From the NCBI GenBank assembly GCA_017467085.1, contig JAFTSW010000039.1, forward strand, positions 1 through 39,981: 39,981 nucleotides of DNA. The letters are read 5' to 3'. Below are positions 1-39,981 of the stretch, piece by piece. The position numbers were made by a program, and so were the translations under genes. The DNA is from Clostridia bacterium (GTDB lineage: Bacteria; Bacillota; Clostridia; Oscillospirales; CAG-272). Every line of letters starts with the position of its first letter. Position 1 is the first letter of the stretch. The notes below the pieces were generated by a model. That model was not told the origin of the DNA and ran no database searches. It was given only the letters and a program-made list of their open reading frames with translations.

Positions 1-12
1 ATTGAATGTGTT

Positions 13-41
13 TGATAAAATACGCATAGAGCATTTTATCA
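13..41. repeat. 9-bp inverted repeat, AT-rich
   Basis: TGATAAAAT (13-21) and ATTTTATCA (33-41) are perfect complements around an 11-base loop. No T-tract follows on either strand, so it is not a convincing terminator. It may be an operator or the tail of a signal belonging to a gene left of the window. No protein is supported in 1-198. Confidence 0.4.
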
Positions 42-52
42 TAAAACCCTTT

Positions 53-87
53 GCTTGTCAAGACCTAAGGCGCTTTGCAAGACAAGC
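53..87. repeat. 7-bp inverted repeat with long loop
   Basis: GCTTGTC (53-59) pairs with GACAAGC (81-87) across a 21-base loop. It lies between the left edge and the terminator of the minus-strand peptidase operon. The function is unknown and the pairing may be chance. Confidence 0.25.
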
Positions 88-150
88 CGTCAGTTCATTA
101 TATAGCGCGTGCTGCGCAAAAAGAACGGTAAAACATATTTTAACGGAAGT

Positions 151-184
151 AAAAAATGCCCGACCCCCCCAAGAGGGTCGGGCA
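151..184 (-). terminator. Intrinsic terminator of the M20 peptidase operon
   Basis: Read on the minus strand, GCCCGACCC (175-183) pairs with GGGTCGGGC (158-166) and is followed by ATTTTTT (plus-strand A-run at 151-156). It lies 15 bases past the M20 stop codon, so it closes the four-gene minus-strand operon. Confidence 0.9.
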
Positions 185-198
185 AGCGCGGGGAGGGA

Positions 199-1638
199 TT
201 AGCATTCCTTTATCAAGCGAATGTAAAACTCCGCTGTGCGCTGGGCAGCCTCCAAGCGAATGCGCTCGTTGTTGCCGTGAATGGTGGCGCGCTCCTCGGC
301 AGTCAAATCCATCGCGGAGAAGCGATAGACCCTGTCCGAAATGCGTCCGTAATGACGGGAGTCGGAGCATTGTACCATCAGATAAGGAGAAACGATACAG
401 CCGCGCCAGGTGGAGGCAACCGCTGAGGCAACCTTGTCCCAGCCCTTGCAGTCGGTGCGAGAAATGCGGCTGGGGTTCATACCGTGTAAAGCCTCGATTT
501 CTACCTTCGCATCATCTGCTGCCTTTTTAAGATAGGCAAGCGCCCCCTCCATATCGTCCGCGGGATTCAAGCGAATGTTGGAAACCATAGACGCCTTAGG
601 CGGAATGACGTTAGAGGCGGAGGAGCCCTCCATCTGGGTAAAGGCAACGGTGGTACGCATCAGGGCGTTCAGCTCGCCGCCGCTCTTCTTGCAAATGGCG
701 TCAAGCACGGGCAAGAACAGGCGGATATTAGAGAAAATCACCTTGTAGAGGAAGGAGGAGTAACGCCCTAAGGTGTCGAACATCTCGGCAACGGGAGGCG
801 TCAGCTTGGCGCGGAAGGGGGATTTCAGAATACGGGTGCAGGCGGTCGCAAGCCTGTCAACGGGTGCGCCGGGCTTAGGCGCCGAGGCGTGTCCGCCTCC
901 CGATTTCACGGTGTAGCGCACGTCTAACATGCCCTTTTCCGCAATACCAATCAAGCCGCAGGGCTGCTTGACCCCGGGAAATACGTTTTCCACAACGGCG
1001 CCGCCCTCGTCTAATACAAAGGCAGGGGTAATGCCGTGGGACTCAAAAAAGTCCACAATGTGAACCGCTCCCTGACCGTTAACCTCCTCACCGCCCGAAA
1101 AGGCAAAGTAAAGGTCACTTTCGGGCTGAAAGCCCTCTGCCAAGAGATGGTCGGCGGCAAATAAAATGCCGTTAAAGGTCACCTTGGTGTCAAGGGTTCC
1201 CCGTCCCCAAAGGCAGCCGTCCTTGATAATGCCCTCAAAGGCAGGCAAATCCCAGGCGTCCTCGTTTACGGGTACAACGTCATAGTGCGCCATTAAAACC
1301 CCGGGCTCCCCCTCCGTCTTGCCCTTCCAATGGAAGAGAAGGGCGCGGTCGGGAAGGCGGTGGAGTATCAGATGCTCCGCGACGTGAGGATAGAGCATAG
1401 GCAAAGCATCAACCAGCGCTTCAAACTCCTCCTCGTTCTCCAAGGACTTGTCGCGGTAGGATACCGTCTTGAAGCGAACAAGGGTCTGTAAGCAGGAAAC
1501 GGCGCGCTCCCTGTCAAAGACCTCTTCGCCCTCTGTAACGGCGGGCTGAGGCTTGGGCTTGAAGCAAAGGGCGCGGATGATAATGACGGCAAGGAAAATG
1601 ACAATCGCCGCCGGCAGGATAAGCAGGTAGTGCCACAT
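199..1638 (-). CDS. Membrane-anchored M20 family metallopeptidase (PM20D1/CPS1-like)
   Basis: This is a zinc-dependent amino-acid or peptide amidohydrolase of the M20 family, probably held on the outer face of the membrane. Residues 1-26 form a hydrophobic N-terminal anchor. The metal and catalytic residues of M20 enzymes are recognisable: His118 in MAHYD, Asp150 in GRGTLDTK, the Glu pair 184-185 in SGGEE, and Asp210 in VLDEGG. A GGGHAS dimerisation-domain motif and a C-terminal IHGNNE stretch supply the remaining ligand. The 479-residue length suits the PM20D1/CPS1 branch rather than the shorter DapE/ArgE enzymes. It is the last gene of a minus-strand operon, 3 bases after a small membrane protein. 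An AAGGAG site precedes the start. The family is certain, the substrate unknown; the membrane partners suggest the pair handles import or export of its products. Confidence 0.9.
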   Translation of the reverse strand: MWHYLLILPAAIVIFLAVIIIRALCFKPKPQPAVTEGEEVFDRERAVSCLQTLVRFKTVSYRDKSLENEEEFEALVDALPMLYPHVAEHLILHRLPDRALLFHWKGKTEGEPGVLMAHYDVVPVNEDAWDLPAFEGIIKDGCLWGRGTLDTKVTFNGILFAADHLLAEGFQPESDLYFAFSGGEEVNGQGAVHIVDFFESHGITPAFVLDEGGAVVENVFPGVKQPCGLIGIAEKGMLDVRYTVKSGGGHASAPKPGAPVDRLATACTRILKSPFRAKLTPPVAEMFDTLGRYSSFLYKVIFSNIRLFLPVLDAICKKSGGELNALMRTTVAFTQMEGSSASNVIPPKASMVSNIRLNPADDMEGALAYLKKAADDAKVEIEALHGMNPSRISRTDCKGWDKVASAVASTWRGCIVSPYLMVQCSDSRHYGRISDRVYRFSAMDLTAEERATIHGNNERIRLEAAQRTAEFYIRLIKEC

Positions 1639-1641
1639 ATA

Positions 1642-2310
1642 TCAAAGGACTCCTTTCTTATAAAGCAATCTTGCCACCCCCACGGTGAACAGCACCCCAA
1701 CGGGCACCATAATGCCAACGGTGGAGGCGTTCAGGGCAGGCACGAAGATAAAGAGCGCCAGCATCAGAATGATGGGTGCTATGGCAAGCTTGGCGTTTTT
1801 GGAGATAAACACAACCGCAAGTCCGCCAAAGAGGGCAGGCAAAATCATATCGAAGGCAGGAACCAGAACGGGAGATTCCAGAACAGAGGTCAGAGGAACC
1901 AGACAAATTACGCCAATTACGATAATCAAGGTGGTTACGATGGAGGAAACGGCAATGGCAATGGTGGAAATAACCTCGCCCTCCTCATCGGATGCCTTCA
2001 CGCCTGCCCGCTCCATTGCGTCAATGGCGCAGGGAAGCTTCAGGTTGGAGATGTTGCCCGTGACAAAGGAAAGATAGGTACCGCCCGCGCCCAGCATAGG
2101 AACGTAGGTGAAAATTTCCACGATACCCACCGCCCAATACATAGGCGCCGTGGCAAGCACGCCCTTCCAAAGCACCTCCAGGTTGGGTGCGGTTTGGAAA
2201 ATCAGGGAAAGCACAGCGGGGAAGAGTAAAAGCACGATACCCACCACAATGCCCCAGATGCGTCCCGCGCGGTGAACGCTGTCCATATAAGAAATGTTTT
2301 CGTTTTTCAT
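1642..2310 (-). CDS. Small polytopic membrane protein, partner of the DUF5058 protein
   Basis: I do not recognise a named family with certainty. The 222-residue protein has about six hydrophobic segments, for example residues 17-37, 115-140 and 150-215, joined by short polar loops. A Gly-rich stretch with conserved-looking polar residues (GAGGTYLSF) lies between the second and third segments. It sits between DUF5058 (44 bases upstream) and the M20 peptidase (3 bases downstream), so co-translation is likely. It resembles small membrane proteins that accompany DUF5058 in clostridia. I infer that the two form one membrane complex, possibly a transporter for amino acids or peptides processed by the peptidase. 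An internal Met at residue 9 is an alternative start, since the AAAGG site lies rather far upstream of the first ATG. Confidence 0.75.
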   Translation of the reverse strand: MKNENISYMDSVHRAGRIWGIVVGIVLLLFPAVLSLIFQTAPNLEVLWKGVLATAPMYWAVGIVEIFTYVPMLGAGGTYLSFVTGNISNLKLPCAIDAMERAGVKASDEEGEVISTIAIAVSSIVTTLIIVIGVICLVPLTSVLESPVLVPAFDMILPALFGGLAVVFISKNAKLAIAPIILMLALFIFVPALNASTVGIMVPVGVLFTVGVARLLYKKGVL

Positions 2311-2354
2311 ATTCGTACAAAGCCTTTCTTTTTCGTTTTTTAACAGTCAGACTG

Positions 2355-3092
2355 TCAAGCACCTAAGAGCGCGGTGAGGGGAATGGCGGACGCCATACCG
2401 ATAACCAGACTCATAGGCAGGGCATAGTCGGTTAGCCAGCGGATTTTTGCCTTGGTGGCAACTAAGCCGCAGACCGCCATTACAACAGCGGAAACCGCCA
2501 TCACGCAAACGGGAATAAGTCCCGAGGTGTCGCCCTTGAAGACCAGACCAACGTCGCAGAAAACGTAGCCCAAAAAGGCAGAAATCATACCGAGAAACAT
2601 AGCGTTGTTGAAAATCTCGCCCCATTTTTTGTCCTTCATACCAATCTTGGAAAGACCGCTTTGCAGCTTCTTAGTGACGAAGGGGACGAAAACCAGTCCT
2701 GCGGCAATGCCAACCGTCATAACCCAGGCAATCGTGATGAAAATAGAAGGCTCCGTGATGGTAGCACCTGCGCTCATGCCTGCAGCCTCCAAGGCGTTGC
2801 CGGCCGCCACTGTTTCGTAGGTGATGGAGCCGATGACCGAAAGGCGAAGCCAAGGAAGAGCGACGCCCAGGCTCTTGGAAAGCGCCAAAACACCGACCAG
2901 AATGGAAACGGCGGGCGCAATCGTGAATATCGCCGAGGAAGAGATGGTTTTCTTTACGGTGCTTTTGGAAATACCAAGCTCATGCGCGCGGCGCACGGCT
3001 CGCACCAAGAAGAAAACGGATTGCGCCAGAACCAAGGCGATAATGGCGCCTACAATAATGAACAAAATGGGATGATTGACGTTAAATGACAT
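2355..3092 (-). CDS. DUF5058 family membrane protein
   Basis: This 245-residue integral membrane protein has an N-terminal segment (about residues 9-32), a charged loop (RAVRRAHELGISKSTVKKT) and five or six more hydrophobic segments. The loop, the SSSAIFTIAPA stretch and the overall length match my memory of the DUF5058 family, which has no experimentally assigned function. The start overlaps the PAP2 stop by 11 bases and has a GGAGG site, indicating translational coupling. The next gene encodes a second small membrane protein and the one after an M20 peptidase. Inference: it is one half of a two-component permease. The alternative is a scaffold for the anchored peptidase. Confidence 0.75.
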   Translation of the reverse strand: MSFNVNHPILFIIVGAIIALVLAQSVFFLVRAVRRAHELGISKSTVKKTISSSAIFTIAPAVSILVGVLALSKSLGVALPWLRLSVIGSITYETVAAGNALEAAGMSAGATITEPSIFITIAWVMTVGIAAGLVFVPFVTKKLQSGLSKIGMKDKKWGEIFNNAMFLGMISAFLGYVFCDVGLVFKGDTSGLIPVCVMAVSAVVMAVCGLVATKAKIRWLTDYALPMSLVIGMASAIPLTALLGA

Positions 3093-4035
3093 CGTTTTTT
3101 ACCTCCGTTTTTTTGCCAATGTGAGAGAAATATCGAAACGTCATAGGCCATAAAACGCCGCCGACGATAACGATGAGAAAATAGCGCAGCAGCCGCGCCC
3201 AGCTGTCCTTGGGAAGAATGGCGTCCAAGGGGAAGCGCAAAAGCTCCTTGGCGGCAAGCACCAGAAGAAGACCGCCCACCGCCTTAATCAGCTGTCCCCA
3301 AAGAGTGGCACGGGTGTCGAACTTCGTCCATTTCAAATCCACCGTATAAACAACCAAAAGCCCCAGAATACAGCCCATTAAGGTGAAGCCGTTTTTCTGT
3401 GCGGAAACGAGATTTCCAACGTTTTCCGGCAAATATACACTTTCGGGAAAGCGGAAGAAGCAAATGAAGCAAAGATAAGCCACCATCAGCCCCGTCATAG
3501 AAAAAAGAATAGCGTACATCACCTTGGGGGATTTTGCCGCCCGCTTGAAAAGAGGCGAGAGAGCGAAAATCAGAAGAAGGGCAATCCCCGTGGATACCAA
3601 TACGTCAAGAGGGGTATGTACACCCAGGTACATTCTGGATAAAGGCACCAGAACGCAGAGGATAATGGCAACCGTCCGCAGAATTTTGTTTCTGTTTTCC
3701 AGCGCCAAGCCCCCGAAAAGACCGACAGAGGTCTGGGTGTGACCGCTGGGGAAGGAGTAGCCCGTGGCAGCCTCTCTTGCCGATTCCACAATCGTGAAGG
3801 ACGGGTCCTTCACCCAAGGGCGGGGCACACGGCACACCATCTTCAGAAATTGGTTCGTCACCGTCCCGATAAACCCAACCGACAATAGGTAATACCCCTG
3901 GTACTTGTCCACGCACCAGAAGAGAATCATTCCCACTGCCATAAAAACGGTTTCTTCACCGCAAAGCGTGATGACGGAGAAGAGAAAATCCAAAACAGGA
4001 TTCCGCAGCCCCTCCAAAAAGTACAAAAACGACAT
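3082..4035 (-). CDS. PAP2 family phosphatase, integral membrane
   Basis: This 317-residue membrane protein carries all three PAP2 phosphatase motifs: Lys65 to Arg72-Pro73 (KMVCRVPRP), PSGH at 96-99, and Ser133-Arg134 with His140 and Asp144 (SRMYLGVHTPLD). The two histidines are the expected nucleophile and its helper. Enzymes of this fold remove phosphate from lipid phosphates such as undecaprenyl pyrophosphate, phosphatidic acid or phosphatidylglycerol phosphate at the outer membrane face. The C-terminal third adds further membrane segments beyond the core domain. It is the first gene of a four-gene operon with a promoter just upstream and AAGGAAGG before the start. Which lipid it uses cannot be read from sequence. 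Confidence 0.9.
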   Translation of the reverse strand: MSFLYFLEGLRNPVLDFLFSVITLCGEETVFMAVGMILFWCVDKYQGYYLLSVGFIGTVTNQFLKMVCRVPRPWVKDPSFTIVESAREAATGYSFPSGHTQTSVGLFGGLALENRNKILRTVAIILCVLVPLSRMYLGVHTPLDVLVSTGIALLLIFALSPLFKRAAKSPKVMYAILFSMTGLMVAYLCFICFFRFPESVYLPENVGNLVSAQKNGFTLMGCILGLLVVYTVDLKWTKFDTRATLWGQLIKAVGGLLLVLAAKELLRFPLDAILPKDSWARLLRYFLIVIVGGVLWPMTFRYFSHIGKKTEVKNDVI

Positions 4036-4077
4036 AGGGTTGTCCTTCCTTTATGTTAAATAAAAAAGAATGAATAT

Positions 4078-4106
4078 AGTATAGCATAATTTTCAAGAAT
4101 TTGCAA
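4078..4106 (-). promoter_or_regulatory. Promoter of the PAP2-DUF5058-M20 operon
   Basis: On the minus strand, TTGCAA (4101-4106) and TATACT (4078-4083) are separated by 17 bases, a good sigma-A match 43 bases before the PAP2 start. Confidence 0.75.
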
Positions 4107-4115
4107 GCCTGTGCT

Positions 4116-4970
4116 TTATAACGGATGCGAAGCATTGCGTCTTTGCTTTTTGTATTCCGAAGGTGTCATCAAAACGTATTTTCGGAAGGTGTGCTGGAAG
4201 TTGGAGAGTGAGCCGAAGCCACAGGTAAAGCAGACCTCCGAAACACTTCCGCCGCGTGCCAGAAGGCTTTTGGCGTAGGCAATGCGCAAGTGATTTAAGT
4301 ATTCTGTGTATCCGATGCCGAGCGCTTTTTTGAACAGTGCGCTGAAATAAGCGGGATGAAAGCCAATGAAGGCGGCAACCGTTTTTAAATCGGGTGCCTC
4401 CAAAAAGTGCTCCTGTAAATAAGCAAGCGCGCGCTGGATTTCGGGCGAGCCCTGCTTCGTTTTTTCCTCGTTTTGCAAGCGGCTTGTCCGCCGTAAAAGG
4501 CAGAGAAGCGCGTCGAGCAGAGAAACGGTGCAGCTGTTTTCCTTTCTCTCGCATTCCTTGGTAAGCAGGATGAAGAGTGTTTCTATGTAAGCCAGCTCCT
4601 CCTCGGAAAGCACGGCGGGTAAAAAGCTCCCCTCCGCTACCTCATAGCGCATTTTCGCATCCAGATAGTTTTCGTCAAAGGATACGTTCCATATTGTCAT
4701 TTCTTCTCCGTCCTTCACGGAAAATTCGTGATAGTCGGCGGGGGTAATAAAGTAAAAGCTTCCGCGAGAGAGAGGGTAGAATGTGCCGTTCAGATTGTGC
4801 TGCCCCTTTCCGTCTGCAACGATTTCCAACTCGAAATAATCGTGTGTATGACGGGGGAAGGTGGCGGCGTGGGGATGGATTTTTGCTCTTAGCTGGCTTT
4901 CGGCAGGGGTGGGCCGTTGCTCGCTCTTTTGTGCTTTTGAAGCCGCGTCAACGTCAAAATTTCTTTTCAT
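4116..4970 (-). CDS. AraC family transcriptional regulator
   Basis: The 284-residue protein has a cupin-type sensing domain at about residues 28-120, with PRHTHDYFELE and an ITPADYHEF segment, and a double helix-turn-helix at about 185-280. The C-terminal signature (GFGSLSNFQHTFRKYVLMTP) is typical of AraC proteins. Such regulators usually bind a sugar and activate nearby carbohydrate genes. The gene diverges from the GH2 beta-mannosidase-like gene across 183 bases holding a promoter for each direction, so that pair is the likely target. The first 25 residues are polar and non-conserved. No terminator separates it from the PAP2 promoter downstream, so some readthrough is possible. Confidence 0.9.
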   Translation of the reverse strand: MKRNFDVDAASKAQKSEQRPTPAESQLRAKIHPHAATFPRHTHDYFELEIVADGKGQHNLNGTFYPLSRGSFYFITPADYHEFSVKDGEEMTIWNVSFDENYLDAKMRYEVAEGSFLPAVLSEEELAYIETLFILLTKECERKENSCTVSLLDALLCLLRRTSRLQNEEKTKQGSPEIQRALAYLQEHFLEAPDLKTVAAFIGFHPAYFSALFKKALGIGYTEYLNHLRIAYAKSLLARGGSVSEVCFTCGFGSLSNFQHTFRKYVLMTPSEYKKQRRNASHPL

Positions 4971-5002
4971 GCTCTTTCTCGCCTCCGTAGGATTTCTATT
5001 TA

Positions 5003-5031
5003 ATTTTAGCAGGTTTAAGTAAAAAAATCAA
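5003..5031 (-). promoter_or_regulatory. Promoter of the AraC regulator gene
   Basis: On the minus strand, TTGATT (5026-5031) and TAAAAT (5003-5008) have a 17-base spacer that begins with five further T residues. It lies 33 bases upstream of the AraC start. Confidence 0.65.
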
Positions 5032-5071
5032 TGAAATATTAAAAAAATGCATATAAAAATGGATTTTTGGG

Positions 5072-5100
5072 TTGTCTTTCCTCTCGCCTGTCTGTATAAT
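5072..5100 (+). promoter_or_regulatory. Promoter of the GH2-deacetylase operon
   Basis: TTGTCT (5072-5077), a 17-base spacer and TATAAT (5095-5100) form a strong sigma-A promoter 54 bases before the GH2 start. The sequence between this and the divergent AraC promoter (5032-5071) is the natural place for the regulator to bind. Confidence 0.85.
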
Positions 5101-5153
5101 GAAAAAGGAAAGAGCCCTTTAAGACTTTTTAAAACCGAAAGGAAACAACGTGA

Positions 5154-7439
5154 ATGATGAATACAGGCTGGAAAATGTACGCCTTGGAGGACGAAAAGGT
5201 CGTCTCTCTCGGCTTTTGCCCCAAAACCGTTACGGAGCTTGAAGGCAAGGATGTCTATACGGACATCACTCTGCCTGTTTGCTTTGAGGAAATTTTAAGA
5301 GATAACGGCGTTCTCGGTGACCCGTATTTTTCCACGAATTCGTGGGAGTATTATCGGTATGAAACGCACCATCAATGGTACTTCAAGCGCTTTGATTGCG
5401 CGCTTGAAAAGCCCGTCTTGACGCTTGAGGGGGTCGATACCTTGGCCGAGGTGTATGTAAACGGCACTTTGGTCGGCAAGACCGATAATATGTATACCCC
5501 CTTTTCCTTCCGCCTTGAAAACCTGAAAAGCAAGGATAACGAGCTTGTTATTCACCTGCCTCCCATGGTGCTTGCAACAGAGAATATAGAGGAGGAGGGG
5601 GTTGGCGCTGTCAGCTTCAAGCGTCCGGGCGTCTTTCTTCGTAAATCCATTGCATCGTTCGGATGGGATATCCTTTTGCGCACAACGCTTGGCGGTATCT
5701 GGCGTGAAATTCGTCTTGAAAACGATGAGGAGCGCATAAGCGATCTTTACGTGCATTCCGAATTGACCTACACGGGCGCCGCCATCTACGTTGATTACGA
5801 GGCCAACGTCTCGGGCGAAGGGTACGAAATTGCGGTTGAGGGCGTCTGCCGCGATTCCGCCTTTTCGGAAAGGGCGCCGCTTTCGGCGCAAAACGGCCGC
5901 TTCTATTTCTTTTTGCGCTATCCGTATCTTTGGAATATCCGCGGCTACGGCGAGCAGAATCTCTATTCCGTCAAGGCGACTCTGTATCGGAACGGTAAGC
6001 CCGTGATGGAAAAGAGCGTCCGCCACGGTATTCGCAAGGTGGAGCTTCGTCGCACCTCGCTTGTTGAGGAAAATGGGTGCTTCGAATTCCACATCAACGG
6101 CAAAAAGGTCTTTTTGCAGGGCACCAATTACGTGCCGATTGATGCCTTGAAGCACATGGATAAGGAAAGAACCTTAAAAACGCTTGAAATGACCCTTGAC
6201 ACGGGCTGCAACTCTATTCGTATCTGGGGCGGCGGCATTTACGAGTGCGAGGAATTTTATGAATTCTGCGACGAGAACGGCATCTTTATCTGGCACGATT
6301 TTATGATGGCCTGCGCCCGATATTCCAAGAGCGAGGCGTTCAGGGAAAACTTAACGCGAGAGGTCACCTATCAGGTCAAGCGTCTGCGCAACTATTCCTC
6401 CATTTGTCTTTGGGCAGGAGACAACGAGTGTGATAATATTTACACCATTACCAATGACGAGAACGGAAACCCCTATGATCCCAATACTGTCAACATCTTA
6501 ACCCGTATCACCGTACCCAAGGCGCTCTTTGCCCTTGACACCACTCGCCCGTATTTGCCCTGCTCACCCTATATGGATGAGGTTGGGCATCTCAATAAAA
6601 AGAGCTTGTCCGAGGAGCATCTTTGGGGGCCGCGTGATTATTTCCGCGGCGAGTTCTATACCAGCTATAACCCCTATTTTGCCTCCGAAACGGGCTATCA
6701 TGGTTGCTCCTCTCCCCGTGCGCTTCGCAAATTTTTGAAAAAACCTTGGCCGATTTTCGACGAGGAGGGAAGACCCACCAAGGAGTACTTGGCGCACGCC
6801 GTTTCGGTCATTGACGATTATAAATCGCCCTATGCTTACCGCATTCGTCTGATGAGTGATCAGGTCGAAACGCTCTTCGGTCATAATTTTGACAATCTTT
6901 CGGACTTCGCAAAGGCCAGCCAAATTTCGCAGGCCGAGGCCGATAAGTACTTTATCGAGCGCTTCCGTATTCGCAGAAATGAGCGCGGCGGCATCCTCTG
7001 GTGGAATATGATAGACGGTTGTCCGCAGATTTCGGATGCCATCGTCGATTATTCCATGGATAAAAAGCTTGCTTACCATTACATCAAAAACTGTCAGGAG
7101 CCGTCTGCCTTTATGATGGAGGAGGAAAACGGTAAGGTTCGTATGTTCCTCGTTGCCGACGAGCCCGAGGCCTTCCTTGCAAGCTATACCGTAACCGATG
7201 CCTATACGGGCGAGCAGATCCTGTATGGCGAGGTGACGAGCAAGCCCTATACCTCCATTCTTGTCGATACGTGGGAAGCACCGAGTGAAAAGGCCTTTTA
7301 TATCATCGCATGGACGGACGATAAGGGCAGAAAGCATCAGCACCATTACCATACCGACATCAAAGGAATTGACTATGCGCGCTATATCGCCGCCGCTGAA
7401 AAATACGGCCTTTTGCACTGGGAAGGCTTCGATGAATGA
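5154..7439 (+). CDS. Glycoside hydrolase family 2 enzyme, beta-mannosidase-like
   Basis: This is a predicted cytoplasmic exo-glycosidase that removes beta-linked mannose (or a related sugar) from oligosaccharides. The 761 residues follow the GH2 order: jelly-roll domain (about 1-190), immunoglobulin-like domain (190-300) and TIM barrel (from about 305). The acid/base is Glu425 in WAGDNE, a variant of the usual W-x-G-N-N-E, and the nucleophile is Glu512 in ASETGYHG. The SIRIWGGGIYE motif and the WHDFMMAC strand are typical of beta-mannosidases. There is no signal peptide. AAAGGAA stands 9 bases before the chosen ATG; the second ATG, three bases on, is equally possible. It is cotranscribed with the deacetylase-like gene 53 bases downstream. 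The family is sure; mannose specificity is inferred. Confidence 0.88.
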   Translation: MMNTGWKMYALEDEKVVSLGFCPKTVTELEGKDVYTDITLPVCFEEILRDNGVLGDPYFSTNSWEYYRYETHHQWYFKRFDCALEKPVLTLEGVDTLAEVYVNGTLVGKTDNMYTPFSFRLENLKSKDNELVIHLPPMVLATENIEEEGVGAVSFKRPGVFLRKSIASFGWDILLRTTLGGIWREIRLENDEERISDLYVHSELTYTGAAIYVDYEANVSGEGYEIAVEGVCRDSAFSERAPLSAQNGRFYFFLRYPYLWNIRGYGEQNLYSVKATLYRNGKPVMEKSVRHGIRKVELRRTSLVEENGCFEFHINGKKVFLQGTNYVPIDALKHMDKERTLKTLEMTLDTGCNSIRIWGGGIYECEEFYEFCDENGIFIWHDFMMACARYSKSEAFRENLTREVTYQVKRLRNYSSICLWAGDNECDNIYTITNDENGNPYDPNTVNILTRITVPKALFALDTTRPYLPCSPYMDEVGHLNKKSLSEEHLWGPRDYFRGEFYTSYNPYFASETGYHGCSSPRALRKFLKKPWPIFDEEGRPTKEYLAHAVSVIDDYKSPYAYRIRLMSDQVETLFGHNFDNLSDFAKASQISQAEADKYFIERFRIRRNERGGILWWNMIDGCPQISDAIVDYSMDKKLAYHYIKNCQEPSAFMMEEENGKVRMFLVADEPEAFLASYTVTDAYTGEQILYGEVTSKPYTSILVDTWEAPSEKAFYIIAWTDDKGRKHQHHYHTDIKGIDYARYIAAAEKYGLLHWEGFDE

Positions 7440-7492
7440 GGCTTAATAAGCCATTTTGAAAAGAAACATTTACAATAAAGAGGTATTTACAT

Positions 7493-8833
7493 ATGCCCAA
7501 AATTGTCTTTCGTTACGATACCGAGGATTACGTCAACGAGTTCGCCGCAGAGGGCATTCTGCGCGCCATTCGCCCCTTGGACGAGGCGGGGATTACCGGC
7601 TGCTTCGTGGTGGTTGGCAAGCTCGCCCTTGCCCTTGAAAGGTGGGGTAGATGGGATGTTATTGAGGCTCTGAAGCGCCACGAAATCGGAACGCACACCA
7701 TGAGCCATTCCGCCCATCCCACCGTCAACGAGTACACGGATTTGGAGGACTTCGAGCAAGCACTTTCGAACTTCTTGGAGGACGAGCGCGCCTGTGTCGA
7801 CGTCTTGAAGCGTGTCTTTGGCGATAATATCGCCCTTGCCTCCACCTCGGCACCGGGAAACTCTATTTCCTACGTTGCCCAATATGGCTACGCCGCGCTT
7901 GGTATTCGTGAATATCTCGGCGGCTTCACGCGGGATGAGGAGAAAAACCGCCCCATTTATTTTTGCAACGTCATCAATACCACAACCAACTATTGCCTTG
8001 ATACCGTCTATCAAAGCACGAAGGAGGAGCTTGACGCGAAAATTGAAGCGCTTGCCACAAAGGAGGTCGTTATCCTTTGTCACCATCCCGCGATGAATAT
8101 GATGCGCGAGTATTGGGACAAGGTGAACTTTGACGGCGTCAATACCCCCGAGTCCGAATGGCGTGAAAGCGCCCGCTTGACCGAGGCAGAGATGGATGCT
8201 TGGGTGGAGAACTACACCTATTTCGTCCAAAAAATCAAGAACGATCCGCGCTTTGAAATCATCACCTCCGAAAAAATTGAGGAAGCGTATTTTCCCCAAA
8301 CGGAGCGCGTCATTGATAGGGAAGTCTTGGCACAAGTGAAGCCCCAAATCGAAAAGGCGCTTTTTCCCGTCACCGACCCCGACTCCTTCTGCCTTGCCGA
8401 CCTTGTTTACGCTTGCCGTGATTTGCTTCTCGGCAAGGAAAAGCATATCTGTGGCACGGTCTTTGGCTTTTTGTCCGAGCCCTACGCCATCGCCGCCCCT
8501 CTTACCTTAACCAAGGAGGAGTTAGTAGCCGCCGCCGCGCAAATTGGTGATACCTTCCTGCCCACCGTTCTTTCCGTCGGCGAAAAGCGCTTAGGCGTTG
8601 CCGATTTCCTCCGCGCCGCGCTTTCGCTTCTCACCGAAGACGCCGAAAGCGTCACCGTTGCGCCTGCCCCTTGGCAAATCGACCTTAATCAGTTCCCTCT
8701 TTTGCGCGATATGAGCCTGAAGGGCACTTGGGTGCATACCAAGGATTTCGAGGACGCCTATATCTCCGCGCGCAGCCGCCTGCAATTCTATACAGCGCGC
8801 CTGCCCAAAGGCACCGCGCGCTTCATTTTCTGA
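7493..8833 (+). CDS. NodB-like polysaccharide deacetylase family protein with extra C-terminal domain
   Basis: The N-terminal part (about residues 1-230) resembles the NodB deacetylase fold. An RYDTEDY segment stands where the metal-binding Asp-Asp motif lies, and HTMSH supplies the two metal histidines. The usual Arg-Pro-Pro motif is replaced by STSAPGNS, so activity is less certain than the fold. The remaining part (about 300-446) has no motif I recognise. No signal peptide is seen, which suggests a cytoplasmic enzyme acting on small sugars rather than on wall polymer. It follows the GH2 gene after 53 bases with an AAAGAGG site and is followed by a strong terminator, so the two form an operon, perhaps for degrading acetylated manno-oligosaccharides. 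Confidence 0.75.
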   Translation: MPKIVFRYDTEDYVNEFAAEGILRAIRPLDEAGITGCFVVVGKLALALERWGRWDVIEALKRHEIGTHTMSHSAHPTVNEYTDLEDFEQALSNFLEDERACVDVLKRVFGDNIALASTSAPGNSISYVAQYGYAALGIREYLGGFTRDEEKNRPIYFCNVINTTTNYCLDTVYQSTKEELDAKIEALATKEVVILCHHPAMNMMREYWDKVNFDGVNTPESEWRESARLTEAEMDAWVENYTYFVQKIKNDPRFEIITSEKIEEAYFPQTERVIDREVLAQVKPQIEKALFPVTDPDSFCLADLVYACRDLLLGKEKHICGTVFGFLSEPYAIAAPLTLTKEELVAAAAQIGDTFLPTVLSVGEKRLGVADFLRAALSLLTEDAESVTVAPAPWQIDLNQFPLLRDMSLKGTWVHTKDFEDAYISARSRLQFYTARLPKGTARFIF

Positions 8834-8906
8834 GCGCCGCACCCTCTGCCCCCGTTCCTTTTGCCGATGTGGGCCCCACAACCTTTCTCCGGAATTTCGT
8901 TTTCTC

Positions 8907-8948
8907 AAGAAGCCGATGCGTCCCCAAACGCATCGGCTTCTTTTTTTT
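8907..8948 (+). terminator. Strong intrinsic terminator
   Basis: GAAGCCGATGCG (8909-8920) pairs perfectly with CGCATCGGCTTC (8929-8940) around an 8-base loop, followed by eight T residues. It ends the GH2-deacetylase operon and insulates the polysaccharide locus. Confidence 0.95.
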
Positions 8949-8998
8949 CGCCCCAATCCCCCAAAAGCACCTCAAAAGCACAAAAATGCCCCAAACTA

Positions 8999-9027
8999 TT
9001 GACATCGGGAAGCATATGATATATAAT
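8999..9027 (+). promoter_or_regulatory. Full-consensus sigma-A promoter of the polysaccharide locus
   Basis: TTGACA (8999-9004) and TATAAT (9022-9027) are both exact consensus with the ideal 17-base spacer. A 5' leader of roughly 80 bases precedes the first gene. A perfect promoter of this kind usually needs a repressor, an antiterminator or another control to be tuned. Confidence 0.93.
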
Positions 9028-9046
9028 ATATTATAGTATATTATAA
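9027..9046 (+). repeat. Tandem 10-bp repeat at the start of transcription
   Basis: TATATTATAG (9027-9036) is followed directly by TATATTATAA (9037-9046), immediately downstream of the -10 box. One helical turn per repeat at the transcription start suggests an operator, though simple AT-rich sequence is an alternative. A second TATAAT at 9042-9047 has no good -35 partner. Confidence 0.45.
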
Positions 9047-9114
9047 TTTTGGATTCTATACCCTCCGCCAAGGACTCTTTTCGTCCCCTGCGGAGAAAAA
9101 TAAGGGAGCGCAAA

Positions 9115-10395
9115 ATGAAACCTTTCGAGAAAAAAGTCTGGCTCGCCACCCCCACGATGCACGGCGAGGAATTGGAATACGTAACGGAGGCATACAAAAC
9201 CAACTGGATGTCCACCGTTGGTGAAAACATCAACGAGGTGGAAAGAATTGCCGCGGAGAAGTCCGAGAAAAAATACGCCGTAGGACTGTCATGCTGCACG
9301 GCGGCGCTTCACTTTGCTGTCAAGCACGCGGGAGAGGTGTTGTATGGAAAGCCCGCTATCAGTCACGGCGCATTGGAGGGAAAGCGAGTTTTCTGCTCGG
9401 ATATGACCTTTGACGCCACCTTGAACCCCGTGGTGTACGAGGGCGGTATTCCCGTTTTCATCGATACGGAGGCAGAGTCCTGGAATATGGACCCCGTGGC
9501 GCTGGAGAAGGCGTTTGAAATCTATCCCGAGGTCAAGCTGGTTGTCTGCGCGGAGCTGTACGGCTTTCCCGGGCGTATCGATTTGATTAAAGGAATCTGC
9601 GAAAAGCACGGAGCTCTTTTGATTGAGGATGCCGCCGAGGCAATGGGAGCAACCCTCTTTGGGCGTCAGTGCGGCTCCTTCGGCGACTATTCCGCCATCA
9701 GCTATAACGGCAACAAAATTATCACGGGCTCTGCGGGCGGCTGTCTTCTGACCGATGATATCGAGGTTGCCAACAAGGTCCGCAAATGGTCTACCCAGTC
9801 CAGAGAAAACGCTCCCTGGTATCAGCACGAGGAGGTCGGCTACAATTACCGTATGAGTAACGTGGTGGCGGGCGTCGTGCGTGGGCAGTATCCCCACTTG
9901 GAGGAGCATATTGCCCAGAAAAAGGCAATTTATCTGCGCTATCGGGAGGGCTTCAAAGGGCTTCCCGTTCAGATGAATCCCATTGTGGAGGGAACGGAGC
10001 CGAATTATTGGCTTTCCTGTATGATTATCGACGAGGCGGCTATGTGCAAGCAGGTCAGAAGCGATAGCGAAGCGCTTTACGTGAAGGAGGCAGGAAAAAC
10101 CTGCCCAACGGAAATTTTGGAAACGCTGGCAAAATACAACGCCGAGGGCAGACCCATCTGGAAGCCTATGCATATGCAGCCTATGTACCGTATGCACGCC
10201 TTTATCACCCGAGAGGGCGACGGCAGAGCCAAAACCAACGCCTATATCGCAGGCGGCGCAAAAGGAAAGGACGGAATGCCCTTGGATATCGGCATGGATA
10301 TCTTCCACCGTGGGCTTTGTCTGCCCAGCGACAATAAGATGACCGAGGCGGAGCAGGATGCGGTCATTGAAATCGTAAAAGGCTGCTTCAAATAA
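9115..10395 (+). CDS. DegT/DnrJ/EryC1 family PLP-dependent sugar aminotransferase
   Basis: The enzyme transfers an amino group to a nucleotide-linked keto-sugar, giving an amino-deoxy sugar for the repeat unit. The PLP lysine is Lys201 in SYNGNKIITGSAGG, and Asp172 in EDAAEA contacts the pyridine nitrogen. The length (426 residues) suits the PglE/WbgX branch plus an insert near residues 310-345. The ATG at 9115 has AAGGGAG six bases upstream and starts at the conserved N-terminus; an in-frame upstream start at 9049 lacks such a site. It is the first gene after the consensus promoter and lies 18 bases before a phosphoglycosyl transferase, as in loci that start the unit with a 4-amino-6-deoxy sugar. 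The 4,6-dehydratase expected to feed it (PglF type) is not in the window. Confidence 0.88.
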   Translation: MKPFEKKVWLATPTMHGEELEYVTEAYKTNWMSTVGENINEVERIAAEKSEKKYAVGLSCCTAALHFAVKHAGEVLYGKPAISHGALEGKRVFCSDMTFDATLNPVVYEGGIPVFIDTEAESWNMDPVALEKAFEIYPEVKLVVCAELYGFPGRIDLIKGICEKHGALLIEDAAEAMGATLFGRQCGSFGDYSAISYNGNKIITGSAGGCLLTDDIEVANKVRKWSTQSRENAPWYQHEEVGYNYRMSNVVAGVVRGQYPHLEEHIAQKKAIYLRYREGFKGLPVQMNPIVEGTEPNYWLSCMIIDEAAMCKQVRSDSEALYVKEAGKTCPTEILETLAKYNAEGRPIWKPMHMQPMYRMHAFITREGDGRAKTNAYIAGGAKGKDGMPLDIGMDIFHRGLCLPSDNKMTEAEQDAVIEIVKGCFK

Positions 10396-10413
10396 TCTTG
10401 TCCGAGGAACTGT

Positions 10414-11109
10414 ATGTACGCAAAATTTTTCAAGCGCTTCTTTGACTTTTGGCTGTCACTCGTTGCGCTTTCGGTGCTTTCGCCCATTTTCCTGGTTTTA
10501 ATTATCGTGGGCGCCTTCGCTATGAAGGGCAATCCCTTTTTCAGCCAGCCGCGCCCGGGGAAGAAAGGGAAGGACGGCAAGGAGAAAATCTTCCGCCTTC
10601 TTAAATTTCGCACCATGAGCAACGCCAAGGATGAAAACGGCAACCTTCTGCCCGACGAGAAGCGACTGGGTAAATACGGCAAGCTCCTTCGCTCCACCTC
10701 CTTGGACGAATTGCCCTCCCTCCTTAATATCCTCGTTGGCGACCTGGCACTTGTCGGTCCTCGTCCCCAGCTTGTCAGAGATATGACCTTTATGAGCGAG
10801 GAGCAAAGAAGACGGCATACCGTCCGCCCCGGCTTGACGGGCCTTGCCCAGGTCAACGGGCGAAACAATATAACCTGGGAAAAGAAATTCGAGTACGATT
10901 TAGAATACATAGATAAGGGAATCACCCTCTGGGGTGACTTAAAAATTTTGTTCAAAACGGTCGGCAAGGTCCTGAAGCGCAGCGATACTGTCCGCGAGGG
11001 CACGGTATCCGATATGGATTTTGGCGATTGGCTTATGCAAGAGGGCAAGGTGGATAAGGAAACCTATGACCAAAAGCAAGCCGAAGCGAAAGAGCTTTTG
11101 AAGGTGTGA
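10414..11109 (+). CDS. Membrane phosphoglycosyl transferase (PglC-like bacterial sugar transferase)
   Basis: It starts repeat-unit synthesis by moving a phospho-sugar from a UDP-sugar to undecaprenyl phosphate on the inner membrane face. An N-terminal re-entrant hydrophobic helix spans about residues 10-38. It is followed by the LLKFRTM motif, the catalytic Asp98-Glu99 pair in SLDELPSLLN, GPRPQL, and RPGLTGLAQVNGRN. The 231-residue length is that of the compact monotopic class (PglC) with a C-terminal tail of about 45 residues, rich in charge and without known function. Its position after the aminotransferase suggests it uses that enzyme's product. Confidence 0.93.
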   Translation: MYAKFFKRFFDFWLSLVALSVLSPIFLVLIIVGAFAMKGNPFFSQPRPGKKGKDGKEKIFRLLKFRTMSNAKDENGNLLPDEKRLGKYGKLLRSTSLDELPSLLNILVGDLALVGPRPQLVRDMTFMSEEQRRRHTVRPGLTGLAQVNGRNNITWEKKFEYDLEYIDKGITLWGDLKILFKTVGKVLKRSDTVREGTVSDMDFGDWLMQEGKVDKETYDQKQAEAKELLKV

Positions 11110-11111
11110 AT

Positions 11112-11229
11112 TTGAAAATAAATTTTCAACCGTGTTTTGTGGCTTTCGCCACCGAAGCGGCGGCGATTTCGTTTTGCGAAACCAGCCCCAATTCCACAAG
11201 GAAAGGAAGCTTTCGCGGAAGCGAAAGCC
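11112..11229 (+). promoter_or_regulatory. Structured intergenic leader with competing hairpins before the GT2 gene
   Basis: Several inverted repeats crowd into this gap. TTGAAAAT/ATTTTCAA lies at 11112-11129. GTGGC/GCCAC closes a TTTC loop at 11139-11152. TTTCG/CGAAA lies at about 11168-11182. GCTTTCGC/GCGAAAGC closes a GGAA loop at 11209-11228 and ends next to the ATG at 11230. GCGAAAGCC (11221-11229) can pair instead with GGCTTTCGC (11141-11149), so two folds exclude each other. GGAAG (11217-11221) in the loop is a plausible ribosome binding site. The T-runs are too weak for an ordinary terminator. Confidence 0.5.
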
Positions 11230-12075
11230 ATGACCATAAAAATGAGTATGAATTTTTCGGTTGCGATGTCCGTCTATAAAAACGATGACCCTGTTTTTTT
11301 TGACACGGCATTAAAAAGCATTATCGATTTGCAAACGGTGAAGCCCACGGAAATCGTCTTGGTGGTGGACGGTCCTGTCCCCGAGGAAATCAACGGGGTT
11401 CTTGCCGCATACGAGGCGAGAAACGCAGGGCTCTTCAAAATCATTCGCCTGTCCGAAAACCGAGGCCTTGGCAACGCACTGAAGCTGGCGGTTGAAAACG
11501 CTTCCTTTGAGCTGATTGCCAGAATGGATAGCGACGACATCGCCATTCCCACGCGCTTTGAAGAGCAGCTTGCCTATTTTGAAACCGAGCCCCAAACCGA
11601 TATCGTCGGTGTGGATATCACCGAGTTTATCGATGAGCCCGAAAACCTCGTTGGCAAGCGTGCCGTTCCTCTGAAGCACGAAGAAATCTATGAATATATG
11701 AAAACGCGGTGCGCCTTCAATCACGTTACCGTGATGTATAAAAGGACCGCCGTTCTGAAGGCAGGCGGCTATCTTGATTGCTTCTGGAACGAGGACTATT
11801 ATCTTTGGATTCGTATGATGGAAGCAGGCTGTGTGTTCGCTAATACGGGAACGGTGCTTGTCAACGTCCGTGTCGGCAAGGATATGTATCGGCGCCGCGG
11901 CGGAAAAAAGTATTATTTGAGCGAAAAGTGCCTTCAGCAATATATGCTGGAAAAGAAAATCATAGATAAAAAAACCTACCGCGTCAATGTCTTGAAAAGA
12001 TGGCTGGTGCAAAGAGCAATGCCAAACTTCTTGCGTGGTTGGGTATTCAGAGCCTTTGCGAGGAAAAAAGCATGA
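11230..12075 (+). CDS. Glycosyltransferase family 2
   Basis: This is a GT-A fold glycosyltransferase that adds a sugar to the growing lipid-linked repeat unit on the cytoplasmic side. The N-terminal strand FSVAMSVYKND, the ENRGLGNAL segment, the ARMDSDD metal-binding motif and the NEDYYLWIRM segment follow the standard GT2 order. The length is about 281 residues. I chose the ATG at 11230, since the protein match begins a few residues later and upstream sequence in this frame is basic and hairpin-rich; ATGs at 11242 and 11248 are alternatives. Its stop overlaps the next start by ATGA, so the LicD protein is translationally coupled. The sugar and linkage cannot be predicted. Confidence 0.88.
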   Translation: MTIKMSMNFSVAMSVYKNDDPVFFDTALKSIIDLQTVKPTEIVLVVDGPVPEEINGVLAAYEARNAGLFKIIRLSENRGLGNALKLAVENASFELIARMDSDDIAIPTRFEEQLAYFETEPQTDIVGVDITEFIDEPENLVGKRAVPLKHEEIYEYMKTRCAFNHVTVMYKRTAVLKAGGYLDCFWNEDYYLWIRMMEAGCVFANTGTVLVNVRVGKDMYRRRGGKKYYLSEKCLQQYMLEKKIIDKKTYRVNVLKRWLVQRAMPNFLRGWVFRAFARKKA

Positions 12076-12881
12076 ACGAATTACAAGCGAAGATTTTAGA
12101 TATTTTGAAATGGACGGATGCACTTTGCCGAGCCCATCAAATCAGATACTATTTGATGGGTGGCTCTATGCTGGGCGCCGTTCGTCACAAGGGCTTTATT
12201 CCTTGGGATGATGATATTGATATCGCCGTTCCCCGTGAGGATTATGAACGGCTGTATGAAATCCTTTCCCGACAAGAAAGTGATACGTATTGTGTAGAAA
12301 CGTATCAAAACGGAAATAAGGATTTTATCTATCCGTATATGAAAATATACGATAAGACCACTACGGTGGTGGAAAAATCCGCTAACCGCATCAAAAGAGG
12401 CGTGTTTTTGGACGTGTTTCCCATTGACGGAATGGCAGATTTCGGGGAAGAACAGCAAAAGCATTTCAAGCGGATAAGGCGCAATGTGAACCTTCTGTCC
12501 GCCAAGGTTTGTGCTTGGAGAAAGGAAAGAAAGTTCTATAAAAATATGGCTATCGTGGCGGCGAAATTTATTCCCGCTGGCAGCCGCCTCAAGCTCCTCG
12601 CTCGGATAGATGCGCTTTGCAAACGGTACGAATACGATTCCTCTGAATGCGTCGGCGTCTTATCGGGTACCTACGGAGAAAAGGAAATTATGCCGCGCGC
12701 CTATTACGGAGAGCCTACGGAATACGAATTTGAAGGAATGCGTTTCTTCGGGGTAGAGCAATATGACCTCTATTTGAAAAAGCTTTATGGCAACTATATG
12801 CAGCCGCCTCCCGAGGACAAGCGTCAATCACCGCACGATTTTCTTTGTTGTGAGCTGGATAAGCCCTATCAGAAGGCATAA
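12072..12881 (+). CDS. licD: LicD family phosphotransferase (first copy)
   Basis: LicD proteins transfer phosphocholine or another phospho-group from a CDP-activated donor to a glycan. The family signature is clear near residues 30-60: MGGSMLGAVRHKG followed by IPWDDDIDIAVP, where the Asp cluster binds metal. A VFLDVFPIDG segment follows at about 115. The length of 269 residues is normal. It overlaps the GT2 stop by four bases. Together with the second LicD and the LicC-like enzyme further on, it points to a phospho-substituted polymer. The AT content rises from this gene onward. The donor could also be another CDP-linked alcohol. Confidence 0.9.
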   Translation: MNELQAKILDILKWTDALCRAHQIRYYLMGGSMLGAVRHKGFIPWDDDIDIAVPREDYERLYEILSRQESDTYCVETYQNGNKDFIYPYMKIYDKTTTVVEKSANRIKRGVFLDVFPIDGMADFGEEQQKHFKRIRRNVNLLSAKVCAWRKERKFYKNMAIVAAKFIPAGSRLKLLARIDALCKRYEYDSSECVGVLSGTYGEKEIMPRAYYGEPTEYEFEGMRFFGVEQYDLYLKKLYGNYMQPPPEDKRQSPHDFLCCELDKPYQKA

Positions 12882-12912
12882 AAACAAACAAAAAAGATAA
12901 GGAGAATATACC

Positions 12913-14193
12913 GTGAAGGTTTTGGTTATCAGTCACAACGTGTTTTGTCAAACCTCTAATATGGGAAAAACCTTATCTGCCTATTTTGAAGGCTGGGATA
13001 AAGCAGAGCTTGCACAGATTTACGTGCATTCCGAGGTTCCCACCAGCGATATATGCCATAATTATTTTCGCTTTACTGATAGCGAAATTATCAAATCTAT
13101 CTTTACCCGTAAATCAGGAACAGTCCTGACGGAAAAGGATATCAAAAGAGACCGCGTTGATTCCCGTATAGATACGGGGAATGCGGCGGCATTGTATCAA
13201 AAGGCAAGAAGACGCACGCCGTTTATCTATTTTGCGCGAAACCTTTGGTGGAAGCTTGGCAAATGGAAAACAAAAAAATTGTTAAAATGGGTGGATGAGT
13301 TTTCGCCCGATATCATCTTTTTGGCTTCGGGTGACTATGCCTTCATTTACGATATTGCCCTGAAGCTTGCCAAATATAAAAATATTCCCTTGGTCGTTTC
13401 CTGTATGGACGATTATTATCTCTATAACAAGAACGCAGGACGTCTTGGCGGCAAGCTCGTGCATCGTCGCTTTATGAAGCAGGTAAACAAAACGATGGCA
13501 TACGCCTCTGCCATTTATCCGATTTGTGACAAAATGGCAAAGGACTATGGGGCGCTTTTCCAAAAGCCCTGCCACGTGCTTTGTACGCCATCCACTATCG
13601 AGAAGCCCTTGGCATATGAAAAGGGTAACGCCATTTCCTATATTGGAAATTTAGGCTATCATCGAAATCGGCAGCTGATTGCCATTGGCAAAGCCTTAAA
13701 GAGCTTGGCTCTTGATGGTAAGCCCTCCTGCATTGATGTATATTCTGCGGAAACGGACGAAGAAATTCTCGCGGAGCTGACCGAGGAAAACGGCATTTGC
13801 TTTCACGGGAAAATTTCGGGTGATGAGGTTCTCCGTATAATGGGAGAAAGCAGGATAGTTATTCACACCGAGTCCTTCAACGAAAGGACCAGAAAAATGG
13901 TGGCATATTCCGTTTCCACCAAAATTGCCGATTCCTTGGCATCGGGCACCTGCCTTTTGGCATATGGCCCTGCGGAAATCGCCTCAATTGAATATTTGAA
14001 GGAAAACAAAGCCGCCTTTTGTATCACCGAGGAAGCAGAGCTTGAAGAGGGGCTTGTCTCTCTTATCGGCAGCTCTGAGCTGCAAAGCGCCCTTGTTCAG
14101 AATGCCCTGGCTCTGGCAAAGCAGCGACACAGCGGTAGTATCAACCGCCAAATGATAAAGGATACGTTGGAAGAAATCATAAAGCAAGCATAA
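12913..14193 (+). CDS. GT4-like glycosyltransferase
   Basis: It is a predicted GT-B fold transferase of the repeat-unit pathway. The N-terminal strand KVLVISHNVF begins a Rossmann-like domain, and the C-terminal half contains AISYIGNLGYHRN and SVSTKIADSLASGTCLLAYGP, where GT4 enzymes bind the nucleotide-sugar. The usual E-x7-E motif is less clear, with THTESFNERT-like sequence nearby, so family placement is moderate. The start is GTG at 12913 with AAGGAG upstream. It has 426 residues and lies 22 bases before another GT4 gene. It belongs to the AT-rich middle of the locus. Confidence 0.78.
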   Translation: MKVLVISHNVFCQTSNMGKTLSAYFEGWDKAELAQIYVHSEVPTSDICHNYFRFTDSEIIKSIFTRKSGTVLTEKDIKRDRVDSRIDTGNAAALYQKARRRTPFIYFARNLWWKLGKWKTKKLLKWVDEFSPDIIFLASGDYAFIYDIALKLAKYKNIPLVVSCMDDYYLYNKNAGRLGGKLVHRRFMKQVNKTMAYASAIYPICDKMAKDYGALFQKPCHVLCTPSTIEKPLAYEKGNAISYIGNLGYHRNRQLIAIGKALKSLALDGKPSCIDVYSAETDEEILAELTEENGICFHGKISGDEVLRIMGESRIVIHTESFNERTRKMVAYSVSTKIADSLASGTCLLAYGPAEIASIEYLKENKAAFCITEEAELEEGLVSLIGSSELQSALVQNALALAKQRHSGSINRQMIKDTLEEIIKQA

Positions 14194-14215
14194 GCTTCAG
14201 AAAGGGGATAGCGCA

Positions 14216-15409
14216 ATGAAGGTTTTGCAGGTAAACGTTGTTTACAATACCGGCAGCACAGGAAAAATTATGTGCGATATCCACGCTGAGCTTGTGAAGC
14301 AGGGCATCGAGTCTGTCATTTGCTATGGCAGAGGTAAAAAAACGCAGGATAAAAACGTTTATAAGATTTGCGGAGAACTATATTCCAAGTTCAACAATCT
14401 GCTTTCCAGATTTACGGGCCTTTTGTACGGTGGTTGCTATTTTTCCACACAAAAGCTTTTTCGCATTATCAAAAAAGAAAAGCCTGACATTGTGCATCTG
14501 CATTGCTTGAACGGACATTTTGTCAATATATATAAGCTTATAGCTTGGCTCAAAAAGCATCACGTCAAAACCGTTTTGACACTCCACGCCGAGTTTATGC
14601 ATACGGCAAATTGCTCTCATGCCTTTGAGTGCGACAAATGGCTGTCAGGCTGCGGCAAATGCCCGAAATTGCAAAACAAGCATTTCCGTGTTGACGGAAC
14701 GCACCGTTCTTGGAAAAAAATGAAAAAAGCTTTTGCCGATTTCGATAGTCTGACTGTGGCATCAGTTTCGCCTTGGTTGCAGGAAAGAGCGGCGCGGTCT
14801 CCCATTTTGAAGGGCTTAAAGCATATCACGGTGTTAAATGGCTTAGATACGGAGGTATTTCGTCCTACCCTGTCTGACCTTAGGGAAAAATACGCTTTAA
14901 CGGATAAAACGGTTGTTTTTCATGCGTCGCCTCGCTTCGATAATAATCCAAGCAATTTGAAGGGCGGCTATTACGTCTTACAGCTTGCAGAAAGGATGCC
15001 TGAAACCGTATTCGTTGTTGCAGGTCCTTATCCCGACGGACTGATGGTTCCGGATAATGTCATATTGCTCGGCAAGGTTGCAAATCAAACGCTTCTTACC
15101 AAGTGGTATAGTACCGCCGATATCACGCTTTTAACGAGTAAAAGAGAAACCTTTTCGATGATAGTGGCAGAAAGCCTTTGCTGCGGCACCCCTGTTGTTG
15201 GCTTTTATGCAGGCGGTCCGGAGACCATCGCCGTTCCTCAATACTGTGTGTTCGTCGAATATGGAGATGTTGACGCTTTGACTGTTAAAGCAGAAGAAGT
15301 TATTCGTCATAGCTATGATTTAACTGAAATATCAAAGGTAGCTTCGCGCAAATATTCCAAGAGTGCTATGTGTGCCAACTATGTATTGGAATATCAAACA
15401 GAAAATTGA
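14216..15409 (+). CDS. Glycosyltransferase family 4 (WcaL-like)
   Basis: A 397-residue GT-B glycosyltransferase. The N-terminal domain has QVNVVYNTGSTGKI, the glycine-rich acceptor-side loop, and DIVHLHCLNGHFVNIY. The C-terminal domain shows VLNGLDTEVFRP and LLTSKRETFSMIVAESLCC, the E-x7-E type motif. A cysteine cluster (about residues 138-154, HAFECDKWLSGCGKC) is typical of the colanic-acid WcaL-like branch. It is cytoplasmic or peripheral at the membrane, transferring one sugar to the lipid-linked unit. The spacing to the previous gene is 22 bases with GAAAGGGG upstream of the start. Confidence 0.9.
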   Translation: MKVLQVNVVYNTGSTGKIMCDIHAELVKQGIESVICYGRGKKTQDKNVYKICGELYSKFNNLLSRFTGLLYGGCYFSTQKLFRIIKKEKPDIVHLHCLNGHFVNIYKLIAWLKKHHVKTVLTLHAEFMHTANCSHAFECDKWLSGCGKCPKLQNKHFRVDGTHRSWKKMKKAFADFDSLTVASVSPWLQERAARSPILKGLKHITVLNGLDTEVFRPTLSDLREKYALTDKTVVFHASPRFDNNPSNLKGGYYVLQLAERMPETVFVVAGPYPDGLMVPDNVILLGKVANQTLLTKWYSTADITLLTSKRETFSMIVAESLCCGTPVVGFYAGGPETIAVPQYCVFVEYGDVDALTVKAEEVIRHSYDLTEISKVASRKYSKSAMCANYVLEYQTEN

Positions 15410-15482
15410 TAACATCGAAGTAATCTTTTATGACAGTAGAATATGTGTATTTATACGAAAAGATATTGGAGGAATCCTTGAA

Positions 15483-16679
15483 ATGGTGAAAGAGCAAAAG
15501 CGAGGGAGACGAAGAAAAGGGTTAATTTTTATTCCTTTTTTGACTCTGCTTCTGAGCGTTCTTTATTATATGTACTCATTCAAATGGGGCGGCGGTGTGT
15601 CAACCTTTGTACCTGCTGTTCTCATTTGGCCTTTTGTCGTTTTGATAGGCTTCACCATCTATATAACGAAGTTTTTTAAGAGAAATTTTTTGTTAGATGC
15701 AGGCGCCTTGCTCGCCTTTTATACTATGCTTGTTACCGCTTTGACACCAAGCAGTAGTATGTTTTCCTTACTGTCCTCTTTAATTTATGTTTTACTCTGG
15801 GCATCGCTGCTTTTTGTTTTTTTTCATTACACGTTTCATCAAGAAATTCCCCGTGGCTTTACAAAAAGCCTGTGGTTGGGCATCCCCTTAACGGTATTCT
15901 TTTTTGTTGAGCAGGTGAATTTCAATGCAACAGAGATTAACATAAAAACACTGAACCCGATTTTTTATCTTCTCTTTTTCGTGCCCTTCATTTTTTTGGA
16001 GAAGAGAAAGCTGCCGCGCTATATTGGGCTGGGACTTGTTTTTTTCTGTATTTTATTATCAAATAAACGAACGGCGTTGTTTGCATTTTTGCTTGTTATC
16101 CTCTATGTTGTCTTTACCTCATTCAAATCCACCAAAAAAACGGTAAACAATATAGTGAAAATGTTTTGTGGCATTACTTTTGGCGTCTTGGCATTGTTGC
16201 TTCTGTATTCGTACACAATGTCGCAATATACGAATATTGACTGGTTAGATAGAATTTTAGCTATTTCCGAAACAGGTGGCGGCGGAAGAACAGTGCGGTG
16301 GAGCCAATTCTTCATTGACATGAATAAAGCAAACGTGTTACAGATGTTTTTTGGACATGGCAATGTAGCGTTGTACTACCACAACGATTTAATGCAGATT
16401 ATATACAATTACGGTATTATCGGCGGTTGTATATACACGGCGTTTTGCGTTTCCTTGCTTGTTTTGGCAAGGAAAATGAATAAAAGCAATTATAGATACA
16501 GAATAGCGTATATTGCCTCTCTTATTATTTTCTTTTGCAGCTCTTCTGTTGAACAGGTTATCGTTGTTCATACATGGTTTTTGCAAATGGCGGTCTTTTG
16601 GGGCATCGTCATAGGAGATTATTACAGAGAAATAAACGAGAAGAAAGAAGAAAAGGCATGGCAGGTGTTAAATCCGTAG
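15483..16679 (+). CDS. wzy: O-antigen/capsule polymerase, Wzy-like
   Basis: A 398-residue polytopic membrane protein with about ten hydrophobic helices (from residue 13 to 385). A large extracytoplasmic loop at about 265-310 carries ETGGGGRTVRWSQF and FGHGN, the pattern of Wzy/O-antigen ligase proteins. It would join lipid-linked repeat units outside the membrane. GGAGGAA sits 8 bases before the ATG at 15483, so I prefer this over an in-frame upstream start that would overlap the previous gene. Wzy proteins share little sequence, so the call rests on topology, loop motifs and the presence of Wzx. It is strongly AT-rich and its end overlaps the next gene by 22 bases. Confidence 0.82.
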   Translation: MVKEQKRGRRRKGLIFIPFLTLLLSVLYYMYSFKWGGGVSTFVPAVLIWPFVVLIGFTIYITKFFKRNFLLDAGALLAFYTMLVTALTPSSSMFSLLSSLIYVLLWASLLFVFFHYTFHQEIPRGFTKSLWLGIPLTVFFFVEQVNFNATEINIKTLNPIFYLLFFVPFIFLEKRKLPRYIGLGLVFFCILLSNKRTALFAFLLVILYVVFTSFKSTKKTVNNIVKMFCGITFGVLALLLLYSYTMSQYTNIDWLDRILAISETGGGGRTVRWSQFFIDMNKANVLQMFFGHGNVALYYHNDLMQIIYNYGIIGGCIYTAFCVSLLVLARKMNKSNYRYRIAYIASLIIFFCSSSVEQVIVVHTWFLQMAVFWGIVIGDYYREINEKKEEKAWQVLNP

Positions 16680-17830
16680 TATTCGTTTCCAATTATTTCA
16701 ATCACCATCAGAAGTTTCTGGCAGATGAGCTCTTCAAAATCTTGGGAGATGGATATCGGTTTATTGCAACCAAGCGAATGAATAGTGAACGTATGGCTCT
16801 CGGCTGGCAACAGTATCAGCCTGAATATGCGATGTGTTCATATGAAAGTGATGAATCCTATCAGCAATGTATGGAAAAGATAAATGCCGCAGATGTGGTG
16901 ATTGTTGGTGCTGCGCCCGAGACTATGGTAAGGCAACGGATACAGAATGGAGGACTAACCTTTCGTTATTCGGAGCGGTTACTGAAAAAAGGACCGGAAC
17001 TCAAGAAGTTTTTGTATCGATATGTTAAATTTCATCGTAACAATCCCCGCAACAAGCCTGTTTACTTGCTTTGCGCCAGCGCATATACAGCAGCCGATTA
17101 TGCTCGGTTTGGATTATTTAAGAATAGGGCATTCAAATGGGGATATTTTACGGAAGCAAAAAAATACGAAAGCATTGAGGGTTTGATTTCCAAAAAGGAT
17201 GCGAACGAAATTCTTTGGTGCGGTCGCTTTTTGAAGCTCAAGCATCTGGAGCACGCTGTGCAAGCTGTTGCGAAGCTTTTGAAGGACGGGTATCCTTGCA
17301 AATTGAAAATTATCGGCAGTGGCGAAGAGGAAGCGAATATAAAGGCGCAAATTGAGGAGTTGGGGGTTGCGCAAAACGTTACGTTCATAGGGAACGTATC
17401 CTCCGATAAAGTCAGAGAGCATATGGAGAAGGCGGGTGTTTTTCTTTTCACCTCTGATTTTAACGAGGGCTGGGGAGCGGTTCTGAATGAATCTATGAAT
17501 AGTGGCTGTGCCGTTGTAGCAAGCCACGCAATTGGCGCCGCTCCTTTTCTGATAGAGGATGGGAAAAACGGATTGTTGTATGAAAGCGTTAATGTAGATC
17601 ATCTGTATCAAAAAATCAAGAATTTGTTAGATGATAAAAAACAACAGGCGGCGCTTGGAAGAGCAGCATATGAAACAATCGTGGATTTCTGGAATCCCCG
17701 TTTTGCTGCGCAACGCTTCTTGCTTCTTAGCGAAAGCATTTTGAATGGAGAGACGGAGACCTTTGAACGAGGACCGTGCAGTAAAGCAGAGCTTTTAAGG
17801 AACAATTGGTATTCTGCGGAGCAGAAATAA
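16658..17830 (+). CDS. Glycosyltransferase family 4
   Basis: A 390-residue GT-B transferase of the repeat-unit pathway. The C-terminal domain is clear: ILWCGRFLKLKHLEHAVQA, KIIGSGEEEANIKAQI, VTFIGNVSSDKVREHM, and FTSDFNEGWGAVLNESMNSGCAVVAS in pieces, including the E-x7-E residues. The N-terminal acceptor domain starts with VVFVSNYFNHHQKFLADEL. The ATG at 16658 has an AAAGG-like site and begins the conserved strand, inside the last 22 bases of wzy, which suggests coupling. Acceptor and donor are unknown. Confidence 0.9.
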   Translation: MAGVKSVVFVSNYFNHHQKFLADELFKILGDGYRFIATKRMNSERMALGWQQYQPEYAMCSYESDESYQQCMEKINAADVVIVGAAPETMVRQRIQNGGLTFRYSERLLKKGPELKKFLYRYVKFHRNNPRNKPVYLLCASAYTAADYARFGLFKNRAFKWGYFTEAKKYESIEGLISKKDANEILWCGRFLKLKHLEHAVQAVAKLLKDGYPCKLKIIGSGEEEANIKAQIEELGVAQNVTFIGNVSSDKVREHMEKAGVFLFTSDFNEGWGAVLNESMNSGCAVVASHAIGAAPFLIEDGKNGLLYESVNVDHLYQKIKNLLDDKKQQAALGRAAYETIVDFWNPRFAAQRFLLLSESILNGETETFERGPCSKAELLRNNWYSAEQK

Positions 17831-17869
17831 AAGAGAAACTTATTTATTTGAGTGTAAGAAGGTTCAAAA

Positions 17870-19387
17870 ATGAATTCATCAAAGCAAATAAAGTTTGGCG
17901 CTTTAATATCCTATTTTTCTATTGCCTTTAATATCATTGCGGGTTTGGTTTATACGCCCTGGATGATAAGTCAAATCGGGCAAAGCGATTATGGGCTATA
18001 TACGTTAGCCAATTCCTTGATAACCCTTTTTATAGTGGATTTTGGACTTGGCAGTGCCGTTTCGCGATATGTATCAAAATATCGTGCGGAAGGTGACGAA
18101 GAAAAAGTAAATAATTTCCTCGGAGCTATTTATAAGCTGTACGCCATTATAGACGCCGTAATTTTCGTGGTGTTGCTCATCTTGTTTTTCTTCTTGGATG
18201 TTATTTACGTAAAGCTCTCTCCGATAGAGCTGGAAAAATTTAAGGTTGTCTATATTTTGGCTGCCTCTTACGCAGTTATTCATTTTCCGTTTTTTACTCT
18301 TAACGGAATTTTAACCTCATATGAAAAGTTTGTTCCCTTGAAACTGGCTGATCTTCTGTGTAAAGTAATGACCATAGGATTCACTGTGGTGGCGTTGCTT
18401 TTTGGCTTTGGACTGTATTCCTTGGTTGCCGTTCATTCTATTACCGGAATAATCACGATTGCTCTGAAGCTTATATTTGTTAAGAAGCTAACGCCTGTAA
18501 AGGTTAACTTAAAATATGGTAGCCGCGCTCTTTACAAGGATGTTTTTGGCTTTTCTGTATGGGTCACAGTTGCGTCGCTTGCCCATAGATTGATTTTTAA
18601 CATCACACCTACCATTCTTGGAATAGTTGCAAGTGTTTCGGCAATCGCTGTCTTTGGCGTGATAACCACCATAGAAGGATATGTATATACGATAACAAGC
18701 GCAATAAACGGTATGTTTTTGCCAAAAATATCTCGTATATATTCAAAAGGCAATGGTGCGGAAAAGAACCTGACTCCGTTGTTACTTGGAGTTGGGAAAT
18801 TTCAGTATGCCCTTAACGGTATAATAATCGTGGGCTTTGCTGTGCTGGGCAAGCAGTTTATTACCCTTTGGATGGGAGCAGATTATCTAGACGCATATTG
18901 GGGGGTGCTGCTTGTAACGGTTCCCGGGCTTTTCTTTAATTCGTTGCAAATCGGCAATACGGCTTTAATCGTTCAGAACAAGGTGAAGTACCGTGCTATC
19001 GTCAGTTTAATAGCCGGAATAATTAATGTTTCGCTGTCTTTCTTTTTCTCGCATTTCTTTGGTGTGATGGGAGCGGCGATATCAATTTTTGTCGCCTATA
19101 TGTTCAAGGCAATAGCCACAAACGTGGTATGCTACAAGGTCTTAAAGTTAGATATACCGCAATTTGTAAGAAAGTGCTATATAAGAATGTCTTTGTCCAG
19201 TATGGTTGCTTTGCTCATTAGCTTGGGAATAAATTTCGTTATTCCTGACGCAGGTTGGGGCATTTTTGCGTTGAAGGTCATTATCGTTGCCCTTGTGTAT
19301 TGCCTGTGCATATTTATCATGGGCATCAATTCAAGTGAAAGAAAAAATGTTCTTGGTGCAATTTCTTCGAAACTAAAAAGAAGTTGA
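17870..19387 (+). CDS. wzx: Oligosaccharide flippase, Wzx-like (MOP superfamily)
   Basis: It moves the completed lipid-linked repeat unit across the membrane. The 505-residue protein has about 12-14 hydrophobic segments. An N-terminal stretch reads YFSIAFNIIAGLVYTPWM, followed by QSDYGLYTLANS and DFGLGSAVSRY, the pattern typical of polysaccharide exporters in the MATE-like superfamily. AAGAAGG precedes the start. It follows a glycosyltransferase by 39 bases and precedes the second LicD. With Wzy it defines a Wzx/Wzy-dependent pathway rather than an ABC-transporter route. Confidence 0.93.
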   Translation: MNSSKQIKFGALISYFSIAFNIIAGLVYTPWMISQIGQSDYGLYTLANSLITLFIVDFGLGSAVSRYVSKYRAEGDEEKVNNFLGAIYKLYAIIDAVIFVVLLILFFFLDVIYVKLSPIELEKFKVVYILAASYAVIHFPFFTLNGILTSYEKFVPLKLADLLCKVMTIGFTVVALLFGFGLYSLVAVHSITGIITIALKLIFVKKLTPVKVNLKYGSRALYKDVFGFSVWVTVASLAHRLIFNITPTILGIVASVSAIAVFGVITTIEGYVYTITSAINGMFLPKISRIYSKGNGAEKNLTPLLLGVGKFQYALNGIIIVGFAVLGKQFITLWMGADYLDAYWGVLLVTVPGLFFNSLQIGNTALIVQNKVKYRAIVSLIAGIINVSLSFFFSHFFGVMGAAISIFVAYMFKAIATNVVCYKVLKLDIPQFVRKCYIRMSLSSMVALLISLGINFVIPDAGWGIFALKVIIVALVYCLCIFIMGINSSERKNVLGAISSKLKRS

Positions 19388-19455
19388 ATGTGTGTTCTAA
19401 CTAATGAACGCCGAAGGCAAGATTGAAAGCAATACTTGAAAAAGGAGTGAAGGCA

Positions 19456-20280
19456 ATGGATAGTGTAAGCGCTTGGCGCGAAGCGACTGTGGAAGAGGTC
19501 AAGGCAATTCAACTTAACATATTGAAATGTGTTAAAGAGTTTTGTACTGAAAACAACATTCGGTTCTTTTTGATGTACGGCACGCTCTTGGGAGCGGTAC
19601 GGCATAAAGGATATATTCCGTGGGATGATGACGTGGATATATGTATGTTGAAAGAGGATTATAAGAAATTTACACAATTATTTAATGCGAGCCAAGAGCG
19701 ATATCGGGTATATTCTCGTGAGATAGATAAAACTTTTCCGTACTATTTCGCCAAAATTGTTGATACCGACACAAGGCTTTCAGAATTCATCGATGGAAAG
19801 TCGGTTGATTTGGGAATCAATGTTGACCTTTTCTTGTTGGACACTATACCGTCTGATTTGAAAAAACGGTCTGATATGTTTAAAAAGGTGAAAAAGATTA
19901 AAAAGAAAATGTCTTTTACCACCATCGACACCACTCGAAAAAGAGTTTGGTACAAACAGCTTTACATAAAGATAATGCGGCTGCTTTTACGCAAAAAAAG
20001 GGCCGAGTATTGTTGGGATATCCAGCGGACTGTGGAAAAATATCAAGAGCCTTTTGATGACAGCTTGTATGAAATGATGTCGCCTTATGGCTTGAAATCA
20101 ATTCTTGCGTTGGAATGGTTTTCGAACACTTGTGAATTGGAATTTGAGGGCGCTTTGTTTCCTGCACCGACCGATTACAAAGCAATATTACAAGCATTGT
20201 ATGGGGATTATATGATACAACCGCCCAAGGAAAAACAGATTACGCACCATATCTATAAAGCATATTTGAAAAAGGAGTAA
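19456..20280 (+). CDS. licD: LicD family phosphotransferase (second copy)
   Basis: Like the first copy, it carries the LicD signature: LMYGTLLGAVRHKG then IPWDDDVDICML, and NVDLFLLDTIP further on. It has 274 residues. AAAGGAG ends about eight bases before the ATG at 19456, so I prefer it to a TTG start 33 bases upstream. It differs clearly from the first copy outside the motif and is rich in lysine (KKVKKIKKK), so it is not a recent duplicate. It lies five bases before the LicC-like gene, whose product would make its CDP-donor. Two LicD genes suggest two substitution sites or two acceptors. Confidence 0.9.
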   Translation: MDSVSAWREATVEEVKAIQLNILKCVKEFCTENNIRFFLMYGTLLGAVRHKGYIPWDDDVDICMLKEDYKKFTQLFNASQERYRVYSREIDKTFPYYFAKIVDTDTRLSEFIDGKSVDLGINVDLFLLDTIPSDLKKRSDMFKKVKKIKKKMSFTTIDTTRKRVWYKQLYIKIMRLLLRKKRAEYCWDIQRTVEKYQEPFDDSLYEMMSPYGLKSILALEWFSNTCELEFEGALFPAPTDYKAILQALYGDYMIQPPKEKQITHHIYKAYLKKE

Positions 20281-20284
20281 AAAA

Positions 20285-21007
20285 ATGAAAGCTTTAATTC
20301 TGAATTCCGGACTTGGTCACCGTATGGGTGACATCACCAAAACCCACCCCAAATGTATGACGGAGATTTCCGAGAAGGACACCATTCTTTCTCATCAGCT
20401 GAAGCTGGTGGCAGAGAAGGGGCTGCGCGAGGTTGTGATGACCACGGGCTATTATGATGAGGTTTTGGTAGAATACTGCCATTCCTTGGGCTTGCCCTTG
20501 GAATACACCTTCATCAAGAACCCCATTTATGACAAAACCAACTACATTTATTCCATCTATTGCGCAAGGGAGGCATTGCGGGATGATGACATCATTATGA
20601 TGCACGGCGATTTGGTTTTCGAGGCGCACGTTTTTGATGCCGTCTTGAACAGTCCGCGCAGCTGTATGACCGTCAGCTCCACCTTGCCCCTGCCCGAAAA
20701 GGATTTCAAGGCAGTGATTCACGGGGACAAAATCGAAAAGGTCGGCATCGAGTTCTTCGATGACGCGATGGCGGCACAGCCGCTGTACAAGCTCTGCCGT
20801 GAGGATTGGGCAGTATGGCTGGACAAGATTTGCGAGTTCTGCGAAACGGATAACCGCAAGTGCTATGCGGAAAACGCCTTTAACCAGGTTTCCGACAAAT
20901 GCAATATCTATACCCTCGACTTCAAGGACGCCCTCTGCGGCGAGATTGACACCCCCGAGGATTTGGGTGTTATCTCCGCTTGGCTTGCGAGAGTCGAGCC
21001 CGTATAA
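20285..21007 (+). CDS. licC: LicC-like nucleotidyltransferase (phosphocholine cytidylyltransferase family)
   Basis: A 240-residue sugar-phosphate or alcohol-phosphate nucleotidyltransferase with the N-terminal nucleotide-binding motif LNSGLGHRMG, then THPKCMTEI, and MMHGDLVFE for the metal Asp. The C-terminal GEIDTPEDLG is typical of the LicC branch. The usual Ala-Ala-Gly-x-Gly start reads Asn-Ser-Gly-Leu-Gly, a mild departure. Its likely role is to make CDP-choline, or a related CDP-alcohol, for the LicD proteins. The ribosome site AAGGAG lies inside the end of licD. Base composition returns here to that of the flanks. No choline kinase (LicA) or choline importer (LicB) is visible. Confidence 0.78.
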   Translation: MKALILNSGLGHRMGDITKTHPKCMTEISEKDTILSHQLKLVAEKGLREVVMTTGYYDEVLVEYCHSLGLPLEYTFIKNPIYDKTNYIYSIYCAREALRDDDIIMMHGDLVFEAHVFDAVLNSPRSCMTVSSTLPLPEKDFKAVIHGDKIEKVGIEFFDDAMAAQPLYKLCREDWAVWLDKICEFCETDNRKCYAENAFNQVSDKCNIYTLDFKDALCGEIDTPEDLGVISAWLARVEPV

Positions 21008-21061
21008 GCTCTTTTTGGATTTTATCTCTTAAAAATAAAAACGCGTAGGAGAAGCATCAAC

Positions 21062-22102
21062 ATGTCACTTTTCAAAGACAAAACCTTAATGATTACGGGC
21101 GGAACAGGTTCCTTCGGTAACGCCGTGCTGAACCGCTTTTTAACGACGGATATCGGAGAAATCCGCATCTTTTCCCGTGACGAAAAGAAGCAGGACGATA
21201 TGCGCCACGAGTACCAGGTAAAATACCCTGCGTACTACGAAAAAATCAAATTCTACATTGGTGACGTGCGCTCCTTGGAGTCCTGCAGAAGCGCTATGCA
21301 CGGCGTAGACTACATTTTCCACGCCGCCGCTCTCAAGCAGGTGCCCTCCTGCGAGTTTTTCCCGATGGAGGCCGTCCGCACCAACGTTATCGGTACGGAT
21401 AACGTCCTGACCGCCGCTATCGAGGAGGGGGTTGAATGCGTGATTTGCCTTTCCACCGATAAGGCGGCATACCCCATCAACGCCATGGGTACCTCCAAGG
21501 CAATGGAGGAGAAGGTGGCAGTTGCCAAGTCCAGATATTCGGGAAAGACCAAAATCTGCTGTACCCGTTACGGCAACGTGATGTGCTCCCGCGGCTCTGT
21601 TATTCCTCTTTGGATTGACCAAATTCGAGCCGGCAACCCCGTCACCATCACCGATGGCACGATGACCCGCTTCATTATGTCCTTGGACGAGGCAGTGGAT
21701 TTGGTGCTGTTCGCCTTTGAGCACGGCGAAAACGGCGACATCCTGGTGCAAAAGGCGCCCGCCTGCACCATTCAGACCCAGGCAGAGGCTGTCTGCGAGC
21801 TGTTTGGTGGTGATAAGGCAACTATTCGCACCATCGGCATCCGTCACGGTGAAAAGATGTACGAAACCCTTCTTACCAACGAGGAATGTGCCCACGCGGT
21901 GGATATGGGCGATTTTTACCGTGTGCCTGCGGACAAGCGTGGTCTTAACTACGATAAGTATTTTACCCAGGGCGAAACCGGGCGCAACGTCCTGACCGAG
22001 TTCAACAGCAACAACACCCGCCTTTTGACCTTGGAGGAAACCAAGGCAAAGATTGCCTCCCTTGCGTATATCCAAGAGGAGCTGGCAAAGGACGGCAAAT
22101 AA
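21062..22102 (+). CDS. capE: UDP-GlcNAc 4,6-dehydratase / 5-epimerase, CapE/WbjB/FnlA type
   Basis: It catalyses the first step to UDP-N-acetyl-L-fucosamine, dehydrating and C5-epimerising UDP-GlcNAc. TGGTGSFG at the N-terminus binds NADP. The active site reads LSTDKAAYPINAMGTSK, with Met in place of the usual SDR tyrosine and Lys four residues on; that Ser-Met-Lys set is known for the CapE/WbjB branch. The length (346 residues) fits. CapF starts one base after its stop and CapG follows directly, giving the full three-enzyme pathway in order. GTAGGAG precedes the start. Confidence 0.95.
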   Translation: MSLFKDKTLMITGGTGSFGNAVLNRFLTTDIGEIRIFSRDEKKQDDMRHEYQVKYPAYYEKIKFYIGDVRSLESCRSAMHGVDYIFHAAALKQVPSCEFFPMEAVRTNVIGTDNVLTAAIEEGVECVICLSTDKAAYPINAMGTSKAMEEKVAVAKSRYSGKTKICCTRYGNVMCSRGSVIPLWIDQIRAGNPVTITDGTMTRFIMSLDEAVDLVLFAFEHGENGDILVQKAPACTIQTQAEAVCELFGGDKATIRTIGIRHGEKMYETLLTNEECAHAVDMGDFYRVPADKRGLNYDKYFTQGETGRNVLTEFNSNNTRLLTLEETKAKIASLAYIQEELAKDGK

Positions 22103-22103
22103 G

Positions 22104-23303
22104 ATGAATATATTGATTACGGGCGCCTTGGGCTTCGTCGGCAAGAACTTGACGGCGGCGCTCCAAAGCATCAAGGAGGGGAAGGATAGAACCCACCCCG
22201 CCCTTTCAATTGACGAGCTGTATCTCTACGATGTGCATTCCACCTTGGAGGAGTTAGACACCGCTTGTCAAAAGGCAGACTTCGTTTTTCACCTGGCGGG
22301 CGTCAACCGCCCCCAGAATCCCGAGGAGTTTATGCAGGGAAACTTCGGCTTCACCTCCACTCTCTTCGATACTCTGAAAAAGCACGGCAATACCTGCCCC
22401 GTTATGATTTCCTCCTCCATTCAGGCTACCTGCATCGGGCGCTACGATAGCGACTACGGCAGAAGCAAGAAGGCAGGGGAGGAGGTTGCCTTTGCCTATG
22501 GCGAGGCAACGGGCGCCAAGGTGCTGGTTTACCGCTTTCCCAACCTTTTCGGCAAGTGGTGCCGCCCCAATTACAATTCCGCGGTGGCAACCTTCTGCCA
22601 CAATACCGCCAATGACCTGCCTATTACCGTCAACGACCCTGCTGTTCGCTTAGAGCTGCTCTATATCGATGACCTGGTAGACGAAATGCTGCTGGCGTTA
22701 GAGGGCAAGGAGCATCACTGCACCTTCGACGGTATCGAAACTGTTCTTTGTGAGGATGGCGCCTATTGCGCCGCCCCCGTTACCCACAAGGTGACGCTGG
22801 GGGAGATTGTCGAGCTGCTTTCCGCCTTCAAGGCGCAGCCCGAAACCCTCATAATGCCCGAAATTGCGGGCGGCTCCTTTGCCAAAAAGCTGTATAGCAC
22901 CTATCTTTCCTACCTGCCCAAGGAGAAGGTCGCCTTCCCCTTGAAAATGAATGAGGACGCCCGCGGCTCCTTCACCGAGCTTCTTCGCACCGAAAAATGC
23001 GGACAGGTTTCGGTCAATATCTCCAAGCCCGGTATCACCAAGGGCCAGCATTGGCATCATACCAAGTGGGAGTTCTTCATCGTGGTTTCGGGACGCGGCT
23101 TGATTCAGCAGCGCAAGATAGGCACCGATGAGGTTTTGAATTTCGAGGTCAGCGGTGAGAAAATTGAGGCGGTGCATATGCTCCCCGGCTATACGCACAA
23201 CATCATCAACCTGTCTGAAACGGAAAATCTCGTTACGGTTATGTGGGCAAACGAGCCCTTTGACCCGACAAAGCCCGATACTTTTTTTGAGGTGGTAGAG
23301 TAA
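22104..23303 (+). CDS. capF: CapF/WbjC bifunctional reductase-epimerase
   Basis: Second enzyme of the UDP-L-FucNAc route: C3 epimerisation by a C-terminal cupin and NADPH-dependent C4 reduction by an N-terminal SDR domain. The SDR part (about residues 1-245) has TGALGFVG, SSSIQAT and the YGRSK catalytic pair. The cupin part (about 270-399) has HWHHTKWEFF metal histidines and GYTHNIINL. The 399 residues are full length. The ATG at 22104 lies one base after capE, and its stop overlaps capG by one base (TAATG), so the three are translationally coupled. Confidence 0.95.
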   Translation: MNILITGALGFVGKNLTAALQSIKEGKDRTHPALSIDELYLYDVHSTLEELDTACQKADFVFHLAGVNRPQNPEEFMQGNFGFTSTLFDTLKKHGNTCPVMISSSIQATCIGRYDSDYGRSKKAGEEVAFAYGEATGAKVLVYRFPNLFGKWCRPNYNSAVATFCHNTANDLPITVNDPAVRLELLYIDDLVDEMLLALEGKEHHCTFDGIETVLCEDGAYCAAPVTHKVTLGEIVELLSAFKAQPETLIMPEIAGGSFAKKLYSTYLSYLPKEKVAFPLKMNEDARGSFTELLRTEKCGQVSVNISKPGITKGQHWHHTKWEFFIVVSGRGLIQQRKIGTDEVLNFEVSGEKIEAVHMLPGYTHNIINLSETENLVTVMWANEPFDPTKPDTFFEVVE

Positions 23304-24472
23304 TGTTTGAAAATGTAAAATGGAAAGAAAACGGAAAACTGAAGCTGTTGATTATCGTGGGCACCCGTCCCGAAATCATTCGCTTGGCGGCGGTTATCAA
23401 TAAGTGCCGCACCTATTTTGATACAATCCTTGCCCACACGGGGCAGAACTATGACTACAACCTTAACGGCGTGTTCTTCAAGGATTTGAAGCTTGCCGAC
23501 CCCGAGGTGTACTTAGATGCCGTTGGCGCCGACCTTGGCGAAACCTGCGGCAATATTATCGCCAAATCCTATAAGCTGATGGCGGAAATCAAACCCGATG
23601 CGGTTCTGGTTCTGGGGGACACCAACTCCTGCCTTTCCGTTATCGGAGCCAAGCGCCTGCACATTCCCATCTTCCATATGGAAGCGGGAAACCGTTGCAA
23701 GGACGAGTGTCTGCCCGAAGAAACCAACCGCCGTATCGTGGATATCATTTCCGACGTCAATATGGCGTATTCCGAGCACGCCCGCCGCTATCTTGCCGAT
23801 TGCGGACTGCCCAAGGAGCGCACCTACGTAACGGGCTCTCCAATGGCGGAGGTGCTGCATAACAACCTGGCGGAAATCGAGGCAAGCGATATTCACGCGC
23901 GTCTGGGCCTTGAAAAAGGAAAGTACATTCTGCTTTCTGCCCACCGTGAGGAAAATATTGACACCGAAGCCAACTTCACCAGCCTCTTTACCGCCATCAA
24001 CAAAATGGCAGAGAAGTATGATATGCCCATTCTCTATTCCTGCCATCCCCGTTCCCGTAACCGATTGGCGGCAAGCGGCTTCAAGCTTGACCCCCGTGTC
24101 ATTCAGCACGAGCCCTTGGGCTTCCACGATTATAACTGCTTGCAGATGAACGCCTTTGCCGTGGTGTCCGATAGCGGCACTCTGCCCGAGGAAAGCTCCT
24201 TCTTTACCTCCATCGGCAAGCCCTTTCCCGCTATTTGCATCCGCACCTCCACCGAGCGCCCCGAGGCGTTGGATAAGGCGTGCTTTATCCTGTCGGGCAT
24301 CGATGAAAAGGGACTCTTGCAGGCAGTCGATACGGCGGTAGAAATGAACAGAAACGGCGACTACGGCATTCCCGTTCCCGATTATATCGAGGAGAACGTA
24401 TCCACCAAGGTGGTTAAAATCATCCAATCCTATACGGGCGTTGTCAACAAAATGGTTTGGAGAAAGAATTAA
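23303..24472 (+). CDS. capG: UDP-N-acetylglucosamine 2-epimerase family, CapG/FnlC
   Basis: Third enzyme of the pathway, a non-hydrolysing C2 epimerase that yields UDP-N-acetyl-L-fucosamine. GTRPEIIRLA, HTGQNYD, LGDTNSC, HMEAGNRC, EETNRRI, SAHREENID and VSDSGTLPEESSF are all in the expected order of the WecB-like family. The length of 389 residues is normal. Pairing with CapE and CapF distinguishes it from the other 2-epimerase near 26 kb. The start is one base inside the capF stop codon. Confidence 0.95.
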   Translation: MFENVKWKENGKLKLLIIVGTRPEIIRLAAVINKCRTYFDTILAHTGQNYDYNLNGVFFKDLKLADPEVYLDAVGADLGETCGNIIAKSYKLMAEIKPDAVLVLGDTNSCLSVIGAKRLHIPIFHMEAGNRCKDECLPEETNRRIVDIISDVNMAYSEHARRYLADCGLPKERTYVTGSPMAEVLHNNLAEIEASDIHARLGLEKGKYILLSAHREENIDTEANFTSLFTAINKMAEKYDMPILYSCHPRSRNRLAASGFKLDPRVIQHEPLGFHDYNCLQMNAFAVVSDSGTLPEESSFFTSIGKPFPAICIRTSTERPEALDKACFILSGIDEKGLLQAVDTAVEMNRNGDYGIPVPDYIEENVSTKVVKIIQSYTGVVNKMVWRKN

Positions 24473-24520
24473 ACCGAAAAAATTACCGCCCCAAGGGGTA
24501 ACGGAAAGGAGGGCTTTTCT

Positions 24521-25681
24521 ATGTCAACGGTGGATGTGCTTTTTCTATTGCTTCGCTCCGCTCTGACAGGAGAGCCCTCCCGTCTTCCTAAGGAAGCGCT
24601 GACGGCAGAGGCGCCGGAAGCGCTTTACCGTCTTGCCAAAAAGCACGACGTGGCGCATTTGGTGGCGCTGGCTCTTGAAAGGGAAGGGCTTCTGCCCGAG
24701 GGCAAGCTTGGCGAAGCCCTCAAGTCCCAACAAATGCTGGCGATTTACCGCACCGAAACCGCCCTCTTTGCCTACGATGAAATCAAGGCAGCCTTAGAGG
24801 AGGCAGAAATCCCCTTCATTCCTTTGAAGGGCGCCATTTTGCGGGATTATTATCCCGAGCCCTGGATGCGTACCAGCTGTGATATTGATATCCTTGTCCG
24901 TAAGGAGCAGCTGAATGACGCCGTTGCCGCCCTGCAAGAAAAGGGCTACAAGGCATCGGAGAAGCTCAATTACCACGATATCTCTCTCTATTCGCCCAGC
25001 GGCGTCCACCTGGAGCTGCATTTTAGTATCAAGGAAAATATGCCCCAAATTGACCCGATGCTGGAAAGCGTCTGGGATTACGCCGAGGGAGTCGAGGGCA
25101 AGAAATACGAAAAGCGGCAGTCGGCTGCCTACTTCGTTTTTCACCATATCGCCCATATGTCCTACCATTTTGTAAGCGGTGGCTGTGGCATCAAGCCCCT
25201 CTTGGATTTGTTCGTTATGCGGCAAAAAATGCCTTATGAGGAGGAAAAGGCGCGTGCCCTTTGTGCCGCCTGCGGCTTGGAGGACTTTTACGGAACCGTT
25301 CTCTCCTTAACAGAGGCGTGGCTGGAGGGCAAGCCCCATACGCCGCTAAGCCAAAAAGCCGAGTCCTATATTCTCTCTGGCGGCGTCTACGGCTCCTCCG
25401 AAAATCACGCGGTTGCCAAGCAGGGCGTGGCTGGCGGAAAATTCAAGTATTTCTGGGGCCGACTCTTTCCGCCCCTCTCCTTCTTAAAAGAAACCTATCC
25501 CGTTCTTTCGCGGCATAAATGGCTTTATCCCGTTATGCTCGTGAGAAGGTTTTTTTCCTATCTTTTCACAGGGGGGCTTCGCCGCGGCAAAAAGGAATGG
25601 CAGGCAAATCAAGCCGTTTCCCGTGACGAGGCGCTGCAAATGCGCGCTTTCTTGGAGCAGTTGGGCATTCAGGTAAAATAA
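24521..25681 (+). CDS. Nucleotidyltransferase family protein (NTP_transf_5-like)
   Basis: A 386-residue protein of the uncharacterised nucleotidyltransferase family. The catalytic region is about residues 90-130: a PFIPLKGAILRDYYPE segment and then TSCDIDILV, holding the two metal aspartates. The C-terminal half (about 190-386) is helical, with HHIAHM and a basic segment near the end. Members occur in polysaccharide and peptide-modification loci; the molecular role is unknown. AAGGAGGG lies just before the ATG. It closes the main polysaccharide operon, since a terminator follows within 13 bases. Confidence 0.8.
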   Translation: MSTVDVLFLLLRSALTGEPSRLPKEALTAEAPEALYRLAKKHDVAHLVALALEREGLLPEGKLGEALKSQQMLAIYRTETALFAYDEIKAALEEAEIPFIPLKGAILRDYYPEPWMRTSCDIDILVRKEQLNDAVAALQEKGYKASEKLNYHDISLYSPSGVHLELHFSIKENMPQIDPMLESVWDYAEGVEGKKYEKRQSAAYFVFHHIAHMSYHFVSGGCGIKPLLDLFVMRQKMPYEEEKARALCAACGLEDFYGTVLSLTEAWLEGKPHTPLSQKAESYILSGGVYGSSENHAVAKQGVAGGKFKYFWGRLFPPLSFLKETYPVLSRHKWLYPVMLVRRFFSYLFTGGLRRGKKEWQANQAVSRDEALQMRAFLEQLGIQVK

Positions 25682-25693
25682 ATTCTTTTGCAT

Positions 25694-25736
25694 AAAAAAT
25701 CTCGCGGAGCATAAGAATGGCTCAGCGAGATTTTTT
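25694..25736 (+). terminator. Intrinsic terminator inside the polysaccharide locus
   Basis: AAAAAATCTCGC (25694-25705) pairs with GCGAGATTTTTT (25725-25736). The stem continues through GGAGC/GCTC around a loop, with one bulged base, and ends in six T. The symmetrical A- and T-runs would let it act on both strands. It separates the nucleotidyltransferase gene from the second 2-epimerase. Confidence 0.88.
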
Positions 25737-25755
25737 ATATAGAGGAGAGGAAAAA

Positions 25756-26850
25756 ATGCCAACCGTTATGCTCGTCTTTGGAACGCGCCCCGAGGCAATT
25801 AAAATGTGCCCCCTCGTCAAGGAGCTGAAAACAAGAAAAAGCATCAAAACCGTTGTTTGTGTGACGGGACAGCATAAGGAAATGCTCGCCTCGGTGCTGT
25901 GTGCCTTCTCCGTAGTGCCCGAATATAGCCTTTCTGTGATGAAGAAGGGGCAAAGCCTATCGGATATCACAACGGCGGTGTTAGCAGGGCTTGATAGGGT
26001 CTTGGAAGAGGTAAAGCCCGACGCCGTCCTGGTGCACGGGGATACCGCCACCGCCTTTGCAGCCGCCCTTGCTTGCTTTTATCGGCAAATTCCTGTCGGG
26101 CACGTGGAAGCAGGGCTTCGCACCTATAATATGCGAAGCCCCCATCCCGAGGAGTTCAATCGGCAGGCAATTTCTCTTGTTGCGAAATACCACTTTGCGC
26201 CTACCGTCAAGGCAAAGGAAAATCTCCTTCGAGAGGGAAAGGCAGAGAAGAGCATTTTCGTCACGGGGAATACTGCCATTGACGCCTTGAAAACCACCGT
26301 CAAAGCGGCGTATTCTCACCCCATTTTAGAGTGGGCAAGGGATAGCCGTCTTGTCCTCTTAACTGCCCATCGCAGAGAAAATCTCGGCGCCCCTATGGTG
26401 CATATGCTTTCTGCCATTCGCCGTGTGGTGGAGGAGGCGCCCGATGTCAAGGCGGTTTACCCCGTTCATATGAATCCCCTCGTCCGCCAAGCGGCGGCAA
26501 GGGCGCTTGGCGGTTGTCAGCGTGTGCGGCTGGTGGAGCCCTTGGATGTGGTGGCGTTTCATAATATTCTTGCCCGTAGCTATCTTGTTTTGACCGATAG
26601 CGGCGGCATCCAGGAGGAGGCGCCTGCCTTGGGCGTGCCCGTTCTTGTGATGCGAAATACCACCGAGCGCCCCGAGGGGGTTGCCGCGGGAACCTTGAAG
26701 CTGGTGGGAACGGACGAGGAGGCCATTTACAGAAATTTCAAATTGCTTCTTGAAAGCAGGGAGATATATGAGAGTATGGCAAAGGCGAGCAACCCCTATG
26801 GGGATGGATGCGCCTCGCAAAGAATTGCCGATGTGTTAGAAAAAACATAA
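25756..26850 (+). CDS. wecB: Non-hydrolysing UDP-N-acetylglucosamine 2-epimerase (WecB/MnaA)
   Basis: It interconverts UDP-GlcNAc and UDP-ManNAc in the cytoplasm. Hallmarks are MLVFGTRPEAIKM, VTGQHKEML, VHGDTATAFA, HVEAGLRT, PEEFNRQ, LTAHRRENLG, PVHMNP and TDSGGIQEEAPALG, followed by RNTTERPEG. The length of 364 residues is typical. The start at 25756 has GAGGAGAGG just upstream. It lies 20 bases past a terminator, so expression depends on readthrough or a local promoter I cannot see. UDP-ManNAc may serve this polymer, teichoic-acid linkage units, or both. No UDP-ManNAc dehydrogenase (WecC) is present. Confidence 0.95.
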   Translation: MPTVMLVFGTRPEAIKMCPLVKELKTRKSIKTVVCVTGQHKEMLASVLCAFSVVPEYSLSVMKKGQSLSDITTAVLAGLDRVLEEVKPDAVLVHGDTATAFAAALACFYRQIPVGHVEAGLRTYNMRSPHPEEFNRQAISLVAKYHFAPTVKAKENLLREGKAEKSIFVTGNTAIDALKTTVKAAYSHPILEWARDSRLVLLTAHRRENLGAPMVHMLSAIRRVVEEAPDVKAVYPVHMNPLVRQAAARALGGCQRVRLVEPLDVVAFHNILARSYLVLTDSGGIQEEAPALGVPVLVMRNTTERPEGVAAGTLKLVGTDEEAIYRNFKLLLESREIYESMAKASNPYGDGCASQRIADVLEKT

Positions 26851-26885
26851 AAAAGACGGCGCTCTTTTCGTCCAAAGAGCGCCGT
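26846..26885 (-). terminator. Shared terminator between wecB and the acyltransferase operon
   Basis: ACGGCGCTCTTT (26856-26867) pairs perfectly with AAAGAGCGCCGT (26874-26885). The T-tract is on the minus-strand side (plus-strand A-run at 26849-26854), so it mainly ends the minus-strand acyltransferase operon. It may also stop wecB transcripts, less efficiently. Confidence 0.88.
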
Positions 26886-26898
26886 TTCGCGGTAAAGC

Positions 26899-28107
26899 TT
26901 ATTTGTATTCCTTCACCCATTCAAGGGGAATAACGCCGTTTTGCTCATAAATATGGTTGCCCTCCAGAAGATGTCGCTTGATGGTGCGCTGCAAGGAAGA
27001 GCTTTCGGGCAAATCCTGTAAATTTTCCTTGCGGCAACGGAAAAGGAAATCAAACACGCAGTTATCATAGCTGGTGGTGTTTCCGTGGATGAAGCAGGAT
27101 TGGAAGGCAAGAATATTAGAGGTGGGGGGAAGAAATTGCCTGTGCTGGGTGTCAAGCAGCCAGGAATGACAGTGGAAAAAGAGGGGCTTGAATTCGGGAA
27201 AATGGCGGCGGTGAAAATCCAAGGCGGCGCGGAAGGACGCCTTGACGTTTTCGGGCGTCAAGCCGGGGCCTGAGGGAATATGAATGGTGATGGAGGGGCT
27301 TTCGTGACCGCCAACGCGCGTCCAATCCTTCTTGTCTAAGCGAGTCGCTTCGGGATGCACCAAGCCCTCCTCGCTGATATAATACGCCTCGTAGTATTCC
27401 TCTGTTTCTGAAAGCGAAGCGGTAAAATCGCCCTCTTGGGGGCTTTCCTTGGAAGATACCAAATGCCCGTTCAGATGATAGGTGCCCTTTTCCGCCAAAA
27501 GCCGATATTGACCGCCCGAAGAGCGATAAACGCCAAAGTGCGCGTTGTACATATCGTCAATACGGTGGAAAAACAAATGCCCGATACGCAGATTAACCCC
27601 GTGCAGATAGTGCTGCACCCAGCTTAAATTTCCCTTATCAAACGCCTTTTGCGCAGGAGGCGGCGGCATCATCGTGTCTATAACCGAGAAGGTGTCAAAC
27701 AAAACCTTCTCCTCAACGCCGCGCTGCCGTAGGGCGGCAAAAATAGGCGGAATGTGCGGCAGACACGCCAAAAGGGGCATCATATCAAAGGGAAGCCGCT
27801 CCTCCTTTTCAGCAGGAACGGGAAGCGTCAAGGCGGCAATATCCTCTTGAATGGTATCCCAATCAGAAATAGCTCTGGAAAGCAGAAGCATATAGTCCCG
27901 AAGAGCCTCGTTTTTGTGTATTGCCTTTGCCGCCTCTAAAAGCATTGCGGCATGGTCGGGAAAAATAGGATATTCTTCAAAAAAACGGCAAAGCGCTTCC
28001 TTTTCAAAAAAGGCAAGAGCGCCCTCGTCTACCGTCTCGGCAAGCGCCTCCCACCGTTCGGGGAGTGTAACGGACAGCGCTTTTTTTATATTTTCTACAG
28101 AAATCAT
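26899..28107 (-). CDS. GNAT_C-type acyltransferase domain protein
   Basis: A 402-residue cytoplasmic protein that I recognise as the two-domain acyltransferase family with an alpha-helical N-terminal half (NAT_N-like, about 1-150) and a GNAT-like C-terminal half (about 170-395). SPSITIHIPSGPGLTPENV resembles the acyl-CoA-binding strand and loop of these proteins, and a long FKPLFFHCHSWLLD strand follows. The substrate is unknown. It is the last gene of an operon with two creatininase-family amidohydrolases, 26 bases after the nearer one, with AAGGAG five bases before its ATG. The pairing suggests an acyl group is put on and an amide or cyclic bond opened in one small-molecule pathway. Confidence 0.72.
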   Translation of the reverse strand: MISVENIKKALSVTLPERWEALAETVDEGALAFFEKEALCRFFEEYPIFPDHAAMLLEAAKAIHKNEALRDYMLLLSRAISDWDTIQEDIAALTLPVPAEKEERLPFDMMPLLACLPHIPPIFAALRQRGVEEKVLFDTFSVIDTMMPPPPAQKAFDKGNLSWVQHYLHGVNLRIGHLFFHRIDDMYNAHFGVYRSSGGQYRLLAEKGTYHLNGHLVSSKESPQEGDFTASLSETEEYYEAYYISEEGLVHPEATRLDKKDWTRVGGHESPSITIHIPSGPGLTPENVKASFRAALDFHRRHFPEFKPLFFHCHSWLLDTQHRQFLPPTSNILAFQSCFIHGNTTSYDNCVFDFLFRCRKENLQDLPESSSLQRTIKRHLLEGNHIYEQNGVIPLEWVKEYK

Positions 28108-28133
28108 AATAGCTCCTTATCGGGACGGCAGGA

Positions 28134-29003
28134 TTACTTATTGTAATAAGGACGCTTCATATCGATTTTCTCTTGGAAAACGCCGTATTCCTCCTTGAAT
28201 ACGCGGCAACCCTTGGCAACCTTCTCGGCAGCTAAGCGCAGACAAAGTCTGCCAATGCGCTCGTTGGCGTTGTGGGGGTCATCACCGCAGTAGGAATTGG
28301 GAAATTCCATTCTCCAGAGTCCAATGGGATTGGAAAGCCCTGCGGCAGAAACTCTGTCGGTCTTATGGGTGAAATGTCCGTCAACCGCGCCGAGCCTGTC
28401 CATACGGACAAGGTCAGGGCGTATGGCAAGCATTGTGGCGGTTTCAAGCAGTCCACCGTGCCCGTCAAGGCGTTTGTTTTCCACAAAGTCCCGAATAACC
28501 TCTACGTCCTCGGGTAAAAGCTCAGGGTAGTAATCATAGCCCTTTTCCTGTAAGGTGGGCCAGATTTCGTCCACAAACAGCGGAACGGGAAACATATACA
28601 TCACGGTAAAATCTCGCTGCTTATAGTCCAGCATATTGCAAAAATACCGCAAAAAGCCGGCGTTGCCGCCGTGATAGTTCAAAAGAATAATCTTGTTAAA
28701 GCCGTGTCGCGCAATCTCCGTGCAATAGCATTCCAACATCTCTAACATCAGCTCGGGGTCAAGACGTATAGCGCCCTTCCACTCCACAAGGTCGTTGCTG
28801 TCGCCAAACTCAAAGGCAGGGAAGACGCAAGCAGGCTCAAGATTCGCAGCCTCCCGGGCAATCGCTTCTGCCTGGTATACGTCCGTGCGGACAGGCAGGT
28901 GCTGTCCGTGCATCTCGTAGCAGCCAACGGGGATGATACAAACGCCGCCGCTTTCCTTAACGGCATCGGCAAATTCTTCTTCTCTTAATTCAGCCCAATT
29001 CAT
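28134..29003 (-). CDS. Creatininase family amidohydrolase (copy A)
   Basis: Creatininase-fold enzymes hydrolyse small cyclic or linear amides (creatinine, formamides, mycofactocin precursors) with two divalent metals. The metal residues are visible: Glu30, His32 and Asp41 in CYEMHGQHLPVRTD, His111 in NYHGGN, and Glu187 in GHGGLLETATML. The length of 289 residues is normal. AGGAGG precedes the ATG. It lies 15 bases after a closely similar copy, to which it is identical over long stretches. The substrate is not predictable; creatinine itself is only one possibility. Confidence 0.88.
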   Translation of the reverse strand: MNWAELREEEFADAVKESGGVCIIPVGCYEMHGQHLPVRTDVYQAEAIAREAANLEPACVFPAFEFGDSNDLVEWKGAIRLDPELMLEMLECYCTEIARHGFNKIILLNYHGGNAGFLRYFCNMLDYKQRDFTVMYMFPVPLFVDEIWPTLQEKGYDYYPELLPEDVEVIRDFVENKRLDGHGGLLETATMLAIRPDLVRMDRLGAVDGHFTHKTDRVSAAGLSNPIGLWRMEFPNSYCGDDPHNANERIGRLCLRLAAEKVAKGCRVFKEEYGVFQEKIDMKRPYYNK

Positions 29004-29018
29004 TTGTTCGTCCTCCTG

Positions 29019-29885
29019 TCAGTTGTGGTAAAACGGGCGCTTGTAATCAATGGTTTCCTGGAAGGGCGCATAGTCCTCCTTGAAAACCCTGCAAGCGTTG
29101 GCAAGCATCTCGCCTCCCAAACGGATGAAAAGCCGACCAATGCGCTCACTGGCGTTGTATGGGTCATCGGCAGAATAGGTGTTGGGGAAGTCAAGGTCCC
29201 ACATCGCGCGGGAATTGAGAAGACCTGCTTCCTTCATTCTGTCCGTTTTTTTGGTGGAATGACCGTCCACAACGCCCAGCCTGTCCATCCGAACAAGGTC
29301 AGGGCGAATGGCAAGCATCATAGAGGTTTCCATCAAATCCCCGTGTCCGCCTAAACGGTTGTTTTCCACGTAGTCGCGAAGCGCCGCTACGTCCTCGGGC
29401 AAAAGCTCGGGGAAGACGTCGTCCCCCTCCTTGTCCAGCTTCGCCACAATGTCCTTAAACTGTGCGGCAGGGAAGGCAGAAAGCACGGTAAAATCTCTCT
29501 GCTTTGCGCTGATGTAGCTCATGAAGTAGTTGAGAAAGGGAACGTTTCCACCGTGAAAATTTACAAGCACGATTTTATTAAAGCCGTTCCGTGCAATTTC
29601 GGTGCAGTAGTTTTCCAAAATGCGGAGCATCATCTTGGGCTCCATTCTGACGGCGCCATTCCAGCGCACTAAGGGGGAGCTGTCACCAAACTCAAAGGCA
29701 GGAAAGACACAAATAGGCTCTATTTCCGCTGCGGCGAAGCAGAGCGCCTCCGCCTCGTATACGTCCGTACGAACAGGTAGGTGCTGTCCGTGCATCTCAT
29801 AGCATCCGACGGGAATAATACAAACGCCTCCCGTCTTTTTGACAGCATCGTCAAACTCTTCTTCACGCAATTCAGCCCAAAGCAT
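29019..29885 (-). CDS. Creatininase family amidohydrolase (copy B)
   Basis: This is the first gene of the operon and a tandem relative of copy A. The same metal set is present: CYEMHGQHLPVRTD, NFHGGN and GHGDLMETSMML. The two proteins share roughly 60 percent of residues by eye, with identical N-terminal and metal-site blocks and differing middles (about residues 115-155), so substrate binding may differ. The ATG at 29885 has AAGGAG nine bases upstream and matches the start of copy A; a 38-residue upstream in-frame extension is rich in hydrophobic residues, runs across the promoter and is not coding. It has 288 residues. Confidence 0.88.
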   Translation of the reverse strand: MLWAELREEEFDDAVKKTGGVCIIPVGCYEMHGQHLPVRTDVYEAEALCFAAAEIEPICVFPAFEFGDSSPLVRWNGAVRMEPKMMLRILENYCTEIARNGFNKIVLVNFHGGNVPFLNYFMSYISAKQRDFTVLSAFPAAQFKDIVAKLDKEGDDVFPELLPEDVAALRDYVENNRLGGHGDLMETSMMLAIRPDLVRMDRLGVVDGHSTKKTDRMKEAGLLNSRAMWDLDFPNTYSADDPYNASERIGRLFIRLGGEMLANACRVFKEDYAPFQETIDYKRPFYHN

Positions 29886-29940
29886 ATTGATAATCTCCTT
29901 ATATAAATTCATATAAAATAGGAAAAGCGGCTTTATGTAT

Positions 29941-29968
29941 AGTATACAGTATTTAAGTTGAAAGTCAA
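29941..29968 (-). promoter_or_regulatory. Promoter of the creatininase-acyltransferase operon
   Basis: On the minus strand, TTGACT (29963-29968) and TATACT (29941-29946) have a 16-base spacer, with TG one position before the -10 box. It lies about 55 bases before copy B. Confidence 0.8.
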
Positions 29969-29998
29969 TAGATTTAACTAAAAAAGTATGAAAAAGCA

Positions 29999-30026
29999 TT
30001 GAAAAATTGATAAAAGAGTGTATAAT
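29999..30026 (+). promoter_or_regulatory. Promoter of the amidohydrolase-GH28 pair
   Basis: TTGAAA (29999-30004), a 16-base spacer ending in TG and TATAAT (30021-30026) form a promoter 43 bases before the amidohydrolase start. It diverges from the creatininase promoter with only 30 bases between the two -35 boxes, so a shared regulator could control both. Confidence 0.8.
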
Positions 30027-30069
30027 TAAGGTGGTGAATTCTTAAAAAAAGAGGAACTGGAGAAGCGAA

Positions 30070-31404
30070 ATGATAGAATTTTTTTCCCGTGCCGTTGAAA
30101 AGCACCGCGACTTGATTTTGGAGGCAGAGCGCTATATCTGGGCACATCCCGAAACGGGGTACCGTGAGGTAGAAACCTCCGCCTATCTGGAAGAAAAATT
30201 TGAAAGCTTGGGCTTTCAGCTGGTAAGAGCGGGGGATATTCCGGGCTTTTATACTGTCATCGATACGGGAAGAACGGGTCCTGAGGTTATGGTGCTTGGG
30301 GAGCTTGATTCTCTTATTTGCCCCAACCATAAGGATGCCGATAAGAAAACGGGGTACGTCCACGCTTGTGGGCACAACGTGCAAACCGCAACGCTCTTGG
30401 GGATTGCGGCGGCGCTTTCCGAGGAAGGGGCGTTGGATGCCCTCAGCGGAAGAATCCGTCTGTGTGCGGTTCCTGCCGAGGAGCTGATTGAAATTGAATA
30501 CAGAAGCCGTCTGATGAAGGAGGGCGTTATCAAATACTTTGGCGGTAAGGGCGAATTTCTGCGCCGCGGCCTGTTCGATGGGGTGGATATGGCGTTTATG
30601 GTACACGCCGCCCAAGACTATACCGTCCGTCGCGGAAGCGTCGGCTGTATTGCCAAAACCATTCACTATAAGGGCGTATCCTCCCACGCGGGCGGCTCTC
30701 CCTGGAACGGCGTCAATGCGCTGTATGCCGCAACGCAAGGACTCTCTGCCGCCAACGCAATGCGTGAAACCTTCCGTGAAGCCGATTTAATTCGCTTCCA
30801 TCCCATCATTACCCACGGTGGCGAGGCAGTCAATGCCATTCCCGAGCTTGTCACCATTGAGGCGTACGTACGCGGCAGAACCTACGAGGCAATAGAAGCC
30901 GCTAATCAGAAAATCAACCGCGCCTTGACTGGCGCCGCCCTATCCATCGGCGCCAACGTGGAGATTATCGACTCTCCCGGCTATTCGCCCCTTCTTAACG
31001 ATATCAATATGATGGAGCTTGCCCGTGAAGCGGCATCTCTCGTCATTCCCGAAGAGCCCTTCTATTACTATGAGGATGCCATTGGTACGGGTAGCACCGA
31101 TATGGGCGAGCTTTGCGGCTTGATGCCCGTGGTTCATCCCTATTCCGCAGGAACCGCAGGACGGTCCCACGGCGACGATTACCGTGTGGTAGACGCCGAG
31201 CGTGCTTGCATCAAGTCTGCCAAAATGCAGCTCGCTATGCTCACCCTCCTGCTTGAAAACGGCGCTGAGCGCGCCAAGCAAATCCTTGCCGACTTCAAGC
31301 CCCTCTTCAAGAGCAAGGAGGAATACTTCGCCACCATCGACGCCTTCCATTCCGAGGGCGAGCGCATCGCCTACCAAGGCGACTTTGCTACCGTTAAGCT
31401 CTGA
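30070..31404 (+). CDS. M20D family amidohydrolase (aminoacylase/AbgB-like)
   Basis: A cytoplasmic metal-dependent amidase that cleaves N-acyl or N-aroyl amino acids or related amides. VHACGHN (His98, His102) and the PAEE Glu pair (137-138) are the M20D metal and catalytic residues. SSHAGGSPWNGVNAL and ITHGGEAVNAIPE mark the lid domain and second active-site region. An AbgB-like C-terminal RSHGDDYR segment follows. The length is 444 residues. GGAG precedes the ATG at 30070. It is followed after 36 bases by a GH28-like gene and diverges from the creatininase operon, another amide-hydrolysing set. Confidence 0.9.
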   Translation: MIEFFSRAVEKHRDLILEAERYIWAHPETGYREVETSAYLEEKFESLGFQLVRAGDIPGFYTVIDTGRTGPEVMVLGELDSLICPNHKDADKKTGYVHACGHNVQTATLLGIAAALSEEGALDALSGRIRLCAVPAEELIEIEYRSRLMKEGVIKYFGGKGEFLRRGLFDGVDMAFMVHAAQDYTVRRGSVGCIAKTIHYKGVSSHAGGSPWNGVNALYAATQGLSAANAMRETFREADLIRFHPIITHGGEAVNAIPELVTIEAYVRGRTYEAIEAANQKINRALTGAALSIGANVEIIDSPGYSPLLNDINMMELAREAASLVIPEEPFYYYEDAIGTGSTDMGELCGLMPVVHPYSAGTAGRSHGDDYRVVDAERACIKSAKMQLAMLTLLLENGAERAKQILADFKPLFKSKEEYFATIDAFHSEGERIAYQGDFATVKL

Positions 31405-31440
31405 TACTGACAAATACGGAAAACGAAAGGGAAAAGCATT

Positions 31441-32817
31441 ATGAAAAGCATATATACACCCAACGATTACAAGCATCTTGCTTCTGACGCCGCTATGATA
31501 CAAGCTGCGGTTGATGCGGCCGCCAAGTGTGGCGGCAAGGTTGTCATTCCGTCCTTCAACGAGCGCACCGGTAAATGCATTTGGGAGCTTGATCGCTCAA
31601 TTGTGCTGTATGACGGCAGCTACGTTGTGATAGACAACGCCCATCTTCGACTGATGGATGACACCTATTGCCATTTCTTTGAAAACGCCGCGGCTGTTGA
31701 CGGCAAAAAGTGGTGGAAAAAAGAAGGAAGAAACCGCGAAATCACCCTCGTCGGCAAGGGTATCGCCCTGCTTGACGGCGGCAACCATAACGGTATTTTT
31801 GAGCATATGTTCACCATCTATGACGAAAACGGTAATTTTGTAGAACGAAGAGAGTATAAGGGATATAAAAACGCCTTTATTAATATCGGACTTTCCTTCA
31901 ATAATGCGGAGCATCTTTCTATTTCGGGCTTGCACTTTGTCAATCAAAGATATTGGGCTATGTGCTTCCAGTTTTGCTCCCACGTCCATATCTCCGATAT
32001 TTACTTTGAAGCCTTGGCCAACGTTCCCAATCAGGACGGTATCGATATAAGAGTGGGGTGTCACGATTTCTTGGTTGAGAATATTACGGGAAAAACGGGC
32101 GACGATACCATAGCCTTGACCAACTTCGGCCTGTCCAAGCTGACGGCAGGCGATGATACGCCCGATATGTCCACCGATATACACGACGTCATGATACGGA
32201 ATATCCGCTCTGCCTTGACCGACGAATGCGACATTGTCCGCATATTAAACCGAGGCGGCAACAAAATTTACAACGTGCAAATATCGGGAATTATTGATAC
32301 CACAGAGGAATACGGAAGCGTCAGAGCCTTGGCTGCCATCAGAATCGGAGATATCTGTGATTATCAGGCAAGACTCAACCTTCCGGGTGAAGTGCGGAAT
32401 ATCACCGTGCGCGACGTGGTAACCAGAGCGCGCTTTGGTTGCTATATTGCCAATAGCCTCGTGGACTCGGTATTCGAAAATATTATGATGACTGCCGACG
32501 GAGGCATCGGTATGTATTTTAACGGATGCACCCTTCAAAACGTGTTCATCAATAAGCTGCTGTATGGCTCGCTTTCCAAGCCCACCGAAACGATGCTCGG
32601 TTACAAGGAGGCATTTCATAAGGTGGAAATTCGCCAGCTGAATGCTATGCATTTCAATAATTGCGTGGCAGAGAACCTATTTGTGTCGGGGCTTGTTGCA
32701 GCCAAAGGGCTGAAGTACGTGTTCGGCGGCAACAGCGATATTACGGTGCACGCAGAGAAAATCGTGATGCTTGACGAGAAAACCGCCTTGACCGATAAAG
32801 CTAAAATTTGTTTGTAA
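31441..32817 (+). CDS. Right-handed beta-helix protein, GH28-like
   Basis: The 458-residue protein has the pectate-lyase/polygalacturonase superfamily fold, with repeating short strands from about residue 55 onward. PNQDGIDI (Asn197, Asp199) and GDDTIAL (Asp221, Asp222) match two GH28 catalytic motifs. The Gly-His-Gly motif is replaced by ECDIVRI and the Arg-Ile-Lys motif by AIRIGD, so it is a divergent relative and the substrate may not be galacturonan. No signal peptide is present, which suggests action on imported oligosaccharides. GAAAGGG precedes the ATG. A terminator follows within 10 bases. Confidence 0.82.
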   Translation: MKSIYTPNDYKHLASDAAMIQAAVDAAAKCGGKVVIPSFNERTGKCIWELDRSIVLYDGSYVVIDNAHLRLMDDTYCHFFENAAAVDGKKWWKKEGRNREITLVGKGIALLDGGNHNGIFEHMFTIYDENGNFVERREYKGYKNAFINIGLSFNNAEHLSISGLHFVNQRYWAMCFQFCSHVHISDIYFEALANVPNQDGIDIRVGCHDFLVENITGKTGDDTIALTNFGLSKLTAGDDTPDMSTDIHDVMIRNIRSALTDECDIVRILNRGGNKIYNVQISGIIDTTEEYGSVRALAAIRIGDICDYQARLNLPGEVRNITVRDVVTRARFGCYIANSLVDSVFENIMMTADGGIGMYFNGCTLQNVFINKLLYGSLSKPTETMLGYKEAFHKVEIRQLNAMHFNNCVAENLFVSGLVAAKGLKYVFGGNSDITVHAEKIVMLDEKTALTDKAKICL

Positions 32818-32825
32818 ATACGAAA

Positions 32826-32856
32826 GGTGCTGTCTTGAAAAAGACAGCACCTCTTT
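32826..32856 (+). terminator. Terminator of the GH28-like gene
   Basis: GGTGCTGTCTT (32826-32836) and AAGACAGCACC (32841-32851) form a perfect stem with a GAAA tetraloop, followed by TCTTT. It sits between convergent genes and overlaps the AraC stop codon region, so it may act for both. Confidence 0.85.
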
Positions 32857-33667
32857 ATGATTGCCCTTGCTTCGATAGGCTTTTTTTGTATTCTGTCGGC
32901 GTTTGTCCTATAAAGCGCTTAAAGACCTTGGAGAAATAGAAGGGGTCGTTAAAGCCCGAGGACTCCGCCAGCACGGCGATGTTGCCCTCGCCTGCCCGCA
33001 ACAGGCGCAGGGAATGGTCCACCCGAAGGCGGTTCAGGTAATCGGTGAATTTTTTTCCCGTCCGCTTGCGGAACAGGGCGGAAAAGTATTTTTCGTTGTA
33101 GAAGAATAGCCCCGCGATTTTCTTGATGGAAAGGGAAGGGTCGGTATAATTGCCTTCCAGATATTCCAGCGCCGTTTCAAAGCGCTCCGTCTCCTTCAAA
33201 TCGGTGCTTTGTCCGTTTTTGCCGATAAAGGAAAGGGAATAGAGCAAAACGCTTTCGGTCAGGGTAGTGGCGTTTTCGCTGTTGACACGCTTCACGGCAG
33301 AAAACCAGAAATCGTATACGTTTCCGAAATTCTGGAAAACGCATTTGCTTTCCGTAATGCCTATCTGCTCAAAGAGCTTTTCTACACGGCTTCCGTCAAA
33401 ATCAATATAGAGATAGGTAAAGCCGTCCTCTGCTATAATCTCGTAGGGCTGGTTAGGAAAGACCACGAAAAGAGTCCCTGCCTCAATGGATATCTCACGG
33501 CTCCGCCGCTTATAGACGCCCTTTCCCTTGGCAACCAGAACCAAGTGGTAATAGCGATGCAAAAAGGGCTGCTTCAGGGTTTTGATGCCCGTTTCGTACA
33601 CAAAATGATAATAGGTGATGTTGCCGCCGCTTTCGGTGGGAGGGATAAAGTTGCATATGTCCCGCAT
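32855..33667 (-). CDS. AraC family transcriptional regulator (second)
   Basis: A 270-residue regulator with an N-terminal cupin (about 25-105, including HRYYHLVLVAKGKG and VFPNQPYEI) and a C-terminal double helix-turn-helix (about 170-265, with FFYNEKYFSALFRKRTG and SSGFNDPFYFSKVFKR). It diverges from the Gfo/Idh/MocA gene and converges with the GH28-like gene, so either could be its target. I chose the ATG at 33667, preceded by AAGGAG at a seven-base distance, over an upstream in-frame ATG at 33706 that lies inside the promoter. The inducer is unknown. Confidence 0.9.
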   Translation of the reverse strand: MRDICNFIPPTESGGNITYYHFVYETGIKTLKQPFLHRYYHLVLVAKGKGVYKRRSREISIEAGTLFVVFPNQPYEIIAEDGFTYLYIDFDGSRVEKLFEQIGITESKCVFQNFGNVYDFWFSAVKRVNSENATTLTESVLLYSLSFIGKNGQSTDLKETERFETALEYLEGNYTDPSLSIKKIAGLFFYNEKYFSALFRKRTGKKFTDYLNRLRVDHSLRLLRAGEGNIAVLAESSGFNDPFYFSKVFKRFIGQTPTEYKKSLSKQGQS

Positions 33668-33697
33668 TGCCCTTCTCCTTGTACGCTTTCTTTGTTC

Positions 33698-33725
33698 ATT
33701 ATACACCTCATTTGCAAAAAATCAA
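33698..33725 (-). promoter_or_regulatory. Promoter of the second AraC gene
   Basis: On the minus strand, TTGATT (33720-33725) and TATAAT (33698-33703) with a 16-base spacer and a TG just before the -10 box. The spacer starts with a T-run, like the first AraC promoter. Confidence 0.8.
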
Positions 33726-33766
33726 TATTAAATGGTTTTTTTACTGTAAAAAATGGGATTTTTCTA

Positions 33767-33794
33767 TTTACTTTCGGCTTTTCTGTGCTATACT
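33767..33794 (+). promoter_or_regulatory. Promoter of the Gfo/Idh/MocA gene
   Basis: TTTACT (33767-33772), a 16-base spacer and TATACT (33789-33794) lie 44 bases upstream of the oxidoreductase start. About 40 bases separate it from the divergent AraC promoter. Confidence 0.65.
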
Positions 33795-33837
33795 TTAGGT
33801 AGTAAACCAATTTTGTTTATGCAAAAGGAGAATACAA

Positions 33838-34995
33838 ATGAAAAAGATTCGTGTTGGTGTGGTAGGCCTTGGCCACCGCGGCAGACATATGCTGACAATG
33901 TCCGATGCCTTTGATGCTGTGGAAATTGCCGCCGCCTGCGACATTTTGCCGAGAAACTGGTTCGAGAAGCAATGGCTCTCTCCTGCCCCCTTGGCAGAGC
34001 TTTTTCCCAACGCTACCTTCTATGAAAACTACGATGAAATGCTGGACAAGGCAAACCTTGACGTGGTTATCGTGGAAACGGGTGCCGATATTCACGCGGA
34101 ATTTTGCGCCAAAGCCTTAAAGAAGAATATCAACGTGCTTTCCGATATCCCCGTTGTTGCCAACCTTGCCGAGGCAGAAATGCTTTGGAAGGTAGCCGAG
34201 GAGTCGAAGGCAATCATTTCCGTTGGCGCTAACCCCAATGAGCAAAAGTTCACCGTCCTGCTCAATGAATTCTATAAAAAAGGCCTTCTCGGTAATCCCT
34301 ATTGTATGGAGGCAGAGTACATCCATTGGTCTATGCCGGGTAGCCAGACCAGCGTTCACCTTAACGAGAACGGCGATTGGCGGCGCCTTTTGATTCCTAT
34401 TCGCTATTGCACCCATTCCCTTGGCCCCTTGCTCACCATAGTGGACGAGGAGCTTCGCTACGTGTCCTGCTTCGGCACGGGTACGCACGCCTACGGTGGC
34501 GCCTTCGGCTCGGATGAGCCTGTGCCCGGCGTCAGAAAGGACGATATGCAGTGCGCCCAGTTCCGTACCGAGTCGGGTGTTGTGATTCGCTTGATGCGTA
34601 ACGGCCGTTGCCGTGCGAAAATCGGCCACCATAATTACCGTGTGTTTGGCACGGAGGGCTATATGGAGAGAATTGACCGCTTCGACAAGCCCGTTATCCG
34701 TTACAACTCTATGAAGGAGCTGAATTGCGAGCTGAAGGAGATAGGCGGCGAATTTATGCCCCCTGCCTATGCAGGCAACGAAAAGGCGGCAACCTTCGGT
34801 CACGGCGGTATGGATTACGCCCTGCTTGACCATTTCTATGATGCCGTCGCAAACGGCAAGCCTGCTCCCATTTCCTTGAAGGAGGGGCTCTGTATGACGC
34901 TGCCCGGTATCTACGCCGAGGAATCCGCAAAGCGGGGCGGCGAGGTGCTGTATATGCGCTATCCCTGGGACGAGGATTGGAAGATTGATTTCTGA
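33838..34995 (+). CDS. Gfo/Idh/MocA family oxidoreductase
   Basis: An NAD(P)-dependent sugar or inositol dehydrogenase family member. The N-terminal Rossmann domain starts VGVVGLGHRGR, and the C-terminal domain (about 125-370) holds RYCTHSLGPLL, in the position of the substrate-binding His motif. The common Glu-Lys-Pro after the nucleotide-binding domain is DIPVV here, so the usual catalytic lysine seems absent; related proteins with such changes exist and some act as glycosidases or regulators. The 385-residue length is typical. It is single, with a promoter and terminator of its own, divergent from an AraC regulator that probably controls it. AAAGGAG precedes the ATG. Confidence 0.88.
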   Translation: MKKIRVGVVGLGHRGRHMLTMSDAFDAVEIAAACDILPRNWFEKQWLSPAPLAELFPNATFYENYDEMLDKANLDVVIVETGADIHAEFCAKALKKNINVLSDIPVVANLAEAEMLWKVAEESKAIISVGANPNEQKFTVLLNEFYKKGLLGNPYCMEAEYIHWSMPGSQTSVHLNENGDWRRLLIPIRYCTHSLGPLLTIVDEELRYVSCFGTGTHAYGGAFGSDEPVPGVRKDDMQCAQFRTESGVVIRLMRNGRCRAKIGHHNYRVFGTEGYMERIDRFDKPVIRYNSMKELNCELKEIGGEFMPPAYAGNEKAATFGHGGMDYALLDHFYDAVANGKPAPISLKEGLCMTLPGIYAEESAKRGGEVLYMRYPWDEDWKIDF

Positions 34996-35010
34996 TTTTC
35001 TCCGAGGTAA

Positions 35011-35046
35011 AAGGGGCTGTCTTATGCAAGACAGCCCCTTGTTTTT
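35011..35046 (+). terminator. Terminator of the Gfo/Idh/MocA gene
   Basis: AAGGGGCTGTCTT (35011-35023) pairs perfectly with AAGACAGCCCCTT (35028-35040) around ATGC, then GTTTTT. It lies between convergent genes. Confidence 0.92.
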
Positions 35047-35059
35047 ATGGAAAAAGCCT

Positions 35060-36154
35060 TTATTCAGGCAACCGCTCCACGGAAAGCGTAAAGTCCCGCA
35101 GATTGATAATCAGGTCATAGGTCCCGGGCTCCTTCAGATAATGATATTCCTCGCTGCTTGTCAAAAGGGCAGAGGGAAGAACCGTTAAGGCGTATGCATG
35201 GTAGCTCTCGGCATAGAAGGAGGGAAGGGAACGGTAGCTTCTGTCTGCCGTAATGCGACAGCGGAATACGTACGGCACGTCCTCCTCTTCGGGCTGTAGC
35301 GTCACAAAGTCAGACCCGTCGTAATGAATACAGGTGTAGCTTGCCGCCTCGATGTTCTTGTGCGCAAAGCGCACAACGTAGGTTTTTCTGTTGATATAAA
35401 TATCGTAAGCGCCGCCAACGTTTGCCGAAACGAGCTTGCCCTCGCCCGAAGCGTAGGTGTCCTTGCAGGCGGAATCAAGCGTTACCTTGTACCAGCTGGT
35501 GTACGTGCGGTCGAAAAAGTTGATAGAATCCCCCGGGGCAACGCTGAAATTGCGAACAACGAACTCATCCCCGTTTTCGGGGTTGACGCTCATTTCCACC
35601 CATTCGGTGGCGGCGGTATAGATGTGGCAGTGGGGAATGGTGTAGTAAACGGGCGTTTCAATCTCCGCCTTGTATTCCATATCGAATTTCAAGGTGTCAA
35701 CGTCAAAAACAAGCTTGTAAATACCTGCCTTCTTCACGTTGATTTGAATGTCATAGCCGTCTTCCTTTTCCACCTCGGCATATTCTGTGTCGGCATCATC
35801 ACCCAAGGCGGCGTACCAGTCGTTATAGCCCTCGCCCATCATATAAAAATAATCTTTTTCATAAAAATAGAGGTTGTCATAAATGCGCTTGTTGCCCTCC
35901 AGTGTAAAATAGGGCATCTCCAAAAAGGCGCCGTTTACCTCCATCCACAAGGAAAGGCTCTCGGAGGTGTAGTAGGTCTTATCCTCCTCCAAGGTGAAAT
36001 TTTCATCCGTCACGCTGTCGGGGGTAACCGCCTCTAAATCGGCATTGTAGTCGGGCGGGGTAAAGCCGCCAAAGCCAAAATTGCAGGCGGTAAGAGAAAG
36101 CGTGCATATAAGAACCAATAGAGCGACTAAAAGGTATAGAAAAGTCTTTTTCAT
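35060..36154 (-). CDS. Lipoprotein with three repeated beta modules
   Basis: I do not recognise a named family. Residues 1-23 form a lipoprotein signal peptide with lipobox LTAC (Cys24), so the protein should be anchored outside the cell membrane. Three copies of a short module ending recur: GIYKLVFDVDTLKFDMEY (about 144-161), GAYDIYINRKTYVVRF (248-263) and GTYDLIINLRDFTLSVE (344-360). Each follows about 90 residues of strand-rich, aromatic sequence. This resembles SusE/SusF-type or carbohydrate-binding modules by pattern only. AAGGAGGG precedes the ATG. It stands alone, with its own promoter. A glycan-binding surface role is inferred. Confidence 0.8.
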   Translation of the reverse strand: MKKTFLYLLVALLVLICTLSLTACNFGFGGFTPPDYNADLEAVTPDSVTDENFTLEEDKTYYTSESLSLWMEVNGAFLEMPYFTLEGNKRIYDNLYFYEKDYFYMMGEGYNDWYAALGDDADTEYAEVEKEDGYDIQINVKKAGIYKLVFDVDTLKFDMEYKAEIETPVYYTIPHCHIYTAATEWVEMSVNPENGDEFVVRNFSVAPGDSINFFDRTYTSWYKVTLDSACKDTYASGEGKLVSANVGGAYDIYINRKTYVVRFAHKNIEAASYTCIHYDGSDFVTLQPEEEDVPYVFRCRITADRSYRSLPSFYAESYHAYALTVLPSALLTSSEEYHYLKEPGTYDLIINLRDFTLSVERLPE

Positions 36155-36186
36155 AGCAGTATCCCTCCTTGCTATTCTGATACCTC

Positions 36187-36215
36187 ATTTTACCACGAAA
36201 GCAGAAAAAAATCAA
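36187..36215 (-). promoter_or_regulatory. Promoter of the lipoprotein gene
   Basis: On the minus strand, TTGATT (36210-36215) and TAAAAT (36187-36192) with a 17-base spacer that opens with five T. The -35 box and T-run are also the tail of a terminator-like hairpin, so the two signals overlap. Confidence 0.6.
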
Positions 36216-36242
36216 GTGCCACCTTGTAAAAATGGGGCACTT
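36205..36242 (-). terminator. Second terminator-like hairpin after rpmB
   Basis: Read on the minus strand, AAGTGCC (36236-36242) pairs with GGCACTT (36214-36220) across a 15-base loop and is followed by GATTTTTTT. It would catch transcripts that pass the first rpmB terminator. Confidence 0.55.
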
Positions 36243-36247
36243 GCCGT

Positions 36248-36289
36248 AAAAAACAAGAAAGGATTGCGTCAAGCAATCCTTTTTCTTGT
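36248..36289 (-). terminator. Terminator of rpmB
   Basis: On the minus strand GGATTGC (36273-36279) pairs with GCAATCC (36261-36267) around a five-base loop. The stem is extended by an A/T arm containing ACAAG/CTTGT, and a T-run follows at 36248-36253. It begins six bases past the rpmB stop. Confidence 0.85.
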
Positions 36290-36295
36290 AAGCTT

Positions 36296-36484
36296 TTAAG
36301 CTTTGGCAGCCTTTTTCTGGGTGCGAAGGCAACGGGAGCAAACGTAGATAGTTTTGTTCGTTCCGTCAACAACAGCCTTCACTCTGCGGATGTTCGGCTT
36401 CCAAGTTCTGTTACATTTACGGTTAGAGTGAGAAACGGTATGACCGAACACAACTCCCTTTCCGCACATAGAACACTTTGCCAT
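36296..36484 (-). CDS. rpmB: 50S ribosomal protein L28
   Basis: A 62-residue structural protein of the large ribosomal subunit. It starts MAKCSMCGKG and has the conserved GHTVSHSN and RTWKPNIRRV stretches. Two CxxC pairs (CSMC near the N-terminus, CSRC near the C-terminus) mark the zinc-binding form, as opposed to the cysteine-free form used under zinc limitation. AGGAGGTG precedes the ATG at 36484; a start three codons earlier has no suitable site. It is a single gene with promoter and terminator. Confidence 0.97.
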   Translation of the reverse strand: MAKCSMCGKGVVFGHTVSHSNRKCNRTWKPNIRRVKAVVDGTNKTIYVCSRCLRTQKKAAKA

Positions 36485-36558
36485 GCGTGACACCTCCTAT
36501 TCGCATAATCCGATACAAACATTTTCATGTCGGTATATCTTTAAGTTCAACATATCGT

Positions 36559-36587
36559 ATTATAGCACGGGTTTTCAAAAAAATCAA
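36559..36587 (-). promoter_or_regulatory. Promoter of rpmB
   Basis: On the minus strand, TTGATT (36582-36587) and TATAAT (36559-36564) have a 17-base spacer. It lies 74 bases before the start codon. The 15-base sequence at 36577-36591 recurs exactly at 36205-36219 upstream of the lipoprotein gene. Confidence 0.85.
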
Positions 36588-36655
36588 GTGCAATTTGCTT
36601 TTTTTTCAAAAAAAACAAAGATTTTTTTAGGATTATACGAAAACAGGGCAAAAAT

Positions 36656-37585
36656 TCAGGAAAAAATGCTTTCTACACGCTTGGAAGCCCCCGTTGGCGA
36701 GTACACCCAACGGTCAATATGCTCCTTTTTCTCTGCCGAAGGAAAAACGGGGAGGGCAACGGGGGCGGCGGTGGCGTAGGTATCAATGATAACCAGTTTG
36801 ATTTTCATCTTCTCCCGTAAAATACTCTTGATGTAAACCGCCACGGGCGCGTTCTCCACCACGTCCTCCCGTGGCTCCGCCAAGCCCGTCAGATTGGGCG
36901 TCAGCTCCACGAAAACGCCGTAAGGCTCCCGACTGCGGGCAATCCCTGTCACCGTCTGCCCCACCTGGAAAAGGGAAGCATTCTCCTCCCAAGTGCCAAG
37001 CAGCTCTCGGCGGCTGATGAAAATTCTGCCCAAATCGTCCCGTCCCTTCACCACCGCCCGAAGCTCCTCACCCGGGAAAAAGCGCAGACGCGGATGGGAA
37101 ATACGGGAAACGGAGATAGAATCCACCGAAAGCAGGGACACAATACCGCAGCCAATGTCGGCAAAGGCGCCAAAGCTCTCCATATGGGTAATCTTGGCAG
37201 GAATGACGTCCCCTGGGCGTAAGGAGGAAATATACGCCTCTTGGCACTCCTTCTGGGCGCTGCGCCGTGAAAGCAGATAGTAAGGGCGTCCGTCCGCCCG
37301 TTTTTCTATTCCCGTCACGTGAAAGGCAACCGTCTTGCCCACACGGGTCAAAACGGCAATATCCTTGATTTTCTCTCCCTCCCGTATGTGTACCGTTTCC
37401 TCATAGGGGATAATTCCCTCAAGACCGCCGCCCAAGGCGATATGTAAATTCATCTGCCCATCGCAAAGCGTAACGGGCGCCTGTAAAATTTTTCTCTTTT
37501 CTATGGCGCGCTCTAATTCTCGTGGGGAGGCAATCGCCCCCTCAGAGGCGCCGTCTGTGTAGCCCTCAGGCAAATAGGTGTTCAT
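36656..37585 (-). CDS. S1 RNA-binding domain protein
   Basis: A 309-residue protein with two clear S1 domains in tandem, one starting at GDVIPAKITHMESFGAFADIG and one at GQTVTGIARSREPYGVFVEL in pieces. A degenerate S1-like repeat precedes them (GGLEGIIPYEE). Such proteins are often called ribosomal protein S1-like, but it is much shorter than a classical S1 and lacks its repeat number. A role in mRNA binding or translation is inferred. AAGGAAGAGG precedes the ATG at 37585; a longer in-frame version would begin with a hydrophobic run overlapping the promoter and is unlikely. It lies between rpmB and the thioesterase gene with its own signals. Confidence 0.85.
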   Translation of the reverse strand: MNTYLPEGYTDGASEGAIASPRELERAIEKRKILQAPVTLCDGQMNLHIALGGGLEGIIPYEETVHIREGEKIKDIAVLTRVGKTVAFHVTGIEKRADGRPYYLLSRRSAQKECQEAYISSLRPGDVIPAKITHMESFGAFADIGCGIVSLLSVDSISVSRISHPRLRFFPGEELRAVVKGRDDLGRIFISRRELLGTWEENASLFQVGQTVTGIARSREPYGVFVELTPNLTGLAEPREDVVENAPVAVYIKSILREKMKIKLVIIDTYATAAPVALPVFPSAEKKEHIDRWVYSPTGASKRVESIFS

Positions 37586-37615
37586 TTTCCTCTTCCTTTC
37601 TCTCATTTCACCGTG

Positions 37616-37643
37616 ATAGTACAGTATATGAAAGAGGTGACAA
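37616..37643 (-). promoter_or_regulatory. Possible promoter of the S1-domain gene
   Basis: On the minus strand, TTGTCA (37638-37643) and TACTAT (37616-37621) with a 16-base spacer ending in TG. The -10 box is imperfect; the position, 30 bases before the start codon, is suitable. Confidence 0.5.
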
Positions 37644-37667
37644 AAAGAGAATAGAAAGGGAAGGATG

Positions 37668-37703
37668 AAAAACAAAATCGGGCTGTCCGTATAGACAGCC
37701 CGA
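37668..37703 (-). terminator. Terminator of the acyl-ACP thioesterase gene
   Basis: On the minus strand TCGGGCTGTC (37694-37703) pairs with GACAGCCCGA (37678-37687) around TATACG and is followed by TTTTGTTTTT. It lies five bases beyond the stop codon. Confidence 0.92.
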
Positions 37704-37708
37704 CGCTT

Positions 37709-38431
37709 TTATTTCGATGAAATGGGGGAAAGGGAGATAGCCGCCTCCACGTTGACCTTGCCGTCCGAGCAAAGGGTGCGGAAGACGTCTTTACCGTCTA
37801 CCTGCATATGCAAAAGCGAAAGCGTGTCCCCGTGCCTCGCCTCGTTGAGAAAATGAATCTGGAAGGCGGAAACAAATTGGTTTTCCATAGGCAACAGGTC
37901 GCAAAGCATATCCACGTACTTGGTGTTGTTCATATGCATATTCAAGTCGCAGTCCCCGTAGCTGACACGGTGCAGAACGGGCTCGTCAAATACCCCGTCC
38001 TTGGGGAAAACGATGCGCGGGGGCTGGGGCAGGGTGTACGCCTCAGGCTCAAAGAACCAAGCCGAATCGGATACGCGCTGGGGACGGCGATTTTCTAAAT
38101 CCACCATTGCCCAAACGGAATGGGCCTCGGCAACCTCTTCGCCGTCAATGTGAATAAGCGCGATACGGTTGAAGGAATAGCCGCGGCTTTCGGTGGTAAA
38201 GGTGGAAACGGAAAGCCGCTCGTAGGGCAGAATAGGGCGCTTCACAGAAATGGAAAAGCGGCTGACCAAAAAGGCAAAGCCGTCCTCGCGGATTTGCTCC
38301 AGGGTTGGACCCACGTTTCTGTGCTGGGCGTTGGCGCTTTCCTGCACGTAGTGCATAAGGGCAGAGGTGCGCGCGACGCTGTTAAAATCCAGGTCGTGGG
38401 AATCCGTCATATATTCTTCAGTCCACTTCAT
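37709..38431 (-). CDS. Acyl-ACP thioesterase
   Basis: It releases fatty acids from acyl carrier protein in the cytoplasm, affecting lipid chain supply. The 240 residues form two hot-dog domains. The second has the Asn/His motif DLNMHMNNTKYVDM, as in the FatA/FatB-type bacterial thioesterases. The first has the YVQESANAQH and FLVSRFSI stretches. It is one gene with its own terminator. AAAGG precedes the ATG at a slightly long distance. No clear promoter is visible in 38432-38556, which holds only AT-rich sequence. Confidence 0.88.
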   Translation of the reverse strand: MKWTEEYMTDSHDLDFNSVARTSALMHYVQESANAQHRNVGPTLEQIREDGFAFLVSRFSISVKRPILPYERLSVSTFTTESRGYSFNRIALIHIDGEEVAEAHSVWAMVDLENRRPQRVSDSAWFFEPEAYTLPQPPRIVFPKDGVFDEPVLHRVSYGDCDLNMHMNNTKYVDMLCDLLPMENQFVSAFQIHFLNEARHGDTLSLLHMQVDGKDVFRTLCSDGKVNVEAAISLSPISSK

Positions 38432-38556
38432 AATGATACAAGCCTTTCTTCGTTATCCTTCGAAGAAATTGTAGCACGAGAAAGGAAAAAAAGCTTGGCG
38501 ATTTTGTTACAACTCTGTAAATTAGGCAAGAGCCCTCTGCTATAAACCCCTTCCGC

Positions 38557-38952
38557 TCACGCCTGACTGCCGTGTCCCGTATAGACACGGGCGTTGCGCT
38601 CCTCGTCGGACACCAGCCCGAAGCTGACGGAAATAGCACCGTTCACCCGCTCCATCGCCGCAGCGTCCAAGTGTCCCATTTTCTCACGCAGACGCCGCTT
38701 GTCTAAGGTGCGGATTTGCTCTAACAGCACCACGGAGTCCTTGGCAAGCCCCACCTCATCGGCGTAAATGTCAATGTGGGTGGGCAACTTGGTTTTGCCC
38801 ATACGGCTGGTAATGGCGGCGGCAATCACAGTGGGGCTATATCGGTTCCCAACGTCGTTTTGTACAATCAGAACGGGGCGAATACCCCCCTGCTCGCTTC
38901 CCACGACGGGGCTCAGGTCAGCATAATAAATATCTCCTCTTTTTATGTTCAT
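38557..38952 (-). CDS. mazF: MazF/PemK family endoribonuclease toxin (EndoA/NdoA type)
   Basis: A sequence-specific mRNA interferase. The 131-residue protein follows Bacillus subtilis EndoA closely: [57 protein letters not shown] and LDKRRL. It has a C-terminal tail of about 15 residues beyond that homolog. I chose the ATG at 38952, which has AAAGGAG ten bases upstream; the longer in-frame extension to 39120 reads lysine-rich and crosses a terminator. No MazE antitoxin gene is adjacent on either side, and the gene upstream (DUF378) is cut off by a terminator. An antitoxin may lie elsewhere, or the enzyme may act as a regulator alone. Confidence 0.93.
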
Positions 38953-39098
38953 CGGCGCGACTCCTTTTTTTTGAGAATGTTTCCTTTCCTTGTCTGTTTT
39001 CATGGTTATTCTTGCCTCATCTTTTCGTGTTTTAGTCATACAAATTATGGAAACTGTCATTTTCAGTATATGAGGCGTTTTCTTCGTTGCCCACTTGT

Positions 39099-39133
39099 AA
39101 AAGAAAAAGGCGCTATCCATACGAATAGCGCCC
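39099..39133 (-). terminator. Terminator of the DUF378 gene
   Basis: On the minus strand GGCGCTAT (39125-39132) pairs with ATAGCGCC (39109-39116) around an 8-base loop and is followed by TTTTTCTTTT. It separates DUF378 from mazF. Confidence 0.9.
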
Positions 39134-39167
39134 GATTATGCGGTTGCCGACGGCGATGGCGGAGCCT

Positions 39168-39383
39168 TTAATCTCTGTGGACTAAGGGCTCGTCGGAGGG
39201 GCGGAACAAAATCGAAATGCACCAAATACCTGCCAAGGCGACCAGCGTGTATACGATACGGCTGAACAGCGCCAGCTGTCCGCCGCCAATCCAAGCCACG
39301 ATATCAAAGGCGAACAGACCAATAGAGCCCCAGTTCAATGCGCCGATAATAGTTAATGCCAGCGCAATTCTATCCAAAATCAT
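39168..39383 (-). CDS. DUF378 family small membrane protein
   Basis: A 71-residue protein with two membrane segments (about residues 5-25 and 38-58). ALTIIGALNWGSIGLFAFD at the first helix and the ARG- or SRIVYTLVALAGIW-type second helix are the hallmarks of DUF378. The function is unknown. The ATG at 39383 is preceded directly by an in-frame TTG (39386) that has the better spacing to AAAGGAG, so the true start may be one codon earlier. It is flanked by the sigK fragment upstream and a terminator downstream. Confidence 0.85.
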   Translation of the reverse strand: MILDRIALALTIIGALNWGSIGLFAFDIVAWIGGGQLALFSRIVYTLVALAGIWCISILFRPSDEPLVHRD

Positions 39384-39467
39384 CAAGGCGATTTTTCTCC
39401 TTTCGCAAATACGGAAATATCCGTTTGTAGGTAGTGTTCCCTTGATTTCTTTTTTTATGTTGGAATT

Positions 39468-39860
39468 TTAATTTTCAAAATGAAGCTCGGGTGCGTCCTT
39501 AAAGCAGCGCCGTAGGCGCAATAGCGCCTTTTTTTCGATGCGGCTGACGTAGGAACGGGAAATATGCAGCATCGCCGCCACCTCTCGCTGGGTCTTGGGG
39601 GGATGCTTGCCAAGCCCGTAACGCAAAACAATAATCTGTCTTTCCCGTTCGTCCAGAACGTCCCGCACCGCTAGTAGCGCCCGTTCGGTATGTATGCGCA
39701 TATCCAGCTCCTCCAAGGCGTTGTCCTCGGTGTACACGATGTCCCCGTAGGTCAGGGGATTGCCGTCACGGTCCACGTCAATGGTTTCGTTGATGGAAAC
39801 CTCGCAGGACAGCTTCTTTTGGGAGCGAAAAAACATCAGAATTTCATTCGCTATCCTCAC
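39468..39860 (-). CDS. sigK: C-terminal half of sporulation sigma factor SigK (SpoIIIC-like), apparently split
   Basis: The 130-residue reading frame matches the second half of SigK: NEILMFFRSQKK (end of region 2.4), IDVDRDGNPL, then region 4 with DERERQIIVLRYGLG, KTQREVAAMLHISRSYVSR and IEKKALLRL. A full SigK has about 230-250 residues; regions 2.1-2.3, needed to bind core polymerase and melt promoters, are missing. A TAG stop directly precedes the GTG at 39860, and no other frame in the 121 bases upstream encodes the missing half. The break coincides with AATGA (39844-39848). As in Bacillus subtilis spoIIIC, the fragment would become functional only after a DNA rearrangement in the mother cell. 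It is not expected to be active on its own. Confidence 0.85.
   Translation of the reverse strand: MRIANEILMFFRSQKKLSCEVSINETIDVDRDGNPLTYGDIVYTEDNALEELDMRIHTERALLAVRDVLDERERQIIVLRYGLGKHPPKTQREVAAMLHISRSYVSRIEKKALLRLRRCFKDAPELHFEN
39844..39848 (-). other. Candidate recombination core AATGA at the sigK break
   Basis: On the minus strand the codons for Asn-Glu in ANEILM contain AATGA. The skin element of B. subtilis is known to excise by recombination between five-base repeats inside sigK, which I remember as this same sequence at the same Asn-Glu position. The other copy lies outside the window. Confidence 0.55.
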
Positions 39861-39981
39861 CTAACGGCTCGTAAAAATCCTCTAAAATTTCATCGGGCTT
39901 TTTGTCGGAATTGCCGTTATTTCCGCTATTTCCGTCGGGTGGAGTGGGAAATTCATAGTCTCCATCGTTGTGGAAGAGGTA
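39844..39981 (-). CDS. 3' end of an unidentified gene running into the sigK fragment
   Basis: An open frame enters from the right edge and stops with TGA at 39844-39846, giving a 45-residue tail. It contains a low-complexity part (DGNSGNNGNSDKKP) followed by an acidic end (EILEDFYEPLGEDSE). It overlaps the sigK fragment start by 17 bases, and its stop codon lies inside the AATGA core. It does not resemble the N-terminal half of SigK. If the sigK break is a skin-type junction, this is the terminal gene of the inserted element. Its identity cannot be read from this much sequence. Confidence 0.5.
   Translation of the reverse strand, partial: YLFHNDGDYEFPTPPDGNSGNNGNSDKKPDEILEDFYEPLGEDSE

What the first reader, a model, noticed from the sequence alone, without database searches (positions are those of the whole stretch)
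39468..39981. sigK is interrupted at an AATGA core: likely end of a skin-like element
Seen: only the C-terminal half of SigK is encoded, starting inside region 2.4. A stop codon lies directly upstream, AATGA sits at the break, and none of the three upstream minus-strand frames holds the missing half, which argues against a simple frameshift. Known: in Bacillus subtilis (48 kb skin) and Clostridioides difficile (about 15 kb) sigK is split by an element that a serine recombinase excises in the mother cell. Inference: the DNA right of the window is a sigK intervening element, probably undescribed in this lineage.
Basis: partly seen in the sequence, partly recalled or inferred. Interest (0 to 1): 0.78.

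Follow-up and report, generated by a model that had tools for sequence, protein, structure and literature searches.

The report
Mobile element splitting the sigK gene
In this gut bacterium a key spore-making gene is cut in two by a mobile DNA element that would have to be removed to make the gene whole, and the same kind of element sits at the same spot in many related species; it looks like a new, mobilizable relative of the known 'skin' elements.

Summary
Confirmed and extended. The window is a whole contig that ends 133 nt past a clean break in sigK. The missing N-terminal half lies on another contig of the same genome, broken at the same AATG core; no intact sigK was found in the genome. 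The last 135 window bases are the 3' end of a large serine recombinase (LSR) gene, and the two contig ends together form one palindromic attP. The element itself is missing from the assembly. The same break was found in 24 genomes of 15 genera of the family. One relative has a complete 6.1 kb element on one contig; another carries relaxase, MobC-like and RepA_N genes beside attL, so at least some of these are integrative mobilizable elements. The window's element ends are identical to those in a species whose SigK halves are only 53-61% identical. Two features look new: attP lies inside the LSR reading frame, so excision would fuse LSR to a ~200-aa double-HTH stretch while it rebuilds sigK; and a conserved ~60-aa ORF near attL, with a sigma-E-like promoter in 8 of 9 loci, is my candidate excision factor. 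Excision, its timing and both protein roles are inferred.

The parts
39468..39848 (-). 3' part of sigK: 126 codons from NEILM to the stop
   Evidence: continues the N-half on contig C11:133-462 (-) of the same genome
39844..39848 (-). recombination core AATGA; crossover most likely in AA (39847-39848)
   Evidence: AATG shared with the N-half side; 6 of 16 C-sides read AACGA and G090's N-side reads AAACC, which leaves AA as the common part
39849..39873 (-). element arm of attR, pairs with the arm on contig C11 to give a palindromic attP
   Evidence: 16 of 24 positions; 0 of 20,000 shuffles
39844..39981 (-). 3' end of the element's large serine recombinase gene (45 codons ...YEPLGEDSE and the stop TGA made in the core)
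   Evidence: 135 of 135 bases identical to the end of the complete LSR gene in G354

Best explanation
sigK is interrupted by an integrative element that uses a large serine recombinase and the sigK codons CIQ|NEILM as attB. Shown: the split gene, matching attP arms, an LSR gene ending at attR, no intact sigK found here, the same arrangement in many relatives, and mobilization and replication genes in one relative's element. Inferred: in the sporulating mother cell the LSR, made from a vegetative-type promoter, is turned to excision by a small directionality factor made from a sigma-E-type promoter; sigK is rebuilt and the element leaves as a circle, while the forespore keeps the interrupted gene. 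In vegetative cells, rarer excision would let the circle be mobilized to other species, where the LSR inserts it into their sigK. In the circle the LSR frame runs on across attP into a double-HTH stretch, so one crossover assembles two composite genes.
For: Both halves and no other SigK in the genome; joined attP palindrome; LSR domains Resolvase, Recombinase, Zn ribbon; complete element between the halves in G233; relaxase, MobC-like, RepA_N in L068; identical ends in hosts with divergent SigK; in 16 C-halves and 20 N-halves listed the sigK frame is open to the core; dN/dS about 0.1 in both halves against G048, though most of that divergence may predate the insertion; one MAG (G006) holds the empty and the occupied site with 126 identical bases; small ORF with sigma-E-like promoter; spoIVA over and spoIIID just under their cut-offs in the genome.
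Against: The window's element is not in the bin: no Recombinase-domain match and each end occurs once. No attP junction in 24 genomes. G006's two states could be two strains. The mobilization genes are seen in one element only (L068), and in G354, whose ends are identical to the window's, none is visible in the 1.38 kb left and about 4.2 kb right stretches. The strict sigma-E-like motif is absent from 14 of 16 sigK upstream regions. G091's small ORF lacks the motif. No RNA or protein data.
Confidence: 0.85

Rival explanations
1. The element is a parasite that has killed sigK. The host has lost SigK-dependent sporulation, and excision is only occasional mobile-element excision with no developmental role.
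For: Excision in sporulation is not shown; many hosts are MAGs with no spore data; the element is clearly mobile.
Against: Both halves keep open frames in the genomes examined and show dN/dS about 0.1 against G048; insertion always at the same codon; the minimal G233 element has kept LSR and small ORF but no mobilization gene; sigma-E-like promoter before the small ORF.
Confidence: 0.15
2. The LSR is not fused to the HTH stretch. The HTH protein is an ordinary separate gene that happens to begin near attL, translated from an internal start.
For: An in-frame ATG lies at codon 36 and a TTG at codon 29 or 35 in the common types; even G090 has a GTG or TTG at codon 9. G233 and G091 have short extensions of 28 and 13 residues, and L074 has a frameshift.
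Against: Residues before the first ATG are alike between classes that are 37-44% identical overall; codons 8-35 show dN/dS 0.14-0.22 in three comparisons that share one sequence (28 codons, small); in G090 the first ATG is codon 99, inside the HTH part; the stretch is in the LSR frame and open from the core in G354, G270, G311, G239, L068, G090 and G164.
Confidence: 0.25
3. The contig break and the missing half come from misassembly or from mixed bins, with no element in this species.
For: MAG with 83 contigs; G201 and G082 do look like mixed bins.
Against: Two independent contig ends give one palindrome; joined SigK matches the intact G048 ortholog without a gap at 86%; complete arrangement on one contig in G233.
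Confidence: 0.03

Closest known systems
skin element of Bacillus subtilis (SpoIVCA, RDF Skr)
   Same: Splits sigK; large serine recombinase; core AATGA, as papers give for B. subtilis (PMC10745906, passages); a 64-aa RDF under sigma-E (PMC6957869, passages) resembles my candidate in size and promoter type.
   Different: 48 kb defective prophage against, in G233, a 6.1 kb element without phage genes seen, and in L068 mobilization genes; LSR frame open across attP. That the codon of insertion is the same as in B. subtilis is from recall, not tested.
skinCd of Clostridioides difficile (CD1231, CD1234)
   Same: LSR plus RDF under sigma-E and SpoIIID decide mother-cell excision (PMC5025042, passages).
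   Different: Prophage-like; inserted at another site than skinBs and in opposite orientation, and C. difficile SigK has no pro-sequence (same passages), whereas most N-halves here begin with a hydrophobic stretch.
Phages and islands in sigK: Alicyclobacillus phage MMB025, C. perfringens phiS63, B. cereus group islands
   Same: Insertion in sigK by a recombinase (PMC13141910, passages; PMC10745906, passages).
   Different: Infectious phages or 21-39 kb islands; no relaxase mentioned in the passages I saw.
gin element in gerE of Bacillus cereus
   Same: Sporulation gene split by an element without phage genes, excised by LSR plus RDF (PMC5595907, passages).
   Different: 28.6 kb, three serine recombinases, other target gene.
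Streptococcal IMEs with serine integrases
   Same: LSR, relaxase, insertion inside genes; in IME_Spy2096_SNF2 the recombination site lies within the integrase gene (PMC5357655, passages).
   Different: Targets named there are traG, maff2, snf2, rumA and intergenic sites, not a sporulation gene.
Engineered serine integrase-RDF fusions
   Same: One chain with LSR followed by a second domain (PMC5737554, abstract; PDB 9dxd in the list).
   Different: Artificial; the HTH stretch here is not shown to be an RDF.

Membership tests
sigK intervening (skin-type) element | sigK in two parts separated by an element | tested here: met
   Both halves on two contig ends of this genome; both on one contig in G233
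sigK intervening (skin-type) element | large serine recombinase encoded by the element | tested here: met
   3' end in the window, identical over 135 bases to a full LSR gene in G354
sigK intervening (skin-type) element | precise excision rebuilds sigK | tested here: inconclusive
   Joined frame matches intact orthologs; empty and occupied site in one MAG, G006; no attP junction in 24 genomes
sigK intervening (skin-type) element | excision in the mother cell during sporulation | not testable with these tools
   Only a sigma-E-like promoter before the candidate RDF
integrative mobilizable element | relaxase / mobilization genes | tested here: inconclusive
   Met in L068; not seen in the visible parts of G354 or in complete G233; the window's own element is unread
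integrative mobilizable element | own integrase | tested here: met
   LSR at attR in 14 of 14 right ends, most of them partial; L068's own attR end was not seen
prophage or prophage-like skin | phage structural genes | tested here: inconclusive
   None among the ORFs scanned from G233, G354, L068 and G255; most of the interior of the other elements is unread

The most novel reading that the evidence does not exclude
Excision is a double gene-assembly switch. The crossover that rebuilds sigK also fuses the recombinase in frame to a double-HTH stretch encoded across attP. The fused protein no longer reinserts the element, or represses its own promoter (an inverted repeat TATGTTAT...ATAACATA overlaps the -10 in 4 of 7 LSR genes), so sigK stays on in the mother cell, while in a new recipient the same fusion governs integration and plasmid-like upkeep. 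Engineered LSR-RDF fusions favour attL x attR over attP x attB (PMC5737554, abstract), but that the HTH part is an RDF is not shown, and if it were one, integration after transfer would need another route.
Probability: 0.25. Interest if true: 0.85.

Novelty: new variant of a known kind. Interest (0 to 1): 0.72.

Why it matters
The sigK elements that I found in print are prophages or islands described in Bacillus, Clostridium and Alicyclobacillus. Here a sporulation gene is the landing site of elements that, at least in one case, carry mobilization genes and that move between genera of uncultured gut Clostridia. The set runs from mobile (relaxase, Rep, LSR-HTH) to minimal (LSR, small ORF, cargo, 6.1 kb), so the path from parasite to developmental switch can be read from sequence. 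It predicts a new excision-factor family and a recombinase whose C-terminus depends on integration state, both testable in E. coli. It also warns that gene-presence scoring of spore formation in MAGs may miss split sigK.

Tried and rejected
Simple frameshift or decay: rejected, the N-half lies on another contig with a matching att arm. Element inside the bin: no PF07508 match; each of the two ends occurs once. Viral contigs: left and right end patterns gave nothing; the left-end protein matched 62 stretches by pattern, none a relative. Plasmids and phages: no relative of the left-end protein or of the small ORF; LSR relatives at best 48.6% (Ruminococcus albus plasmid) and 37.8% (Terrisporobacter phage); relaxase relatives 23-26% in the eight rows listed. 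attP junction: 0 of 24 genomes. G201 and G082 first looked like genomes with both states; their full-length sigK differs from the split one, so I dropped them as evidence for excision. Contig ends as proof of a circle: rejected; 14 of 20 left ends stop 71-139 bases after the core start, but one element shared by many hosts would break assemblies in the same way. Sigma-E-like motif at sigK: strict form 2 of 16, looser form 7 of 30 against 12 of 1,500 shuffles, so it is suggestive only. G354 right-end ORFs: no Pfam or NCBIfam match for the three ORFs beside the LSR gene, so I do not call that element conjugative. Structure prediction of the HTH stretch was not available.

Full report
OBSERVATION. 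The window is the whole of contig C8 (39,981 bases) of a 1.94 Mb, 83-contig assembly. Its right end holds, on the minus strand, 126 codons of SigK beginning at NEILM; 133 bases beyond the AATG core the contig stops. A SigK profile search of the genome finds the missing N-terminal half on C11:118-447 (-), a 10.9 kb contig that stops 128 bases beyond its own core. Read together: TGCATTCAA|AATG on the N side and GATAGCG|AATGA on the C side. The joined protein's best family is SigK NF004471 (261.2 bits, cut-off 252); it is below the TIGR02846 cut-off (255.2 against 298.65). Intact SigK of G048 in the same genus aligns over residues 1-229 at 86% in one piece. Against G048, dN and dS are 0.12 and 1.17 for the N-half, 0.15 and 2.16 for the C-half; much of this may predate the insertion. 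A SigE-like gene is separate at C37 (best families SigE, below their cut-offs). spoIVA passes its cut-off and spoIIID matches just below its own. In the genus search 47 of 69 genomes, by my count of the rows, have one full-length SigK match at 57-86% identity; six (G000, G002, G005, G006, G007, G014) show the break at the same residue.

THE ENDS BELONG TO ONE ELEMENT. With AA as centre, the two contig ends form an imperfect inverted repeat, 16 of 24 positions complementary. The best other centre in the joined stretch gives 13, and none of 20,000 shuffles of one arm reaches 16. A comparable repeat is seen in the 11 genomes for which I paired both ends. The crossover is most likely in AA: 6 of 16 C-sides read AACGA and G090's N-side reads AAACC.

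THE RECOMBINASE. The last 135 window bases are the 3' end of an LSR frame. In the 14 right ends that frame ends ...(E/A)DSE exactly at the core. Where the host core is AATGA, its TGA is the LSR's stop, so the host gene supplies it; where it is AACGA the frame runs on for some 24 to 35 residues. The G354 LSR (588 residues to the core) has Resolvase, Recombinase and Zn-ribbon domains. Seven full LSRs are 51-89% identical. The window's right end is identical to that of G354 over 135 of 135 bases and the C11 left end over 132 of 132, although that host's SigK halves are 61% and 53% identical to the window's. G354 is probably the roe-deer MAG of L065, whose contig has the same length and match. Left ends are also identical over the compared bases in G247 (124), G343 (115), G426 (113), G181 (104) and G005 (98), and differ in G014 (66 of 71), G395 (110 of 127) and G311 (99 of 132). 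Right ends: G201 135 of 135, G343 123 of 124, G426 119 of 120, G007 123 of 124, but G239 80 of 135, G395 99 of 135, G002 71 of 124, G006 74 of 103. The element therefore seems to have moved recently between species.

DISTRIBUTION. Left-end pattern (up to 1 mismatch): 13 of 395 family genomes, 10 of 71 genera. Right-end pattern (up to 3 mismatches): 14 of 395, 11 of 71 genera. The union is 20; with 4 more from the genus search this makes 24 genomes in 15 genera (tallies). Among the 24, both halves are found in 13, only the N-half in 6, only the C-half in 5; G201 and G082 of the last group also hold a full-length, different sigK and look like mixed bins. Three further genomes (G091, G162, G164) turned up through the small ORF and are not in these counts. 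A scan of 84,980 species genomes with the left-end protein gave 18 loci, titled as Clostridia or Oscillospiraceae MAGs; where the title names a source it is a deer, sheep or rabbit. These are lower bounds, since most contigs stop near the core.

WHAT THE ELEMENTS CARRY. G233:C4 holds the complete arrangement: N-half, core at 29833, about 6.1 kb, core at 35968, C-half. Inside are an LSR, a GH39-type glycosidase, a lipoprotein-like protein with a metallo-beta-lactamase-type match and a small ORF. L068 (rabbit MAG, CANQOI010000057.1) carries on one contig the sigK N-half, core, a double-HTH frame, DUF6061, the small ORF, an IstB-like ATPase, RepA_N, relaxase and NikA/MobC-like genes: a mobilizable element with plasmid-type replication genes. 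For the window's own element this is inference: of the identical-ended G354 element only 1.38 kb (left) and about 4.2 kb (right) are visible, with no relaxase in them.

attP INSIDE THE RECOMBINASE FRAME. In the circle GAA would be followed by TGC..., and the LSR frame stays open for 200-210 codons in the seven elements read far enough that have this stretch (G354, G270, G311, G239, L068, G090, G164), encoding HTH_3-type domains. G354, G270 and G239 on one side and G090 and G164 on the other are 37-44% identical between classes, residues before the first ATG included. In G090 the first in-frame ATG is codon 99, though a GTG or TTG occurs at codon 9. For codons 8-35, dN/dS is 0.14-0.22 in three comparisons that share G354 (28 codons). 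G246, G395 and the C11 end of this genome are open as far as read (40, 41 and 43 codons). Against: G233 and G091 stop after 28 and 13 codons, and L074 has a frameshift. So integration probably severs an LSR-HTH fusion. A recombination site within an IME integrase gene has a precedent (PMC5357655, passages).

CANDIDATE EXCISION FACTOR. An ORF of 57-65 residues counted from its conserved motif, transcribed towards attL, occurs in 5 of 5 left ends read far enough (G354, G270, L068, G233, G090), the minimal G233 element included. It has no Pfam match. A search of 146 genomes gave 5 matches in 4 genomes: three lie behind a sigK N-half (G090, G091, G164), one is upstream of the LSR at the attR of a split sigK (G162:C115), one is on a G162 contig with no sigK seen. 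Upstream, ATA-N17-CATANANT occurs in 5 of the first 5, against 0-4 of 400 dinucleotide shuffles each. Of 7 such motifs (N16-18) in 69,594 strand-bases of element DNA, 5 are these; none is upstream of 7 LSR genes. A relaxed form (CATANNNT) is present in 3 of the 4 further loci, not in G091, so 8 of 9 in all; for those three I ran no shuffles. C. difficile sigma-E promoters have an ATA -35 motif and a -10 like that of sigma-K, for which CATATAAT is quoted (PMC3789822, passages). In skinBs and skinCd an RDF under sigma-E decides timing (PMC6957869; PMC5025042; passages). The RDF assignment is by analogy; I put it at about 0.6. The LSR genes instead have a TATAAT-type -10 (seen by eye).

DYNAMICS. 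In G006 one contig runs N-half, empty site, 126 bases of C-half; another begins in the element and shares exactly those 126 bases from the core on. Both states were therefore in that sample, in one population or in two strains. No attP junction was found in 24 genomes.

LITERATURE. Searches that combined sigK with relaxase, integrative mobilizable element, integrative conjugative element, or intervening element plus gut-taxon terms listed no title or abstract start on such an element. The library is open-access PMC only, the last search showed 10 of 75 papers, and of the listed papers I looked at passages in PMC6957869, PMC11913394 and PMC11536998 only.

Noticed in passing
L101 (G354), L102 (G239), L104 (G395), L099 (G255), just upstream of the LSR gene: Inverted repeat TATGTTAT-N15-ATAACATA overlapping a TATAAT-type -10, in 4 of 7 LSR upstream regions; 0.275 hits on average in mononucleotide shuffles of the same 53 kb. 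Possible operator.
   Followed up: partly
small ORF starts in L058, L068, L098, L148, L149: At the start position where G354 has ATG, five of nine small-ORF loci have ATT or ATC behind a strong GGGG/GGAG ribosome-binding site: possible non-AUG start.
   Followed up: no
L099 (G255:C32) 7042-7731 and 8961-9464 (-): Two DUF3990 genes upstream of the LSR in the G255 element, plus an endonuclease/phosphatase-family protein.
   Followed up: no
L147 (G091:C36) 3-830 (+): ORF that looks by eye like the end of a glycogen phosphorylase directly beside the small ORF and attL; not searched.
   Followed up: no
L009 (G000:C11), just upstream of the sigK start: ATA-N17-CATATGGT inside a terminator-like hairpin before sigK, also in intact G048; the ACAAGC in it recalls a SpoIIID box (recalled).
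   Followed up: partly
L148 and L149 (G162:C115, G162:C143): Two near-identical copies of the small ORF in one genome, the second on a contig with no sigK or LSR seen.
   Followed up: no
L068 5140-5437: This sigK N-half lacks the hydrophobic N-terminal stretch that most other N-halves have, so possibly no pro-sequence.
   Followed up: no
window 38557-38952 (-): MazF-like gene (NF007386, 32.5 bits, far below its cut-off of 120) two genes downstream of sigK.
   Followed up: no
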